Source: Prevotella sp.
GTDB lineage: Bacteria > Bacteroidota > Bacteroidia > Bacteroidales > Bacteroidaceae
Direction: 5' to 3'
NCBI GenBank assembly: GCA_017940545.1
Contig: JAGAYI010000059.1
Coordinates: forward strand, 1 to 64,000
Length of the DNA: 64,000 nucleotides
Shown here: one piece after another, positions 1-64,000 of the stretch
Numbering within the stretch: position 1 is the first letter of the stretch
How the letters are laid out: each line of letters opens with the position of its first letter
Program-made: the position numbers and the translations under genes
Notes under the pieces: model-generated
Databases searched by the model: none
The model's input: the letters and a program-made list of their open reading frames with translations, nothing else
What the model was told of the DNA's origin: nothing

Positions 1-458
1 CTCTGCCCCACCACCTTCAGCTGCTCGATAGCTGCCGGACGATAGACATCGCACGCCACCAGCAACGGTTTCTTGTGCTGCTGTTTCTTCAGCATATTGG
101 CCAGTTTTCCGCTGAACGTGGTCTTACCGGAGCCCTGCAGTCCTGACATCAGGATGATGGCCGGACGGTTTTCCAACTTCAGCCCGACGGCCTTGCCACC
201 CATCAGCTCTGCCAGCTCGTCGTGAACAATCTTCACCATCAGCTGGCTCGGTTTAATGGCCGTCAGCACGTTCATGCCCAGGGCTTTCTGCTTGACGGTA
301 TCCGTAAACTGCTTGGCCACCTTGTAGTTCACGTCAGCATCCAACAAAGCGCGACGGACATCCTTCATGGTTTCCGCCACGTTAATCTCGGTGATTTTTC
401 CCTCACCTTTCAGTATTTTGAACGACCGTTCAAGTCTTTCTGATAAATTCTCAAACAT
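1..458 (-). CDS. ffh: Signal recognition particle protein Ffh (N-terminal part, runs off window)
   Basis: The SRP54 GTPase binds signal peptides on ribosomes together with 4.5S RNA and hands them to FtsY at the membrane. About 152 N-terminal residues are visible. They start with MFENLSERLERSFKILKGEG (N-domain helices) and continue into the G domain with the P-loop GLQGSGKTT and the DVYRP segment, both typical of Ffh. The ATG at 458 lies a short distance downstream of a good minus-strand promoter. The rest of the G domain and the M domain lie beyond base 1. Identification is from sequence motifs and is secure. Confidence 0.95.
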   Translation of the reverse strand, partial: MFENLSERLERSFKILKGEGKITEINVAETMKDVRRALLDADVNYKVAKQFTDTVKQKALGMNVLTAIKPSQLMVKIVHDELAELMGGKAVGLKLENRPAIILMSGLQGSGKTTFSGKLANMLKKQQHKKPLLVACDVYRPAAIEQLKVVGQ

Positions 459-481
459 AACTAAATTGCAATTTCAGGCTG

Positions 482-513
482 CAAAGGTACGATTAAGTGA
501 GCAAAAAACCAAG
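482..513 (-). promoter_or_regulatory. ffh promoter (-33/-7 Bacteroidetes type)
   Basis: The minus strand reads TTGG, a 20-bp spacer and TACCTTTG (482-489), followed by the ffh ATG at 458. The spacer itself (T-run, then GCTCACTTAATCG) is nearly identical to the spacers before rpmE2 (57030-57060) and the symporter gene (63710-63741). Confidence 0.8.
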
Positions 514-599
514 AAAAACTTGAGTTTTTTCGAACGCAAGTACCTTCGACCACAGGTCAAAGGTAGTGCAAAACGAGCGAAAAAACACGACAAAAAGCA

Positions 600-629
600 T
601 TGCAACATGACAAATTATTTATATCTTTG
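600..629 (+). promoter_or_regulatory. Promoter of the B3/B4 protein gene
   Basis: TTG at 600-602, a 19-bp spacer and TATCTTTG at 622-629, with the ATG at 656. Confidence 0.7.
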
Positions 630-655
630 CAAAAGTTTTTTTGAACAACATAACT

Positions 656-1327
656 ATGATACAAGTAAGAGTATCCCCAGAAATCGAGCACGTATGCCCC
701 TCCTTTGCAGGAGCTGCCGTTGAAGCAGAAGTTGTCAACACCCCCTACTGTCAGCCCCTGTGGGACGAGATACACGCCCTGGAAGAGCGCTACCGGCAGG
801 AGCTCACCACCGAGTCGCTCAAGCAGATGCCCTCCATTGCCGCCACCCGCAACGTCTATCGGGCTTGCGGCAAGGACCCCTCCCGCTACCGTCCGGCCAG
901 CGAGGCACTCATCCGACGGATGCTGCAGGGCAAGGAACTCTACCAGATAGACACGCTCGTGGACCTTATCAACCTGGCATCCATCGCTTTCGGCTACAGC
1001 ATTGGCGGCTTCGACGCCTCCAAGTTTGCCGGCGACACACTGACACTTGGCATAGGCCGTGAAGGAGAGCCCTACGAAGGCATTGGACGTGGCATGATCA
1101 ATATTGCCGGTCTTCCCGTCTATCGTGATGCAGAGGGGGGTGTCGGCACACCTACCAGCGACCACGAGCGCACAAAGATACAGCTGTCAACCACTCACCT
1201 CGTCGTACTCATCAACGGCTACGACGGCAATGTTGGACGAGTGTTGGAGAACGCACGTTACATTCAGGAACTCCTGCGCCGTCATGCCCAGAGCGACGGA
1301 GGCACCATCACATTGTTCCACCAGTAA
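656..1327 (+). CDS. B3/B4 tRNA-binding-domain protein
   Basis: A 223-aa cytoplasmic protein that resembles the free-standing B3/B4 domain family (COG3382), related to the editing module of the phenylalanyl-tRNA synthetase beta chain. Family-like segments are SIAATRNVYRACGKDPSRYR near residue 60 and RGMINIAGLPVYRDAEGG near residue 145. Such free-standing domains are thought to act on tRNA or amino-acid substrates, but the exact reaction is not known. I chose the ATG at 656 rather than the in-frame TTG at 641, because it lies 27 bases after a clear -7 box. It is monocistronic, divergent from ffh and convergent with queH. Confidence 0.75.
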   Translation: MIQVRVSPEIEHVCPSFAGAAVEAEVVNTPYCQPLWDEIHALEERYRQELTTESLKQMPSIAATRNVYRACGKDPSRYRPASEALIRRMLQGKELYQIDTLVDLINLASIAFGYSIGGFDASKFAGDTLTLGIGREGEPYEGIGRGMINIAGLPVYRDAEGGVGTPTSDHERTKIQLSTTHLVVLINGYDGNVGRVLENARYIQELLRRHAQSDGGTITLFHQ

Positions 1328-1351
1328 TTTATTGGCACTCGCTATTGGTTT

Positions 1352-1915
1352 CTATCGGCTGATTACTGCTTTTCCGTTTTGCATGGAGAATTCGCAGCCG
1401 CAGTACAGCTGGTTGTAGAAGCCGTACTCGCGGAGCAGCTGGTTGCGGCGTTCCTGCAGGCCGCCCTTGCGCCAGTTGCGTGCCCAGAAGCGGGTGCCTG
1501 GTACGGCCTGTTCGGCCACGAGGCCTGCACGCTCTATCTGTTCCAGACGCTTCCACCGGCTGGAGGCCAGCGTGGTGGCAAACCACTCTATGCCCAGCTC
1601 CCTGGCCATGCGGGCTGCAGCCGTCAGTCGCAGCGTGAAGCACTGCTCACAGCGCCGTCCACGCTCAGGTTCCTGCTCCAGTCCACACACGCCCTGCAGC
1701 CACCCGTCATGGTCGTAGTCGCCGTCTATCCAGCTGATGCCCAACGACTCTGCATGACGTTTGCTCTCCTGCTTGCGTATCTCGTACTCCTCCAGGGGAA
1801 AGATGTTGGGGTTGTAATAAAAGATGGTGGGACGTACCCCGTTGTTGAGCATCCATTCCACGATGGCTGACGAACAGGGCGCACAGCAGGCATGCAGCAG
1901 CACGCGGTCAATCAT
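1352..1915 (-). CDS. queH: Epoxyqueuosine reductase QueH
   Basis: A 187-aa protein of the DUF208/QueH family, the non-cobalamin enzyme that reduces epoxyqueuosine to queuosine in the tRNA wobble position. Visible markers are HACCAPCSS near the N-terminus (residues 8-16), YYNPNIFPLEEYEIRK (around 34-49), a CEQC pair in the middle and YCGCEFS near the C-terminus. The paired cysteines fit the iron-sulfur and metal sites known in this family. The start MIDRVLLHACC sits 2 bases after the stop of the upstream DnaJ-like gene, so the two are probably one transcript. A longer reading adding 8 residues exists but would overlap that gene. Confidence 0.9.
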   Translation of the reverse strand: MIDRVLLHACCAPCSSAIVEWMLNNGVRPTIFYYNPNIFPLEEYEIRKQESKRHAESLGISWIDGDYDHDGWLQGVCGLEQEPERGRRCEQCFTLRLTAAARMARELGIEWFATTLASSRWKRLEQIERAGLVAEQAVPGTRFWARNWRKGGLQERRNQLLREYGFYNQLYCGCEFSMQNGKAVISR

Positions 1916-1917
1916 TG

Positions 1918-2739
1918 TCACAGTCCCCGGGCTTTCCATATCTTGTCCTTGGCAGCATTGATTTCCTGAAACTTCTTCTCGGCAGCACGGCGAATGTCCT
2001 CACCCAGCGCAGCCACCTTGTCGGGGTGGTGCTCCAGTGCCAGGCGCCGGTAAGCCTTCTTCACTTCGGCATCAGAGGCATCAGGACTGACACCCAGCAC
2101 CTTGTATGCCTCTTCCAACGAGTCGCCCCCCAGGTTCAGCATCGAATCGACCTCTGCGGGCTGCAGGCGCATCCACCCTGCCACGTCGCGCAGCGCATTG
2201 ATTTCCGACTGAGGCACTGTGCCGTCAGCCTTCGCCACCATCACCAGGAAGTTCAGCAGCTGCAGGCGCTGGCCGTAGTTCATGCCCACAGCCATCTCGC
2301 CACAGCACTGCCTGACGGTATTGCGGAAGCCCGCCGCGCCCTGCCGTTTCTGCTCGTCAAAGAGTCGCAGCAGCACCTGCTCGCCCTCGCGCACAGCCTG
2401 TTCGCCGAAGTTCTGACGGAGCATCTGGCGCACCATCTCCATTTCCGAGTGCATCACCCGCCCGTCAGCCTTAATGATGTAGGCCGTCAGCACCAAGAGC
2501 GAGAAGAGAAACGAGCCGCGCTCGTTCACGTTGGGTCTTCTCTGGCCGTAACTCCCGCCATTGCCGTAGCCGTCACCGTCGTAGCCGCCGTCACCGTCAA
2601 AGTCACCTATGCGCTGCTGCTGACTGCTGCCCCCGGTCACCAGGTCAAACAGCCCGCCCAGCACGATGCCGGCCAGTGCACCCAATGAGCCGCCGAACAT
2701 ATAACCTATGAATCCTCCTATCCAACTGCCGAATGCCAT
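1918..2739 (-). CDS. TerB + DnaJ-domain co-chaperone (DjlA-like)
   Basis: A 273-aa protein in three parts. Residues 3-35 are a glycine-rich hydrophobic segment (GGFIGYMFGGSLGALAGIVL) that could sit in a membrane or pack as a glycine zipper. A TerB-like helical domain (about 75-195, LTAYIIKADGRVMHSEME) follows. A C-terminal J domain (about 207-273) carries the HPD motif in EHHPDKVAALG. The order matches DjlA, which stimulates DnaK at the inner membrane. The ATG at 2739 was preferred over an upstream ATG because it follows the promoter at 2759-2766. The stop is 2 bases before queH. Confidence 0.85.
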   Translation of the reverse strand: MAFGSWIGGFIGYMFGGSLGALAGIVLGGLFDLVTGGSSQQQRIGDFDGDGGYDGDGYGNGGSYGQRRPNVNERGSFLFSLLVLTAYIIKADGRVMHSEMEMVRQMLRQNFGEQAVREGEQVLLRLFDEQKRQGAAGFRNTVRQCCGEMAVGMNYGQRLQLLNFLVMVAKADGTVPQSEINALRDVAGWMRLQPAEVDSMLNLGGDSLEEAYKVLGVSPDASDAEVKKAYRRLALEHHPDKVAALGEDIRRAAEKKFQEINAAKDKIWKARGL

Positions 2740-2758
2740 ATTATTCTCTTTTTGGCGG

Positions 2759-2766
2759 CAAAGATA
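2759..2766 (-). promoter_or_regulatory. -7 box for the TerB/DnaJ gene
   Basis: The minus strand reads TATCTTTG 20 bases before the chosen ATG. Confidence 0.65.
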
Positions 2767-2770
2767 CAAA

Positions 2771-2804
2771 AAACTCCAAACTCTAAACTCTAAACTCTAA
2801 ACTT
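2771..2804. repeat. 7-bp microsatellite (AAACTCT)n
   Basis: About four copies of AAACTCT lie in the short divergent intergenic region between the DnaJ-like gene and pepD. The pepD -7 box (TAACTTTG, 2810-2817) follows directly, so copy number would change promoter spacing. The same word recurs at 59280-59295. Confidence 0.7.
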
Positions 2805-2809
2805 TTTCG

Positions 2810-2817
2810 TAACTTTG
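2810..2817 (+). promoter_or_regulatory. -7 box for pepD
   Basis: TAACTTTG ending 20 bases before the pepD ATG. The -33 region falls inside the AAACTCT microsatellite. Confidence 0.6.
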
Positions 2818-2837
2818 CACACAAAACCTGTAAAATC

Positions 2838-4283
2838 ATGAACAAAAGACCTACAACCGAGCGCGTGTTCAGCATCTTCAGGGAGCTGAACCAGATTCCA
2901 CGACCCTCACACCACGAGGAGCGCGTGGCCGACTATCTTTGCCAGTTTGCCGAAAGGCTACACCTCAACTACAGCCGCGACGAACAAAACTGCGTGGTGA
3001 TACGCAAAGCGGCTACACCGGGGCATGAGGCGGCAGAACCCATCGTGCTGCTGAACCACATGGACATGGTCTGCGTGGGCATGGACGACCCACTCTCCGA
3101 CCCCATTCAGGCCTACGAGGAAGACGGATGGATGCATGCCCGCGGCACGTCGTTAGGTGCCGACAACGGCATCGGACTGTCGATGGCCCTGGCCGTACTG
3201 GAGGATGACAGCATCGTGCACGGACCGTTGGAAGTCATCACCACCACCAACGAAGAGGACGGCATGACGGGTGCCGCCAACCTGTCGGCCGACTTCATCA
3301 GCGGCCGCAAAGTCATCAACTTAGACTCCGAGGACTACGACACCATCACTACCGGTGCTGCCGGTGCCACGTTGCAGCTGCACCGCCTGCCCATGAAGCG
3401 CGAGGCCGTGCCCGCTGGCAAGCACCGCTGGTACCGCATCAGCATCAGCGGCGGACTGGGTGGCCACTCGGGCGTTGACATCAACAAAGGGCGCTGCAGC
3501 GCAGTCATCCCCCTGTGGGCCCTGCTCACAACGGTCTATAACGAGTACGATTTCCAGGTGGCGAGCATCGACATCGGCGAGGCGAACGCCTCCATCGCCT
3601 CACGGGGCGACGTGGTGGTCTGCGTGCCGTCAGGCCAGGCAGCCGAATTCATGAAGAGTCAGGAAGCCACCATGAACGAGTGGCTGCGCGAGGAGTACGG
3701 TGCCGGCGACCCCAACATCAGCTGCACCATCACGAAGTGTGAACCGCAAGACAGCGTCATCGACGGCACAGCATTCGAGGCCCTGCTGTCGTGCCTGGAG
3801 CAGACCCCCCAGGGAGTGGTGAAGATGAGCCAGTCGATGAAGGACACGGTAGAGACATCGAACAACGTGGGGCGCGTGGTGACGGAGAGCGACCACATAC
3901 TTGTCTCGACGCACACGCGCAGCTTCATTGATGCCGACATGGAGTCACTGAGCAAAGAGATAGCCCGCGTGTTTGCCGACTACGGTGCGCAGTCAGAGTT
4001 AGTCATGTCGGCCCCTGCCTGGCAGGAGAACCAGCAGTCAGACTTCCTGCAGCTGACCAGCGACACGTTCCAGGACGTCTTAGGCTGGCGTCCCCGCATG
4101 GTGGCCATGCACTTCGTCCTTGAGGCAGGTTTCTTTGTCCAGAAGTTCCCCGGCATCCAGATGGCCAGCATCGGCCCGCGCATCGTGGAGCCCCACTCCA
4201 CCAGCGAACGCGTGCAGCTGAGCACCATCGGCGACATCTGGCAGGTACTGCTGGAAATGCTGGAAAGACTGGCTTCCCTTTAG
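2838..4283 (+). CDS. pepD: Aminoacyl-histidine dipeptidase (M20 family)
   Basis: A 481-aa cytosolic zinc peptidase, the usual length for PepD, which cleaves Xaa-His dipeptides such as carnosine. M20 metal-site motifs are in order: LLNHMDMVCVG (His near 74), GADNGIGLSMALAV (bridging Asp near 109), TTTNEEDGMTGA (catalytic/metal Glu pair near 139-140) and VINLDSED (Asp near 163). A lid domain GGLGGHSGVDINKGR follows at about 205-220. The gene stands alone with its own promoter. No terminator is obvious before the convergent endonuclease gene. Confidence 0.93.
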   Translation: MNKRPTTERVFSIFRELNQIPRPSHHEERVADYLCQFAERLHLNYSRDEQNCVVIRKAATPGHEAAEPIVLLNHMDMVCVGMDDPLSDPIQAYEEDGWMHARGTSLGADNGIGLSMALAVLEDDSIVHGPLEVITTTNEEDGMTGAANLSADFISGRKVINLDSEDYDTITTGAAGATLQLHRLPMKREAVPAGKHRWYRISISGGLGGHSGVDINKGRCSAVIPLWALLTTVYNEYDFQVASIDIGEANASIASRGDVVVCVPSGQAAEFMKSQEATMNEWLREEYGAGDPNISCTITKCEPQDSVIDGTAFEALLSCLEQTPQGVVKMSQSMKDTVETSNNVGRVVTESDHILVSTHTRSFIDADMESLSKEIARVFADYGAQSELVMSAPAWQENQQSDFLQLTSDTFQDVLGWRPRMVAMHFVLEAGFFVQKFPGIQMASIGPRIVEPHSTSERVQLSTIGDIWQVLLEMLERLASL

Positions 4284-4314
4284 TCCCGGGGGACGAAGGG
4301 GGGGCGGCCTCTTT

Positions 4315-6009
4315 TCATTTAACCACGTATTTCCTTCCGTTCACAATGTAAACGCCTTTCTGCGTCGGAACGCCTTGGATGGTGCGCCCGTCGAGCGTAT
4401 AGTAACAGCCACCGGAAACGGCAGGCTTCTGAAGACCGGCGATGCCCGTAGCATCCGTCAGCACCTTCACCTCGTCCAAGAAGAAACGCTTGACAGGCGT
4501 AAACTCTATCTGAATGGTTCCTGTTCCCGACAGCGTAGCCTCAAAATCAGTCCACGCTCCCTTCTTCATGGTGAACGTACTGGGCGAAATAGTGACTCCG
4601 TCGCCCACTACCCTCACCGTCAGCGACGTTCCGTCGCCCGATGAGTTCCAAGCACCCGCCTTGAAGGTCAGCTTCGCCGTTGCACCCGGCAACACTATCT
4701 CAGGCGAAGTCACCACGCCCGATTTTGAGCCGGAGCCGAACCGCGCACACTCGTTTGCAGCGTAACCGCCATCGAACACCCATCCGGGATTATCGGCCGA
4801 CAACGTGCCGTCAGCATTCTGACCACTCCACTGTCCGTCGTTGCCTCCCGTGTCGTCACAGTCGTCAAACGACTCATAGAACAGCTCACCCGCCACAGGC
4901 ACAGGACCTACCGGCAGCTCACCGGCACCCACAATGGTGAAGTCGGCCGATGCCTGCAAGCTGCTGCTGCCATCCTTCACGGCAATGGCCTTCAGCGTGG
5001 CGCTCCGGGTCAGCGTTATCGCGCCGCTATACAGCTGTCCGCCCGTGACCGTGGCGTCCGTCCCGTCCGTCGTGTAGTAAATGGCCGCACCTTCCGTCAC
5101 CGAACTGATGGCCACCGTCACGCTCTCCTCAAACATGCCGCCATAAGGCGAGAACACCGGCTGACGCACAGCCACCGTCACGCTACCGCCGCCATAGTTG
5201 TCGTAGCTGAAGGGCTCGTCCATCTTGTCGCCCCAAGCATATTCCTCCAGTCCCGGATAATCGACGAAGGGGTTTCTGTTAAACTGCAGACTATATACAG
5301 CCTTGTTGCGCTCCCGCTCCCTTTCATCGACGGGGTCCTCCTTCGACCAGCGCATCATCATGTCGAGCGTCCATCTTACCAAGCCCGGATAGGTGGAAGT
5401 AAACACGCCACCGCTCCAGTTGCCACACTTGTCCTGATAGCGCGTAATCATATAGAAGTAAATGCGTGCGATGTCACCTTTCAGCTCATCGTTCGGTTCA
5501 AACACCTTTCCGCTGTAGCCCGGTGTCTTGCTCGAGCCCAGCCTGCAGTAGTTGTTTTTCGAGCTCCACGTTGCCGAACCCACCTCGCCGAAGGGATAGC
5601 TGCCCCTGCGGTTATTGACGTAGGCATCGGTCGGCACCACGTGCACAATGTCCGCCTTCATCGGGTTCGCCTTGCCGAACCAACTCTGGGGCACCGAGTG
5701 TTCCCTGTTCCATCCGGCCCCCTCCGCGTTGTTGCCGTGGTTGTCGGCCCATGTGTAGTCAGTAGCATTCGAGTACCAGTCGCGCAGTTTGCCGTCCGCC
5801 CTCATGTCCGTTGTCTTATAGGCCTCTATCAGTCCCGCGTAGCCAATGTTGATGCTTCCGTTGCTGATAATTTTGTGCAGCGCCGTCTTCAGGCTGGCTC
5901 CGCTCAGCCCGTTGGCATTCTTGTAGTACGTGCCCGACCCGTTCGGTCCCTGTGCCCATGCTGCGGTCAGCGCCACGAGCCACACTGTTGTAAGTAAAAT
6001 TCTTTTCAT
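4315..6009 (-). CDS. Secreted endonuclease I family nuclease with chitobiase-like domain and C-terminal sorting tail
   Basis: A 564-aa exported protein. The signal peptide is MKRILLTTVWLVALTAAWAQ. The endonuclease I (EndA/NucM) domain spans about residues 20-260 and has the metal-site motif REHSVPQSWFG near residue 100. Next comes a chitobiase-type C-terminal domain (about 275-365, PVFSPYGGMFEESVTVAIS), then a jelly-roll-like domain (about 380-530) starting ELFYESFDDCDD. The end, YTLDGR to KGVYIVNGRKYVVK, resembles Prevotella cell-surface or type IX sorting tails. It probably degrades DNA or RNA outside the cell. I used MKRILL at 6009 because the longer frame has no signal peptide at its end. 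Confidence 0.88.
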   Translation of the reverse strand: MKRILLTTVWLVALTAAWAQGPNGSGTYYKNANGLSGASLKTALHKIISNGSINIGYAGLIEAYKTTDMRADGKLRDWYSNATDYTWADNHGNNAEGAGWNREHSVPQSWFGKANPMKADIVHVVPTDAYVNNRRGSYPFGEVGSATWSSKNNYCRLGSSKTPGYSGKVFEPNDELKGDIARIYFYMITRYQDKCGNWSGGVFTSTYPGLVRWTLDMMMRWSKEDPVDERERERNKAVYSLQFNRNPFVDYPGLEEYAWGDKMDEPFSYDNYGGGSVTVAVRQPVFSPYGGMFEESVTVAISSVTEGAAIYYTTDGTDATVTGGQLYSGAITLTRSATLKAIAVKDGSSSLQASADFTIVGAGELPVGPVPVAGELFYESFDDCDDTGGNDGQWSGQNADGTLSADNPGWVFDGGYAANECARFGSGSKSGVVTSPEIVLPGATAKLTFKAGAWNSSGDGTSLTVRVVGDGVTISPSTFTMKKGAWTDFEATLSGTGTIQIEFTPVKRFFLDEVKVLTDATGIAGLQKPAVSGGCYYTLDGRTIQGVPTQKGVYIVNGRKYVVK

Positions 6010-6312
6010 ATTGTCTTGGTTTTTAGTTTCCCGCTTTTCAATTGCAAAATTATACATTTATTTTGAAACTGCCAAATAAATCCACGAAATACCACGGGAA
6101 ACCCCACGAGTCAAGGGGAGTTCTCTGCATAGCATAGCGGCATGGCCGGGCGGAGCAAATGCGAAACACGTAACACCTATATAATATGTACGCGCGCGAA
6201 GACCCTCCCATTATTTACGTATTTACGCGCACGCGAGAGAACGAAAAGAGGGCCCTTTCCCACACGTTTTCTCACATCTGTAAGTATCCCCGAAAATTTT
6301 ATGTCCGGAAAC

Positions 6313-6343
6313 TTGCAAGATTGCAAAAATATTTGTATTTTTG
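6313..6343 (+). promoter_or_regulatory. Orphan promoter pointing into the 22-bp repeats
   Basis: TTG at 6313-6315, a 20-bp spacer and TATTTTTG at 6336-6343. No credible ORF follows. A transcript would run straight through the palindromic repeats starting at 6395. Confidence 0.45.
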
Positions 6344-6394
6344 TCGATGCAATCGCACCACATGTTCTTCTACACTTAAGGGGTACACCCGACC

Positions 6395-6466
6395 GTGTCA
6401 ACAATTTGACACGCCCGTGTCAACATCTTGACACGCCCGTGTCAACAACTTGACACGCCCGTGTCA
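6395..6466. repeat. Tandem 22-bp palindromic repeat array (3.3 units)
   Basis: Each unit is GTGTCAA, a 4-base loop, TTGACAC and the spacer GCCC. Units start at 6395, 6417 and 6439, with a half unit at 6461. The arms are identical in all three full units, while the loops differ (CAAT, CATC, CAAC). The 22-bp period is about two helical turns, so palindromic protein sites would face the same side of the DNA. Confidence 0.9.
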
Positions 6467-6473
6467 TTCTCGC

Positions 6474-6545
6474 TTCCCCTACTAAAACTCCCTGTTTCCC
6501 CTACCCAAAGTCCCCGTTTCCCCTACCCTTTCTCCCAGTTTCCAC
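6474..6545. repeat. Second 22-bp tandem array (TTCCCCTAC-type)
   Basis: Units beginning TTCCCCTAC start at 6474, 6496 and 6518, with a partial TTCC at 6540. The middle six bases vary and the 3' part is TCCCnGT-like. The spacing is exactly 22 bp, the same as the neighbouring palindromic array although the sequence is unrelated. Confidence 0.85.
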
Positions 6546-6575
6546 GGCACTCTCTCTTAGAGAGACGGGTGCTTA

Positions 6576-6634
6576 CCTTACCGCGCAAGAAAACACGCAT
6601 TGCGATAGAAAGAGATACGCTTTGCGCGGCAAGG
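6576..6634. repeat. 13-bp inverted repeat with internal 22-bp spaced words
   Basis: CCTTACCGCGCAA (6576-6588) faces TTGCGCGGCAAGG (6622-6634) with one mismatch. Inside it, ACGCATTGCG (6595) and ACGCTTTGCG (6617) are again 22 bp apart. Confidence 0.75.
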
Positions 6635-6652
6635 ATGAACGATTTTCCTGTT

Positions 6653-6832
6653 CTACTTGAACAGTTCACCTTCTACCATGCGGTCGTCGCGAGAGAAGCG
6701 GATGGTGGGTACTGGCATTTCTGCTTTTGGCTCATGCCGGGGCATGGGGTACGTGGTGCTGCTCTTGCCTAAAACGTGTTCGGCCAATTCAAAGAGTTTG
6801 CTAAGAAAAATGTCTGTAAATTTATCCATCAT
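6653..6832 (-). CDS. Small conserved-looking hypothetical protein (59 aa)
   Basis: An ATG-ATG start at 6832 gives a 59-aa frame that begins MMDKFTDIFLSKLFELAEHV and ends RFSRDDRMVEGELFK. An amphipathic N-terminal helix is followed by a Pro- and Met-rich middle (YPMPRHEPKAEMPVPT). The balanced composition with charged residues, unlike the opposite-strand shadow frames, supports real coding. It follows the WYL regulator gene in the same direction, across a terminator-like hairpin at 6872-6898. I do not recognise the family. Confidence 0.55.
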   Translation of the reverse strand: MMDKFTDIFLSKLFELAEHVLGKSSTTYPMPRHEPKAEMPVPTIRFSRDDRMVEGELFK

Positions 6833-6871
6833 ATTGCGTTTTTTTAGTTATTGTGTGACAAAATAACAAAA

Positions 6872-6898
6872 GAGGTGTCCCACAAGTCGGGACACCTC
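6872..6898 (-). terminator. Hairpin terminator after the WYL regulator gene
   Basis: A 10-bp perfect stem (GAGGTGTCCC / GGGACACCTC) with a 7-base loop. On the minus strand it is followed by a T-rich stretch (TTTTGTTATTTTG). It lies 8 bases after the regulator's stop and probably ends the aromatic operon. Confidence 0.75.
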
Positions 6899-6905
6899 GC
6901 GAAAT

Positions 6906-7799
6906 TTAATATCTTTTAAGGTTTCGGACTATCTTTTCGCGCATTTTCCGGCGCAGCTCCTCGGGTTGAAGCACTTCGAGTCCGTCGCCGTAGGAGAGCA
7001 GCTGGGCAAGAAAATCGGCAGTAGGGCGCAGGTCAAGAGAAAAGTCTGTATGGTCGGCCGTAGAGGCCATTTCGCGTTGCGAATGGTGCAGCGGCAGGGT
7101 ACGCAGATAGTCGGGTGTCTTACCATAGGTGCGCACTACGATATGAGCAGGGGGCGTACCATCGGTCAGCACACCGTAATAGTCGGAGAAATACTCCTGA
7201 GACGAGAAGCATTGCGGCAACGCGAAATGCTCGTCGGTCAAGCTGACGGAACACATGCGGTCAAGGGCGTAGATGCGCATTTGTCCGTCGTCCTGCTTTC
7301 TTGCCAACAAGTACCAGCGCTGCCGGAACAGTTTAAGCACATAGGGGCATACCGTTTTTACATACCCCTCGGTGCCGAACTTTCTGTAGCTGATGAGCAG
7401 GCAACGGTTGGTTTTGATGGCCTGGATAATGACGTCGAGAAATTCCAGTCCTGCCGGCACGTTCTCAAGCATCACGCGTTCCTTTACGGCGCTACAGTCG
7501 GCCAGCACGCCATGGACGGTCAACGTAGAGAAAAGCCATCGTTCCATGGAGTTATCGGCCAACACCTCAGGATTGCTGATATAGTAGCGGTAGGTGGTCT
7601 TGTTGCAGTCGATAATAACGCCAAACATGTCGAGGATGGCATCGCGGTGGCGGTTGAACGACGATCGCTTCAAGGGATTGCCTTCAGCGACTTGGTCGTC
7701 CTGCCACTTGCGGTTGAGCTCGCCGAGGGTCAGAGCGCCACAGGACTTGAGGGTGTTAATCAGCCAGACGTACTGGTGAAACAGCTGAGCAGGTTTCAT
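6906..7799 (-). CDS. WYL-domain transcriptional regulator
   Basis: A 297-aa protein with an N-terminal winged-helix-like region (about 1-70, LGELNRKWQDDQV then RSSFNRHRDAILDMFG). A WYL ligand-sensing domain (about 115-215) carries RWYLLARKQDDGQMRIYALD. A WYL C-terminal extension follows. Members of the family bind DNA and sense nucleic acids or small ligands. The start is 32 bases after the tyrA stop with no terminator between, so it is probably the last gene of the aromatic operon. Whether it regulates that operon cannot be told from sequence. Confidence 0.88.
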   Translation of the reverse strand: MKPAQLFHQYVWLINTLKSCGALTLGELNRKWQDDQVAEGNPLKRSSFNRHRDAILDMFGVIIDCNKTTYRYYISNPEVLADNSMERWLFSTLTVHGVLADCSAVKERVMLENVPAGLEFLDVIIQAIKTNRCLLISYRKFGTEGYVKTVCPYVLKLFRQRWYLLARKQDDGQMRIYALDRMCSVSLTDEHFALPQCFSSQEYFSDYYGVLTDGTPPAHIVVRTYGKTPDYLRTLPLHHSQREMASTADHTDFSLDLRPTADFLAQLLSYGDGLEVLQPEELRRKMREKIVRNLKRY

Positions 7800-7831
7800 G
7801 AGTTTCCCGTTATCTGTTGTCTGCCGCCGTC

Positions 7832-8626
7832 TTACTTCCTGATTTCTATGTCGCGTTTCACGTTGTTGCGTATCTTCGTCAGGTAGCCCTTCATGCCTGC
7901 CGCGTCCTTCTGGTCGATGATTTCCAGCAGTTCCTTCAGCTCGGTGCGTATCTGGCTCACCTGGTCGTGGGTGTAGGGGTTGAAGAGTATTTCCTGCAGC
8001 AGGTAGTCGTCTTCGTTGAGCACACCCTTGGCTATGCGCATGTGGCGCTTGAAGGTGGTGCCGGGCGCGTCCTGGTGCTTCATGACGGCGGCGAAGACAA
8101 AGGTGGAGACGAAGGGGATGGAGAGTGAGTATGCCACGGTCTTGTCGTGCTCCTCGAAGGTGTATTCGTAGATGTTCAGCCCCAGCTTCTGGTAGAGGTC
8201 CTTGAAGAAGATGCGCCCCATGTAGTCGCCCTCGCTGATGATGATGGCGTTCTCCTCGCTAAGCTGCTGCAGGTTGGCAAACGTGGGACCGAACATGGGG
8301 TGGGTGGAGACATAGCGCATGCCTGACTGCTCGTAAAACTCCCGGAGGTCGGTCTTCACGGAGGCAATGTCGCTGATGATGCACTCCTTGGGCAGATAGG
8401 GAATGACCTCCTTGAACACGGGAATGGTGTATTTCAGCGTCACGGCATTGATGACGAGCTCGGGCCGGAACTGGCGTATTTCCTCCATCTGCGTGAAGCG
8501 CTGACAGTTATAAGTGAAGCGCATGCGCATCGGGTCTTTCTCGAACACGGCCACTTCGTGGTCGAAGCTCAGCAGGTCGATGAAGAAGCTTCCCATCTTG
8601 CCTGCTCCCATTACTAATATTTTCAT
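7832..8626 (-). CDS. tyrA: Prephenate dehydrogenase
   Basis: A 264-aa protein that oxidises prephenate to 4-hydroxyphenylpyruvate, the precursor of tyrosine. The N-terminal Rossmann fold starts MKILVMGAGKMGSFFIDLLS. SDIASVKTDLREFYEQSG (near 95-112) and STHPMFGPTF (near 116-125) match TyrA substrate and cofactor regions. The C-terminal half is helical. The start is 13 bases after the DAHP synthase-chorismate mutase gene. There is no chorismate mutase domain here because it is fused to the upstream enzyme. Confidence 0.92.
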   Translation of the reverse strand: MKILVMGAGKMGSFFIDLLSFDHEVAVFEKDPMRMRFTYNCQRFTQMEEIRQFRPELVINAVTLKYTIPVFKEVIPYLPKECIISDIASVKTDLREFYEQSGMRYVSTHPMFGPTFANLQQLSEENAIIISEGDYMGRIFFKDLYQKLGLNIYEYTFEEHDKTVAYSLSIPFVSTFVFAAVMKHQDAPGTTFKRHMRIAKGVLNEDDYLLQEILFNPYTHDQVSQIRTELKELLEIIDQKDAAGMKGYLTKIRNNVKRDIEIRK

Positions 8627-8639
8627 GGAATTGAAAAGT

Positions 8640-9704
8640 TTACTTGTTAATAATCTCTATTTGCTGGCGTACTGACTCTTCGTGTATGCTCTCAAAGACT
8701 TTGGCCACGAACTCGGGACCCATGCCGCACAGGGCTCCCTGTGCGCCGCGCTTGTCGAGTATCTCGTTGTAGCGGCTGGTCTGCAGCACGGTCATGTTGT
8801 GTTCTTTCTTGTATTGGCCTATCTCGCGGCACACGCGCATGCGCTTGCCTAACAGTTCCATGAGCTGGTTGTCAAGTTCGTCTATCTGCTTGCGCAGCTG
8901 CGTGATGCCTTCGGTGGTGACGTGCTCGTCGCGTATGACGAGCAGCGAGAGGATGTAGTCAAGCACGTCGGGCGTCACTTGCTGTTTGGCGTCGCTCCAC
9001 GCCTTGTCGGGGTCGCAGTGGCTCTCGACGATGAGTCCGTCGAAGTCCAGGTCCATGGCCTGCTGGCAGAGCGGGGCTATGAGCTCGCGCCGTCCGCCGA
9101 TGTGGCTGGGGTCGCTGATGATGGGCAGGTCAGGTATGCGGCGCTTCAGCTCGATAGGTATCTGCCACATGGGCATGTTACGGTAAATCTTCTTGTCGTA
9201 GCTGGAGAAGCCGCGGTGTATGGCCGCCATGCGCTTCACGCCAGCCTGGTTCAGGCGCTCCATGGCTCCTATCCAGAGCTCGAGGTCGGGGTTGACGGGG
9301 TTCTTGACGAACACCGGCACATCGACACCTTTCAGCGCATCGGCCAGGGCCTGCATGGCAAAGGGGTTGGCTGAGGTACGGGCACCAATCCACAGGATGT
9401 CGATGCCGTACTTCAGGCAGAGTTCCACGTGTTCGGGTGTTGCCACCTCGGTAGCCACGAGCATGTGGGTCTCGTCCTTCACGCGCTTCAGCCAGGGCAG
9501 GGCTTTCTCGCCGTTGCCCTCGAAGCCTCCGGGCTTCGTGCGCGGTTTCCACACGCCGGCCCTGAAGTTGTGGCAGCCAAAGCTGGCCAGCTGACGGGCG
9601 GTTGTCATTACTTGCTCCTCGGTCTCGGCGCTGCAGGGGCCTGCAATGACGAAGGGGCGTTCGTTGTCACTCGGTAAGTTCAAAGGTTTTAATTCCAGTT
9701 CCAT
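8640..9704 (-). CDS. aroG: Bifunctional DAHP synthase / chorismate mutase
   Basis: A 354-aa fusion. Residues 1 to about 260 are a class I DAHP synthase of the short KDO8P-like type (FVIAGPCSAE, AGVWKPRTKPGGFEG, IHRGFSSYDK, DPSHIGGRRELI, ESHCDPDKAWSDA). This enzyme catalyses the first step of the shikimate pathway. Residues about 265-354 are an AroQ chorismate mutase (LRKQIDELDNQLMELLGKRM) that makes prephenate for the neighbouring tyrA and pheA products. In related fusions the mutase domain mediates feedback inhibition. A 125-bp gap containing a GC-rich inverted element pair separates it from the aminotransferase gene. Confidence 0.93.
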   Translation of the reverse strand: MELELKPLNLPSDNERPFVIAGPCSAETEEQVMTTARQLASFGCHNFRAGVWKPRTKPGGFEGNGEKALPWLKRVKDETHMLVATEVATPEHVELCLKYGIDILWIGARTSANPFAMQALADALKGVDVPVFVKNPVNPDLELWIGAMERLNQAGVKRMAAIHRGFSSYDKKIYRNMPMWQIPIELKRRIPDLPIISDPSHIGGRRELIAPLCQQAMDLDFDGLIVESHCDPDKAWSDAKQQVTPDVLDYILSLLVIRDEHVTTEGITQLRKQIDELDNQLMELLGKRMRVCREIGQYKKEHNMTVLQTSRYNEILDKRGAQGALCGMGPEFVAKVFESIHEESVRQQIEIINK

Positions 9705-9710
9705 AAAGGC

Positions 9711-9856
9711 CCACCCCCTGTCCCTCCCTGTATGGAGGGGAGTAGAATGTTTGTCGGGGGTATTCTACTGCTATTATTATTTCATTCTTTTAATTTACTT
9801 GTTAGTGTAGAGTGTGACCACTCCCTCCCTCACAGGGAGGGCGGGGGGAGGGTCTC
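9711..9856. repeat. Inverted pair of GGGAGGG-type intergenic elements
   Basis: Two related elements face each other. 9711-9740 contains the hairpin CCCTCC/GGAGGG, and 9823-9852 contains an 8-bp perfect stem (CCCTCCCT / AGGGAGGG) with a 3-base loop. The reverse complement of the first aligns with the second. The second holds a G-quadruplex motif on the + strand at 9835-9852. The aminotransferase stop codon (9830-9832) lies inside the second hairpin. Confidence 0.7.
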
Positions 9857-11026
9857 TTCTATCCTTTGGAGTGCTGCCTGTATTTTCTCTTCCTTTGCAC
9901 ACAGCGATATGCGGATATAGCGATTGCCGTTCGAGCCGAAGATGAAGCCAGGCGTAATGAACACACGGGCCTCGTGGAGCACGCGCTCCGTCAGGTCTTC
10001 CACGTTCTGGTAGCTGTCGGGAATGCGCCCCCAGAGGAACATGCCCACCTGGTTGGGGTCGTAGGTACAGCCCAGAACCTGCATAATCTGCTCTGCATAT
10101 TTTCTGCGGGCGGCATAGCGGCTGACGTTGGCCTCGCGGTGCCACTCGTCGCTATTCCGGTAGGCCTCGGCTGCAGCCAGCTGTATGCCACGGAAGGTGC
10201 CGCTCTCTATGTTCGACTGCACCTTCAGAATCCAAGAGATGAACTGCGCATTGGTGGCACAGAGTCCCACGCGCCATCCGGGCATGTTGTGGCTCTTCGA
10301 CATGGAGTTGAACTCTATGCAGCAATCCTTGGCCCCCGGCACCTGGAGAATGCTCAGGTGTTCCTCACTCAAGATGAAGGAGTAAGGATTGTCGTTGACC
10401 ACCACCACGCCGTGTTCCTTGGCGAAGCGTACCAGCCGCTCGTAAGTCTCCCTGCGGGCTCTTCCGCCGGTGGGCATGTTGGGGTAGTTCGTCCAGAGCA
10501 GTCGGCACTTTGTAGTCTTGTCGCTGACTATTGCCTCCAACTGCTCAAAGTCGGGCTGCCAGCCGTTGTCCTCCAGCAGGTCGTAGTTGATGATGTTGGC
10601 CCCTAACAGCTTCGAGAGCGACGTGTAAGTGGGATACCCCGGATTGGGCACCAACACGCTGTCGCCTGGGTTGACGAAGGCCAGCGTCACGTGCAGGATG
10701 CCTTCCTTCGAGCCGATCAGCGGCAGCAACTCGCTCTTCGGGTCGAGCTCAACGTCATACCAGCGCTTATAGAAGCCGGCCATGGCCTGGCGCAGCTCCG
10801 GCGTGCCCATGGTGGGCTGATAGCCGTGGGCACCAGGCTGTCGTGCCACCTCACAGAGTTTCTCTATCGTCTGTTCCGAGGGTGGCATGTCGGGGCTGCC
10901 AATGGCCAAGCTGATGATGTCTTTTCCCTCGGCGTTCAGCTGTGCCACTTCCTTCAGTTTACGGCTGAAGTAGTATTCCTGCACTAAGTTCAGTCTTTCG
11001 GCAGGTTTAATTTGTCTGCTTTCCAT
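9830..11026 (-). CDS. PLP-dependent aminotransferase (aromatic amino acid type, class I/II)
   Basis: A 398-aa fold-type I aminotransferase. Visible markers are IGSPDMPPSEQTIEKL (substrate loop), PLIGSKEGILHV, NPGYPTY, WTNYPNMPTGG (PLP-contacting Asn-Pro region), NDNPYSFIL and the Schiff-base lysine in NSMSKSHNMPGWRVG near residue 240. In this operon it most likely converts phenylpyruvate and hydroxyphenylpyruvate to Phe and Tyr; that is context inference, and it could also act as an LL-diaminopimelate or alanine-type enzyme. Its start overlaps the pheA end by 20 bases. Its last residues (PPPSL) are encoded by the repeat element at 9823-9852. Confidence 0.88.
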   Translation of the reverse strand: MESRQIKPAERLNLVQEYYFSRKLKEVAQLNAEGKDIISLAIGSPDMPPSEQTIEKLCEVARQPGAHGYQPTMGTPELRQAMAGFYKRWYDVELDPKSELLPLIGSKEGILHVTLAFVNPGDSVLVPNPGYPTYTSLSKLLGANIINYDLLEDNGWQPDFEQLEAIVSDKTTKCRLLWTNYPNMPTGGRARRETYERLVRFAKEHGVVVVNDNPYSFILSEEHLSILQVPGAKDCCIEFNSMSKSHNMPGWRVGLCATNAQFISWILKVQSNIESGTFRGIQLAAAEAYRNSDEWHREANVSRYAARRKYAEQIMQVLGCTYDPNQVGMFLWGRIPDSYQNVEDLTERVLHEARVFITPGFIFGSNGNRYIRISLCAKEEKIQAALQRIEETLPPPSL

Positions 11027-11849
11027 CCTTATATTCTCCTAATATTTTTAAGTCCTTCGTCAGTGGAATAATAGCGTCAATGGACTGGCGGTAGCGCGTC
11101 AGGTCATCGTACATCACATCTACATAGAACAGGTACTCCCACTCTCTGCCGATGATGGGCAGCGACTGTATCTTGGTCAGGTTGATCTTGTAGAACGACA
11201 GGATGGCCAGCACGTGGCTCAGCGACCCTTCCTCGTGAGGCAGCGAGAAGACGATGCTCGACTTGTTGGCCTCGGTCAGCGGCCGCAGCATGTCGGCCTT
11301 GTTGGGATTGCTCACCACGAGGAAGCGCGTAAAGTTGTGCTTGTTGTCCTCTATGTGGTCTTCGAGCACCCTCAGCCCGTACTGCCGTGCCGCATCGGCA
11401 TGACAGATGGCGGCCCAGCCCTTCCGGCCCTCCTCGGCTATCATCTTGGCCGAGCCTGCGGTGTCCTCGGCCTCTACGTTCTTCATACGCGGATGCTGGC
11501 TGAGGAACTGCCGGCACTGCATCAAGGCCACGGGGTGCGAGTGTACCTCCTCGATGCTCGCCCAGTCGTCGTCGGGCAGGCAGCAGATGCAGTGGCTGAT
11601 GTGCAGCTTGTGCTCGCCCACCACGCTGCAGCCCGAGTCACGGAGCAGCTCGTAGTTGTGGAGCAGGCTGCCGGCTATGGTGTTCTCAATGGCTACCATG
11701 CCGATGAGCGTGGGGTCCTGGCGCATCTGGCTGAACACCTCCTCGAACGTGGCGCAGCATACCAGCTGTATCTGCTCGTTCTCAAAGTACAGGTGGGCGG
11801 CTATGTCGTGGAACGACCCTGTGAGTCCTTGTATGGCTATTCGTTTCAT
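11007..11849 (-). CDS. pheA: Prephenate dehydratase
   Basis: A 280-aa enzyme making phenylpyruvate from prephenate. The catalytic domain (1 to about 185) has GLTGSFHDIAA, VAIENTIAGSLLHNYELL, HPVALMQCRQFL and the conserved NFTRFLVVS threonine motif. A C-terminal ACT domain (about 195-275, IVFSLPHEEGSLSHVLAIL) would bind Phe for feedback inhibition. No mutase domain is present. It is the first large gene of the aromatic operon and starts 15 bases after the U-run of the attenuator terminator, so its transcription should be controlled by the leader. Confidence 0.93.
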   Translation of the reverse strand: MKRIAIQGLTGSFHDIAAHLYFENEQIQLVCCATFEEVFSQMRQDPTLIGMVAIENTIAGSLLHNYELLRDSGCSVVGEHKLHISHCICCLPDDDWASIEEVHSHPVALMQCRQFLSQHPRMKNVEAEDTAGSAKMIAEEGRKGWAAICHADAARQYGLRVLEDHIEDNKHNFTRFLVVSNPNKADMLRPLTEANKSSIVFSLPHEEGSLSHVLAILSFYKINLTKIQSLPIIGREWEYLFYVDVMYDDLTRYRQSIDAIIPLTKDLKILGEYKDGKQTN

Positions 11850-11863
11850 TTCTTCTTCATTCT

Positions 11864-11902
11864 AAAAAAAACTCCGCTTGCACTTGGTCTGTGAAGCGGA
11901 GT
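11864..11902 (-). terminator. Attenuator terminator in the aromatic operon leader
   Basis: The minus strand has a 9-bp stem ACTCCGCTT / AAGCGGAGT, extended by CAC/GTG with one bulged C, followed by eight T. It sits directly before pheA. Its 5' arm can instead pair with 11952-11962 near the leader-peptide stop, so the two structures exclude each other. Confidence 0.88.
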
Positions 11903-11962
11903 CCTATCGTTTTTTAATTATTATTCTATAATTTTTCATCTTATACGGCCATCCGCTTCACA
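11890..11962 (-). promoter_or_regulatory. Antiterminator pairing segments of the aromatic leader
   Basis: The segment at 11952-11962 (TGTGAAGCGGA in the transcript, covering the leader stop codon) is perfectly complementary over 11 bases to 11890-11900 (TCCGCTTCACA), which forms most of the terminator's 5' arm. A ribosome that reaches the stop codon masks the first segment and allows termination. A ribosome stalled earlier on aromatic codons leaves it free to form the antiterminator. Confidence 0.85.
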
Positions 11963-12014
11963 CGTTCCATGCAAAGTAAAAGTAATAGCCGTAAAAGTAA
12001 TTGTTGTTCGCCAT
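11958..12014 (-). CDS. Aromatic-operon leader peptide (attenuation peptide, 18 aa)
   Basis: The ATG at 12014 gives MANNNYFYGYYFYFAWNV and then TGA. Nine of the residues from 6 to 16 are aromatic: 5 Tyr, 3 Phe and 1 Trp, the three end products of the pathway served by the downstream genes. It lies between a promoter (12056-12063) and the attenuator. Its stop codon overlaps the antiterminator segment, the classical layout of ribosome-mediated attenuation. It is too short to be found by length-based gene calling. The regulatory role is inferred from this arrangement. Confidence 0.88.
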   Translation of the reverse strand: MANNNYFYGYYFYFAWNV

Positions 12015-12055
12015 CTTGTTGTATGTTCGATTTACTGATTTTGATTTATCGGGTA

Positions 12056-12086
12056 CAAAAGTATAACTTTTTCCCGAAACGAACAA
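12056..12086 (-). promoter_or_regulatory. Promoter of the aromatic operon
   Basis: The minus strand reads TTTG/TTG (12084-12087), a spacer of about 20 bp and TACTTTTG (12056-12063). Transcription would start near 12049 and give a leader of about 200 nt before pheA. Confidence 0.75.
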
Positions 12087-12115
12087 ACAAATTGTAAGAA
12101 ATTTTCATAAAAATG

Positions 12116-13933
12116 TTACTTTTTCCATTTCAGCCGCAGGCTGTTCAGCACAACGCTCACCGAACTCATGGCCATCAAGGCCGCTGCCCACATGGGCGTT
12201 ATCTGGAAGTCGCAGAGGTCGCGCAGGGCTCCGGCTGCCAGGGGAATACATATTATATTATATATAAAGGCCCAAAACAGGTTCTGGTGTATCATGCCTA
12301 CTGTACGCCTTGACAGACGAATGGCCTCGGGTATGCGCCTCAGGTCGCCCGTCATCAGCGTCAGCTGTGCCACATCCATGGCCACGTCCGTTCCACCGCC
12401 CATGGCAATGCTCACGTCGGCCACGGCCAGTGCCTGGCTGTCGTTGATGCCGTCGCCCACCATGGCCACCACCCTGCCCTCCTGCTGCAGCTGGCGCACT
12501 AAGTGCTCCTTGTCCTGCGGCATGACGCCGCTCTGCCAGTGCCTGATGCCAGCCTCACGAGCCCAGCGGCTCACCTTCTCTTCCTTGTCGCCGCTCATCA
12601 TGTAGAGGTCTATCCCCATCTGCTGCAGCTCGTTGATGGCTTCACGGGCGTGGGGCTTTAGCGTTTCCTCTCCCCCGGGGGCCTGTGTCTGTGTCACCGT
12701 CCCCGTCTTATCTACCACCATTGCCCTGACGCGGTGAATCAGCTCCAAGGCTGTAGCGTCCTTGATGAGGATGTTCTTCTTGGCCGCCTTGCCTATGCCC
12801 ACCATCAGAGCCGTCGGCGTGGCTAACCCCATGGCACAGGGGCATGCAATGACCAGCACGCTGACAGCCGACAGCACCGCCTGCGACACATCGCCACCCA
12901 CGAGGTACCACAACAGAAAGGTGAGCAGGGCGATGCCGCCCACCACAGGCACAAAGATGAGCGCTACCCGGTCAACCACCCGCTGCACGGGAGCCTTCGA
13001 GCCCTGCGCCTCCTGCACCATGCGTATCATGTTCGAGAGCACCGTGTCTTTACCCACCTGCGTGGCCTTGAACTGCAGTGTGCCGTCCTTCAGCAGCGTT
13101 CCCGACAGCACCTTGCTGCCCGGCTGCTTCTGCACCAGTTCCGACTCGCCCGTCATGACACTCTCATCCACACGTGCCTCGCCGCCTACCACCATGCCGT
13201 CAACGGGTATCTTCTCGCCGGCACGCACCTCTATCGTGTCGCCCTTCTGCAGGGCTGAGATGGGAACCTCTACACCCTCAACCCTCGCCGTCTTAGGCTG
13301 CAGCCCCATCAGCTCACGGATGGCCGAGGCCGTGCTGTTCTTAGCCCGTTCCTCAATGAGCCGACCCGTCAGCACGAAAGTAATGATCATGATGGAAGCG
13401 TCGAAGTAGGTGTAGCCCTGCCCCCAGAAGGTGACGTACGTGCTGTAGAGAAACGAGATGCCCGTAGAGAGGGCCACCAACGTGTCCATGTTAGCCGACA
13501 ACTGTGTCAGCTGTTTCCATGCCGTCACGTAAAAGCCGCGCCCGCAATACAGCAGGTTACACAAGGCTATGAGCATCATGGTCTGATTGGCCGCGCTCTG
13601 TGGCTTAACATCTAACCACTTCATACTCACGGCCATGCAGAACGCGGCGAACAACCATGACAGCAACACCCTGCGGCGCAACTGGACGTAACGGCGGCGC
13701 TCTATGGCCTCCACGTTGCGGTCTTCCTCAATCACCATGTCGTAGCCAGCCTTCGTGACAGCCTCCTTCAACCCCTCGGCCGTTACTACGTGCTCGTCGA
13801 AATCAATGAGCGCCGAGCGTCCCGGCAGGTTCACACTCACTTCCCTGACGCCCTCCACGGCGGCGAGCGTCTTCTCAACACGGGCAGAACAGCCCGCGCA
13901 CATCATTCCAAGTACGGCAAATGTCTTTTTCAT
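12116..13933 (-). CDS. copA: P1B-type heavy-metal (copper-like) ATPase lacking a full N-domain
   Basis: A 605-aa transporter. Residues 3-68 are an HMA domain with the metal motif GMMCAGCSARV. Membrane helices and the actuator domain follow, with the phosphatase motif VMTGES near 265. The metal site is in ACPCAMGLATPTALM near 361, the phosphorylation motif is DKTGTVTQ near 407, and GDGINDSQA is near 489. In ordinary CopA proteins about 190-200 residues separate DKTG from GDGIND; here there are about 82. The ATP-binding N-domain with its SEHP motif is missing while the frame stays open. Copper export is the likely family role, but activity is uncertain. Confidence 0.85.
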   Translation of the reverse strand: MKKTFAVLGMMCAGCSARVEKTLAAVEGVREVSVNLPGRSALIDFDEHVVTAEGLKEAVTKAGYDMVIEEDRNVEAIERRRYVQLRRRVLLSWLFAAFCMAVSMKWLDVKPQSAANQTMMLIALCNLLYCGRGFYVTAWKQLTQLSANMDTLVALSTGISFLYSTYVTFWGQGYTYFDASIMIITFVLTGRLIEERAKNSTASAIRELMGLQPKTARVEGVEVPISALQKGDTIEVRAGEKIPVDGMVVGGEARVDESVMTGESELVQKQPGSKVLSGTLLKDGTLQFKATQVGKDTVLSNMIRMVQEAQGSKAPVQRVVDRVALIFVPVVGGIALLTFLLWYLVGGDVSQAVLSAVSVLVIACPCAMGLATPTALMVGIGKAAKKNILIKDATALELIHRVRAMVVDKTGTVTQTQAPGGEETLKPHAREAINELQQMGIDLYMMSGDKEEKVSRWAREAGIRHWQSGVMPQDKEHLVRQLQQEGRVVAMVGDGINDSQALAVADVSIAMGGGTDVAMDVAQLTLMTGDLRRIPEAIRLSRRTVGMIHQNLFWAFIYNIICIPLAAGALRDLCDFQITPMWAAALMAMSSVSVVLNSLRLKWKK

Positions 13934-13993
13934 TTCTGGCCGCGAAATTACAAAAAGTTTTTCAGTTTACAATCATTATTACAAAAATCTTTG

Positions 13994-14001
13994 TAATTTT
14001 G
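13994..14001 (+). promoter_or_regulatory. -7 box for the serine hydrolase gene
   Basis: TAATTTTG ending 15 bases before the ATG at 14017. Confidence 0.6.
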
Positions 14002-14016
14002 CAGCGTCAATAAACT

Positions 14017-15345
14017 ATGATGAAAAAGAAGAAATTAATGGGTATCGTCGGTGCCGGGCTCCTGGTGGCAGTCGTCGGTGCAGGCATCTATGTCAACAGA
14101 CTGTTACCCATCGCTACCGGCTACGCTGCAAAAAACCTGGCCTCGGCGGTATTCGTGTCGGGCAGGCAGGCTGCTGATGTGGAGGCCCTGGACCTGAAAT
14201 TCTCCCTGATTCGCTACGTCAGCAATACGGTGGACGCAGAACACAAGACAGTAACCAGCCGTTTTCTCTGGAGCAAATCGACAGCTGCCTTCCGCGAAGG
14301 TTACGGCGTAACACTGCTGCGTGGCGTCACACCCGAAGAATGGCAACAACAGGCGTCACCCCTGCCACCAGACACCATAACAGCTGAGCCGCTGCCACCC
14401 GGCGACTCGACTCTCAGCACAAGACTGGCTCCCATCGCCAGGGCATTTGTTGACCACCGTACATACGGCGGGCATCCCTTCGCATTCATAGTGTTGCACC
14501 AAGGAGGGGTCGTCAGCGAGCGTTACGACAAAGGAATCGGACCTGACACGAGACTGCTCAGCTGGAGTGTGGCCAAAAGTTTCGTCAATGCGTTAGTAGG
14601 TATCATGGTAAAAGACAGCCTGCTGGACATTCACGCACCCATGGACATTGCCGAATGGCAGGGTGACGACCGCAAGAACATTACCCTGAACGACCTGATG
14701 CAGATGCAAAGCGGACTGGAGTGGAACGAGGACTACGGTTCCGATTCTGACGTGAACATCATGTTGCACTGCCAACAGGACATGGGACGGTTTGCACTCA
14801 TGAAGCCACTGGAGCACAAGGCCGGCACTTACTGGTACTACTCCAGCGGCAGCACCAACATCGTGATGCGATACCTGCGGAGGTTCTTTGACTCTGACGC
14901 AGACTTCCTTACCTACATACGCCGGCGGCTCTTTGCCCCACTGGGCATCAGAAATGCCGTCTTCGAACAGGACATCAGCGGCACACCCATAGGCTCGTCG
15001 TATCTCTACGCTACCGCAACTGACTTTGCCCGCTTCGGACAACTGTATTTAGACGACGGCTGCACAGGCAAAGAGCGAATACTTCCGGAAGGCTGGGTGG
15101 ACTACACCCGTACACCGGCCAGCAACAGCAAAAACCGTTACGGTGCGTTCTTCTGGCTCAACAAAGGACGTAAGCTGCCCGACTGCCCTGAAGATATTTT
15201 CTGGTGCGACGGACATGACGGACAGTTCATCGGCATCGTACCCTCAAAGCAACTCGTCGTGGTTATTCTGGGCTACTCGCCCAAACCGGCCAACGAGATA
15301 GACCGCAACAAACTGATAAACGACATTATAACCGTTATTCCCTAA
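14017..15345 (+). CDS. Membrane-anchored serine hydrolase, beta-lactamase/EstB family
   Basis: A 442-aa protein with an N-terminal lysine-rich start and one membrane helix (about residues 8-30), so the catalytic part lies outside the cytoplasm. The class C beta-lactamase-like domain (about 145-435) shows SWSVAKSFVNAL (SxxK nucleophile near Ser 187-188), YYSSGSTNIVM (YxS/N-type motif near 285) and HDGQFIGIVPSK (HxG-type motif near 408). Such proteins are often peptidases, esterases or amide hydrolases of cell-wall material; the substrate is not predictable. It starts after its own promoter and is followed after 25 bases by the permease gene, probably as an operon. Confidence 0.85.
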   Translation: MMKKKKLMGIVGAGLLVAVVGAGIYVNRLLPIATGYAAKNLASAVFVSGRQAADVEALDLKFSLIRYVSNTVDAEHKTVTSRFLWSKSTAAFREGYGVTLLRGVTPEEWQQQASPLPPDTITAEPLPPGDSTLSTRLAPIARAFVDHRTYGGHPFAFIVLHQGGVVSERYDKGIGPDTRLLSWSVAKSFVNALVGIMVKDSLLDIHAPMDIAEWQGDDRKNITLNDLMQMQSGLEWNEDYGSDSDVNIMLHCQQDMGRFALMKPLEHKAGTYWYYSSGSTNIVMRYLRRFFDSDADFLTYIRRRLFAPLGIRNAVFEQDISGTPIGSSYLYATATDFARFGQLYLDDGCTGKERILPEGWVDYTRTPASNSKNRYGAFFWLNKGRKLPDCPEDIFWCDGHDGQFIGIVPSKQLVVVILGYSPKPANEIDRNKLINDIITVIP

Positions 15346-15370
15346 CTTTCCTTAATATTTTAACACAAAG

Positions 15371-17167
15371 ATGGAATCAATAAACTTTCTGGGGTTCAAT
15401 CTTTATGCCTGGATTACCATTGCCACGGTGCTGACCCTGTTCAGCGTGTTGCTGTTTACAAAAATTCGTGCCGACATTACCTTCCTCGGAGCCATTGGCG
15501 TACTCTACGTGACAGGCGTGCTCGATGCCAAGGAAGCCTTCTCGGGCTTCAGTTCCACGTCGGTCATCGTGATTGGCGTGCTGTTTGTGGTAGTGGCAGG
15601 CCTTACCCATACGGGGGTGCTGCAATGGATTGTCAAGCATCTGCTGGGACAGCCGCGTTCTTACAGCAAGGCGGTAGTACGGCTCATGCTGCCTGTGGCA
15701 GCGCTGAGTTCTTTTCTGAGCAACACCACGGTGGTGGCGCTCTTCGTGGGTATAGTGAAGATGTGGTCGAAGCGCTTGGGCATCAGTCCCTCGAAGCTGC
15801 TCATTCCGCTGAGCTATGCGTCGGGAATGGGTGGTGTATGTACGCTGATAGGCACGCCGCCAAACCTGATTATCTCTGGTCTTTATACTGACCATACCGG
15901 CCAGACGATGAACGTACTGGCTACTGCATTACCGGGCATGTTCTGTCTCTTGGTGGGTGTACTGTCGGTCATTGTCCTAAGACGACTGCTGCCAGAACGC
16001 CAAGCGCCGGAAACGGCCTTTGAGCGTGCTTCCGATTTTACGGTGGAGCTAATGGTTCCTGCCGACAACCCCTACATTGGCAACACCATGAAGGAAGCTG
16101 GTCTGACTGAGGTGCAGGGGGGCAGTCTGATTGAACAGATACACTTCGACGGCGAAGTGTCGTCGCCCGTTAATGGCGACGACGTGCTGATGGGCGGCGA
16201 CCGACTGGTGTTTGCCGGACAGATAGACGAACTGCTCGGCCTGCGCAAGAGCCACCACTTTGTCATTGCCGACCACCCGGTGTTCAGTACGTCGGAGCTT
16301 GACCGCAGCCGCAAGCTGCGTACTGCCTTCGTCACCTTCGGCAGCTCACTGGCAGGCACCACCCTGGGCGAAAGCGGATTCGAGCGCAGTAACAACATGA
16401 CGCTGGTGGCCGTGGCACGCAGCGGCCAACGCATCAACGAGTCGCCACGCAACGTGGTGTTGCAGCCTGGCGACACACTGCTGCTGGAGTGTCCGCCACG
16501 CATGGAGATGAATACTGACAACATGAATGCGCAGCTGCACTTTTTCGACTCTGACCAGATTCCGTACACTGGGCGCGGCACATTGGTATCGTCACTCATC
16601 ATGCTGGCCATGGTGGTGGTCTCGGCCTTGGGCGTGATGCCGCTGCTGCAGTGTGCCTTCTTGGCAGCCTTCGCCATGCTCATCACCCGCTGCTGTAACG
16701 TGGAACAGGCCATAAAATCAATCAACTGGGACATTCTGATGGTCTTTGCCGGCTCGGTAGTATTAGGACTGGCCATACAGAAGACGGGCATTGCCGAGCG
16801 AATGGCCTTCGGCATTCTCGACGTGTGCGGCACAAACCCACTGGTGGTCATGACGGCCATCTGCTTTGTGGGCACTTTCATCACTGAATTTATCAGCAAT
16901 ACGGCTGCCGGGGCCATGTTCTTCCCCATCATGTACGAGGCCGCCGAGAAGCTGGGCTACGAGCCGTTCCCATTCCTGATAGCCCTCATGATCAGCGTCA
17001 GCAGCAGCTTCGCCACGCCCATCGGGTCACCCACACACATGTTGGTGTACGGCCCGGGCGGCTACCGCTTCAGCGACTTCATGCGCATAGGACTCCCGAT
17101 GAACCTTATCATACTGGTTGCCAACGTCTTTATTGTCAATGTGGTGTATCCACTGACTACACTATAA
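15371..17167 (+). CDS. SLC13/DASS-type anion permease with TrkA-C domains
   Basis: A 598-aa membrane protein. The N-terminal half has several membrane helices with [20 protein letters not shown] and [12 protein letters not shown], the latter a signature of SLC13/CitT/ArsB-like carriers. Two cytoplasmic RCK/TrkA-C modules follow at about 210-390 ([17 protein letters not shown] and [16 protein letters not shown]). The C-terminal helices include [15 protein letters not shown] and [10 protein letters not shown]-like [13 protein letters not shown]. Members take up sulfate, dicarboxylates or similar anions with Na+; the substrate here is unknown. Confidence 0.85.
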
Positions 17168-17220
17168 GAAAAAAGCAACAAAAAACAGAACTTACATTTG
17201 GCAATATGAGGAAAAAACGC

Positions 17221-17228
17221 TACCTTCG
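17221..17228 (+). promoter_or_regulatory. Possible -7 box for the GT2-DUF4922-SpoIID gene
   Basis: TACCTTCG, one base off the TAnnTTTG consensus, 28 bases before the ATG. Confidence 0.4.
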
Positions 17229-17255
17229 CGCCTAATTACTAATGTTCAACAACAA

Positions 17256-20200
17256 ATGCGACAAAGAATAGACTGCTTTCTGGCCTGCGACCAGTGGAAA
17301 AATGTGGAACAAACCGTTGCACAGCTTCGCGACAACAAGACCATACAACATATTTACCTGTTAGTAAGCAAGGACTTTGCCCAGCAGCAGACAGCACCCA
17401 AGGACTGCCGACTGCTGCCGGTGGAGAACCTGACGAGTACGAGAACCATGATGCGCATTGCCGAGAACGCATCGGCCGACTACGTGCTGCTGTGTACCAA
17501 GTCGCTGCCGCTGACGCTTGGACCCGCCGCACCGGAGCGACTGTTGCAAGTGGCCAGCGACTCAAATGCCGCAATGGTTTATAGCGACAGACTGGTGGAA
17601 CACTCAACACTCAGCACTCAACAACCAACCACACCCCACCCTGTCATCGACTACCAGACTGGCTCGCTGCGCGATGACTTCGACTTCGGGTCGTTGCTGC
17701 TCATCAAAACGTCGCTCATGCATAAGTTTGCCACCACCGATACTGAGCGCGAATACCGCTATGCTGGGCTCTATGCGCTCAGACTCTTCCTGAGCCGTGA
17801 GGGTACGCTGTTCCACCTGAACGAATACCTCTACACCGAGCAGGAAACCGACACGAGGGCAAGCGGTGAGAAACAGTTTGACTACGTGAACCCCGCCAAC
17901 CGCGAGGTGCAGATAGAAATGGAACAAGCTGTCACGGCACATCTGGAAATAATTGGCGCTACCACCGATACGCTGTCGTACAGGGAACCGGACTTTCAGG
18001 AACAGGAGTTCCCCGTGGAAGCGTCGGTCATCATTCCTGTCTTCAACCGCGAAAAAACAATTGCAGACGCCGTGAACAGCGCCCTGTCGCAACAGACAAC
18101 ATTCCCTTATAACGTCATTGTGGTGAATAACCACTCTACTGACCGGACAGGTGAGATTCTGAAAGCAATGGAGAATCCGCAACTGATAGTACGTACTCCG
18201 GAAAGAACAGACTTGGGCATTGGCGGCTGTTGGAACTTGGCCATCAACGATGACCTGTGCGGACGCTTTGCCGTGCAGTTGGACTCTGACGACCTATACT
18301 CCAGCACGAAGACACTGCAAACCATCGTAGATGCCTTCCGACGACAGCATGCCGCCATGGTCATTGGTTCTTACCGCATGTGTGACTTCGAGCTGAACAC
18401 GCTGCCGCCAGGACTTATTGACCACAAGGAGTGGACTGACGAAAACGGACCTAACAATGCCTTGCGCATCAACGGGCTGGGAGCGCCACGCGCCTTCTTC
18501 ACACCACTGCTGCGCCAGATTCAGTTTCCGAACACCTCCTACGGAGAGGACTATGCTCTGGGGCTTATCTTCTCACGCCACTACCGCATAGGGCGCATCT
18601 ACACCGAGCTATACCTCTGCCGCCGTTGGGGGGGCAACAGCGACGCTGCGCTGAGCATTGACAAGATAAATGCCAACAACCTCTATAAAGACCGGTTGCG
18701 CACCTTAGAGGTGCTGGCCCGCCAACAAATGAGGCTGGGAAAGAAAGGCATCATGCCCGACTCCAGCCTACAGCGCTTCTTCAACCGACAGTTGGAAAAG
18801 TGGGATGATGCCCGACAGCGCTACCGCGAACTGAGAAACGTGGAAACACGCGAACTGACGGAAGAGTCGTTTACCATGCAGGTGCAATGGAACCCGTCAC
18901 GCATCGTATCAACAGGGGCCAAGATGGATTCGAAGACGCTGGCAGAGCGGCCCTGCTTCCTCTGCGAGCAGAACCGCCCGCAGGAACAAATCAAAAAACA
19001 GTTGGAAGACCGCTTGGAACTGCTGGTCAACCCCTACCCCATTCTGCCTACCCACTACACCATTCCCACCGTCAGTCACCAGCCTCAGCGCATAGAGAAG
19101 CTGTACGGTGAAATACACCGCCTGCTGACAGAATATCCGGAACTGATGGTGTTCTACAACGGGCCACGCTGCGGCGCTTCGGCACCCGACCATGCACACC
19201 TGCAGGCCGGCACCAGCGGTGTGCTGCCCCTGCAGAATGCCTGGCAGCGACTGAGCCGAAACCTCACCCCACTCACCGCTCCGCTCGCCCAGCAGGGACG
19301 CCTGCTTGAGCAAGAACCCTCAACACTCAACGAGAAAGAAGGCATCTTCCTCATTGACAACTACCCTTGTCCGGCACTGCTCATTCGTAGCCGGACGGAA
19401 GAAACGGACAGGAAGCTCTTCAAGCAACTGTATAAAGCCATGAAGGATGAAAACACTGAGGCCATGGAAGAACCACCCATGAACATTGTGAGCTGGCGGA
19501 CAGGCGAAAACTTCATGAGTGTAGTGTTCCCTCGCAGAAAGCACCGCCCCAACTGCTACAGCGCCGAGGGAGACTGCCAGTACCTCATTTCGCCGGGAGC
19601 ACTCGACATGGCGGGGCTGATGATTACCCCCCGGCAGGAAGACTTCAAACGCATCACCCCGGAAATAGCCTTCGGCATACTGCGTGAAGTGTCGGTGACC
19701 AAGGCCGAATTGGAACGCATCATAGAACGGCTGAAGGAGCCATCGAAATATAAACCGCAACCCGCGATGCCCAACCCGCAACACTCCAAACAACCGGAGG
19801 TCAGCGTAGGCATTGTCAGCGGACAAAAGATTCACTTCAAGCTGAACATGTCCTACTCTGCAAAAGGAGAAACCATTGAGGGCGAGCAACTGGTGGAGTT
19901 CAGCGAGGGCGGCATTCTGTGGAACGGCAACCAATATCGCGAACTGACCTTCACGCCACAACAGCCTGAAGCTTCCTTCTCACTCTTCGACGTGACCATT
20001 GGCGTCAACTTCCACTGGGAGCGCAAGGAGACGCAGGTGTTCAACGGCACCTTGCGACTGGTGGTAGAGGCCGACAAGATTACAGCCATCAACCTGCTTC
20101 CCGTTGAGAAATACTTAGTCAGTGTCATCAGCAGCGAGATGAGTGCCACCAGCAGCATTGAACTGCTCAAGGCCCACGCCGTCATCAGCCGGTCGTGGCT

Positions 20201-21077
20201 GCTGGCACAAATGGAGAAACGCCGGCAACTGAACGGAGGGCAAAACAGTTTCTTCTCGTTTATTAAGAAAGACGACGAACTGATACGCTGGTACGACCGC
20301 GAGGACCACCAGATATTTGATGTCTGTGCCGACGACCACTGCCAGCGCTACCAAGGCATCACCAAAGCCAGCAACCGCAGCGTGGATGCCGCCGTAAAAG
20401 CCACAAAAGGACAGATTCTCATGTACGAAGGCGAGATTTGTGATGCCCGCTACGGCAAGTGTTGTGGCGGCATGACAGAGGAGTTCCAATACTGTTGGGA
20501 AAACATACGCAAGCCCTACCTGATGGCCATACCGGACAACCGCATCGGTAACCGCATAGCAGACTTGTCGAAAGAGGAAAACGCCGTCAAGTGGGTACGA
20601 AGCGCACCTGACGCCTTCTGCAACACCAAGGACAAAAACATCCTGTCGCAAGTGCTGAACGACTACGACCAGGAGACCACAGAGTTCTACCGTTGGAAGG
20701 TGGAATACACCCAGGCAGAGCTGACCGCCCTGATCAGCGAGAAACTGAAAATGGACTTAGGAACCATTACTGATCTCATCCCCTTGGAGCGCGGAAAGAG
20801 CGGACGAATATGGAAACTGAAAATTGTTGGTACGAAACGGTCGTTTACCATTGGTAAAGAACTGGAAATTCGCCGTACACTGAGCGAGAGCCACCTGTAC
20901 AGCTCAGCCTTTGTGGTTGACAAGCAGGACGACAAGTTTATCCTGACGGGAGCCGGCTGGGGACATGGCGTTGGCCTCTGTCAGATTGGTGCCGCCGTGA
21001 TGAGTACACAAGGATATAATTACGATCAAATACTTTTACATTACTACCGTGGAGCAGAAATTAAGAAAATCTATTAG
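17256..21077 (+). CDS. Fusion protein: GT2 glycosyltransferase + HIT-like DUF4922 + SpoIID/LytB
   Basis: A 1273-aa protein with no signal peptide. Residues 1-245 look like a degenerate glycosyltransferase-like region. Residues about 250-490 are a GT-A family 2 domain ([20 protein letters not shown], with the nucleotide-sugar motif QLDSDDLY near 338). Residues about 530-830 match DUF4922, a HIT/GalT-like nucleotidyl domain with [10 protein letters not shown] near 566 and the histidine triad-like DHAHLQAG near 645. Residues about 850-1273 are SpoIID/LytB ([16 protein letters not shown] near 945, [15 protein letters not shown] near 1235). It overlaps the AmpG-like gene by 29 bases, pointing to peptidoglycan or amino-sugar metabolism. 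Confidence 0.82.
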
Positions 21078-22344
21078 TCCCTGGGCATGGATACCTTCAC
21101 TTTACGTTGCTGAAGGTCTGCCCAACGTGGTTGTTATGACCGTTGCTGTGGTCATGTATATGCAGCTCGGCATGAGCGACACCGAGATAGCCCTTTACAC
21201 CAGTTGGTTAGGACTGCCTTGGGTCATCAAGCCCTTCTGGAGCCCCTTCGTTGACTTATACAAAACCAAGCGCTGGTGGGTGCTCACCATGCAGGCCCTG
21301 TTGGGCTCGGCACTTGCTGGCGTGGCTTTCACGCTGAACACGCCCCTGTGGTTTCAGGGCACCATGGCCTGCTTCTTCCTCATGGCATTCAGCAGTGCCA
21401 CCCACGACATTGCTGCCGACGGTTTTTACATGCTGGAGCTCGACGACCACCAACAGACCTGGTTCGTGGGCATACGTAACCTGTTTTATCGGTTGGCCGT
21501 CATCTTCGGCAATGGCGTACTCATTCCTGTAGCCGGCATCTTGCAGGTGTATTTTAAAGACCAGACAGCCTTTACCTGGAGTCTGGTGTTCTACGGACTG
21601 GCAGCCCTCTTCATTGGAATCTGGCTCTACCACGCCTACGTCATGCCACGCCCCAAGGCAGACCAGCGCCATCAAACTTCTTTCAAAGAAGTGGCCTCAG
21701 GCATTCTACCCATGTTTGTCAGCTACTTCAAGAAGTTCCCCGTCAAGGAAACTGTATTCGCCATGCTGTTCCTGTTGCTCTACCGGTTCCCCGAAGCCCT
21801 TCTCACCAAGATGAGTCTCACCTTCCTGCAGCGCCCCAATTCAGAGGGCGGACTGGGCCTTTCGCCTCAGGAGTTCGGACTGGCTAACGGCACGGTGGGA
21901 CTCATTGGACTCATGCTCGGAGGCATCGTGGGTGGATGGTTGGCCAGCCGCGACGGTCTGAAGAAGTGGCTGTGGCCCATGGTGTGCGCCATCACCCTGC
22001 CTGATATTGTCTATGTCTATATGAGCTATGCCATGCCCCATAACCTCGTGCTCATCTCCTCATGCCTGTTCGTCGAACAGTTTGGCTACGGACTGGGCTT
22101 CACAGCCCTGACACTCTACATGCTCTACTTTAGTCAGGGACAGTTCAAGACCTCCCACTATGCCATCTGCACAGGCATTTCCTACCTCGGTCTGATGTTG
22201 CCGGGCATGGTGTCAGGCTGGATGAAGGACAGCATGGGCTACCAGACCTTCTTTATCGTTGTCATGGGCTTGTGCATCATCACGTTCTTAGTGGCAGCCT
22301 TCATTCGAATCGACCCTGAATTTGGCAAGAAGAAAGAAGAATAG
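21049..22344 (+). CDS. AmpG-like MFS permease
   Basis: A 431-aa membrane protein of about 12 helices. It starts [20 protein letters not shown], with the [11 protein letters not shown] and [15 protein letters not shown] segments typical of the AmpG/SLC33 group, which imports muropeptides into the cytoplasm. The start must be the GTG at 21049, because the first ATG in frame would remove part of helix 1. This start lies inside the end of the upstream gene (29-base overlap), so translation is probably coupled. The muropeptide substrate is inferred from family and from the SpoIID neighbour. Confidence 0.82.
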
Positions 22345-22399
22345 GAAAATCCCTACCGCGAAATAGGAGAAATCACTTGCCATGTCGGGTATTTCTTTT

Positions 22400-22407
22400 T
22401 ATCTTTG
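22400..22407 (+). promoter_or_regulatory. -7 box for the lipoprotein gene
   Basis: TATCTTTG followed by GCAG, 44 bases before the ATG at 22452. Confidence 0.7.
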
Positions 22408-22451
22408 CAGCAGGAAACAAGAATTACTCACCTATTAATAAATGTACAACT

Positions 22452-22961
22452 ATGAAGAAGTTTTATACCAACATCGCAGTAGCACTCATGGCCGTGCTCA
22501 CGATGACAGCATTTACAAGTTGCGACGAGGATGCAGACATCGCATACGACCTCGATGGAATCTGGCAGGGAACCATTATCGGTGACTTCTACTCAGACCG
22601 TTATGGCACCACACGTACCGACTACGATACCGAGATATGCTTCTATCAGAGCAGCACCTTCTCACGCAGCGGAACCGGCTACGAGATAGACCGTGAGAGT
22701 TGGTCGGGACACATCTCTGAGTTCGACTTTGACTGGACGGTTAATAACGGTCGCATCTATATCTCGTATAGCGACGGCTACAAAATTGTCATCCGCGACT
22801 GGGAGACCTACTACATGGGTAACACCATGCGCTTCAGAGGCTACTTCGAAGACTATTACACAGGTGAGACGGTTGCTTCGTTTAACCTTATAAAGGTAGC
22901 AGCAAAATATTCCTACGCAAAGAACAAGGTGAAGACCGACAGCATCACCATCACGAAATAA
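22452..22961 (+). CDS. Small lipoprotein, unknown function
   Basis: A 169-aa protein with a lipoprotein signal peptide (MKKFYTNIAVALMAVLTMTA, lipobox FTSC, mature DEDADIAYD). The acidic start of the mature part fits surface export in Bacteroidetes. The remainder is rich in aromatic and beta-forming residues (DGIWQGTIIGDFYSD, RIYISYSDGYKIVIRDWETY) and may form a lipocalin-like barrel, as many Bacteroidales lipoproteins starting with a DGIWQG-type strand do. It is monocistronic, between a strong promoter and a strong terminator. I do not recognise a specific family. Confidence 0.75.
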   Translation: MKKFYTNIAVALMAVLTMTAFTSCDEDADIAYDLDGIWQGTIIGDFYSDRYGTTRTDYDTEICFYQSSTFSRSGTGYEIDRESWSGHISEFDFDWTVNNGRIYISYSDGYKIVIRDWETYYMGNTMRFRGYFEDYYTGETVASFNLIKVAAKYSYAKNKVKTDSITITK

Positions 22962-22963
22962 AC

Positions 22964-23004
22964 AAACCAATCAGGCAGCCCCGCGAAGGCTGCCTGATTG
23001 GTTT
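22964..23004. terminator. Strong hairpin terminator after the lipoprotein gene
   Basis: A perfect inverted repeat of about 17 bp (AAACCAATCAGGCAGCC / GGCTGCCTGATTGGTTT) with a 7-base loop, just after the stop. T-rich flanks on both sides allow bidirectional use, also for cysE coming from the right. Confidence 0.85.
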
Positions 23005-23124
23005 ATCGCTTCAACACTCAACCCCGTCGGCGCAGTTCGTTTCTTCATCTAACATCTCATCATCTCTGACGAAACCACAGCCCGAGGAGTTGATTCTCTA
23101 TTATTTTATAACTGTATAATCCTC

Positions 23125-24030
23125 CTAAATTCCCAATCCTCCGTTAAAGCCAGCATCCACGGCCTTGCTTTGCAGGATGCGTGAGAAAGGCGGCACGTCG
23201 TGCGTCAGCCAGATGTTACCTCCAATGACCGAGTCGTGGCCAATCGTGATACGCCCCAGAACGGAGGCATTCGAATAGATGGTGACATTATCCTCGATGA
23301 TGGGGTGACGCGGAATATTCATCATGTTACCATTCTCGTCATACTTAAAACTCTTGGCGCCCAAAGTAACGCCCTGATAAAGAGCTACATGATTGCCTAT
23401 AATAGATGTCTCTCCGATGACCACACCCGTACCGTGGTCAATAGAGAAGTACTCACCAATCTGTGCTCCTGGATGAATATCGATACCCGTCTTCGAGTGA
23501 GCCTGCTCCGTAATAATTCTCGGAATGACTGGCACCTCCATCAAGTGCAGAACATGGGCAATACGATAATGCGTCATGGCATTCAACGACGGATAGCTGA
23601 AAATCACCTCTCCATAGTTCGTGGCAGCAGGGTCGCCATTGAAGATGGCCTCCACGTCAGTATATAACAGGCGCTTCAACTCCGGCAAATGGTCAATGAA
23701 CGACAGTGCCAACTGCTGAGCCTTGTCCTGCGCCTCCTCTTCGCTCATGCAACTGCAAAACAGCAGTCCACGGGCAATCTGGGCATTCAGCAGTTTGTAC
23801 AGTTCTTCCATGTTCACGCCAATATAGTAGGCCCTGATCTGCTCATCAGGCTGCCGTTTATGAAAATAGTCACTAAAAATAATGCACTTTACCAGCGTAA
23901 CAATCTTCTTTACGCACTCCACCGAAGGTAATGGCGAGGAGCCTTCTGGCATCATGCTGTCCTCTTTTTCCGAATGTTTCGAAAGGATGGCCACGTTCTT
24001 CAACAAAACGTCGTTTACGTTCTTTTCCAT
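23125..24030 (-). CDS. cysE: Serine O-acetyltransferase
   Basis: A 301-aa enzyme making O-acetylserine for cysteine synthesis. The N-terminal helical part covers about 1-165. The C-terminal left-handed beta helix contains DIHPGAQIGEYFSIDHGTG (catalytic His/Asp region), VVIGETSIIGNHVALYQGVT, RHPIIEDNVTIYSNASVLG and IGGNIWLTHDVPPFS. It is longer than E. coli CysE and resembles the EpsC/SrpH-like subgroup common in Bacteroidetes. The ATG at 24030 follows a promoter at 24054-24061; the frame stays open upstream but has no better start. Confidence 0.9.
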   Translation of the reverse strand: MEKNVNDVLLKNVAILSKHSEKEDSMMPEGSSPLPSVECVKKIVTLVKCIIFSDYFHKRQPDEQIRAYYIGVNMEELYKLLNAQIARGLLFCSCMSEEEAQDKAQQLALSFIDHLPELKRLLYTDVEAIFNGDPAATNYGEVIFSYPSLNAMTHYRIAHVLHLMEVPVIPRIITEQAHSKTGIDIHPGAQIGEYFSIDHGTGVVIGETSIIGNHVALYQGVTLGAKSFKYDENGNMMNIPRHPIIEDNVTIYSNASVLGRITIGHDSVIGGNIWLTHDVPPFSRILQSKAVDAGFNGGLGI

Positions 24031-24053
24031 ATCATTAAGTTTAGTTTCGCGTG

Positions 24054-24061
24054 CAAAGGTA
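24054..24061 (-). promoter_or_regulatory. -7 box for cysE
   Basis: The minus strand reads TACCTTTG, 24 bases before the cysE ATG. Confidence 0.7.
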
Positions 24062-24114
24062 TAAAAATAATTCATAAAACAAACCGATAGTTTGGATATT
24101 TCGAGAATATTACA

Positions 24115-24122
24115 TAAATTTG
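24115..24122 (+). promoter_or_regulatory. -7 box for the phosphatase gene
   Basis: TAAATTTG, with TTTG at 24091-24094 about 20 bp upstream, 14 bases before the ATG. It is divergent from the cysE promoter. Confidence 0.7.
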
Positions 24123-24135
24123 CAGTTGAAGAATT

Positions 24136-24612
24136 ATGGAAAAGAAAAAAATATTGTTTGTATGTCTCGGAAACATCTGCCGCTCTCCGGCCGCCGAAGG
24201 CATCATGAAACATCAGGTGGAACAACAGGGTCTGGCAGACCAGTTCTGCATTGACTCGGCTGGCATTGGCAGCTGGCACGTCGGACAACTGCCCGACCCA
24301 CGAATGCGACAGCATGGTAAGGCACACGGCTACAACTTTAACAGCCATGCCCGCCAGATTCAACTTGACGACTTCGACCGCTTCGACTACATCATCGTGA
24401 TGGACGACGAAAACCTGTATGATGTGCAGCAGAAGGCACGCAACACCGACGACCGGCAGAAAATCATCAAGTTGGCCAGTTTCCTGCAACAGCATCCGGG
24501 GCAGAAGACCGTTCCTGACCCCTATTATGGCGGCGACAAAGACTTTGAACTGGTTATAGAACTGCTGGAAGATGCCTGCGACGGACTGCTTCGCTGGCTT
24601 CTCAAGGGTTAG
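24136..24612 (+). CDS. Low-molecular-weight protein-tyrosine phosphatase
   Basis: A 158-aa cytosolic phosphatase. The P-loop CLGNICRS near residues 10-17 gives the CX5R signature, and DPYYGGDKDF near residue 130 carries the general-acid Asp. In bacteria such enzymes often act on tyrosine kinases of polysaccharide export (Wzc/Wzb pairs); a surface polysaccharide locus begins about 1.5 kb away, but no tyrosine kinase is seen in this window. The 3' end overlaps the convergent fimbrial gene by 4 bases. Confidence 0.92.
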   Translation: MEKKKILFVCLGNICRSPAAEGIMKHQVEQQGLADQFCIDSAGIGSWHVGQLPDPRMRQHGKAHGYNFNSHARQIQLDDFDRFDYIIVMDDENLYDVQQKARNTDDRQKIIKLASFLQQHPGQKTVPDPYYGGDKDFELVIELLEDACDGLLRWLLKG

Positions 24613-25523
24613 TAGGAATAATCTTCCACACCACCCCACGTGGTGTCAACCATAATCAGGCTCCTTGCCCCGGCAGATTCGCCTGACGGGCTTGATTCCC
24701 CCTCAGTAAAGAAATAGCCGGAGAACTGCGTAATCACGTTACTCTCCATGGCAGCCTTCAAATCTTTAGTGAAGAGAGCCGTGCCGTTCTCGTCCTGCGC
24801 CTCAATGTGGAAGTTGACCTCCTGTCCGTCACCATGTGGAAAGGTATATAGCTCAAATTCCAAGGGCTTGTCGTCAGTCGTAGCATCCAAATTGAAATAG
24901 ACTTTCTGTTGGGAGTTGGCATTCCCTACACCCGTCGTAGCATCTAACGTGGCGCTACCACCAGTATAGTAGAAATAAAACCTTTTGACCGACGACGGTT
25001 TCGGGTCTTTCGTTATTAAGCGAAGCATGGCAGAGGCACGGTCAAGGGTATATTCCTGCTCCCCCATGTCGTCGGAAACCGTGAGGTTGCCATAGTAGTA
25101 AAATGTGTCCGTAAAACCCGTTCCTCCGGAAGCCGTCACATTCGAGAATTTAACCTGGTTGGGTTTGGTCGTCGTAGGGTTTGCCTCACCGCTATGTCCA
25201 AGAATCAGCAGCTGATAATTACCATTGTCCAGCGTCATGGCAGATGTGCCGAAATCGCTGTCGCCCAGCTTCTGATTGTCGTATTTCACGCGCTGGCCGT
25301 TCTGATATACCGCGAAGCAGAGCCTGCTGCATGCCTGTTCCACAGGCACCATGCCACGAGTAGAGCCCTCGTTGGGGAAGGCCTCCACATCAGCAACCGT
25401 CAACACTACATTTCCCTTGTCCTTTGTAGATGTTGCTGTTTGGTCAAGGATAACTTTCTCACAGCTGACCAGCAACAGCAGGCAAACACCTGCCAACAAA
25501 ACTGCACGGAACCAATTTCTCAT
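24609..25523 (-). CDS. FimB/Mfa2-family fimbrillin lipoprotein
   Basis: A 304-aa protein with a lipoprotein signal peptide (RAVLLAGVCLLLLVSC, mature EKVILDQTATS). The body matches FimB/Mfa2-type anchor or minor subunits of Bacteroidales fimbriae: a two-domain beta protein with GNYQLLILGHSGEA near 105 and YTLDRASAMLRLITKD near 155. It ends WGGVEDYSY. No major fimbrillin or tip genes lie next to it, so it may be an isolated accessory anchor. Its direction is away from tmRNA; its stop overlaps the phosphatase stop. Confidence 0.8.
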   Translation of the reverse strand: MRNWFRAVLLAGVCLLLLVSCEKVILDQTATSTKDKGNVVLTVADVEAFPNEGSTRGMVPVEQACSRLCFAVYQNGQRVKYDNQKLGDSDFGTSAMTLDNGNYQLLILGHSGEANPTTTKPNQVKFSNVTASGGTGFTDTFYYYGNLTVSDDMGEQEYTLDRASAMLRLITKDPKPSSVKRFYFYYTGGSATLDATTGVGNANSQQKVYFNLDATTDDKPLEFELYTFPHGDGQEVNFHIEAQDENGTALFTKDLKAAMESNVITQFSGYFFTEGESSPSGESAGARSLIMVDTTWGGVEDYSY

Positions 25524-25557
25524 AGTATATCAGCCCATTAAGAATAAACACAAACAG

Positions 25558-25954
25558 TGGAGATGGAGGGGTTCGAACCCTCGTCCGCACAAGGAAACCA
25601 TACGCTTTCTACACGCTTATTCCAGTCTTCATTTTCGAGTGCTGCCAAGACCTGGACCACCAAGCAGCACCTTATCCTCAAAAACTTCATCCCTGCATCG
25701 AGGCCTGCAAAGACTATTTCCGATTTAACCTGCACCGCTTGATCTCTGGATTCGGAACAACATCCTCGGAGCGATGTCTCGTTCTCCTACCTGGTAAGAG
25801 AATTAAGCTCGTAATCTACTGTGCTTCGATTAAGCAGCGAGAGCATACTTATTGTTGCCAATTAATTTTCTGTTCACTCAGATTTAGGAGGTAGCCAACG
25901 AGCCTCCGCGTGCTTACGTACCATCTCATCTTGCCGTCAAATCCAGTCATCCCC
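25558..25954 (-). ncRNA. ssrA: Transfer-messenger RNA (tmRNA)
   Basis: The 5' end GGGGATGACTGGATTTGACG (25954 down) and the 3' end with the T-arm GAGGGTTCGAACCCCTC and acceptor strand CATCTCC are typical of tmRNA. The 7-bp acceptor stem pairs GGGGATG with CATCTCC, with one G-T pair. CCA is not encoded. The tag frame at 25830-25859 reads GNNKYALAA and then TAA, close to known Bacteroidales tags ending YALAA. It rescues stalled ribosomes and tags the products for proteolysis. Length is about 397 nt. Confidence 0.95.
25830..25859 (-). other. tmRNA proteolysis-tag reading frame
   Basis: Encodes GNNKYALAA and a TAA stop within ssrA. The C-terminal ALAA is the protease recognition end. Confidence 0.92.
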
Positions 25955-25992
25955 AGAATTGTCAACAGCACCAGAAAAGGTAACTGAGCATG

Positions 25993-26000
25993 CAAATGTA
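25993..26000 (-). promoter_or_regulatory. -7 box for ssrA
   Basis: The minus strand reads TACATTTG, about 40 bases before the mature tmRNA 5' end, which implies a processed 5' leader. Confidence 0.6.
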
Positions 26001-26121
26001 CAACTTTTTTTGAAAGTATGCAAGATTTTCAAAAAAAAGTATAGAGAATAACAATATTTTTCTGGAAATGTAGTTTATAAATATGTATTATTATATCATA
26101 ACGCTAAGGAAAAAAGAAAAC

Positions 26122-28635
26122 ATGAAACGATATATCTTTTCTCTATGGATACTTCTGGCTGTGGCAACAACAACCTTTGCACAGTCAATGACCGACCAGC
26201 AGGTCATGCAGTTTTACTTAGAACAGCGGCAGCAGGGTGTCAGCCAGCAGCAAATAGTGACAAAGCTGATGCAACGTGGTGTCAACATCCAACAACTGCA
26301 ACGCATTCGCAAGAAGTACGAGCAACAGCAGAACAACAGCGGCTTAGGAACAGTTAACATCACCACCAATCCGGACGACAGCCGCCTACGGCAGAATAAC
26401 ACCCAAGTTAAGGAAGACCCGAACTCCACAACCTTCCGTCAAGGAAACGACCCGACCATCAGACGGCAGAACACCTACGATGCCAACGACCCCGAATACA
26501 TGGGCATGCACCAGGAGCTGAACGCCTTTATGCCAGACTCCATGGAGCTGGAACGCATGCGAATAGAGGAAGAAGTGCTCAACAGGAGCCGCAAACGCGT
26601 CTTCGGTCGTGACATTTTCAACAATAAGAACCTGACGTTTGAACCGACCATGAACATTGCCACGCCACGCAACTACACGTTAGGCCCCGGCGATGCCGTC
26701 TATGTCGATGTGTGGGGAGCCTCCCACAACTCATTCCAGAGCACAGTATCACCTGATGGCACCATTCAGATTGAAGGGTTCGGCCCCATTAGTGTCAGCG
26801 GACTGACCGTCGAACAGGCCAATGCCCGTCTGCGCTCCCAGTTAGGAGCCCGTTATCAGAGTTCCAAGATACGCCTCACCGTAGGCCAGACCAAGACCAT
26901 CATCGTTAACGTCATGGGCGAGGTCAACGTCCCGGGAACCTACACACTGTCAGCCTTCTCCACCGTCTTCAACGCACTCTACATGGCTGGCGGTATCAGC
27001 GAGATAGGAACCTTGCGCAACATCAAAGTCTATCGTAACAACCGGCAGATATCTACCGTCGATGTCTATGACTATATCCTCAACGGCAAACAGACCGGCA
27101 ACGTCCGTCTGGCCGATAACGATGTCATCATCGTCGGCCCCTACGAGAGTCTCGTCAACATTACCGGCAAGGTGAAGCGCCCCATGTTCTACGAGATGAA
27201 GAAGGCTGAAAGCGTCGGCGCCCTGCTGAACTATGCAGGCGGCTTCACAGGCGATGCCTACAAGAAGTCCGTCCGTATCATCCGCAAGACGGGCCAGCAA
27301 TACTCTGTCTTTAACGTCAGCGAGTTCGACATGGCCAAGTTCCCTGTCAGCGACGAAGACTCCGTAAGTGTTGACTCCGTCCTGCCCCGCTTCGCCAACA
27401 TGGTAGAGGTGAAGGGTGCCGTTTTCCGTCCCGGCATGTATCAGGTGGGAGGCGACATACAAAGTGTCCGCCAGCTGATAGAAAGCGCAGAAGGCGTTAC
27501 TGAAGAAGCATTTACCCCACATGCCATTCTGCACCGCATGAAACCCGACCGTACACTCGAAATGCTGTCAGTCGATCTGCAGGGAATCCTTGCCGGCACA
27601 GCAGCCGACATTCCCCTGCGCAATGAGGACGTTCTCTTCATACCCAGCAAGAAAGACATGCAGGAAGAGAAGACCATCACCATCCACGGTGAGGTGCGCA
27701 ACCCCGGCATCTATAAATACGCCGACAACGAGACCCTTGAAGACTTTGTCCTTCAGGCAGGTGGCTTGACCGATGCCGCCTCACTGGTAAAGGTCGATGT
27801 GGCACGTCGTCTGAAGAACCCCTCGGCAACAACAGCCTCCGACACCATTGCCCATACCTTCTCCTTTGCCCTCAAAGACGGTTTCGTCATTGACGGCGAG
27901 ACAGCCTTCAAGCTCATGCCGTACGATGAAGTTTATGTACGCACCAGTCCCGGCTACACCAAGCAGCAGAACATTACCATAGAAGGTGAGGTCAACTTCG
28001 AAGGCACTTATACGCTGAGCAAGAAGAGCCAGCGCCTGAGCGATGCCATTAAGATGACTGGCGGCCTTCGCTCAACGGCCTACCCCATAGGAGCACGCCT
28101 GGAGCGCCGCATCACCCCCGAGGAGCGACTGCGCATGCAGACCGTCCTGAAGATGGCACAAGCACAAAGCGGAGACCGTGACTCCATAGATATCAGCAAG
28201 CTGGACCTTGGCAGCACCTACTACGTAGGCATTCACTTAGACCAGGCACTCGCCAACCCAGGCTCTGACGACGACATTGTACTTCGTGAGGGCGACCGTA
28301 TCATCGTGCCGGAATACACTAACACCGTCAAGATCAGCGGCGACGTGATGTACCCCAACACCGTTACCTACCGCGAAGGAAAAGGTGTTAAGTACTACAT
28401 CAACCAAGCCGGCGGCTGGGGCAACCGGGCCAAGAAAAGCAAGACCTATATTATTTACATGAATGGAACCGTGGCCCGTGTCGGCTATAACACCAAGATA
28501 CTTCCCGGCAGTGAAATCGTCGTGCCCAGCAAGCCCAAGAACAGCCGTCTGACACTGCCTGAAATCATGAGCATCGGTACCGGTACAGCCTCTATTGCCA
28601 CCATGATAGCCTCCATTGCCAACTTATTGAAGTAA
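26122..28635 (+). CDS. Outer-membrane polysaccharide export protein (Wza-like, multiple SLBB domains)
   Basis: An 837-aa exported protein. The signal peptide is MKRYIFSLWILLAVATTTFA. A helical, Gln-rich N-terminal part (about 20-110) contains QQQIVTKLMQRGVNIQQLQR. The polysaccharide biosynthesis/export domain starts near 190 (YTLGPGDAVYVDVWGASHNS). Repeated SLBB modules follow, seen in NVMGEVNVPGTYTLS, INITGKVKRPMFYEMKKA-like segments, ITIHGEVRNPGIYKYADNET and ITIEGEVNFEGTYTLSK. It exports capsule or exopolysaccharide through the outer membrane. It is the first gene of the polysaccharide locus. I chose MKRYIF rather than the upstream ATG because that gives a normal signal peptide. Confidence 0.9.
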   Translation: MKRYIFSLWILLAVATTTFAQSMTDQQVMQFYLEQRQQGVSQQQIVTKLMQRGVNIQQLQRIRKKYEQQQNNSGLGTVNITTNPDDSRLRQNNTQVKEDPNSTTFRQGNDPTIRRQNTYDANDPEYMGMHQELNAFMPDSMELERMRIEEEVLNRSRKRVFGRDIFNNKNLTFEPTMNIATPRNYTLGPGDAVYVDVWGASHNSFQSTVSPDGTIQIEGFGPISVSGLTVEQANARLRSQLGARYQSSKIRLTVGQTKTIIVNVMGEVNVPGTYTLSAFSTVFNALYMAGGISEIGTLRNIKVYRNNRQISTVDVYDYILNGKQTGNVRLADNDVIIVGPYESLVNITGKVKRPMFYEMKKAESVGALLNYAGGFTGDAYKKSVRIIRKTGQQYSVFNVSEFDMAKFPVSDEDSVSVDSVLPRFANMVEVKGAVFRPGMYQVGGDIQSVRQLIESAEGVTEEAFTPHAILHRMKPDRTLEMLSVDLQGILAGTAADIPLRNEDVLFIPSKKDMQEEKTITIHGEVRNPGIYKYADNETLEDFVLQAGGLTDAASLVKVDVARRLKNPSATTASDTIAHTFSFALKDGFVIDGETAFKLMPYDEVYVRTSPGYTKQQNITIEGEVNFEGTYTLSKKSQRLSDAIKMTGGLRSTAYPIGARLERRITPEERLRMQTVLKMAQAQSGDRDSIDISKLDLGSTYYVGIHLDQALANPGSDDDIVLREGDRIIVPEYTNTVKISGDVMYPNTVTYREGKGVKYYINQAGGWGNRAKKSKTYIIYMNGTVARVGYNTKILPGSEIVVPSKPKNSRLTLPEIMSIGTGTASIATMIASIANLLK

Positions 28636-28722
28636 AACAACCTCAATTATACAAAAACAATCATAACGCAACTTTGAGGAAGTTTTTGGGTACAAAAGCA
28701 TTGCCAATTCGGAAAAATATCT

Positions 28723-28730
28723 TATCTTTG
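28723..28730 (+). promoter_or_regulatory. -7 box before the ATPase relic
   Basis: TATCTTTG followed by GCAGC, typical of the stand-alone AAA ATPase genes in this locus. Confidence 0.6.
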
Positions 28731-28816
28731 CAGCCGTGAAAAGTCATGAAATTCGTGACCACATTCCCGATTTTATATAAAAAATCCGGAATACGATTAC
28801 TAAATTTACATGGATT

Positions 28817-29105
28817 ATGTATAAAAGAGCATTTGATATTGAACACAAGTTGGATGAGGGAATGTTTCTTTTTGGCGCACGCCAGACGGGGAAATCCACT
28901 CTACTGAAAGAGCGGTTTAAAGGAGCCATCTATTACGATTTGCTCAATCCAAATGTCAGAAAGGCTCAAGTCCTTTAACGAGGAGCACCCTGATTGCCGA
29001 CTGGTTTTGGTCTCTCTCGACCCGATTACCCGCAAATCAGGAGACGAAGAACTTATATATGTATTAGACTTCCTGAGGATGCTTTGGAATGGTGAAATAT
29101 TCTAA
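28817..29105 (+). pseudogene. Remnant of an AAA/DUF4143-type ATPase gene (large internal deletion)
   Basis: The first 53 codons (28817-28978) encode an ATPase start with the Walker A motif LFGARQTGKSTLLKERF. A second frame, overlapping it (to 29105), encodes the family's C-terminal end (FNEEHPDCRLVLVSLDPITR to LDFLRMLWNGEIF). The roughly 300-residue middle is gone and the two parts are out of frame with each other. It has kept its promoter and sits between the export gene and the Wzz-like gene. Confidence 0.75.
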
Positions 29106-29201
29106 TTTGACATTTTCAGATGAAATATCCCCAAGATTATCTCATAAGCGCAATAAATACAACTTCTCACGCGTTATAATAATAACATGTAAACTATTTT
29201 T

Positions 29202-30251
29202 ATGGAAGAATCGAAGAAACAACCAGAAGTCATTGACCTAAGGGTCGTGATGAGCAAGATATGGAAGAACAAAAAACTGTTCTATAAGACACTCCCCATA
29301 GCCTTCGTGCTATCATGTATCTATATACTGAGCATCCCCCGCTATTACACCTCCGACGTAAAGTTAGCACCAGAATTAGATAATGGTATTAGCGGAGGAA
29401 CTTTAGGTGACATCGCCTCGTCATTAGGTTTCGACATTTCGACAGCCCAGACCAGCGACGCCATCTCCCCACTGCTCTACCCGGACTTGATGGAAGATAA
29501 CAAATTTGTAACCAACCTGTTCGGCATCCAGGTAGCTACTAAGGATGGTGAAGTAAAGGACAACTACTACAACTATCTGAAGAAGCGCCAAAAAAAGGCA
29601 TGGTGGATGTATCCTATTGGATGGATTAAGAATTTATTTCCCAAAGACGATAATGGGCAAGGAGCCAAAGGAGAACTTGACCCGTATCACCTTTCTAAAA
29701 AGGATAACAACCTTGTTGAAAAAATAAGGGACAACATCAAACTCAGCATCGATAAAAAAACAGGTGTTATTACTATTAATGTGACCGATCAAGACCCCAT
29801 CATTTGCAAAACGATAGCGGATACCTTAATGACCCGTCTTCAAGACTTTATTACAGAATACCGCACCAACAAGGCACGTGTAGATGTGGAATATTACAAG
29901 AAGCTCACAGCCGAAGCCAAACAGGAATACGAGAAGGCTCGTCAGCGTTATGGCAGTTATGCAGATGCAAACATGGACATCGTGCTTGAAAGCTATCGTT
30001 CCAAACGCGACGATTTGGAGAATGACATGCAGTTGAAGTTCAACGCTTATAGCACTATGAACACCCAACTACAAGCTGCCATGGCAAAAGTACAGGAACG
30101 CACTCCAGCCTTCACCGTCGTTAAAGGTGCTGCAGTACCCGTAAAACCAGCAGGCCCGAAACGCATGTTGTTTGTAGCAGGCATGTTGATCCTTACCTTT
30201 ATTGGCACTGCCTTCTACCTTGTTAGGAAAGACCTTCATTTTGCTTTTTAG
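29202..30251 (+). CDS. Wzz-like chain-length determinant protein
   Basis: A 349-aa inner-membrane protein with one helix near the N-terminus (about 30-48, KTLPIAFVLSCIYILSIP) and one near the C-terminus (about 322-340, MLFVAGMLILTFIGTAFYLV). A periplasmic coiled-coil-rich domain lies between them, with YYKKLTAEAKQEYEKARQRY near 230. The PAGPKRM segment before the second helix is typical of the Wzz/polysaccharide co-polymerase family, which sets polymer length together with Wzy. There is no tyrosine kinase domain. It is the second intact gene of the locus. Confidence 0.88.
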   Translation: MEESKKQPEVIDLRVVMSKIWKNKKLFYKTLPIAFVLSCIYILSIPRYYTSDVKLAPELDNGISGGTLGDIASSLGFDISTAQTSDAISPLLYPDLMEDNKFVTNLFGIQVATKDGEVKDNYYNYLKKRQKKAWWMYPIGWIKNLFPKDDNGQGAKGELDPYHLSKKDNNLVEKIRDNIKLSIDKKTGVITINVTDQDPIICKTIADTLMTRLQDFITEYRTNKARVDVEYYKKLTAEAKQEYEKARQRYGSYADANMDIVLESYRSKRDDLENDMQLKFNAYSTMNTQLQAAMAKVQERTPAFTVVKGAAVPVKPAGPKRMLFVAGMLILTFIGTAFYLVRKDLHFAF

Positions 30252-30272
30252 TGCCATCTACAATTCTATCGC

Positions 30273-31613
30273 ATGGAATTATTACAACACATTACCAGCA
30301 AGTTGCATCTTTCGGGAACGAAAGAAGCTATTGTCCAAAACTTGTTCTGGGCAGTGTTGGGTAAAATTGTAAATTTGTGTAGCGGACTACTGGTGGGTAT
30401 TATTGTCGCACGTTATCTTGGTCCAGAACAATATGGTCTAATGAACTATGTCATCAGCTACGTTTTCCTTTTCCAGACATTTGCGCTCTTCGGACTTGAC
30501 TCCATAGAAATACGGGAAGAGGCCCGCGGGCAAAAACCTTACACAACAATTATCGGTACGGCATTCTTTCTGAAACTTTTCTTCGGCTGTTGCTTCATCG
30601 TCTTAGCAATTCTTACCTCATGGTTGATGGAGGCAGACCTCTACACGACACTATTGATAGCCATTTACTCTCTGGTTGTTGTTCTTAATTCACTGATTGT
30701 CATCCGCAATTATTTTACAGCCATTGTACAGAACGAATATGTTGTCAAGGCAGAAATAAGTCGGAGCGTCATAAGTATCATTATTAAACTGATACTTCTG
30801 TTTCTTCACGCTAATCTGACATGGTTTATCACTGCCTACATGTTTGACTTCGTGTTGTTAGGCACCGGCTATTTGATGGCATACCGCACAAAAATTGGCT
30901 CACTGAGAGAATGGCATTTTGACCGTGATTATGCAAGATTTCTGTTAAAAGAGTCTTTCCCACTACTACTGACCAATGCCGCAGTCATCATCTACCAGCG
31001 TATCGACCAAGTGATGATTGGCAGCATGATTGACAAAAGTGCCGTCGGCTTCTTTTCTGTAGCAGCAAGATTCACCGAAGTCTTGGTGTTTTTGCCTATG
31101 ATACTGGCACAAACCATAACGCCAATACTTGTAAAAGCAAGAGAACGTGATGTTGCGGAATACAAAGTAAAAGCTCAGCAATTCATGAATTTCTCGTTTT
31201 GGCTGTCATTGGCAGCATCTGCTATTGTTTCCGTATTGGCCTATTGGCTCATCCGCTATACTTTCGGGCCAGCTTACCTGCCAGCTGTCGCCGTGCTTCA
31301 GGTCATGGCATTCAAGGCTGCCAGCGTTGCGCTGTCTAATACAGCAGGCTCCATGATTGTCACCGAAGGATTACAGCGATGGGCTATTCTTCGCGATGGT
31401 TTCGGTTGCCTTGTCTGTGTTGTACTCAACTATCTACTGTTACCTCGCTACGGCATCTTGGCAGCAGCCTTTGTGTCTATTGCCAGCAACATTGCCGCTG
31501 GCTATTTGGCTGATGCATTGGTGCCTGCTTACCGGCATTTGTTTGTTTGCCAAACGAGAACACTCCTATTTGGGTGGAGGAATATTAAGAACATAAAATC
31601 AATTCTTACATAG
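30273..31613 (+). CDS. Wzx-type polysaccharide flippase
   Basis: A 446-aa integral membrane protein with about 12-14 helices of the MATE/MOP exporter family (NLFWAVLGKIVNLCSGLLVG near residue 24, ARYLGPEQYGLMNYVISYVF near 45-64). It would move lipid-linked repeat units across the inner membrane. AT content is higher than in the flanking housekeeping genes. It starts 22 bases after the Wzz-like gene and is followed 6 bases later by the polymerase gene, so the three form an operon. Confidence 0.9.
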   Translation: MELLQHITSKLHLSGTKEAIVQNLFWAVLGKIVNLCSGLLVGIIVARYLGPEQYGLMNYVISYVFLFQTFALFGLDSIEIREEARGQKPYTTIIGTAFFLKLFFGCCFIVLAILTSWLMEADLYTTLLIAIYSLVVVLNSLIVIRNYFTAIVQNEYVVKAEISRSVISIIIKLILLFLHANLTWFITAYMFDFVLLGTGYLMAYRTKIGSLREWHFDRDYARFLLKESFPLLLTNAAVIIYQRIDQVMIGSMIDKSAVGFFSVAARFTEVLVFLPMILAQTITPILVKARERDVAEYKVKAQQFMNFSFWLSLAASAIVSVLAYWLIRYTFGPAYLPAVAVLQVMAFKAASVALSNTAGSMIVTEGLQRWAILRDGFGCLVCVVLNYLLLPRYGILAAAFVSIASNIAAGYLADALVPAYRHLFVCQTRTLLFGWRNIKNIKSILT

Positions 31614-31618
31614 AAACC

Positions 31619-32875
31619 ATGCTGTTAATACCACTCATATATTTCATTTTGCTTGCTGCATATTTTTATATGAAGCACAAATGTTTTAATCTTGATATTG
31701 CAGCAACTATCATATTGATTACCATATCATTTTTCTCCATTCTCATTGACATTAATGATGTTTATGGGGATTATGGTATCAATGAGTATTCTGTAACACT
31801 GCCTACAATTTTACTATATTGTGTTCAATGGACGATAATACTGCTACCCATACACTATATATCCTGTATAAAACTACAAAAGCACGAATCACATAAACAA
31901 CTTTTTTTATTTATTTTAATCATCATACTCATTGCCTCTTCTTCAATCATGATTGCTACTAGTCTTTCTGATATTAAGGAAGCATTGATTATGGATATGG
32001 TTGACGTTTACAAGCAGAATGACACATTACGTTCATTAGGAGGGCATGGGGAGAGCAACTACCTTATGTTGATACCACAAATATTCGTGGCTGCCCCATT
32101 CCCTACACTGGCTTTATTCCTTTGGTTCTACCTTAAAACATTTACAAAGGTCCCTGCCATCATCCGAATGGGACTTCTTGTGGCATCTATTGTCCAAGCG
32201 ATTCTATCTATTATCGTTGCAGGTCGAGCAGCTCTAATTTATTGGATTTTCGACTTTTTCCTACTCTTTGGATACTTTTACCAATATCTTTCACCGCGCT
32301 TAAAAAAAGGAATTTCCATTGCCTCTATTGCAATTGGAGGTATAATCATCACACAATTATTGATAATTACCATATCTCGATTTGGAGAAGATTCCGGAAG
32401 AGGTGGTAAAGTAGACCCTCTGATATCATTATACGCTTATGCAGGCCAACATGTCAACAACTTTTGCGCTGTCATTTCCGAAGGTGGCAACGCTCCATTA
32501 CAATTAGGGCGCGTATTACCTCTGACTAATAAAATAATGAACCATCAGGATTTTGACCTTATTCAGCATTATGAAAACATCCATGCATCTGTAAACATCA
32601 TCGTCAATGTATTCGACACTTTTGGAGGGGAAATATTTCTTGATTTGGGTTGGTTCGGATATATCGTATTTTTCTTTGTATGGTTATTTGTCACCCAAAT
32701 CATTAGATATAATTGGCAGGAAATGACATTCTACCGAGCATTTTTACTAATAATACTCATTGCATTTTTCACCCGTGGTCTCTTTGCATGGCCATTTGTA
32801 GGCCACTATACGACAATAGCAATCATGATTGTTCTGCTTTGCAGTTTCCTGTTCAAATACGCATTCAAAACATGA
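31619..32875 (+). CDS. Wzy-like polysaccharide polymerase (O-antigen ligase/polymerase type)
   Basis: A 418-aa, very hydrophobic and AT-rich protein with about 10-12 helices and a large outer loop (about 265-350) containing GGHGESN-like and RGGKVDPLISLYAYAGQHVN segments. The position between flippase and glycosyltransferases and the topology fit Wzy, which joins repeat units in the periplasm. Sequence conservation in this family is low, so the call rests on context and topology. Its final 17 codons recur in diverged form at 34204-34254. Confidence 0.75.
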   Translation: MLLIPLIYFILLAAYFYMKHKCFNLDIAATIILITISFFSILIDINDVYGDYGINEYSVTLPTILLYCVQWTIILLPIHYISCIKLQKHESHKQLFLFILIIILIASSSIMIATSLSDIKEALIMDMVDVYKQNDTLRSLGGHGESNYLMLIPQIFVAAPFPTLALFLWFYLKTFTKVPAIIRMGLLVASIVQAILSIIVAGRAALIYWIFDFFLLFGYFYQYLSPRLKKGISIASIAIGGIIITQLLIITISRFGEDSGRGGKVDPLISLYAYAGQHVNNFCAVISEGGNAPLQLGRVLPLTNKIMNHQDFDLIQHYENIHASVNIIVNVFDTFGGEIFLDLGWFGYIVFFFVWLFVTQIIRYNWQEMTFYRAFLLIILIAFFTRGLFAWPFVGHYTTIAIMIVLLCSFLFKYAFKT

Positions 32876-32939
32876 AGCACAATAAAGAACTTTCGAATAT
32901 TTTTTTTTGAAAAGATTTAGTCTTTCCAATATTTTTTTG

Positions 32940-32947
32940 TACCTTTG
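32940..32947 (+). promoter_or_regulatory. -7 box for the first AAA ATPase gene
   Basis: TACCTTTG followed by GCACC, 25 bases before the ATG. Confidence 0.7.
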
Positions 32948-32972
32948 CACCACCTAACAAAAAATCCTTGAG

Positions 32973-34181
32973 ATGGAGGAGACATCAATAAGCGGACTAT
33001 ACCGCACATCGGCCAGACTGGTTGGACAAACAACAACCAACTTCCACAGATACCTGTATGATAAAATCTGTTGGGCAAACAAGTTGATTGCCATAAAAGG
33101 AGCGAGGGGTGTAGGTAAGACTACCATGATGTTGCAGAGCATCAAGGAGCGGTTTGCGGAGCACCCTGAACGTGCTCTCTATGTTTCTTTGGACAATCTA
33201 TGGTTCGCCAATCATTCTCTAAGCGAAGTTGTGGAGTATCACTACACCCACGGCGGAACTCATCTGTTCATTGACGAGGTACATAAATATCCTTCATGGC
33301 AGACGCTAATAAAGAATATCTACGACGAATACCCTGACCTGCATGTAGCATTTACCGGTTCATCAATGCTGAAGATTGACAACAGCAAGGCCGACCTATC
33401 CCGGCGTATGTCTGACTATACCCTTCATGGGCTCTCATTCAGGGAGTACCTCAGTTTTGAGGCAGGCATAGATGTGCCAGTGGTTAGTTTGGAAGAGTTA
33501 TTGAATGACCATGTCCGCATAGCCATGCAGTTGACGTCAAAAACAAAGGTATTGCCATTATTTGAGACCTATCTTGAGTATGGCTATTATCCTTTCTACA
33601 AAGAGGAAATGGACGATTACTACGAACGTCTGAAGAAAACCATCTATGTCATTCTAAACGAAGACATACCTGCTATTGAGGAGATAACCTACCCCACCGT
33701 GCAGAAGCTTCAGCGTATGCTGATGATTCTGGCCGAGCGAGTACCTCAAACACCAAAGATGAACGAATTGTATGCCATTCTTGAGACCACCAGAGAACAG
33801 GGACTGAAGATGATGGGACTGCTACAACGTGCCACACTGCTACAACTTTTATCCACAGAGACAAGAGAATTCCACCATCTGCTAAAGCCCGACAAAATAT
33901 ATCTGAACAATCCAAACTTGATGTATGCACTCACCGTACAGCCAGACAAGGGGACGTTGAGGGAAACTTTCTTCATCAATCAACTGTCGGCAGTAGCAGA
34001 TGTCAGCTACCCGCGCAAGGGAGATTTTCTGGTTAACCACAAATATCTGTTTGAGGTTGGCGGCAAGAACAAGACTTTCAACCAGATAAAAGGCATCCCC
34101 GATGGTTTTCTTGCCACAGACGGTATTGAAACTGGCTTTGGCAACCGAGTTCCTTTGTGGATGTTCGGATTGCTTTATTAG
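32973..34181 (+). CDS. AAA+ ATPase, DUF4143 family
   Basis: A 402-aa cytoplasmic protein. The Walker A is IKGARGVGKTTMML near residue 42, and a Walker B-like LFIDEVHKYPSW follows near 98. Next are the sensor segment VAFTGSSMLKIDNSKADLSR and the DUF4143 C-terminal domain (YLNNPNLMYAL, then a nuclease-like FLVNHKYLFEVGGKNKTFNQ). The family is widespread in Bacteroidetes, often in several copies per genome, with no settled function. It has its own promoter and interrupts the polysaccharide genes, lying between the polymerase gene and a relic of another polymerase gene. Confidence 0.85.
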   Translation: MEETSISGLYRTSARLVGQTTTNFHRYLYDKICWANKLIAIKGARGVGKTTMMLQSIKERFAEHPERALYVSLDNLWFANHSLSEVVEYHYTHGGTHLFIDEVHKYPSWQTLIKNIYDEYPDLHVAFTGSSMLKIDNSKADLSRRMSDYTLHGLSFREYLSFEAGIDVPVVSLEELLNDHVRIAMQLTSKTKVLPLFETYLEYGYYPFYKEEMDDYYERLKKTIYVILNEDIPAIEEITYPTVQKLQRMLMILAERVPQTPKMNELYAILETTREQGLKMMGLLQRATLLQLLSTETREFHHLLKPDKIYLNNPNLMYALTVQPDKGTLRETFFINQLSAVADVSYPRKGDFLVNHKYLFEVGGKNKTFNQIKGIPDGFLATDGIETGFGNRVPLWMFGLLY

Positions 34182-34189
34182 CAGACTAA

Positions 34190-34254
34190 GACTTCAAAGT
34201 ATCATGATAGTCTTGGCGTGCAGCTTTTTGTTCAAATACATTTTCAAGATATGA
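34190..34254 (+). pseudogene. Relic of the 3' end of a second wzy gene
   Basis: The frame at 34204-34254 reads MIVLACSFLFKYIFKI and stops, against MIVLLCSFLFKYAFKT at the end of the intact polymerase (32825-32875). Most DNA differences fall at third codon positions, as expected for diverged homologs. The relic's TGA overlaps the ATG of the next glycosyltransferase, preserving an ancestral wzy-GT junction. Confidence 0.75.
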
Positions 34255-35153
34255 AAATATATACCATCATAGTAACATATAATGCCATGCGTCGAGGATG
34301 GATTGACCGCTGCATTAAGAGTCTGCAGGCAAGTACTGTACAGACAACGGCCATCATTATTGATAACGGCTCGTCAGACGGTACACGGGAGCACATACCC
34401 GTCCATTATCCTAACGCCATTTGGTTGCCACAGGAGAAGAACCTTGGTTTTGGTCAAGCCAACAATCTCGGCATCAAGTATGCTATAGAGCATCAGGCAG
34501 ACTACGTATTGTTACTAAATCAAGACGCAACTCTTTCACCTGACGCAATCGAGAAAATGTTAGCAATAAGTGATGGTAAGTCTTTATTGTCTCCATTACA
34601 CCTGAATGGCGACGGTACCCGCATCGACGAGATGTTCCGTTATTCACTGAAACAATCCAACAACATGATGAATGACGACCTACTAATTCGGCACGAATTA
34701 GCCCCTTGCTATGAATCTGGCGAAATTTGTGCCGCTTGCTGGCTGATGCCTGTATCTCTTATCAAAAAAATCGGTGGATTCAATCCATTGTTCTTCCATT
34801 ATAGCGAGGACAACAACTACTATCACCGCATGGTGTATCATGGTGTCAAAACGCTACTTGTTCCAGATGCACATATGTATCATGACCGGAAATTACAAGG
34901 AAACACGGAAGCGTTCAACCGCAAACGTCTGAGGCGAGATATCATCTTAGAGGCATGCAATATCAACCAAGGTCTTCCAAAATGTTTTTGGAGATGGTTC
35001 AAAATACTCATACGTTGTTACACAAAGGATATTCGGAACCATCAATATCGCATAGGGGCATTCACTTGGGAAATACTCTGGCTTATTGGGCACTCACCCA
35101 GTATAATTCATTCAAGAAGGAAAGAAAAGAAGATAGGTTTAAACTGGCTATAG
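34251..35153 (+). CDS. Family 2 glycosyltransferase (rhamnosyltransferase-like)
   Basis: A 300-aa cytoplasmic or peripheral membrane enzyme starting MKIYTIIVTYNAMRRGWIDR, with IIDNGSSDGTREHIPV, KNLGFGQANNLGIKYAI and the nucleotide-sugar site LLLNQDATLSP. A later YSEDNNYYHRMVYHG carries the probable catalytic acidic residue. This order is typical of rhamnosyltransferase-like GT2 enzymes that build polysaccharide repeat units. I used the ATG at 34251, where the GT2 fold begins, rather than an upstream frame that reads into the wzy relic. The next gene begins 3 bases after the stop. Confidence 0.88.
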   Translation: MKIYTIIVTYNAMRRGWIDRCIKSLQASTVQTTAIIIDNGSSDGTREHIPVHYPNAIWLPQEKNLGFGQANNLGIKYAIEHQADYVLLLNQDATLSPDAIEKMLAISDGKSLLSPLHLNGDGTRIDEMFRYSLKQSNNMMNDDLLIRHELAPCYESGEICAACWLMPVSLIKKIGGFNPLFFHYSEDNNYYHRMVYHGVKTLLVPDAHMYHDRKLQGNTEAFNRKRLRRDIILEACNINQGLPKCFWRWFKILIRCYTKDIRNHQYRIGAFTWEILWLIGHSPSIIHSRRKEKKIGLNWL

Positions 35154-35156
35154 ACT

Positions 35157-36326
35157 ATGAATATTCTATTGGACTTTATACCATTTCAGCATAATGGAGG
35201 TATAGGTGGAGCGGCAAGTTTTACTAAGGCTGTGTGTGATGAAGTTTGTCTAAAAAAAACTTCTAAAGATCGTCTATTTGCAGTTTACGACTCATCGCAA
35301 CCAATAGGCAAGCAATACAATTACCAAGAGTATGCTAAGGAGCACGGCATACAGCTACTTGATTTGGCAACGACCCCACTTAGTCTGCATATTGACCGGC
35401 ATGCTATTAGCACTTTCTTCATGTCCATAGGACAATTCTATGCAAATTATTCTCTTGATAACATTCACTGTAAAGTTGTCATGGGCATACATGACATCTG
35501 GGATATTGAACGAGAAGACAATCATATAGAATTAATAATTCACGACAAGACTTCAGAAAACAAATGGCGTTGGGCTAAGCGAATGATAAATGTCATCAGC
35601 GGACGTTTCAACCGCCAGCAGCAAGCGCTTTATAATCACATCATACCCCTCTATTCGGCCTCAAACACTATAGCCTTCACTGTATCAGAATACTCACGTA
35701 ACGCCCTGTCTTACTACTTTCCGCACCTTGTAAGCAAGGACATACATATCTGCTACTCACCAAGCAGGAGGGTTACCGTGTTTCCCGAAATAGAGAATAA
35801 AGAACTAAGGGAAATCATCAAAGGAGGAAAAACATATCTTTTAATGCTGGCAGCCAATAGAAGACTTAAGAATGCCCATACGCTCATTAAGGTTTTCAAA
35901 CGGTTATTGTCTGATTATCCCAACCTGTATCTGCTAACGACAAAATACGGTCATAGTATTCATTCGCAACATATTGACATCCCATTCTTATCGGATTCAG
36001 ACCTTGAGCATGCATATCAACACGCATATGCTCTGATTTTCGGTTCTTTTTTTGAAGGATTTGGTTACCCCCCAGTAGAGGCTATACGCCACGGAACGCC
36101 CTGTATAGCTTCCAATGTCACAAGCATTCCTGAAATATTAGGTGATGCTGGTATCTATTTCTCACCCCTTTACCCTGCCGACATGTATCGTGCCATCAAG
36201 ACAGTACTGAACGACCGAAACTGCCGGAAAGAACAAATCACACAGAGATATACAGAGATATCACTTCGCCAACAAAATGACTTGCAAGCATTGGTAAAAG
36301 AAATATTTACAGTATCTGATCTATAG
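35157..36326 (+). CDS. Family 4 glycosyltransferase
   Basis: A 389-aa GT-B enzyme. The N-terminal part includes GGIGGAASFTKAVCDEV. The C-terminal nucleotide-sugar domain shows LMLAANRRLKNAHTLIKVFK near 228 and the EX7E-type motif FEGFGYPPVEAIRHGTPCIA near 300, followed by SNVTSIPEILGDAGIYF. It adds one sugar of the repeat unit; donor and acceptor are unknown. It is transcribed with the GT2 gene upstream. Confidence 0.88.
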   Translation: MNILLDFIPFQHNGGIGGAASFTKAVCDEVCLKKTSKDRLFAVYDSSQPIGKQYNYQEYAKEHGIQLLDLATTPLSLHIDRHAISTFFMSIGQFYANYSLDNIHCKVVMGIHDIWDIEREDNHIELIIHDKTSENKWRWAKRMINVISGRFNRQQQALYNHIIPLYSASNTIAFTVSEYSRNALSYYFPHLVSKDIHICYSPSRRVTVFPEIENKELREIIKGGKTYLLMLAANRRLKNAHTLIKVFKRLLSDYPNLYLLTTKYGHSIHSQHIDIPFLSDSDLEHAYQHAYALIFGSFFEGFGYPPVEAIRHGTPCIASNVTSIPEILGDAGIYFSPLYPADMYRAIKTVLNDRNCRKEQITQRYTEISLRQQNDLQALVKEIFTVSDL

Positions 36327-36404
36327 AGGACATGGAGAAATCTTAAATTACACAAAAAGGGATAATACATGTTTGTATAATTTGCCTAATCAAATATTTT
36401 GTTA

Positions 36405-36412
36405 TATCTTTG
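36405..36412 (+). promoter_or_regulatory. -7 box for the second AAA ATPase gene
   Basis: TATCTTTG followed by GCATCC, 28 bases before the ATG. Confidence 0.7.
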
Positions 36413-36440
36413 CATCCAACAACAATATAACATTGAACAG

Positions 36441-38177
36441 ATGAAGCGAATCCCATACGGTATCAGCAACTTCAGGCAAGTGAGACGTGACAATATGTAC
36501 TACGTCGATAAAACTATGTATATAGAGCGGTTGGAACAGGCTGGAAACTTCTTGTTCCTCATTCGCCCGCGACGTTTTGGCAAGAGTCTTTTTCTCAACA
36601 TGCTCTGTTCCTACTACGACTTGGCACGGCAGGACGAGTTCGACACCGTCTTTGACGGTCTCTATGCCAAAGAGCACCCAACACCAGAAAAAGGTCAATA
36701 CCAAGTTCTTCGCCTTGACTTCTCACGCATCGGCGGCAAAGACAGCGAGCTGGAGGACAATTTCGACTCCTACTGCGGAATCATGCTTGACTCCTTTGCC
36801 AGTACCTACGCCCAATGCTATCCTGAAGGATTTGCCGAAAGGGTGCGAAACATCAAGAAAGCCAACCAGAAACTGAACTTCATTGATGCCGAGGCGAAAA
36901 ACACCGGGGCACGGCTCTATCTTGTCATTGACGAATATGACAACTTCACAAATACAGTGCTTAACGAAGAGGGGGAGGCCGTCTATCATGCCCTGACCCA
37001 TGCTACAGGATTCTATCGTAACACTTTCAAGCAATACAAGGGTATGTTCGACCGCATTTTGATGCTCGGCGTCAGTCCCGTCACCATGGACGACCTCACG
37101 TCGGGCTACAATATTGCAACGAACATCACTATGGACCCTCGATTCAACATGATGCTGGGGTTCTCTGAGACCGATGTGCGCGAAATGATACGCTACTATC
37201 AAGGCACGGGGCAAATTTCTGCTACAGAAAAGGAAATCATTGACGAGATAAAGCCTTGGTATGACAATTATTGCTTTGCGAAGTATTCTCTTGATGCAGA
37301 TCCCAAGATGTTCAACTGCGACATGGTGCTCTATTATATGCAGCACTTGGTGAACCTTGGGCAGTCACCAGAGCAGATGATAGACCCTAATACCCGCACA
37401 GACTATGGCAAGATGAAGAAACTCATCCGCCTGGACGGTACGGGAAGCTATCGCACCGGCATTATCAACAAGATTGCAGAACAGGGCTATATCTTGGGAA
37501 ACATCGAAGAGTCATTTCCTGCCGAGCAGCTCACGAAACCAGAGAAGTTCGTCAGCCTATTGTTCTACTATGGCATGCTTACTATAGGAGAAAACTTAGG
37601 CAATATGCTCAAACTGATCATTCCCAACAACAATGTACGTAAACAATATTACGACTATATGCTGGAGGAATACCAAAACATTGCCAATGTTGACACATGG
37701 CAACTGAACATGGATTTCCACCAGACTGCCGTTGAGGGCAACTGGCAGCCTATGATGCAACACCTTGCAGAGTACTACCGCCAGAATACCGCCATACGCC
37801 AACTTATAGAGGGAGAGCGTAACGTACAAGGGTTCTTCAATGCATATCTGTCGCTGAATCCTTATTATCTGACGGCTCCAGAGGTAGAACTAAACCACGG
37901 CTATTGTGACTTCTTCCTCATGCCCGACCTGAAGCGCTACCCCATGATACGCCATTCTTACATCGTAGAACTGAAGTATCTGCCCACCACCGCATCAGAA
38001 ACAGAGGTTACTAAACAGTGGGAACAGGCTGTGAGCCAAATTCTCCAATACGCAGAGGGACGAATGGTCAACAAACTGGCTGGGGAAACTGAGTTGCACC
38101 TGATTATCATGCAGATAAAGGGATTCAGCATGATTAGAATGGAGGAAATTCCTTTTACCGACACGAAAGAAGAATGA
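36441..38177 (+). CDS. AAA-ATPase-like protein with PD-(D/E)XK nuclease-like C-terminus
   Basis: A 578-aa protein. It starts MKRIPYGISNFRQVRRDNMY, with the hallmark YYVDKTMYIERLE and the Walker A-like FLIRPRRFGKSLFLNML near residue 45. LYLVIDEYDNFTN follows near 160. The C-terminal PDDEXK_9-type region (VELNHGYCDFFLMPD, then YIVELKYLP near 515) is a restriction-like nuclease fold. These families (PF09820 with PF08011) are abundant in gut Bacteroidetes and have no agreed role. It has its own promoter. Its TGA overlaps the ATG of the WbsX-like gene (ATGA), which looks like translational coupling. Confidence 0.88.
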   Translation: MKRIPYGISNFRQVRRDNMYYVDKTMYIERLEQAGNFLFLIRPRRFGKSLFLNMLCSYYDLARQDEFDTVFDGLYAKEHPTPEKGQYQVLRLDFSRIGGKDSELEDNFDSYCGIMLDSFASTYAQCYPEGFAERVRNIKKANQKLNFIDAEAKNTGARLYLVIDEYDNFTNTVLNEEGEAVYHALTHATGFYRNTFKQYKGMFDRILMLGVSPVTMDDLTSGYNIATNITMDPRFNMMLGFSETDVREMIRYYQGTGQISATEKEIIDEIKPWYDNYCFAKYSLDADPKMFNCDMVLYYMQHLVNLGQSPEQMIDPNTRTDYGKMKKLIRLDGTGSYRTGIINKIAEQGYILGNIEESFPAEQLTKPEKFVSLLFYYGMLTIGENLGNMLKLIIPNNNVRKQYYDYMLEEYQNIANVDTWQLNMDFHQTAVEGNWQPMMQHLAEYYRQNTAIRQLIEGERNVQGFFNAYLSLNPYYLTAPEVELNHGYCDFFLMPDLKRYPMIRHSYIVELKYLPTTASETEVTKQWEQAVSQILQYAEGRMVNKLAGETELHLIIMQIKGFSMIRMEEIPFTDTKEE

Positions 38178-39328
38178 AACCAAGAATAATAGGACTATAC
38201 CTGCCGCAATATCACCCCATCCCCGAGAACGATAAGTGGTGGGGGAAAGGTTTTACCGAATGGACGAACGTAGCAAAGGCCAAACCACTGTTCCGTGGTC
38301 ATTACCAGCCACGCATTCCTGCCGACCTGGGCTTTTATGACTTACGTCTCCCTGAAGTACGTGAGTTGCAAGCAGAACTGGCCCGTGAAGCAGGACTGGA
38401 GGGCTTCTGCTATTACCACTACTGGTTCGGCAACGGCAAACAGTTATTGGAGCGTCCTTTCAACGAAGTACTTCAAAGCGGTAAACCCAATTTTCCTTTC
38501 TGCCTTTGTTGGGCCAACCACGATTGGACGAGCAAGACATGGGAGAAGGGGAAAAGCTTACAACATGACTCAATGATAATGCAGATGCATTATTCTAAGG
38601 AGGATCACATTAAACACTTTAATTCTATTCTGCCAGCATTTCTTGATTCAAGATATATCAAAGTTGACGGGAAACCATTATTTGCAGTGTGGGAACCTAG
38701 AGCTATACCTGAATGCAGACATTATATTGATTTATGGCAGGATTTAGCTGAAAAGAATGGACTTAACGGCATTCATTTCGTTGGATACACCCAGAACTCC
38801 TCTGGACGATCGACAAAAGATGGTCATATTAGTCTTTGGGACCCTAACCAATCAGCCGAACGTTACCGTGAGGTTCTCGACTTAGGTTTCGATGCAGTAA
38901 TGTCAGCAGGGCTAGGTAGAGCTCAGACCATTTGTGGAGGAAAATGGAAGAAAGCACTGTACTTTGCTGCTAATCATACATTCCTACCTATATCGTTCCG
39001 CAATGATTATGCTAGAGTAATGCGCCACTACTATGTGCCAGAAGATGGTTGGGAAGATGTTTATCCCACCTTACTGCCCCAATGGGATCGCACCCCACGT
39101 GCTGGCATAAAAACAGACCCTCTTATTGATAGTACTCCTGAGAAATTCCAAATATCGATAGAGAAGGCTCTGCAACTTATTGCCAATAAACAACCAGAGC
39201 ATCAAATACTGTTCTTAAAAGCTTGGAACGAATGGGGAGAAGGAAACTATGTGGAACCCGACCTGAAGTTTGGACATGGATATATTCTGGCCATACGTTC
39301 TGCCATCGAAAATTTTAAACGTAAATGA
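38174..39328 (+). CDS. WbsX-like glycosyltransferase / GH99-like protein
   Basis: A 384-aa protein matching WbsX (glycosyltransferase WbsX or glycoside hydrolase 99-like family) found in O-antigen and capsule loci. Markers are IIGLYLPQYHPIPENDKWWG at the start, GFTEWTNVAKAKPLF, GFCYYHYWFGNGKQLLERPF, CWANHDWTSKTW and WNEWGEGNYVEPD near the end. The start overlaps the preceding ATPase stop, and the next glycosyltransferase begins 3 bases after its own stop. Its action on the polysaccharide is presumed; no substrate can be given. Confidence 0.88.
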   Translation: MKPRIIGLYLPQYHPIPENDKWWGKGFTEWTNVAKAKPLFRGHYQPRIPADLGFYDLRLPEVRELQAELAREAGLEGFCYYHYWFGNGKQLLERPFNEVLQSGKPNFPFCLCWANHDWTSKTWEKGKSLQHDSMIMQMHYSKEDHIKHFNSILPAFLDSRYIKVDGKPLFAVWEPRAIPECRHYIDLWQDLAEKNGLNGIHFVGYTQNSSGRSTKDGHISLWDPNQSAERYREVLDLGFDAVMSAGLGRAQTICGGKWKKALYFAANHTFLPISFRNDYARVMRHYYVPEDGWEDVYPTLLPQWDRTPRAGIKTDPLIDSTPEKFQISIEKALQLIANKQPEHQILFLKAWNEWGEGNYVEPDLKFGHGYILAIRSAIENFKRK

Positions 39329-39331
39329 ATT

Positions 39332-40372
39332 ATGAAAAGAGTGGCTGTTTTAGGGCATTTTGGCTTTGGTGCCGACAAAGCCAATGGACAGACTATCAAA
39401 ACTAAGATTGTAACGGACGAAGTTTGTCGCCAACTGGGAGCAAACGCTACAGACCTCTATGACACTGCAGGCGGCTGGCACTTCTTGCTGCGTCTACCTA
39501 TTGTCATCGTTCAGCTACTTAGTTACCATAAGAACATTATTTTTATGCCTGCACACAAAGGGGTGCGTGTCATTGTTCCCCTTATGGTCGTTCTCAACAT
39601 GTTTTTTCGCAGGAAACTACACTATGTGGTCATTGGCGGCTGGCTACCCCAATATATCAACAACTATTCGATTCTGCGACTGACACTTAGAAAGGTTGAC
39701 TGCATCTATGTAGAAACCCGCCACATGTATGAAGAGCTATTACTCCGTGGTTACCATAACATCCTAATAATGCCTAACTGCAAACCACTTGATATTGTGG
39801 CCGAAAATGAACTGCAACACCCCATACATCCCCCCTTCAGACTATGTACTTTCTCTCGTGTCATGAAAGAGAAAGGCATAGAGGATGCCATTCTGGCGAT
39901 AAAGAAATGCAATGAGATATCAGGACGAGTTGTATACACGCTCGACATATATGGAATGATAGAAAAGAAACAAACTCAGTGGTTTAACGAACTTATGAAA
40001 GAACAACCAAAGACAATCAAGTATGCTGGCATTGTCCCCTTCAATCACAGTACTCAGGTTCTTCGTTCCTATTTTGCATTGCTTTTCCCCACTCATTTCA
40101 AAACCGAAGGCTTTGCTGGCACACTAGTTGACGCCATGTCAGCTGGCGTTCCACCTATTGCCAGTGACTGCACATCAAATATTGAGTTGATAAACCAAGG
40201 GCATACGGGATGGCTTTACAACATGGGGGCGGTAGACCAATTGACGCATTTTCTCATAGAGTGTGCCGACACACCTGCAATCATTAACGACATGAGAGTT
40301 CAATGTGTCAGAAGAGCTGCCGACTTCCTGCCAGAACAAGTCTGTACCACCTTAATTACTGAACTTATATAG
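39332..40372 (+). CDS. Family 4 glycosyltransferase
   Basis: A 346-aa GT-B enzyme. It starts MKRVAVLGHFGFGADKANGQ, and the donor-binding half has FCTFSRVMKEKGIEDA-like sequence near 170. The C-terminal motif THFKTEGFAGTLVDAMSAG is near 250, followed by VPPIASDCTSNIELI. It is AT-rich like the other repeat-unit genes. It is the last gene of the segment coupled to the WbsX-like gene; about 450 bases without a gene follow. Confidence 0.87.
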   Translation: MKRVAVLGHFGFGADKANGQTIKTKIVTDEVCRQLGANATDLYDTAGGWHFLLRLPIVIVQLLSYHKNIIFMPAHKGVRVIVPLMVVLNMFFRRKLHYVVIGGWLPQYINNYSILRLTLRKVDCIYVETRHMYEELLLRGYHNILIMPNCKPLDIVAENELQHPIHPPFRLCTFSRVMKEKGIEDAILAIKKCNEISGRVVYTLDIYGMIEKKQTQWFNELMKEQPKTIKYAGIVPFNHSTQVLRSYFALLFPTHFKTEGFAGTLVDAMSAGVPPIASDCTSNIELINQGHTGWLYNMGAVDQLTHFLIECADTPAIINDMRVQCVRRAADFLPEQVCTTLITELI

Positions 40373-40790
40373 AAAGAACAATATGATCTTCAATGCATAT
40401 AATCTCAAGATATGGTATTTGATGCTAATATAAGAAGTATCGTTAAACACCAAAAAGCATTATATCTAATTAGTTTTCAATACAATAGGCACCTTGCTCA
40501 TTTGTAAGTGATAAGAAAATCACCTCGACCGCGAACTGGGGAATTTCAAATCAAAGGTTAGACCATCAATGCGAGAACATTTCACTTCATCGCAACGTGG
40601 AATGCATTTGTTTGAAGGCTAGCGCCGACCACGTGACAGACGCTACTTTTGCAAAGAGTATTTTGTCAGCCAGCGCGAACATCGATATCATTTGAGCGAA
40701 ATTAGCAAAAAAAACATTATCATCTCCATTTATATGTACATACTCAGCAGAAAAAAAAAGGAAATATCAACATAAAACAAAAAAAAGTTG
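40373..40790. other. Intergenic stretch without a recognisable gene
   Basis: I found no coherent frame in either direction. The only start after the upstream gene gives 16 codons (40384). A patch of higher GC content at 40520-40700 may be a decayed fragment, but it does not translate to anything I recognise. Confidence 0.5.
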
Positions 40791-40798
40791 TACCTTTG
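40791..40798 (+). promoter_or_regulatory. -7 box for the GT2 gene at 40822
   Basis: TACCTTTG followed by GCAGCC, 23 bases before the ATG. Confidence 0.7.
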
Positions 40799-40821
40799 CA
40801 GCCGCAAATCAAAAAACGAGG

Positions 40822-41616
40822 ATGGAAAAGGAGTTAGTATCAGTCATCATGCCCACTTATAATGCCAGCCAGTTTCTTGCTGACAGCATTGAAAGCGTGC
40901 TTAGCCAGACCTATACTAATTTGGAACTGCTGATTACTGATGACTGTTCTTCTGATGAAACCCAGAATATACTCCAAAAATATGCTCAAAAGGATTCACG
41001 CGTAAAAGTAGAATACCTCAAGGAAAACTTCGGTCCAGGAATCGCACGCAATAAGTCTATAGAACAGGCCCAAGGACGGTATATTGCCTTCTGCGACTGT
41101 GATGACCGCTGGCTTCCCGAGAAATTGGAGAAGCAAATTGCTCACATGACACGGAAGGATTGTGCGCTATGCAGTTCATCGTATTACATTTGTGATGAGA
41201 ACAACCAAGTGACTGGCATTAACATATCACCCAAGCACCTGACTTTTAGCATGATGAAGCGTGACAACAAGATTGGTTGTCTGACGGCCATTTACGATAT
41301 CAAGCGATTGGGGCACAAGTTCTATATGCCTGCCATCCGCAAGCGTCAGGACTGGGCATTGTTTCTGAACATCATGAAAGAATGTCAGATATGTTTTTGT
41401 GTTACTGAACCTTTGGCATATTACAGACAGCGTCAGAATTCTGTTTCCAGCAACAAACTCTCACTCGTCAAATACAATGTTGATGTTTACCAAACGGTTT
41501 TTGGATATACAGAGGTACGTGCCTATTTCCATTTTCTATTTAGCTTTATGCCTGCCTACCTTCTGAAAGTTCTGAAGAGAAGGAGAGACAGCAAGCGGTA
41601 TCTGCAGCATCGCTGA
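40822..41616 (+). CDS. Family 2 glycosyltransferase
   Basis: A 264-aa GT-A enzyme starting MEKELVSVIMPTYNASQFLA, with LLITDDCSSDETQNIL, GPGIARNKSIEQAQGRYIAF and the donor site CDCDDRWLPEKLEKQ (DxD type). RKRQDWALFLNIMK carries the QDW acidic motif seen in EpsE-like GT2 enzymes. It has its own promoter, unlike the other glycosyltransferase genes, which suggests separate acquisition. Confidence 0.88.
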   Translation: MEKELVSVIMPTYNASQFLADSIESVLSQTYTNLELLITDDCSSDETQNILQKYAQKDSRVKVEYLKENFGPGIARNKSIEQAQGRYIAFCDCDDRWLPEKLEKQIAHMTRKDCALCSSSYYICDENNQVTGINISPKHLTFSMMKRDNKIGCLTAIYDIKRLGHKFYMPAIRKRQDWALFLNIMKECQICFCVTEPLAYYRQRQNSVSSNKLSLVKYNVDVYQTVFGYTEVRAYFHFLFSFMPAYLLKVLKRRRDSKRYLQHR

Positions 41617-41766
41617 AATATACATGTTTACAGCATCACATACAGAGACAACGTCCGCGCACGTCATCCTTGCAATTTTTCGATTTCTTCTATCGACAGA
41701 TTTGTATAGCTTGCTATCTTTTCTACAGACTCTCCTGCTTGGAATCACAAGACTATACCTTATTTG

Positions 41767-41774
41767 TATCTTTG
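41767..41774 (+). promoter_or_regulatory. Orphan promoter reading into the repeat region
   Basis: TATCTTTG followed by GCAGC, with no ORF of any size after it. A transcript would cover the 22-bp array and its flanking inverted repeats. Confidence 0.55.
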
Positions 41775-41881
41775 CAGCATTAAACAATTCTGAAAAAATT
41801 GAAATTAGGTATTCATCTATCCACTAAACATCGCAACTTACTTATATTTTAATAGTTAGATAGTGGATAGATGCCTTTCAG

Positions 41882-42126
41882 CTATCCACTAACTATCCAC
41901 TGACAGGAAAACGGCACTTTGAGTAAGTGAAAGTGCCGTTTTGAGTAGGTGTAAGTGCCGTTTTGAGTAGGTGTAAGTGCCGTTTACAGCATGTAGAAGT
42001 GCCGTTTACAGCACCTAAATATGGCGTTTTCATGATGCAAACCTATGGTTTACGACTGGTAAACCTATGGTTTACAAACGCCAAGTATATGGTTTATGAG
42101 GGAAATAGTGGATAGTTAGTGGATAG
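41882..42126. repeat. Inverted repeat pair flanking the phased array
   Basis: The 20-base word at 41882-41901 (an 11-bp direct repeat of CTATCCACTAA) is the exact reverse complement of 42107-42126. Further copies of CTATCCACTA or its complement lie at 41817, 41861 and about 42138. Confidence 0.88.
41909..42106. repeat. 22-bp phased repeat array (nine units)
   Basis: Unit starts run every 22 bp (41909, 41931, 41953, 41975, 41997, 42019, 42041, 42063, 42085). The first units carry AAGTGCCGTTTTGAGTAGGTGT-like sequence; the later ones carry TATGGCGTTTT and CTATGGTTTAC in the same register. The sequence drifts, but the 22-bp step is kept. Confidence 0.85.
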
Positions 42127-42250
42127 TAAAAATACAGCTATCCACTATACAAAATACTGTAAATAAGCATATTATCGTCATTAATGGATAGATGGATAGT
42201 TTTTCATATATTTTATGATAAAAAAATTTGCAATCACAAGAATAATTTTG

Positions 42251-42258
42251 TACCTTTG
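42251..42258 (+). promoter_or_regulatory. -7 box for the primase-helicase gene
   Basis: TACCTTTG, 86 bases before the ATG at 42345, giving an unusually long leader for this window. Confidence 0.65.
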
Positions 42259-42344
42259 TAGCAAACTTTTCGAATGGACGAAAGCAAACATAAGTAATAA
42301 CATTACTTTAGTTTTATAGAAGGTAATAATGAAAAACAATTAAT

Positions 42345-44483
42345 ATGGCACAGTTCACACTCATTAAAAAATACCGTAACCAGGACACCTTACGTCCTAT
42401 TGACGAACAACAGCTGTTCGACCTCATCACCAACGACACCTATATAGAAGAGGTGGGCAATTTCAGGAACGTCTTTTCCAGCCTGCTGCCCCTGCAACGC
42501 GAGGATGGCACGCTCGACTGTGACAGCAGCTTCGTGAATCCGCTGCCACGCATCTGCTTTGCGCAGCTCATGGAAAACCGCAACCGTCAGCGCATCACAA
42601 AAAACTACACAGGACTGGTGCTCCTGGAAGTGAACAACCTGCCCGGCTACGACGAGGCCGACGCCATCAGAAGGGGAGCGGCGGAAATGCCACAGACATA
42701 CATGGCGTTTGTCGGAGCCGACGGACTATCCGTGAAGATTGTCTGCCGTGGCGAACTCTTCCCGGGAGAACAGGAGGGTACACTGCCGTCAAGGCAAGAG
42801 GAAATTTCCCTGTTTCATGAGAACTTGTACGAGCGGGCACGACTCATCTATAACGGACAATTAGGAGTGACGGTGGAGAAACTGGTGCCGAAGCTGGAGC
42901 GCATCTGCTACCTGAGCCATGACCCGAAAGTTTACTACAACCCGATGGCAACACCTGTCTATGCAAAAGCGGAGAAGCCAACAAGACAAATGAACCTCCG
43001 GGAGTCGGCACAGCAGACTGGCGACGAGCTGAACGACGAGCATTTGCTGTCACTACGAACGGCCTACGAGTTTATGCTCAGCAAGGCATACGACGCAGCA
43101 GTAGGCATTCATAACGAAGAGGAATACTGCTATGTAGTACTGACAAAGCTGGCTCAATACTGCCAACAGGCGAACATTCCGATGGCCATTGCACGCAGGA
43201 TGACCCTGCTCCACTCGACTATTGCCAAGGACCGGCCGCTGACGGAAAAGATCTTCGACAATGCCTACAAGCGGAAACACACAAAGGAATATGAGGAGCG
43301 AATGGGTTTGCGGCTGACAAGGCACATGCCTCCCGAAACGCTCATGACCATGAGAGTCAACATCTTCCTGCACGAGAACTACGAACTGCGTAAGAACGTG
43401 ATGCGGGGAGTGGCAGAATACCGCGAAAGAACGGGGCTGGGATTCTCGTTTCAGGACCTCACCGAAGAAGCCCGCAACAGCATTACCATGCGAGCCCTGG
43501 AAATGGGCATACGCTGCTGGGACAAGGACATCAGACGCTACGTCAACTCCAACGACATTACGCTATATGACCCGCTGAACGAATATTTGGACCGGCTGCC
43601 GCGATGGGACGGCCAAGACCGCGTAGGACCGCTGGCAGACAGGGTGCCGACCGCCTACGAGGAGTGGCCACAGCTGTTCCACATCTGGATGCGGAGCATG
43701 GTGGCCATGTGGCTGGGCAAGGGACAGCTGACGGGTAACGCCCTCGTGCCGCTGTTCATTGGCCGGCAGGGCTGTGGCAAATCCAGCTTCTGTCGCATTA
43801 TTTTGCCGAAAGAGCTGCGGGAATACTACAACGACCGCATCAACTTCAAGAACGAGAGTGACCTGAACCTCGGGCTGACCTCGTTCGGACTCATCAACCT
43901 GGATGAGTTCGACAAGATTACCCAACGGCAGCAGATTGTACTGAAGTACCTCGTATCGACGCCAGACCTGAAGTATCGCCCACCATACGGCAAGGCCTAC
44001 CAGCAGCAGCGCCGCTACGCCTCGTTCGTCGGTACGACCAACAACCCCACCCCACTGACCGACCCCACGGGGTCACGCCGTTTCATCTGTGTCGGCATCG
44101 ACGGTGACATAGACTTCGAGAGTGCCATTGACTACGACCAGCTCTATGCCCAGCTGTTGCATGAGGTCTGTCACGGCGAGAGCTACTGGCTGACTAAGGA
44201 GCAGGAGCATCGGCTGATGCAGCACAACCTGCAGTATCAGCAGCTGAACGGTCTTGGAGAAATGCTGATGAGTCTGCTACAGAAGCCGAAGGCTGACGAC
44301 AAAGAGGCGCAATGGATGTCGCTGAAGGACATCTCGGACATGCTGAAGGAGCACTTCAGCAGCTACAAGGTGGACGAAGGCACCTTCATCAAGATAGGCA
44401 GCTACCTGAGCCGGCCGGAGTATCGCTTCGAGAAAAAGATGCTGGCTTCCGGCGTGACGTATCGGGTAAAGATGAGGGAGTAA
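42345..44483 (+). CDS. BT4734/VirE/DUF3874-type primase-helicase-like protein
   Basis: A 712-aa protein. The N-terminal BT4734-like domain (about 40-215) contains YTGLVLLEVNNLPGYDEADA and QTYMAFVGADGLSVKIVCRG. The VirE-type P-loop ATPase domain (about 395-620) has PLFIGRQGCGKSSFCRIILP near 475, GLINLDEFDKITQRQQ near 520, and SFVGTTNNPTPLTDPTGSRR near 560. A DUF3874 C-terminal part follows. Relatives are replication or VapE-like proteins of plasmids and mobile elements, and also occur beside capsule loci of Bacteroidales. GC content is higher than in the glycosyltransferase genes. The structured repeat region upstream fits a replication-module origin, by inference. Confidence 0.85.
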   Translation: MAQFTLIKKYRNQDTLRPIDEQQLFDLITNDTYIEEVGNFRNVFSSLLPLQREDGTLDCDSSFVNPLPRICFAQLMENRNRQRITKNYTGLVLLEVNNLPGYDEADAIRRGAAEMPQTYMAFVGADGLSVKIVCRGELFPGEQEGTLPSRQEEISLFHENLYERARLIYNGQLGVTVEKLVPKLERICYLSHDPKVYYNPMATPVYAKAEKPTRQMNLRESAQQTGDELNDEHLLSLRTAYEFMLSKAYDAAVGIHNEEEYCYVVLTKLAQYCQQANIPMAIARRMTLLHSTIAKDRPLTEKIFDNAYKRKHTKEYEERMGLRLTRHMPPETLMTMRVNIFLHENYELRKNVMRGVAEYRERTGLGFSFQDLTEEARNSITMRALEMGIRCWDKDIRRYVNSNDITLYDPLNEYLDRLPRWDGQDRVGPLADRVPTAYEEWPQLFHIWMRSMVAMWLGKGQLTGNALVPLFIGRQGCGKSSFCRIILPKELREYYNDRINFKNESDLNLGLTSFGLINLDEFDKITQRQQIVLKYLVSTPDLKYRPPYGKAYQQQRRYASFVGTTNNPTPLTDPTGSRRFICVGIDGDIDFESAIDYDQLYAQLLHEVCHGESYWLTKEQEHRLMQHNLQYQQLNGLGEMLMSLLQKPKADDKEAQWMSLKDISDMLKEHFSSYKVDEGTFIKIGSYLSRPEYRFEKKMLASGVTYRVKMRE

Positions 44484-44557
44484 TGTTTTTTTCATATATT
44501 TGTAAAATAAAGCAATATTTATATAATTTATGAGTTATATATATAAAGAATATATGT

Positions 44558-45223
44558 ATGACGAATATATCTACCCCAAAATACAAGCTAAATCAGGAGA
44601 AGGACAACCCGAGATATATCTCAGACGGAATGAATGAATTTGAGCGCAACGTGAAACGCATTGGAGACCTCATTCTGGCCGGTATTTGTCTGGTAGTATT
44701 CTCGCCACTGTTCCTCATCTGCTACATAGCCATCAAACGGGAAGATGGAGGTCCGGCTATCTTCAAGCAGGAGCGCATAGGGCGTTTCGGCAGGCCTTTT
44801 AACATTTACAAGTTCCGCAGCATGGTGGTGGATGCAGAAAAAGACGGTCCTGCCCTGTTTCAGCATGAAAACGAGACGCGCATGACCAAGGTAGGCAAAT
44901 TCCTGCGCGACCATCACCTTGACGAGCTGCCTCAGCTGTGGAACGTCTTTGTTGGCGACATGGCCTTTATCGGGCCACGCCCCGAACGGAAATTCTACAT
45001 TGACCAGATTATCAAGCACGACCCGCGCTACGTCTTTCTGTATCAGATTCGACCGGGAGTAACGTCGTATGCCACGTTATATAACGGATATACTGACACG
45101 ATGGAGAAAATGCTGCGCCGCTTAGAGATAGACCTTTATTACCTGGAGCACCGCTCCTGGTGGTTTGACGCTACCATACTTTTCAAGACCTTCATTAACA
45201 TCGTCTTCGGCAAGAAGTTTTAA
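44558..45223 (+). CDS. Initiating sugar transferase (undecaprenyl-phosphate sugar-phosphate transferase)
   Basis: A 221-aa enzyme of the WcaJ/PglC family, which starts repeat-unit synthesis on the lipid carrier. A hydrophobic hairpin lies near residues 37-60 (IGDLILAGICLVVFSPLFLI). The catalytic part shows GPAIFKQERIGRFGRPFNIY, KFRSMVVDAEKDGPALFQ, DELPQLWNVFVGDMAFIGPR and RPGVTSYATLYNG. The ATG at 44558 gives a 24-residue N-terminal tail; MNEFERNV at 44630 is an alternative start. The stop overlaps the convergent lipoprotein gene by 4 bases. Confidence 0.92.
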   Translation: MTNISTPKYKLNQEKDNPRYISDGMNEFERNVKRIGDLILAGICLVVFSPLFLICYIAIKREDGGPAIFKQERIGRFGRPFNIYKFRSMVVDAEKDGPALFQHENETRMTKVGKFLRDHHLDELPQLWNVFVGDMAFIGPRPERKFYIDQIIKHDPRYVFLYQIRPGVTSYATLYNGYTDTMEKMLRRLEIDLYYLEHRSWWFDATILFKTFINIVFGKKF

Positions 45224-45699
45224 TATCTGCGGAAGTGAAAGCGGAAGCGGTCTGACTGCAGATCCATGTAGCTGCCGTCTAACCGTCCGACGAAGAAGCC
45301 CTCACGCAAACGGTAGATGCCAAGATGTTGCAAAAGCGTCGGGTCGGTAATTTCCGGGTCACCACTTCTACGATCGTTATAACGCGGCTGATTGATAATG
45401 AGCGAGTCGCCCTTGCGCTCAAAGCGGAAAATAACATTCTTAGAAGTATTGCCGCTGGGTTCCCTGACCTCCAACAAATGCATCTGAACGGACCAGAAGG
45501 CATTCCGTTCACGCATGTCAGTAGTTCCACCTGTCTTAATGGTGTCCAACTGCGTCAGCTGCCAGAAGCCGTCCAATTTGCCATTGCTTGAGGCTTCCAA
45601 CGTACAGGAAGAAAAAAACAAAGGTAAAAGGGTAAGAAGGTAAAAAGGTAAAAGTACCCATACCAACCTATGTACACGTTTCAAATATAATTGTCTCAT
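45220..45699 (-). CDS. Lipocalin-like lipoprotein, unknown function
   Basis: A 159-aa protein with a lipoprotein signal peptide (hydrophobic core LVWVLLPFYLLTLLPLFF, lipobox FSSC). The body starts LDGFWQLTQLDTIKTGG and resembles lipocalin-like Bacteroidales lipoproteins. The hydrophobic core is encoded by a microsatellite-like stretch of GGTAAA(A) units on the + strand (about 45616-45653). Its ATG overlaps the wzi stop (ATGA), so it is probably coupled to wzi and part of capsule surface assembly. Confidence 0.75.
   Translation of the reverse strand: MRQLYLKRVHRLVWVLLPFYLLTLLPLFFSSCTLEASSNGKLDGFWQLTQLDTIKTGGTTDMRERNAFWSVQMHLLEVREPSGNTSKNVIFRFERKGDSLIINQPRYNDRRSGDPEITDPTLLQHLGIYRLREGFFVGRLDGSYMDLQSDRFRFHFRRY
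45616..45653. repeat. Degenerate GGTAAA microsatellite inside a signal peptide
   Basis: Five loosely spaced copies of GGTAA(A) in 38 bases encode the leucine- and proline-rich core of the lipoprotein signal peptide. Confidence 0.6.
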
Positions 45700-47344
45700 T
45701 GTGCTTGAAGATTTTTTACTTTTTTGCCTTTCAGCAGGGTGCCCGTCTTGACGATGGTCAGCTGGAATCCGATGTTCTTTCCATAGACGTGTCCGAAGTC
45801 GGCACCCAAAGCAGCTTTCACTGACCACCCATTCAAGGGAGAATAACAGGAAAAGTGGTAGTCTGCCTCTGCCAGCAGGTGCTGGGTGTTTTCAGGGTCT
45901 GCAAACGGCTTGTCATACGTGCCAAAACTCCGCTGGAACGTTGCCAGCAGCCGGTAACGCAGATTATAGTTCGGAGTGCCGGATATGCCGAAGTGCCATG
46001 CCGAGAAACGGTTGTTCTTGAACAGAATGGCACCATCATCATTGTATAGCGGCGACGTGTACAGCGGATTGCCCATGGCCTGTCCCCAGTGCTGCCAACC
46101 GGTGAACAGGTAATGATTATAGAAGTTATCCTTACCACACACATGGTCGGACATGCCCTCGCTATGGTCATGATAGATGGGGCCTCCCTGATACTTCGAA
46201 TAAAGGTATTCTACCAACACGTTATTAATCCAGTAATTGCCTTTCAGACGGAAATCCACGCCTAACAGAATATCCTTGAAGTCGTAAACCACATAGCGAC
46301 GTTTCTTCTTGACATTCCATTCCGAGCCCGTTCCGTAGCCGTCATAATCAAGGTGAAGCATCGAGGAGTGGTCTTCGAAATAGTGGTCGCCATAGATTCC
46401 GAAATACCAGGTGTCATAGTCGAAATTCAGACGAAACATCCAACTGCCCAGCTGGTTACCGGAGGCGTTCTGATAGACCGTTCCCTGCTCTACCGTCTCG
46501 CCGCCACCGGGAATCAGGGCTCGCCACATGCCTTTCAGCCCTCCTTCGTTCTCGACCACATCGCCATGACCGGTCTTGTATGACTTGCCACCAAACTGTG
46601 CAGCCATCTCTAAGCCCAGCTCCAGCGAAATGGGTTTGAAGCGATAGGAGTTTCCTATTTTAATATAGCCGGCCTTGCTGTGATGCCATGCACCCCCGGT
46701 GTATTTGGACTTGAGCTGTGTAAAGTCTTTCTGCCACTTGTCGTCGGTAGTCTTGCCGTAGGCTATGTGGCCCTTAATGCTGACCCAGCCGTCGGTAAAC
46801 GGCAAGGCCCAGTAATCGGGCAGGGCCAGCCGCACCTGCGGAATGGGACGGGCATTGATGCCCAAGGTCTGGGAGCCTGTGCTCAGCAACTGGTTTTTCA
46901 GTTCCATGGGATATTCTTTGCTGCCTATGGTCAGCGTGCCATACAGCCAGCGTCCCTCCAAATAGGCCTGCTGGACAACGACCTTGCTGGTGAAATGGTA
47001 GGCTCCGGCAACGTCAATACCGGCTCCCCAGCCGAATTTCTTGCCCATGTCGTTGGTCAGCGGGCGCTCCAACGAAGCACGCAGATAGCCATTGCTCTTT
47101 TCCAGAGAGCTGAGACCGTACTTGTTGGCATTCAGCCACAGCGGCTCATGGTCGCCACGCGACAGAGATGCCTGCATCTCTACCTTGTATTGAAGTCCTT
47201 CCGTGGGCTCCTCGTCGTCATCATCCTGTTGTGCTGCAACAGGGAAGAATAAAAAAATAAAAAAGAGCGTCGGAGAACTATCGACTTCTGACCGTCTGTC
47301 ACTCCGAGTCTTCTACTACTATATAATATATATGGTATGTTCAT
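45696..47344 (-). CDS. Wzi-type capsule assembly outer membrane protein (apparent frameshift in signal peptide)
   Basis: The mature part (493 residues from the first in-frame Met at 47177) is a beta-barrel of the capsule assembly Wzi family: GDHEPLWLNANKYGLSSLEK, RPIPQVRLALPDYWALPFTD and GAWHHSKAGYIKIGNSY. In the same frame upstream lies LFFIFLFFPVAAQQDDDDEE, a signal peptide core and acidic mature start, but with no start codon before a stop. In another frame an ATG at 47344 after a GGAGG sequence leads to the same region. One extra base in the A7/A6 tracts at 47251-47264 would join the two. So the gene is either frameshifted here or switched by slippage. Confidence 0.8.
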
Positions 47345-47469
47345 TGCCTCCACTTTTCTTCTTTTATTTTTCTATTCTTTTTTTTTTTACCTTTTTAAAT
47401 ATAACGTTTTCTGCCGACAAATATTGCATAATAGGGAAATTCCCCCCCGTGTTTAGGGAAAATCCTTTG

Positions 47470-47477
47470 CAAAGGTA
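47470..47477 (-). promoter_or_regulatory. -7 box for the wzi gene
   Basis: The minus strand reads TACCTTTG, 125 bases before the ATG at 47344, divergent from the Gly/His-rich protein gene. Confidence 0.6.
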
Positions 47478-47543
47478 CGAAAAAAGCCGTTACTTTGCAC
47501 CAGAAAAAGAAAATAATGTTGAACAATTAAAAACTTTACAGTT

Positions 47544-48524
47544 ATGAAAAAGATCATGATAGCCCTGGTAGCACTGCTGACAATGTCAGTTTCTACCCAT
47601 GCCATGAGTTACGAGCAGGCACGTAACGAGGCACTCTTCCTGACGGACAAGATGGCTTACGAGCTGAACCTGACGGACGAGCAGTATGAAGCTGCCTACG
47701 AGATAAACCTGGACTACCTGATGGGTGTGACCAGCGTCGATGATGTCTATGGTCCCTACTGGGAGCGCCGTAACCTCGACCTGAGCTATATTCTGTTGGA
47801 GACACAGTGGAACGCCTTTATCGCGGCAACCTACTTCTACCGTCCGCTCTACTTCGAGGCCGGCTACTGGCACTTCGGCATCTATGCCCGCTATCCGCAC
47901 CGTGACTACTTCTACTTCGGACGGCCGCACTTCTATGCCACTTACCGTGGCGGACATGCCTGGCACCGCATTGGCGGGCACGGCTACTACTACGGTCGCC
48001 GTCACCACTTCCGCCCCGCAGGAGGTCACCACATCGGCATGCGTGACGGATGGCACAGCGGCCACTACCGCATCGGTCGTCATCACGGCTCAACGGTTCG
48101 CCATGGCGGACGCATTGGCAGCAGTACGTACAACGGAAACTACCGCGGAAACGGCAATTATCGCGGAGATGGGAACTACCGCGGAAATGGAAGCTATCGT
48201 GGTAACGGAACTACGGGCAGCAGACACTTCGGTAACGGAACCTTCGGTGGCAGAAGTATCGGCAACGGAACCTACAACGGACGTGGAAATGGAAACACCC
48301 GCATCGGCGGAACAACGACCACCACACCGCGTAATAACGGCACCTTCGGCGGCGGTACACACTCCGGCGGTCGCTTCGGCGGCACACACTCCGGCGGCAC
48401 CTTTGGCGGTAGCACCCGTTCTGGCGGTTCGTTCGGTGGAGGTTCGCACGGCGGTGGACACTTCGGTGGCGGCTCGCATGGTGGCGGAAGCCACGGAGGC
48501 GGACACTTTGGCGGCCGTCGTTAG
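47544..48524 (+). CDS. Secreted Gly/His-rich repeat protein, unknown function
   Basis: A 326-aa protein with a signal peptide (MKKIMIALVALLTMSVSTHA). The ordered part (about 22-105) is helical and aromatic (LTDKMAYELNLTDEQYEAAY and YRPLYFEAGYWHFGIYARYP). After that come a His/Gly/Tyr-rich stretch, an YRGNGN repeat block (about 195-215), and a C-terminal block of GGTHSGG/GGSHGGGHFGG repeats. The composition suggests a surface, adhesive or metal-binding protein. I do not recognise the family. It overlaps the convergent phosphatase gene by 4 bases. Confidence 0.75.
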   Translation: MKKIMIALVALLTMSVSTHAMSYEQARNEALFLTDKMAYELNLTDEQYEAAYEINLDYLMGVTSVDDVYGPYWERRNLDLSYILLETQWNAFIAATYFYRPLYFEAGYWHFGIYARYPHRDYFYFGRPHFYATYRGGHAWHRIGGHGYYYGRRHHFRPAGGHHIGMRDGWHSGHYRIGRHHGSTVRHGGRIGSSTYNGNYRGNGNYRGDGNYRGNGSYRGNGTTGSRHFGNGTFGGRSIGNGTYNGRGNGNTRIGGTTTTTPRNNGTFGGGTHSGGRFGGTHSGGTFGGSTRSGGSFGGGSHGGGHFGGGSHGGGSHGGGHFGGRR

Positions 48525-49030
48525 AGCTTCAGCTCGCGCACCTCGGCATTACCCATGCGCTCAATCTGGTTCATCGGCTTGTGATGATAGGCAGCCTGTA
48601 TAGCCTTATTTACAATGCCATGACCGACAGCGACAACGGTTTTTCCCTCATAGTTTGTCATAATATATTTCAAGAATCGCTGGGCTCGCTGCAACAGGCA
48701 GTCCAGCGATTCTATGTCGTCAGGCCACACCTCGTCTTTCAGGTCGGGAATAAAACGTCCTGTAAAACCACCCCAGTCACGCTCACGCAGCAATGGGGTC
48801 TGAACGACGGGAAGGCCATGGGGGGCGGCTATCAGTTCTGCTGTCTCAACGGCCCGTCGCAAGTCGCTTGACACCACAGCGTCTATCGGCCAATGGCACA
48901 TCAGCCCGCTGACCTCTGCCGCCTGTTCGCGGCCATGCTCCGTCAGGCAGCCTTGCGTCTGTCCCTGCATGATTTGCCGCACGTTGTCAACAGTCTCGCC
49001 GTGACGGACTAAATAAAGTGTTGTGTCCAT
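48521..49030 (-). CDS. Histidine phosphatase superfamily protein (phosphoglycerate mutase-like)
   Basis: A 169-aa cytosolic phosphatase. The catalytic RHG motif is LYLVRHGETVDN near residue 9, SDLRRAVETAELIA is near 55, the acid RERDWGGFTGRF is near 82, and the second His lies in VAVGHGIVNKAIQ near 136. The length is close to CobC/SixA-like small members rather than true phosphoglycerate mutase. The substrate is unknown. It lies 30 bases downstream of the uridine kinase gene and may share its transcript. Confidence 0.88.
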   Translation of the reverse strand: MDTTLYLVRHGETVDNVRQIMQGQTQGCLTEHGREQAAEVSGLMCHWPIDAVVSSDLRRAVETAELIAAPHGLPVVQTPLLRERDWGGFTGRFIPDLKDEVWPDDIESLDCLLQRAQRFLKYIMTNYEGKTVVAVGHGIVNKAIQAAYHHKPMNQIERMGNAEVRELKL

Positions 49031-49060
49031 CTATATGCAAAGTACTATTCCCGCAGCCCG

Positions 49061-49678
49061 TCACTTCACGTTCGTAACGATGCCCTCAATATAGGTCTTG
49101 AGGATGTGAATACCGTTGTTATTGTATCCAGCCCAGGGAATGATGAGGTCGGCAAATTTCTTAGTGGGCTCTATAAACTGCTCGTGCATGGGCTTCAGCA
49201 CCTTTTCGTAACGGTCGAGCACCATATCGACGGTGCGCCCACGTTCCACCACGTCGCGGCGGATGTTACGAATGAGACGCACATCACTATCGGTATCAAC
49301 AAAGATTTTCAGGTCCATCATGTCGCGCAGTTTCTTGTAATGCAGCGTCATGATGCCCTCCAGAATAATCACCGGTTTAGGCTCCACATGAATGGTTTCC
49401 GGCAAGCGGTTGGAGATGACATAGGAATAAGTGGGCTGTTCCACGGCCTGACCGTTCTTGAGCATCTTGATGTGCTCGCTGAGCAGCTTCCAGTCGAACG
49501 CATCGGGATGGTCGAAGTTGATCTGCTTACGCTCTTCGTCAGTCATTCCAGTAGTGTCATTGTAATAGGAGTCCAAAGGAATAATGGCTGCGCAATGGGG
49601 TGGCAGTACTTTTGCAATTTTCTTAACGACGGTGGTCTTACCTGAGCCCGTTCCGCCTGCGATACCTATGATATACAT
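49061..49678 (-). CDS. udk: Uridine/cytidine kinase
   Basis: A 205-aa enzyme that phosphorylates uridine and cytidine in pyrimidine salvage. Markers are the Walker A IGIAGGTGSGKTTVV at the start, IIPLDSYYNDTTGMTDEERK, NFDHPDAFDWKLL (nucleoside site) and VIILEGIMTLHYKKLRDMMD, with RNIRRDVVERGRTVD in the lid. Length matches the family. It lies between the glycosylase-like gene and the phosphatase gene on the same strand. Confidence 0.94.
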   Translation of the reverse strand: MYIIGIAGGTGSGKTTVVKKIAKVLPPHCAAIIPLDSYYNDTTGMTDEERKQINFDHPDAFDWKLLSEHIKMLKNGQAVEQPTYSYVISNRLPETIHVEPKPVIILEGIMTLHYKKLRDMMDLKIFVDTDSDVRLIRNIRRDVVERGRTVDMVLDRYEKVLKPMHEQFIEPTKKFADLIIPWAGYNNNGIHILKTYIEGIVTNVK

Positions 49679-49717
49679 CTTTTATAATTTACAATTTGAC
49701 GATTTACAATTTACAAT

Positions 49718-50284
49718 TTATTTGACTATTTCATCGAATACAGTCTGATAGGCCTGAGCCTTTTTCTCCACAGACAGAGGATAAGCCCGTGAACTGCTGG
49801 GCATGCGATAGAGACGAATACGACGGGAATCAACAGTGAATTCTACACTTTCGCCGACAGCAGGCTCTTCCACTCCAAACTGACGACAAGCAATCGTTGT
49901 TGATAATTGTCCTGCTGTAATAATTGCACGACACCGAGGAAGAAGGTTTAGCATCTCCTTCAAATCGGTCTCTTTCACAACCTGTAAATCCTTGTCACTG
50001 GCCGTATTCTTAGTACGAATGACCTGCGTCGCCGTATCATACATGGCAATGCCTTTTTCTTTTAAAAAAGCGATAATGCCATCCATATCATACGTTTTCT
50101 CTTCCTGCCGCACAAAGTGCAGTTTGTCACCAAAGAAACAGAGGCCGAAGATGCGCCACATATCGTTGGTGAAATTAGGGTAAAAGAACTTCATAGCCCA
50201 CCGCTTCTCCGCCGGAGGGAAGGTGCCAAGCATAAGTAACTTGGCATTATCAGGCAAAAATGGCTCGAAAGGATGGACTTCCAT
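49718..50284 (-). CDS. Uracil-DNA-glycosylase-fold protein (Mug-like)
   Basis: A 188-aa protein with LMLGTFPPAEKRWAMKFFYP near residue 17, TNDMWRIFGLCF, and the C-terminal MPSSSRAYPLS segment, which corresponds to motif 2 of Mug-like glycosylases. The conserved family is often annotated as a DNA glycosylase or 'uracil-DNA glycosylase family' protein in Bacteroidetes. The base removed is unknown. It starts 12 bases after the EEP hydrolase gene. Confidence 0.75.
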   Translation of the reverse strand: MEVHPFEPFLPDNAKLLMLGTFPPAEKRWAMKFFYPNFTNDMWRIFGLCFFGDKLHFVRQEEKTYDMDGIIAFLKEKGIAMYDTATQVIRTKNTASDKDLQVVKETDLKEMLNLLPRCRAIITAGQLSTTIACRQFGVEEPAVGESVEFTVDSRRIRLYRMPSSSRAYPLSVEKKAQAYQTVFDEIVK

Positions 50285-50296
50285 GATGCCTGACGC

Positions 50297-51352
50297 TTAC
50301 TTTTGTTCCTTCACCAGATAGACGACAGTAGGCAGGTGGTCGCTGTAGCCGTTGAGCCACTGTCCGCCAGCATGTGTACGAAGCGTATTGCCTTTATATT
50401 TCCCTTCCTGCTGGAAAAGATAGTCGCGACGGAACACCTGATGCTTCAGATACTTCAGTTCACGGTAATCTTTCTTGCCGTCGAGGTTCAGCAACTTGGA
50501 AGAGAGGATAATCTGGTCGAACAGGTTCCATGCACCATCATACTGCAGGGTGCCGGTGCCTGATGCCAACACGTTCCACCAGGGATTCCACAAGCCGTCA
50601 GCCTCCTCGACCTCGCTGATTTCGCGCCGCGCTCCCAGCTCTACAGCCATGGAGCGATCCTGTGGGTCGTCGTTCATGTCGCCCATGATGAAAATCTTGA
50701 CGTTCGGGTCGTCACGCAGCAACGAGTCTTTGACCTGCCTAATCTGACGGCCACCCTGCTCACGGTAGTAAGAGCCGGAAAAACGGCTGGGCAGGTGATT
50801 CACGATGACGGCCACATGCTCGCCGGCCAGGGTTCCGCTGACGGTAAGGAAGCCACGGGTGGCACGCATGCTGTCTTCCGGCAACTCATAGATATAAGGT
50901 ACGAGTGTCACGTCACGGACGGTGAAGAGCTTGGGATTGTAGAGCAACGCACAATCGACGCCACGCTGGTCGGGACCCTCAACATGGACGAACTGCATGT
51001 TACGGGCAGCCAAGGGCTCCTGGGCACAGAGGTCGGTCAGACACTTGGCATTCTCGACCTCTGACACGCCGATGAAGGCACAGCCCACCGACTTGGGCAG
51101 CACGTCGGTACCCAGTTCGCTAAGCACACGAGCCATGTTGCGCAACTTGTTGGTATATTTCATGCCTGTCCATTTGTTGCGGCCTTCCGGCAGGTATTCG
51201 TAGTCGTTATGACCTGCGTCATGACAAGTGTCGAACAGGTTTTCCAGATTGTAGAAACCTACGGCATAGACCGAAAATTTCTTTTGTTGAGCTTGCGCCG
51301 TTGCCATTCCCATCAGAAGGGCCAGCGCCATGAGGATAGACAGTTTTTTCAT
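50297..51352 (-). CDS. Secreted endonuclease/exonuclease/phosphatase family protein
   Basis: A 351-aa exported protein (signal peptide MKKLSILMALALLMGMATAQ). EEP-fold motifs are YAVGFYNLENLFDTCHD (first metal-site Asn/Glu), IGVSEVENAKCL (Glu), NHLPSRFSGSYYREQ (His), IMGDMNDDPQDRS (Asp/Asn) and GYSDHLPTVVYL (catalytic Asp-His). It could cleave DNA, RNA or phosphodiesters outside the cytoplasm. It is divergent from the TonB-receptor-like gene with only 115 bases between, where both have -7 boxes. Confidence 0.87.
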   Translation of the reverse strand: MKKLSILMALALLMGMATAQAQQKKFSVYAVGFYNLENLFDTCHDAGHNDYEYLPEGRNKWTGMKYTNKLRNMARVLSELGTDVLPKSVGCAFIGVSEVENAKCLTDLCAQEPLAARNMQFVHVEGPDQRGVDCALLYNPKLFTVRDVTLVPYIYELPEDSMRATRGFLTVSGTLAGEHVAVIVNHLPSRFSGSYYREQGGRQIRQVKDSLLRDDPNVKIFIMGDMNDDPQDRSMAVELGARREISEVEEADGLWNPWWNVLASGTGTLQYDGAWNLFDQIILSSKLLNLDGKKDYRELKYLKHQVFRRDYLFQQEGKYKGNTLRTHAGGQWLNGYSDHLPTVVYLVKEQK

Positions 51353-51372
51353 AAGTTATAGGTTTTATGCCA

Positions 51373-51380
51373 CAAAGATA
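51373..51380 (-). promoter_or_regulatory. -7 box for the EEP hydrolase gene
   Basis: The minus strand reads TATCTTTG, 21 bases before the ATG. Confidence 0.65.
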
Positions 51381-51424
51381 AAAAATAATTATGAAATATG
51401 AATTATAAATTAAGAATTATTTTG

Positions 51425-51432
51425 TATCTTTG
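51425..51432 (+). promoter_or_regulatory. -7 box for the OMP gene
   Basis: TATCTTTG followed by GCAGC, 36 bases before the ATG at 51468. Confidence 0.7.
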
Positions 51433-51467
51433 CAGCAAAATATATACTAACAATTAAATTTCAAACT

Positions 51468-54023
51468 ATGAAGAAAAAGCTGAAACTTGTTGTGATGGCT
51501 ATGTGCATGTCGCCAGCTGCTTTTGCTCAGGAGGTGGACACGCTCCAAACGACGCAAAGCGGACTGCAGGATGAACAGGCCTTCACCTTTACTGAAGCTC
51601 AGCTGGGCGAAGATGACGACATGTCGCAAAACGTGACCATCATCTCCTCGAACAACAACATCTATGCCTCACAGGTGGGATTCTTGTTCAGCCCCATGCG
51701 TTTCCGGTATCGTGCTTTTAACCAGAAGTACAACGAGATTTACATCAACGGTGCTCCCATGAACGACATGGAGTCAGGGCAGTTCCGCTATTCGCTCGTT
51801 GGGGGACTGAACAACCAGACCCGTGGTGTGGAGCACTCTCTGCCTTTTGAGGTCAACAACTTCTCCATGTCTGCGATGGCCGGTTCAAACAACTACGACT
51901 TCCGTCCGAGCCACTTCGCCACAGGCCACCGTGCAACCATCAGTGCCGCAAACCGTAACTACACCCTGCGTGGCATGTACACCTACAATACCGGACTGAT
52001 GGAAAACGGATGGGCTTTCTCTGCTAACCTGACCTACCGTTTTGCCGACACCAAGACGTCGTACATTGAGGGTACGTTCTACAATTCCCTTTCCTATTTC
52101 CTCGGCATAGAGAAGGTTATCAACGACAAGCACTCCCTGGCCCTCGTCACCTGGGGAAACCCCACCGAGCGTTCCACACAGGGTGCCGCCACCGACGAGA
52201 GCTACTGGCTGGCCAACAGCAACTACTACAACCCCTACTGGGGCTACCAGAACGGCAAGGTGCGCAACTCACGCGTGGTGACCGACTTCTCACCGTCAGT
52301 ATTGCTGACATGGGACTGGAAAATCAATCAGACCATGAAGCTGACCACCAGCGTATTCGGGAAATACAGCAAATATAAAGGCACCAAGCTGAACTACAAC
52401 AATGCCGACAACCCGCAGCCGGACTACTGGAAGAACCTGCCGTCGAGCTACTTCGACGTCTGGGACATGACGGATGACATAAACCGTACCCAGCAGGGCT
52501 ACTACGACTTCTACACGACACGCGACTACCTGATGGGAAGCAAGGCTGCCCGCCAGATAGACTTCGACCGTCTGTACTACATGAACAAGCAAGCCAACGC
52601 ACAGGGGGCTGACGCCATGTACTTCATTCAGGCCAAGAACATCAACAACCTGAACCTCGCACTGGCTTCCACCCTGAAGACCGACCTCAGCAAGTTTTCG
52701 AGCCTGAACCTTGGCATTCAGTTGGGCACCAACAAGGGTATGCACTTCCAAACGATGGAAGACTTGTTAGGTGCAACCATCTATCACAACATCAACACCT
52801 ATGCTTTAGGAAACTACGGAGCACACCAGAAGGAGATTCAATACGACCTGAACAATCCCAACGCCGAAGTTCGCGAGGGCGACAAATTCGGGTATAACTA
52901 CAACATCTTCGTCAGCAAGGCATCGGCATGGGGAAACTACACTTATAAGCGCGGACGACTGCAGACCTTTCTGGCCGCCCGAATTGGCGGTACACAAATG
53001 CAGCGTGAGGGTCTGATGCGTAACGGTCTGGCTCCGGAGAACTCCTACGGAAAGGGCGGTACAGCCCGTTTCTTGGACGGTGGAGGCAAGGTCGGTCTGA
53101 ACTTCAACCTGGGAGCAGGCAGCACCATTCTGCTGGGTGCAGGATATGAGTGGCGTGCTCCACAGGCTAACACCGCCTTCGTATCGCCGGAAATAAACAA
53201 CGACTTCGTCAACAACCTGAAAAACGAGCGTATCTTCAGCGCCGAAGTGGGATATAACTTCCAGAACGCCTGGCTGAAGGCTAACGTCAACGGTTACTAC
53301 AGTCGCGTAACGAACGGTACCGACTGGCAGAATTTCTATTTTGACGACATCAACTCCTTCTCGTACGTCTCCATGACGAACATCAAGAAGGCTTACTACG
53401 GCGTGGAAGTCGGTGCACGTTTCCGCCTGACATCCTATCTCGACCTGAAGGCCATTGGCACCTGGAGCGAGGCCAAGAACACCAACAATGCCAACGTGCG
53501 GTACATGAACTCCACGAAGGGTGTCTATTATGACGACATCGTCATGAACAAGAACATGCGTGAGGCCGGAACACCATTGTCAGCATACAGCCTCGGTCTG
53601 AGCTACCACGCCAACGGATGGTACATTGACCTGAACGGAAACTACTATCATCGAATCTACCTCTCCTACTCGCCCAGCTACCGCTACCAGAAGACTTTGA
53701 CAACGATGGGCAGCGTTGACAACAACGGTGAGTACATCGTGCCAGACCAGGCACGGGGCAACGGTGGATTCATGCTTGACGCATCCATCGGCAAGTCGCT
53801 ACGACTGAAAAAGGGACGCTCGCTCAGCATCAATCTCATGCTGACCAACCTGCTCAACAATACGCACATTGTGACCGGCGGTTACGAGCAGAGCAGAAGC
53901 GACTATACCGTGAAGGACGATGGCTCTTTAAATAATGTACGCGCGTACAAATTTTCTCTCAACCCGAAGAAATACTATGCTTACGGTATCAACGGCATGC
54001 TGAACATCGCTTATAAATTCTAA
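51468..54023 (+). CDS. TonB-dependent-receptor-like outer membrane beta-barrel protein
   Basis: An 851-aa protein with a signal peptide (KLKLVVMAMCMSPAAFA). A short plug-like region (about 50-110, YNEIYINGAPMNDMESGQFR) is followed by many amphipathic beta strands. The end is YAYGINGMLNIAYKF, with the terminal Phe that marks BAM-assembled barrels. There is no carboxypeptidase-like N-terminal domain and no SusD partner, unlike glycan-uptake receptors. It is followed after 14 bases by a DUF5689 lipoprotein gene and then a tandem OB-fold lipoprotein gene, which suggests uptake or handling of nucleic-acid pieces. Confidence 0.82.
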   Translation: MKKKLKLVVMAMCMSPAAFAQEVDTLQTTQSGLQDEQAFTFTEAQLGEDDDMSQNVTIISSNNNIYASQVGFLFSPMRFRYRAFNQKYNEIYINGAPMNDMESGQFRYSLVGGLNNQTRGVEHSLPFEVNNFSMSAMAGSNNYDFRPSHFATGHRATISAANRNYTLRGMYTYNTGLMENGWAFSANLTYRFADTKTSYIEGTFYNSLSYFLGIEKVINDKHSLALVTWGNPTERSTQGAATDESYWLANSNYYNPYWGYQNGKVRNSRVVTDFSPSVLLTWDWKINQTMKLTTSVFGKYSKYKGTKLNYNNADNPQPDYWKNLPSSYFDVWDMTDDINRTQQGYYDFYTTRDYLMGSKAARQIDFDRLYYMNKQANAQGADAMYFIQAKNINNLNLALASTLKTDLSKFSSLNLGIQLGTNKGMHFQTMEDLLGATIYHNINTYALGNYGAHQKEIQYDLNNPNAEVREGDKFGYNYNIFVSKASAWGNYTYKRGRLQTFLAARIGGTQMQREGLMRNGLAPENSYGKGGTARFLDGGGKVGLNFNLGAGSTILLGAGYEWRAPQANTAFVSPEINNDFVNNLKNERIFSAEVGYNFQNAWLKANVNGYYSRVTNGTDWQNFYFDDINSFSYVSMTNIKKAYYGVEVGARFRLTSYLDLKAIGTWSEAKNTNNANVRYMNSTKGVYYDDIVMNKNMREAGTPLSAYSLGLSYHANGWYIDLNGNYYHRIYLSYSPSYRYQKTLTTMGSVDNNGEYIVPDQARGNGGFMLDASIGKSLRLKKGRSLSINLMLTNLLNNTHIVTGGYEQSRSDYTVKDDGSLNNVRAYKFSLNPKKYYAYGINGMLNIAYKF

Positions 54024-54037
54024 AACACGACAAGACA

Positions 54038-54901
54038 ATGAAACAGATAAAATATCTTCTTATTGCATTGGCATGCACACTGAGTGCATCGTGCATGGAC
54101 GGCGACGACGGTGATTGGACAAACCCGGTGACAGACGAAACCAAGAACCACTTTGGCAACCAAAATCTGCAGGAAAGCAATCTGATTACGATTGAACAAC
54201 TGAAGAACACCTATAACACCGTAATAGAAAACGGCACATACGAACAAGTGACCCGACCAACACAGATTAAGGGTGTGGTGACGGGTAATGACATTGCCGG
54301 AAACATCTATAACGAGGTTTCCATTCAGGACGAGACGGGGGCTTTCATCATCTGCATCGCGCAAGGCGGACTCTACGGCTATCTGCCCATGGGCCAGGAA
54401 ATTCTCGTTGAACTGGAAGGCCTTTACGTTGGAGGATACGGCAAGCAAGGCGAAATAGGCACACTTTACACCAGCAAGAGCGGTTCCACCTATGTCAGCC
54501 GCATGGCTCGTGCTCTATGGAACACCCACTACAAACTGCTCGACAAGAAACCCGTCACACCTATCCTGGTCAGCGATATCAAACAGCTTGACCTGAAGCG
54601 TGACTGTGGAAAGCTCATTACGCTGAAGGGGGTCACCATCAAGGAGGCTAACGGAACTGCAGTCTATGCCCCGAGCGACGGCAGTGTACCGCTGACAGCC
54701 AACTGTGCCAACCGTGCTTTCAAGGGCATCAGCGACCGCACCCTGGTATTGCGCACCAGCACCTATGCCGACTTTGCCAACTCGGTCATGCCTACCGGCG
54801 TTCTTGACGTAACGGGCATTGCCACCCGCTTCAATGACACCTGGCAGATACTGCTGCGCACCGAAGACGACGTAAAACCAACGGAACTCACTAATTACTA
54901 A
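54038..54901 (+). CDS. DUF5689-domain lipoprotein
   Basis: A 287-aa lipoprotein (signal KYLLIALACTLSASC, mature MDGDDGDW). The DUF5689 region starts near residue 48 (NLITIEQLKNTYNTVIENGT) with the OB-like core VTRPTQIKGVVTGNDIAGNI and VSIQDETGAFIICIAQGGLY. A second OB-like half begins near 185 (DLKRDCGKLITLKGVTIKEA). DUF5689 proteins of Bacteroidetes often neighbour secreted nucleases; the fold suggests nucleic-acid or oligomer binding. It lies in one operon with the OMP gene upstream and the OB-fold gene 19 bases downstream. Confidence 0.82.
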   Translation: MKQIKYLLIALACTLSASCMDGDDGDWTNPVTDETKNHFGNQNLQESNLITIEQLKNTYNTVIENGTYEQVTRPTQIKGVVTGNDIAGNIYNEVSIQDETGAFIICIAQGGLYGYLPMGQEILVELEGLYVGGYGKQGEIGTLYTSKSGSTYVSRMARALWNTHYKLLDKKPVTPILVSDIKQLDLKRDCGKLITLKGVTIKEANGTAVYAPSDGSVPLTANCANRAFKGISDRTLVLRTSTYADFANSVMPTGVLDVTGIATRFNDTWQILLRTEDDVKPTELTNY

Positions 54902-54920
54902 AAATCAAAAAAAACATTAT

Positions 54921-56948
54921 ATGAGAAAGATTGCATATTCAATGATTGCGATGGCCATGGCGGCTTTCACACTCACCAGTTGCGAGGACGTTCCCGCTCC
55001 GTTCGGACAGCCTGAAGACCCAGGGTCTGGTGGTGGCGGAACGGTAGTTATTGAACCCACAGGTAGCGGTACTGAGGCTGACCCGTATAACGTGGCAGCA
55101 GCTATTGAAAAATGTAAGGAAATCGGAGACGAAACTCCAACTGCCAGTTCTCCAAAATACTACGTTAAAGGTATTGTTACTACAGCAGGAGAAGCCGATG
55201 CAAGTTACGGTAATGCCACATTTGTTATCTCTGACGACGAAAATGGCACCAATAAGTTTACGGCTTTTCAGGTTTTAGGCTTTAATGGCGCAAAGATGCC
55301 CGCTGGTTATTCCATACCGGTAGGAGCAGAAGTCGTTATTTATGGCCCAATTTACAACTATAAAGGCAATACTCCTGAAACTGGCGGTAAAGGAATGGCT
55401 TACATATATTCAATCAACGGAGAAGGCGGTGGTGATCAGCCCAGCGGAGAGACTATCGGCACGAAAGATGACCCCATCAAGGCTTCTGAGGCATTAACAA
55501 AGATCAACGCCCTTGCCGATGGCGAAAAGAGCACATCCAAAGCATACGTTAAGGGTAAGATTGTGAAAGTAACCACCTCACAGGAGAACTTCGAGAAGTA
55601 TGGTAACATCAACTACTGGATTTCTGACGACGGAACAGAGGCCAATCAGGTTCAGGTATATGCCGGTGACGGCTTGAATGGTGAGAAGTTTAAGTCTGTC
55701 AACGATATCGCAGCAGGCGATGAGGTTGTAGTCTTCGGTACTCTTTACAAGTATGTCAACAAGAATAGCGGTGCTGTTACTCCTGAAATTGAGGGTAGCT
55801 ACCTTGTAAGTCTCGTCAAAGGCCAAGGTGGCGGTGGCGATACGCCGAGCGGTGATGGTGACGGAACAGAAGCAAATCCGTACAGTGTTTCTGCTGCTAT
55901 CGCAAAAGCAGACCAGGCTGGTGTTTTCGTAAAGGCATACATTGTTGGATGGATTGAGGGTCAGGTATATAATACTGGAGCTCATTTTAACGGTTCATCC
56001 ACTGTCGCTACAAATATCCTCATTGCTGAATCAGCCAACGAAACAGATCCTGCAAAATGTATGCCCGTACAGCTCCCCAGCGGAGCCGTTCGCAGCGGAG
56101 TGAATCTGGTAGATAATCCAGACAACTACAAGAAGGAGATTCTTCTTTATGGTGATATTACTAAGTATTTTGGTACAGCAGGACTCAAGAATACTAAGTA
56201 TGCAAAAATAGGAACTACAGAAGTAGGAACTAAGCCTGAAGGCGGCGACACTCCAACACCTAGCGGTGGTGAAGGTGCTGATGGTTCGAAGATTGTTAGC
56301 ATTGCAGACTTCAATGCTGCTTCTGAGAGCGACAACGTATGGTATCAGCTGACTGGTACGGTGAAAAATTTAAAGGATGGAGACCAATATGGAAATTTCG
56401 ACCTTGAAGATGCCTCAGGTTCTGTTTATGTATATGGTGTACTATCTGAAAAGGGTGGTGCAAAGAAAAAATTCCAAGATCTTGTAAGCAAATACGGTAT
56501 AAAGAACGGAACTAAGATTACAATCGTAGGCACTCGTGGGTCTTTCCAAGGAAAGATTGAGGTTATGAATGCCTACTTCATCCGCGTAGAAAGTGACGGT
56601 GGACAAGGTGGTGGTTCTAGTACGGGTGCCGATGGTTCTACAGTCATCAGTGTAGCAAACTTCAATGCTGCTGCAGAAAGTAATGACGTTTGGTATCAGC
56701 TCACCGGTACCATCAAAAATCTGAAGGATGGGGATCAGTATGGTAACTTTGACCTAGAAGATAATACAGGTTCTGTTTATGTATATGGCGTCCTTTCAGA
56801 GAAGGGCGGTGCCAAGAAAAAATTCCAAGACCTTGTAAGCAAATACGGAATTAAAAACGGCAGTGTAATAACCATTGTTGGTAACCGTGGGTCTTTCCAA
56901 GGAAAGATTGAGGTTATGAATGCCTATTTCATCAAGGTAACAAATTAG
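54921..56948 (+). CDS. Tandem OB-fold (DUF6359-like) lipoprotein
   Basis: A 675-aa lipoprotein (signal IAMAMAAFTLTSC, mature EDVPAPFG). Five OB-like modules are separated by Gly/Pro/Ser linkers: about 50-165 (GTEADPYNVAAAIEKCKEIG), 175-300, 308-440 (GTEANPYSVSAAIAKADQAG), 455-560 and 572-675. The last two are near-identical copies 117 residues apart (351 bp in the DNA), both with GNFDLEDxxGSVYVYGVLSE and GSFQGKIEVMNAYFI. Similar modules accompany secreted nucleases such as YhcR-type proteins. It probably binds nucleic acid at the surface, by inference. Confidence 0.82.
   Translation: MRKIAYSMIAMAMAAFTLTSCEDVPAPFGQPEDPGSGGGGTVVIEPTGSGTEADPYNVAAAIEKCKEIGDETPTASSPKYYVKGIVTTAGEADASYGNATFVISDDENGTNKFTAFQVLGFNGAKMPAGYSIPVGAEVVIYGPIYNYKGNTPETGGKGMAYIYSINGEGGGDQPSGETIGTKDDPIKASEALTKINALADGEKSTSKAYVKGKIVKVTTSQENFEKYGNINYWISDDGTEANQVQVYAGDGLNGEKFKSVNDIAAGDEVVVFGTLYKYVNKNSGAVTPEIEGSYLVSLVKGQGGGGDTPSGDGDGTEANPYSVSAAIAKADQAGVFVKAYIVGWIEGQVYNTGAHFNGSSTVATNILIAESANETDPAKCMPVQLPSGAVRSGVNLVDNPDNYKKEILLYGDITKYFGTAGLKNTKYAKIGTTEVGTKPEGGDTPTPSGGEGADGSKIVSIADFNAASESDNVWYQLTGTVKNLKDGDQYGNFDLEDASGSVYVYGVLSEKGGAKKKFQDLVSKYGIKNGTKITIVGTRGSFQGKIEVMNAYFIRVESDGGQGGGSSTGADGSTVISVANFNAAAESNDVWYQLTGTIKNLKDGDQYGNFDLEDNTGSVYVYGVLSEKGGAKKKFQDLVSKYGIKNGSVITIVGNRGSFQGKIEVMNAYFIKVTN
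56320..56940. repeat. 351-bp tandem duplication within the OB-fold gene
   Basis: The last two modules repeat with a 351-bp period. Long stretches, for example the 3' ends at about 56540-56580 and 56890-56930, are identical in DNA, which points to recent duplication or gene conversion. Confidence 0.85.
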
Positions 56949-56966
56949 CACGAATATTCCCTAACC

Positions 56967-56999
56967 AAGCCGCAGCCCACACAGGGTTGCGGCTTTTTC
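56967..56999 (+). terminator. Terminator after the OB-fold gene
   Basis: Stem AAGCCGCAGCCC / GGGTTGCGGCTT with a 5-base loop and a T-run directly after it. Confidence 0.85.
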
Positions 57000-57029
57000 A
57001 TTCGAAAAAACAAAAAAACAAGATTTCTT

Positions 57030-57060
57030 TTGGTTTTTTGCTCACTTATTCGTACCTTTG
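57030..57060 (+). promoter_or_regulatory. rpmE2 promoter (shared-spacer type)
   Basis: TTGG near 57030, a 20-bp spacer with the T-run and GCTCACTTATTCG, and TACCTTTG at 57053-57060. The spacer matches those of ffh and the symporter gene. Confidence 0.8.
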
Positions 57061-57108
57061 CACCCTCAAAGCGAATTTTAGTAAAATAATTAATAAGTAA
57101 CAAGTAAA

Positions 57109-57363
57109 ATGAAAAAAGGTATTCATCCAGAAAACTATCGCCCCGTCGTGTTCAAGGACATGTCCAACGGCGATATGTTCCTCTCGCGTTCTACCGCAAA
57201 GACAAATGACACCGTAGAATTCGAAGGCGAAACTTACCCAGTGGTAAAAATCGAAATTTCTAGCACCTCTCACCCCTTCTATACGGGTAAGAGCAAGCTT
57301 GTTGACACGGCCGGCCGCGTTGATAAGTTCATGAGCCGCTACGGTAAGGCTGCGAAGAAATAA
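57109..57363 (+). CDS. rpmE2: 50S ribosomal protein L31 type B
   Basis: An 84-aa protein starting [20 protein letters not shown], with [17 protein letters not shown]-like [20 protein letters not shown] near the end. It lacks the CxxC zinc motif of type A L31, so it is the zinc-independent form found in Bacteroidetes. It has its own promoter and a terminator and lies as a single unit within the nuclease-related cluster. Confidence 0.95.
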
Positions 57364-57385
57364 GATAAAGCCTACAGACGAAACC

Positions 57386-57433
57386 AAAAGGGACGCTTTC
57401 CAGTAGTTGCATATGCCGGAAGCGTCCTTTTTA
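57386..57433 (+). terminator. Terminator after rpmE2
   Basis: Stem AAAAGGGACGCTTTCC / GGAAGCGTCCTTTTT with a loop of about 18 bases. Confidence 0.8.
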
Positions 57434-57492
57434 AATAACTTTAGGAGCCATCAATCCTATTATAACAAGATAAGTATCATTACAGCAGACCT

Positions 57493-58443
57493 ATGAACAT
57501 CAAGAACCTGTTGCTGAACAGTCTGACAGTCCTGACACTGACCTTAACACTTGCTGCCTGCGGCGGCGATGACGACGACCCGTTTGCACCCGTCAACCCG
57601 GTAAATCCCGGTGGCACACAGCCATCGGATGGTTCCAACAACACCAACCGCAACTCAACGACTACGACGTCAGAGGCCTGGCGACTGGAGTTTCCCAAAC
57701 TGAAAGGCGGAAATAATCTGGTCATTGTTCACACAGCACCCATGCCAACAAAAGCAGATGTCAACTACTCCGTGGAGTGGGACATCAGCAAGAAGTCACA
57801 GCGCTGGTCGTGCTATCAGATGCATGCCTCCAACAGCGTGTCGAACACCAAACGGTACTCCAGCACGGACAACCAATATCCGCAAGACCCTGATCTGCCT
57901 ACGCAATATCGGCTATCGTCCGACCCGTTCTGGGGTACAGGCTACGACCACGGCCATATTTGTCCGTCGGCCGACCGTCTATGTTCTTCCGAAGCCAACT
58001 ACCAGACATTCTTCCTCACTAACATGCAACCACAGGTCAACTCTTTTAATGCCGGTATCTGGGAAAAAATGGAAGGACAGGTGCGTACGTGGAATCGAGG
58101 CAACTTCCGTGACACGCTTTACGTCTGCAAGGGCGGCACCATCGACAGCGAGGAAAACATCATCAGATACTTAGGTAGCGGAGCCAATAAGATTCCCGTA
58201 CCCAAATACTTCTTCATGGCCATTCTCTGCAAGAATTCCGAGGGATATAAAGCTCTTGGTTTCTGGGTTGAGCACGACGGCGGCATCAGTTCTACCACTC
58301 CCTTGGGCGACTACGTGGTCAACTTACGTGAACTGGAGGAAAAGACCGGCATCGATTTCTTCTGCAACCTGCCTGACAACGTGGAAAAACAAGTGGAAAC
58401 ACTACCTGTCGATAACGTTAAGCGGGCATGGGGATTGAACTGA
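57493..58443 (+). CDS. DNA/RNA non-specific endonuclease lipoprotein
   Basis: A 316-aa lipoprotein (signal LLLNSLTVLTLTLTLAAC, mature GGDDDDPFAP, acidic as in surface-exposed lipoproteins). The NUC1 domain shows WGTGYDHGHICPSADRLC near residue 153 (DxGH active site) and FFLTNMQPQVNSFNAGIWEK near 175 with the metal-binding Asn. YFFMAILCKNSEGYKALGFW follows near 240. It cuts DNA and RNA outside the cell. No clear -7 box is visible close upstream. Confidence 0.92.
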   Translation: MNIKNLLLNSLTVLTLTLTLAACGGDDDDPFAPVNPVNPGGTQPSDGSNNTNRNSTTTTSEAWRLEFPKLKGGNNLVIVHTAPMPTKADVNYSVEWDISKKSQRWSCYQMHASNSVSNTKRYSSTDNQYPQDPDLPTQYRLSSDPFWGTGYDHGHICPSADRLCSSEANYQTFFLTNMQPQVNSFNAGIWEKMEGQVRTWNRGNFRDTLYVCKGGTIDSEENIIRYLGSGANKIPVPKYFFMAILCKNSEGYKALGFWVEHDGGISSTTPLGDYVVNLRELEEKTGIDFFCNLPDNVEKQVETLPVDNVKRAWGLN

Positions 58444-58486
58444 AAAAGTCTTAAAATACAACGCGTGAACCATTATCAGCACAAGT

Positions 58487-58528
58487 GGGGGTGTGCCCAA
58501 AAACAGGCACATCCTCTTTTTCTTTTTA
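58487..58528 (+). terminator. Terminator after the endonuclease gene
   Basis: Stem GGTGTGCC / GGCACATC with one G-T pair, followed by CTCTTTTTCTTTTT. Confidence 0.75.
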
Positions 58529-58614
58529 CTCGAAAGACGGCATCATTAATAGCTTTCCAGTTAAGAAAAAATGCTAATTTAACATAATTACTTGCAGATG
58601 TCAGGGAAATTGCG

Positions 58615-58622
58615 TAAATTTG
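58615..58622 (+). promoter_or_regulatory. -7 box for the glutathione peroxidase gene
   Basis: TAAATTTG, 38 bases before the ATG. Confidence 0.65.
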
Positions 58623-58659
58623 CGACATCAAGAATATTACTTTTATAGAACAATAGAAA

Positions 58660-59211
58660 ATGAAAACAGTTTATGATTTTTCTGTCAAGGACAGAAAGGG
58701 AAAAGATGTTTCACTGAAAGAGTATGCCAACGAAGTGCTGCTCATCGTAAACACAGCGACTAAATGCGGTTTCACACCACAGTATGAAGAACTGGAAAAG
58801 CTCTACGAGAAGTACCACAACCAGGGATTCGAGATTCTGGACTTCCCCTGCAACCAGTTTGGCCAGCAGGCTCCCGGTACCGATGAATCCATACACGAGT
58901 TCTGCAAGCTGAACTTTGGCACGGAGTTTCCGCGTTTCAAGAAAGTCAAGGTCAACGGCGAGGATGCCGACCCGCTCTTTAAGTTCTTAAAAGAGGAGAA
59001 GGGCTTTGCCGGCTGGGACATGGAGCACCCCATTGCCCACATCTTAGACGACATGCTGACCAAGGCAGACCCAGACTACAAGGAGAAGGCCGACATTAAA
59101 TGGAATTTCACCAAATTCCTCATCAACAAGAAGGGCCTTGTCGTTGCCCGCTTCGAGCCTACAGAAAAAATGGAAAACATTGAAAAGCAGATAGAGGAAC
59201 TGCTGAAATAG
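58660..59211 (+). CDS. Glutathione peroxidase family (thiol peroxidase)
   Basis: A 183-aa enzyme of the Gpx fold: KEYANEVLLIVNTATKCGFT with the catalytic Cys near 37, FPCNQFGQQAPGTDESIHEF with the Gln near 71, and KWNFTKFLINKKG with the Trp/Asn. Catalysis uses Cys rather than selenocysteine. It probably uses thioredoxin; a thioredoxin reductase gene follows 120 bases downstream, which supports a shared peroxide-defence role. Confidence 0.92.
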   Translation: MKTVYDFSVKDRKGKDVSLKEYANEVLLIVNTATKCGFTPQYEELEKLYEKYHNQGFEILDFPCNQFGQQAPGTDESIHEFCKLNFGTEFPRFKKVKVNGEDADPLFKFLKEEKGFAGWDMEHPIAHILDDMLTKADPDYKEKADIKWNFTKFLINKKGLVVARFEPTEKMENIEKQIEELLK

Positions 59212-59221
59212 TGGAGAGTGG

Positions 59222-59285
59222 AGAGTTTGCTACCGCCCATGAACAACAGCTGACAAGCTCAAACGATGAGGCGGTAGCAAACTCT
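59222..59285. repeat. 16-bp perfect inverted repeat between gpx and trxB
   Basis: AGAGTTTGCTACCGCC (59222-59237) faces its exact complement (59270-59285) across 32 bases. No T-run follows, so it is not a typical terminator. It is flanked by CTCTAAACTCT words. Confidence 0.85.
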
Positions 59286-59331
59286 AAACTCTACATTCCC
59301 AACTCTCAACTAAAATTACGAACTAAAGAAT

Positions 59332-60264
59332 ATGGAACATACGAAATGCCTGATTATCGGTAGTGGACCAGCTGGTTATACTGCCGCCATTTACGCCTCA
59401 CGCGCCAATCTCTCACCTATAGAGTATAGCGGACTGCAGCCGGGCGGACAACTGACGCAGACCACAGAAGTTGAGAATTTTCCCGGATATCCGCAGGGGG
59501 TTGACGGTAACCAGATGATGATGGATCTTCGCGAACAGGCGGAGCGTTTTGGCGCCGACATTCGCGATGGTTCCATTACGAAGGTTGACTTCTCCAAGTC
59601 TCCTTACAAGCTCTGGGCCGAGGATGGTACAGAGATTGAGGCAGACACCGTCATTATTGCCACAGGAGCCTCAGCCAAATACTTAGGACTTGACGACGAG
59701 CGTAAATACAACGGTCAGGGCGTTTCTGCCTGTGCCACCTGCGACGGATTCTTCTACAGGAAGAAAAACGTTGCCGTAGTGGGCGGTGGCGACACCGCCT
59801 GCGAAGATGCGCTCTACCTGAGCGGACTGGCCAAGAAGGTATATCTCATTGTGCGCAAACCGTATCTCCGCGCCTCTCAGGTCATGCAGCAGCGTGTCAG
59901 GGAAGCCGAGAACATCGAGATTCTTTTTGAGCACAACACCCTTGGACTCTTCGGTGAGAATGGCGTGGAAGGTGCCCACCTGGTAAAGCGCAAAGGCGAA
60001 GTTGACGAAGAACTGGTTGACATTCAGATTGACGGCTTTTTCCTTGCCATCGGCCATAAGCCCAATACGGACATCTTCCGCGAATGGCTTGACACTGACG
60101 AGACAGGCTATCTGATGAAGACTGACGGCACGCCACGCACCAAACTGCCCGGCATATTTGTTGCCGGCGACTGCGCTGACCCTGTCTATCGGCAGGCCAT
60201 CACCGCTGCCGGTACTGGCTGTCAAGCTGCCATCGAGGCAGAAAGATACTTAGCCTCACTATAG
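59332..60264 (+). CDS. trxB: Thioredoxin reductase
   Basis: A 310-aa flavoprotein. The FAD-binding start is CLIIGSGPAGYTAAIYASRA, the redox site is ACATCDGFFYRKKNVAV near 134, the NADPH site is VVGGGDTACEDALYLS near 155, and the C-terminal FAD motif GIFVAGDCADPVYRQAITAAG is near 277. It reduces thioredoxin with NADPH in the cytoplasm. It lies directly downstream of the Gpx gene. Confidence 0.95.
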   Translation: MEHTKCLIIGSGPAGYTAAIYASRANLSPIEYSGLQPGGQLTQTTEVENFPGYPQGVDGNQMMMDLREQAERFGADIRDGSITKVDFSKSPYKLWAEDGTEIEADTVIIATGASAKYLGLDDERKYNGQGVSACATCDGFFYRKKNVAVVGGGDTACEDALYLSGLAKKVYLIVRKPYLRASQVMQQRVREAENIEILFEHNTLGLFGENGVEGAHLVKRKGEVDEELVDIQIDGFFLAIGHKPNTDIFREWLDTDETGYLMKTDGTPRTKLPGIFVAGDCADPVYRQAITAAGTGCQAAIEAERYLASL

Positions 60265-60319
60265 TGCACAAAAAAAGAAGAACATAACCAGAACGAAGAA
60301 AAGATAACATTACATAGCT

Positions 60320-60424
60320 GGAAAAAATCGAAAAGCCCCCGCTTCACAGCGAGGGCTTTTCGTTCAATACTTTTTAAAAAACTAAATTAATCAACCATAA
60401 ACCTTAACCATTAAAAAATCTTTC
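60320..60424 (-). ncRNA. Candidate small RNA
   Basis: A minus-strand promoter (TTTG at 60458-60461, 20-bp spacer, TACCTTTG at 60430-60437) would start a transcript near 60424. This transcript meets the hairpin AAAAGCCC/GGGCTTTT at 60331-60360, followed by T-rich sequence. It would be about 100 nt and encodes only a 6-codon frame. Nothing else lies downstream for this promoter to serve, which is the main argument. Confidence 0.4.
60331..60362. terminator. Bidirectional terminator after trxB
   Basis: AAAAGCCC / GGGCTTTT plus an inner CGCT/AGCG pairing. A T-run lies on the + side, and TTTTTT lies on the minus side. Confidence 0.8.
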
Positions 60425-60628
60425 TGACGCAAAGGTACAACACTTTCACCTATCTTGCAAACTCTTCCAGAAAAAAAACTTCTAAAATCCGCTTACATCA
60501 CGTTTTTTCAACTAAAAATATCGGAAAACGAACTTTTTGCGACAAAAATAACGTTTTTTCAACCTAAACATCGTTCTTTTTGAAAATAAATTAGTAACTT
60601 TACAACCTGAAAATCTAAGTTAGCATTC

Positions 60629-62323
60629 ATGTACCTTAGCAGTTGGTGGTTCATCATAGGCATTATCGCACTGGTAGTCGCATTCTATTTAGGAAGGTGG
60701 CTATACATTCGCAGTCTGCGCATGCGTAACCGACTTCAGATGGAGCGCATCTACACCAATATCACCCACGAACTGCTGACTCCACTGACCATTATCTCAG
60801 CTTCAGTAGAACATCTGCGGAACTCTGAACCCAAATATGGGTACGACTACGACATGATGCAACTGAACATTCAGCGCATGGTACGACTGCTTCAGCAAGT
60901 TCTGGAGACCAGCAAGTCGCAGGCTGGCGAACTGAAGCTGCTGGTCAGCAACGGTGACGTGATGAAATTTATTCGCGAAACAGCACTGACCATTGAGCCA
61001 CTCATGCAAAAGAAAGGACTGAAATTCAGCATCAACTGCACTCCGGAAAGCATGATGGGCTGGATTGATACCGACAAGCTGGACAAAATTATTTTCAATC
61101 TGCTGACAAACGCGGCGAAATATACAGAAAAGCAAGGGCATGTAGAGTTAGACGTCAAGACCAACAAGCGTTTCGACCATATTATTATACGCGTAAGGGA
61201 CAATGGCATCGGTATTCCCAAAGAACGCCAGAAAGGACTGTTCCACCGTTTTTACGACGGGGAATACCGCAACCGCAACACCTTCGGTACAGGTATCGGT
61301 CTCTCGCTGACACGCGATTTAGTCTATCTGCACCACGGCACCATCAGTTTTGAGAGCGAGGAAGGTAAAGGAACAACGTTCACCATCACCCTGCCTATCA
61401 ACAAGGAAACCTTTGCCCCGTCGCAGATTGACGAGAAGAACAAGATTAACATCAAGGTTCCACAGAGCGTCATTCTCGACTTCGCCGAGATAGAGAGGAA
61501 AACCGGCGAAGAAATAGCCAAGGAGCATGAGGCAGAGGAGAATGCCTATAAGCTGCTAATTGTTGAGGACAACGTGGAACTGCTCATACTCATGCAACAA
61601 CTGCTGCGCACCCAGTATCGCATATATACTGCCCAGAACGGCATGGAAGCACTCCAGGTGATCCAATCGACAGAGCTTGACCTCATCATCTCTGACGTCA
61701 TGATGCCTGAAATGAACGGCTACGAACTGACCAAAGCCATTAAGGGGAACCCCGATTACAGCCATCTGCCCATCATTCTGCTCACGGCAAAGATTCAGGA
61801 CAACGACCGCCAGGAGGCACTCACCATTGGGGCCGACGACTTTATTGCCAAACCGTTCCACCTTCAAGACCTCCGCTTGCGCATAGACAACATTATCAAG
61901 AACCGTCAGCGCATACAGCGTGAGTTCAGGCAGCAGTCCATCAAAGAAACCAAAAAGAAGATTGCAGAAGCACCCACACCCGACAATGAGTTCCTGCAAC
62001 GAGCCATCCAGTGCGTCAACGACCATTTAGACGACACGGAGTTCGACCGCGATGCCTTTGCCCGCGAAATGGGCGCAAGCCAGTCAACGCTCTATAACAA
62101 GCTGCGGGCCATGACAGGCATGAACGTCACCAACTTCATTCGCAGCATCCGCATGAAGGCCATCGACGACATCATCCGTCAGGAACCCGACATCCGCGTC
62201 AGCGACCTGGCCTACAAGGTCGGCTTCAAGGACCCCAAATATTTTGCTACAGCATTTAAGAAGGAGTTTGGCATTCAGCCGAAGGAGTACATTGAGAAGA
62301 TGACGTCAGCCACAACAAGCTGA
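60629..62323 (+). CDS. Hybrid two-component regulator (histidine kinase-receiver-AraC) lacking a sensor domain
   Basis: A 564-aa protein. One membrane helix lies at about 5-27. The kinase core has the H-box NITHELLTPLTIISAS near 52, the N-box FNLLTNAAKYTEKQG near 165 and DNGIGIPKERQKGLF with GTGIGLSLTRDLVY. The receiver domain (about 307-425) has LLIVEDN, the phospho-acceptor LIISDVMMPEMNG near 355 and KPF. An AraC DNA-binding domain ends the protein (about 455-560, NVTNFIRSIRMKAIDDIIRQ, DLAYKVGFKDPKYFATAFKK). Typical relatives carry a periplasmic sensor of about 700-900 residues, absent here. It overlaps the convergent symporter gene by 68 bases. Confidence 0.88.
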   Translation: MYLSSWWFIIGIIALVVAFYLGRWLYIRSLRMRNRLQMERIYTNITHELLTPLTIISASVEHLRNSEPKYGYDYDMMQLNIQRMVRLLQQVLETSKSQAGELKLLVSNGDVMKFIRETALTIEPLMQKKGLKFSINCTPESMMGWIDTDKLDKIIFNLLTNAAKYTEKQGHVELDVKTNKRFDHIIIRVRDNGIGIPKERQKGLFHRFYDGEYRNRNTFGTGIGLSLTRDLVYLHHGTISFESEEGKGTTFTITLPINKETFAPSQIDEKNKINIKVPQSVILDFAEIERKTGEEIAKEHEAEENAYKLLIVEDNVELLILMQQLLRTQYRIYTAQNGMEALQVIQSTELDLIISDVMMPEMNGYELTKAIKGNPDYSHLPIILLTAKIQDNDRQEALTIGADDFIAKPFHLQDLRLRIDNIIKNRQRIQREFRQQSIKETKKKIAEAPTPDNEFLQRAIQCVNDHLDDTEFDRDAFAREMGASQSTLYNKLRAMTGMNVTNFIRSIRMKAIDDIIRQEPDIRVSDLAYKVGFKDPKYFATAFKKEFGIQPKEYIEKMTSATTS

Positions 62324-63701
62324 ACGTCAGAATACCATTCATCATCAAGAGCTCATAGCCGAAGGCATAGCCTGCGGCAGCAGCCGCTTTGTCAATAACC
62401 AGACACACTAAGGGCGACGCTACGGCTATGTAAGGCACAAAACGGTCACGTGGCATCCGACTGGTCAACAGTCCAAAGGCAAACAACCCTAACAACGGGC
62501 CGTAGGTATAGCTGACCAGTATATAGACAGCATCAATCACACTCGTCGAATTGAACACCCTGAACAGGACTATAAATACGGCAAAGACCACGCTCATTCC
62601 CAAGTGCACCTTTTTCCGCAACCGTACGTCGTCGGTACGCTTGCAAATATCAACGCAGAAACTGGTGGTCATCGACGTGATGGCAGAGTCGGCACTGGAA
62701 AAAGATGCCGCCACCACGCCCAACGTGAAGAGCACAATGACTGTAGTGCCTAATTCACCTGTTGCGGCAAACATGGTCAGCAGTTCGTCGCCCGCAGCAG
62801 GCAGCGCTATGCCCCGACGGTCAGCCAGCAAAACCAGCAGGATGCCCAAGGCCAAAAAGAGGAGGTTGACCGGCACGAAGGCCAATCCGTAGCTGCACAT
62901 GTCCTTTTGCGCTTCCCTCAGCGTCTTGCATGTCAGGTTCTTTTGCATTTTGTCCTGGTCAAGCCCCGTCATGACTATCACAATAAAAATACCACTCAAA
63001 AACTGTTTCCAGAAATATTGCCTTGAGGTCCAGTCATCCCACACGAAGATGCGTGACATGGGGTGCTCACTCACCGTTTCAACGGCCTCGGCAGCCGTCA
63101 GCCCCAATTCACCCACCACCTTATATATAATAAGTAGCAGGGCGCCGAGCAGGCAAAACGTCTGGAGCGTGTCAGTCCACACCAATGTCTTGATGCCTCC
63201 CCGCCGGGTGTAGAGCCATATCAGCGCCACCAATCCAGACACCGTCAGGGCAAAGGGAACCCCCGCCCCGTCAAAGACAAATCGCTGCAGAAGCATACAC
63301 ACCACATAGAACGCCACGGCTGCACCCGACATTTTCGAAACAAGAAAAAAACAGGCTCCTGTCTGATAGGCTCTCGTACCTAAACGTTGTCCCAGATAGC
63401 TGTATATGGAGGTCAGGTTCAGCCGGTAATACAATGGCAGTAGCAGGAAAGCCACGGCAAAATAGCCTACTATGAAGCCTAAACACGTCTGCAGGTAAGT
63501 CATTTCTATCTTCGTCACCATGCCGGGAACGCTGACAAAAGTCACGCCCGAAATAGAGGCCCCCACCATGCCGAAGGCCACCATATACCATGGCGACTTC
63601 CGCTCAGCACGGAAAAACGTCTCGTTCGTTGCCTGCCGACTGGTCCAGCGACTCACGCCGAACAGCACCAGAAAATAGAGTAAAACAGTCAGAATCATCA
63701 T
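62256..63701 (-). CDS. Sodium:solute symporter (SSS family)
   Basis: A 481-aa membrane protein with about 13 helices. It starts MMILTVLLYFLVLFGVSRWT and has FFRAERKSPWYMVAFGMVGA, SISGVTFVSVPG (substrate/Na+ region) and the VVAASFSSADSAITSMTTSF motif near 330 with Na+ site serines. The substrate is unknown (sialic acid, sugars or amino acids are known in the family). The -7 box ends only 9 bases before the ATG at 63701, so the leader is very short; a second ATG follows immediately. The C-terminal tail (SSSQCTPSAECQTPS) is encoded opposite the end of the regulator gene. Confidence 0.9.
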   Translation of the reverse strand: MMILTVLLYFLVLFGVSRWTSRQATNETFFRAERKSPWYMVAFGMVGASISGVTFVSVPGMVTKIEMTYLQTCLGFIVGYFAVAFLLLPLYYRLNLTSIYSYLGQRLGTRAYQTGACFFLVSKMSGAAVAFYVVCMLLQRFVFDGAGVPFALTVSGLVALIWLYTRRGGIKTLVWTDTLQTFCLLGALLLIIYKVVGELGLTAAEAVETVSEHPMSRIFVWDDWTSRQYFWKQFLSGIFIVIVMTGLDQDKMQKNLTCKTLREAQKDMCSYGLAFVPVNLLFLALGILLVLLADRRGIALPAAGDELLTMFAATGELGTTVIVLFTLGVVAASFSSADSAITSMTTSFCVDICKRTDDVRLRKKVHLGMSVVFAVFIVLFRVFNSTSVIDAVYILVSYTYGPLLGLFAFGLLTSRMPRDRFVPYIAVASPLVCLVIDKAAAAAGYAFGYELLMMNGILTFSLLWLTSSSQCTPSAECQTPS

Positions 63702-63709
63702 TTCGCCTG

Positions 63710-63741
63710 CAAAGGTACGATTAAGTGAGCGAAAAACCAAA
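63710..63741 (-). promoter_or_regulatory. Promoter of the symporter gene (shared-spacer type)
   Basis: The minus strand reads TTTGG, a 20-bp spacer (TTTTTCGCTCACTTAATCG) and TACCTTTG at 63710-63717. It is almost identical to the ffh promoter at 482-513. Confidence 0.8.
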
Positions 63742-63885
63742 CGGAGAAAGAAATTTCAGTAGAATATCTTTCCAAAAAGGGGTCTTTCTGGCCGCCCATT
63801 CAGAACATTCGCAAAGAAAAAAAGCAAAATAACAGTAATATTTTCTGTATTTCAACGGTAATTTGGGCAAAACGTCTAAGCTTCG

Positions 63886-63893
63886 TACCTTTG
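63886..63893 (+). promoter_or_regulatory. -7 box for the gene at 63914
   Basis: TACCTTTG, 20 bases before the ATG. Confidence 0.7.
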
Positions 63894-63913
63894 TACCCAC
63901 AAATCAGATAAAT

Positions 63914-64000
63914 ATGGATCATTATATATTAGCTGACAATCAAGACCTGACCCGGTATGCCTTCGAAGCCATCATCAGGAAAGACGAACGGAACGTCATT
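63914..64000 (+). CDS. Probable response regulator (N-terminal fragment, runs off window)
   Basis: 29 codons are visible, beginning MDHYILADNQDLTRYAFEAI. ADNQDLTR resembles the receiver-domain start of Bacteroidetes LuxR-type response regulators (acidic pair after the first beta strand). Too little is present for a firm call, but the promoter and start are good. Confidence 0.5.
   Translation, partial: MDHYILADNQDLTRYAFEAIIRKDERNVI

Follow-up and report, generated by a model that had tools for sequence, protein, structure and literature searches.

Sequence evidence for a predicted leader-peptide attenuator reading Phe and Tyr ahead of pheA in Bacteroidia

Ahead of the pheA operon of a Prevotella sp., within the 64,000-nucleotide stretch of DNA that was analysed (the window), lies a leader that is very probably a ribosome-mediated transcription attenuator of the trp/phe type and that is predicted to read phenylalanine and tyrosine, but not tryptophan. 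A translation-dependent attenuator with a Tyr/Phe leader peptide had been proposed at this position by the sequence-only reading, and conservation among relatives, pairing-swap tests between families and a match of leader codons to operon content lend that proposal strong support at the level of comparative genomics.

Layout of the pheA leader

The leader and the genes that follow it comprise these features:

12056..12087, minus strand: putative promoter of the Bacteroidota type, assigned from sequence (TTTG at 12087-12084, 20 nt, then TACTTTTG, of the form TAnnTTTG, at 12063-12056)
11958..12014, minus strand: leader ORF MANNNYFYGYYFYFAWNV, 18 codons, ATG to GTG TGA, with its TGA stop at 11960-11958
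11973..11999, minus strand: putative control codons Y6 F7 Y8 G9 Y10 Y11 F12 Y13 F14, assigned from sequence and from the tracking of operon content by Phe/Tyr content
11970..11976, minus strand: segment 1 (CTTTGCA), which closes the aromatic run and pairs on folding with 11962-11956 as the protector hairpin
11993-11984 with 11953-11944, minus strand: outer arm of the 1:2 hairpin, from folding
11952..11962, minus strand: segment 2, TGTGAAGCGGA, the antiterminator arm, which holds the leader stop codon and is the exact complement of 11900-11890
11890..11902, minus strand: segment 3, the terminator 5' arm (11902-11894) and the partner of segment 2 (11900-11890)
11864..11879, minus strand: segment 4, the terminator 3' arm (11879-11871) and a T run to 11864
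11007..11849, minus strand: pheA, prephenate dehydratase (PDT; PF00800, 194 bits), start at 11849
9830..11026, minus strand: class I/II aminotransferase (Aminotran_1_2; PF00155)
8640..9704, minus strand: DAHP synthase-chorismate mutase fusion, here called aroG (PF00793, DAHP_synth_1, and PF01817, CM_2)
7832..8626, minus strand: tyrA, prephenate dehydrogenase (PDH_N; PF02153)
6906..7799, minus strand: WYL-domain protein (WYL and WCX; PF13280 and PF25583), the end of the gene run

Along the minus strand the order is thus promoter, leader ORF, segment 2, segment 3, segment 4 with its T run, and pheA; a P-type ATPase gene on the same strand ends upstream at 12116. The short leader ORF bears a run of end-product codons, with five Tyr, three Phe and one Trp among residues 6-16 of MANNNYFYGYYFYFAWNV, and the Pfam content of the operon shows it to make Phe and Tyr, the amino acids predicted to be read. 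The promoter pattern TTTG-N17-23-TAnnTTTG was present at 43 of 46 same-genus loci tested versus 1% of shuffled sequences. Elsewhere in the window, a tmRNA gene is encoded at 25555-25954 on the minus strand (RF00023, 141.9 bits).

Between the leader and the first structural gene is an intrinsic terminator, in which ACTCCGCTT (11902-11894) pairs with AAGCGGAGT (11879-11871) to form a stem of -19.6 kcal/mol (z -5.7), followed by a run of eight T (11871-11864) whose first T doubles as the last stem base and which lies 14 bases from pheA. A simple terminator scan of the window reported none at the leader because its loop limit is 8 bases and the loop here is longer. The bases at 11900-11890, TCCGCTTCACA, are the exact reverse complement of segment 2 (11962-11952), and computed energies together with the swap tests described below indicate that this antiterminator excludes the terminator. 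Whereas only two alternative structures had been envisaged from the sequence alone, folding yields a third, a 1:2 hairpin in which CTTTGCA pairs with TGTGAAG of segment 2 within an outer stem. The three structures are alike in computed energy, at -19.1 (1:2), -20.9 (2:3) and -19.6 (3:4) kcal/mol, computed on stretches of 56, 91 and 43 nt, respectively.

The leader ORF, the terminator and the competing pairing are present in the window as first described, and they stand out above shuffled sequence. The combined terminator and segment-2 score is 52.5, compared to 33.7 for the top one of 300 dinucleotide shuffles, and when the terminator was held fixed and the upstream sequence shuffled, 0 of 200 shuffles matched the window's segment-2 score. 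The 190-nt leader folds with a z of -4.14, which 0 of 200 shuffles equalled. Among 65 upstream stretches of relatives, 58 beat all 300 of their shuffles. The segment-2 match given the terminator alone was reached by at most 10 of 200 shuffles at 52 of 63 loci and is often weak in single loci, as in L056, L058 and L063, where 56, 77 and 41 of 200 shuffles did as well.

From this layout we propose the following mechanism. Transcription would start near 12050, and the leader ORF would be translated behind the polymerase. With ample charged tRNA-Phe and tRNA-Tyr, the ribosome would reach the stop codon and mask segment 2, leaving segment 3 to pair with segment 4 and transcription to terminate at 11864. 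Were tRNA-Phe or tRNA-Tyr short, the ribosome would be expected to stall within the Tyr/Phe run, at about Y8-F14, and to mask segment 1 instead, in which case segment 2 could pair with segment 3, letting polymerase read through into pheA-aminotransferase-DAHPS/CM-tyrA. With no translation at all, the 1:2 hairpin would sequester segment 2 and favour termination.

Few leaders have their stop inside segment 2 as in the window: this is so at 10 of the 112 same-genus and named loci that could be read, and at 95 of the 112 the ORF is longer and its stop lies 21 nt past the start of segment 2. In either arrangement, a ribosome at the stop should mask at least part of segment 2. We also observed, at 21 of 47 same-genus loci (e.g. 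L016), a small AAGTTG...CAACTT hairpin just after segment 2 that carries the leader stop codon in its loop and is possibly a pause site.

Occurrence and pairing across Bacteroidia

The leader recurs widely. A search of 100 relatives identified PheA in 67 of them, and an aromatic leader was seen by eye in each of 65 upstream stretches, a set that excludes L061, which ends at a contig end; the scoring script placed a terminator in 64 of the 65 (not in L008) and a plainly wrong one in L037. An ORF qualifying as aromatic was present at 78 of 80 named loci, mostly from Prevotella and relatives and also including Phocaeicola vulgatus ATCC 8482, and at 28 of 29 loci sampled at the class and phylum level. 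Across Bacteroidales and other Bacteroidia, automated calling recovered leader, segment 2 and terminator in the correct order at 126 of 141 pheA loci, these being the window and 140 fetched loci (20 and 120) chosen among the matches, with some contig-end and most phylum-level matches left out; one of the 126 calls (L233) rests on a wrong ORF. Relatives lacking the mini-ORF or the alternative pairing had been named as evidence that would speak against the proposal, and for the most part it withstands this comparison. PheA was matched in 140 of 295 genomes at the order level and in 258 of 296 at the phylum level. No PheA was matched in the remaining 155 of 295 Bacteroidales genomes, and numerous members of the order may therefore be without this route to Phe.

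Fifteen of the 141 loci were uncalled. The element is visible by eye in four of them (L259, L272, L274 and L290) and one (L239) lies at a contig end; in the other ten it is absent from the stretch read. These element-less loci include four f118 genomes, L230 (full operon, in a genome of 1.2 Mb), the lone pheA genes L207 and L224, and L311 and L312, which sit inside a longer operon. At L277, L280, L283 and L285, all of family f118, and in the L322/L323 regions, pheA is without a leader, and in two of these leaderless-pheA genomes (G586 and G644) a Tyr/Phe leader is present at the tyrA-aroG unit.

A pattern joining the end of the aromatic run to segment 2 had one match per genome in 49 of 80 same-genus genomes and zero in a reversed control, and in all 39 of these 49 genomes for which the place of pheA is known the single match lies directly before it; the window's own leader has a longer spacer and for that reason does not fit the pattern. 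In one family (L084 and L286), two units of leader ORF and terminator stand in series before pheA, and the tandem leaders of these genomes read MARLNNNYFYSYYFYFSKWGLGNCCIL then MFYYYFFYYP, and MRAFNNNCFYYSYYFYFSKWGLSNCCVN then MRNTYSFNLSQEQYYFYFYYFTKLVGL.

The pairing of segments 2 and 3 is supported by their co-variation. Because the sequence of segments 2-4 varies between families, each segment 2 could be scored against its own segment 3 and against those of other families. Own pairing scored 21.4 versus 15.3 for foreign pairing in 19 families and 21.5 versus 15.3 in 55 families, and when the terminator was chosen blind to segment 2, 57 families gave 21.09 versus 15.33; in each of the three comparisons, 0 of 20000 permutations were as high. 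For single loci the result is less clear: own pairing outscored 95% of the foreign pairings in 20 of 55, as expected given that many families share a CCCG core.

The protector hairpin is a feature of the window's genus. Of 121 same-genus and named leaders, 113 match the pattern C-TTY-RCN ... TGYVRAG. In all 111 distinct leaders among these, the seven pairs of the CTTTRCA:TGYRRAG hairpin are intact; four of the pairs are forced by the search pattern itself and three are free to fail. One of the free pairs involves the third base of a four-fold Ala/Thr codon, which is A in all 111. Where this codon starts with A the partner base is T in 20 of 20 cases, and where it starts with G the partner is T or C (Fisher p 0.07). 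The 1:2 hairpin was stabler than its own shuffles in all 60 leaders tested, with a mean z of -2.9.

Leader codons and operon content

As proof of coding, nucleotide diversity gave a mixed result, with values of 0.16, 0.36 and 0.38 at codon positions 1, 2 and 3 and with the final codons before segment 2 invariant at the nucleotide level in the same-genus comparison. We therefore built the case for a translated leader on operon content. The first three lone-pheA loci that we encountered have Phe and no Tyr in the control run, and the hypothesis that leader codons follow the operon came from these; family f142 and five of the eight lone loci were added afterwards. With lone pheA defined by a leader and a downstream sequence of 2.3 kb or more, the eight loci (families f19, f29, f39 and f142) have leaders that are nearly all Phe, with a Tyr share of 0-0.20. 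By contrast, where pheA is the first gene of an operon that also encodes DAHP synthase-chorismate mutase and/or tyrA, the leaders mix Phe and Tyr, and the Tyr share averages 0.43 and is at lowest 0.18 (118 loci, 52 families). This difference is significant by Mann-Whitney test at 2.4e-6 by locus and at about 0.001 by family (4 versus 52, averaged within families that are not fully independent), figures that include three hand corrections (L233, L254 and L259); without them, the test gives 1.7e-5 by locus and 0.0011 by family with seven lone loci. With the corrections, the family means of the two groups do not overlap.

Split operons provide a natural experiment and, within what sequences can tell, our best evidence that amino acids are sensed. 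Five of the eight lone-pheA genomes (G077, G087, G564, G446 and G097) have a separate aroG/tyrA unit with its own Tyr and Phe leader, G097 having tyrA at a contig end in place of an aroG-tyrA unit. Pooling one genome per family across four families, the pheA leaders contain 28 Phe and 1 Tyr versus 16 Phe and 19 Tyr in the aroG/tyrA leaders (Fisher 7e-6). No aroG/tyrA leader was called in the other three lone-pheA genomes (G569, G629 and G599), where there is little upstream sequence or a contig end truncates it, nor at the second aroG copies of two lone-pheA genomes (L364 and L365). Four further genomes (G455, G484, G586 and G644) have pheA without a leader and an aroG-tyrA unit with one. This correspondence makes metabolic sense, as pheA alone leads only to Phe and DAHP synthase-chorismate mutase serves both amino acids. 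Together, these comparisons point to what is likely an ancient attenuator for both Phe and Tyr, present throughout Bacteroidia, that had its codons retuned as operons rearranged (Phe-only at split pheA, Tyr-enriched at aroG-tyrA) and was serially doubled in at least one family.

Alternative signals and known systems

The sequence-only reading had one peptide apparently sensing all three aromatic amino acids, and the data on tryptophan weigh against this part of it. Trp does occur at W16 of the window's peptide and in 32 of 126 control runs, as compared to Phe in 126 and Tyr in 120, and the other 94 runs are without it. W16 begins at 11969, only 7 nt ahead of segment 2, and given the size of the ribosome footprint a ribosome waiting there should overlay segment 2; a stall for Trp would then mimic plenty rather than hunger. 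The operon has no Trp-specific step, and trpB (identified by TIGR00263) is preceded in the same genome by a leader ORF of its own (L087), MTKLMNAWWWRNSRFK, with the run WWW. This ORF lies inside the genome's one match to Bacteroid-trp (RF01692), at 43.6 bits against a cut-off of 49. Trp is thus probably not sensed by the pheA leader, and a single leader that reads all three amino acids appears unlikely. In the same genome, which is 70.5% complete, a search for HisG found none and inspection by eye upstream of ilvD revealed no leader.

Still less probable is an RNA switched by a signal other than tRNA charging, be it a metabolite that the RNA binds, the WYL protein or a nascent-chain arrest peptide. 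A WYL-domain gene does end the gene run and the codons just ahead of segment 2 are invariant, yet those invariant bases form one arm of the 1:2 hairpin, the leader matches no Rfam family, and the order and length of the peptide vary widely while its Phe/Tyr content is tied to the operon, which neither a metabolite pocket nor a fixed arrest sequence would explain. That the terminator merely ends transcription of the P-type ATPase gene, which is on the same strand with the terminator downstream, and that mini-ORF and pairing are incidental, is highly improbable given the conserved promoter that separates the ATPase gene from the leader ORF, the recurrence of leader and pairing before pheA in many families despite other upstream genes, and the fact that in split operons they accompany pheA or aroG-tyrA.

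If the Phe/Tyr attenuator operates as proposed, it would equip Bacteroidia, gut Prevotella and Phocaeicola among them, with a widespread means of sensing amino acids for aromatic synthesis; such control has so far been little described in this group. It would account for many unannotated ORFs of 18-30 codons before pheA, and the split operons, in which leader codons track enzyme content, would be a direct case of codons acting as sensor specificity. The leader data speak against Trp as a signal at pheA.

An Rfam covariance search at the gathering threshold gave no match at the pheA leader, Phe_leader and Bacteroid-trp included, and extending the search to E 10 gave just two chance matches, both sub-threshold and on the opposite strand. 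This phylum may be included in a comparative survey (Lopatovskaya et al. 2010). We found no published description of this leader in Bacteroidales in a search that was short on subscription journals, which agrees with the earlier statement that no such example was known to its author. That statement is tempered by a precedent in the same phylum and at the same gene, namely Flavobacterium psychrophilum, for which strong clues of leader-peptide attenuation before amino-acid operons are reported and whose pheA and hisG 5' elements are family-conserved without Rfam hits (PMC9723704); the passages of that account that concern these elements give no sequence, Phe/Tyr logic or Bacteroidales members. 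Small ORFs reminiscent of leader peptides are also mentioned for the B. thetaiotaomicron transcriptome (PMC7366714). Bacteroid-trp RNA (RF01692) is a Bacteroidetes leader before trp genes (Weinberg 2010, PMC2864571) and differs from the pheA leader in its Trp codons and its genes, and it has no match there.

Among characterized attenuators, a close counterpart is E. coli pheL (Phe_leader), which shares a leader peptide rich in the end product, the 1:2, 2:3 and 3:4 pairings and a terminator before pheA. It reads Phe only and precedes a lone pheA, whereas the window's leader has Phe and Tyr codons before a combined Phe-Tyr operon, along with a Bacteroidota promoter and no Rfam sequence match. 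A single peptide with codons for each end product of its operon is likewise found in the E. coli ilvGMEDA and thr leaders, albeit for other amino acids. The predicted attenuator would thus be of a kind already known, to which our comparisons would add a Bacteroidia Phe/Tyr leader that matches no Rfam family and an instructive link between leader codons and operon content.
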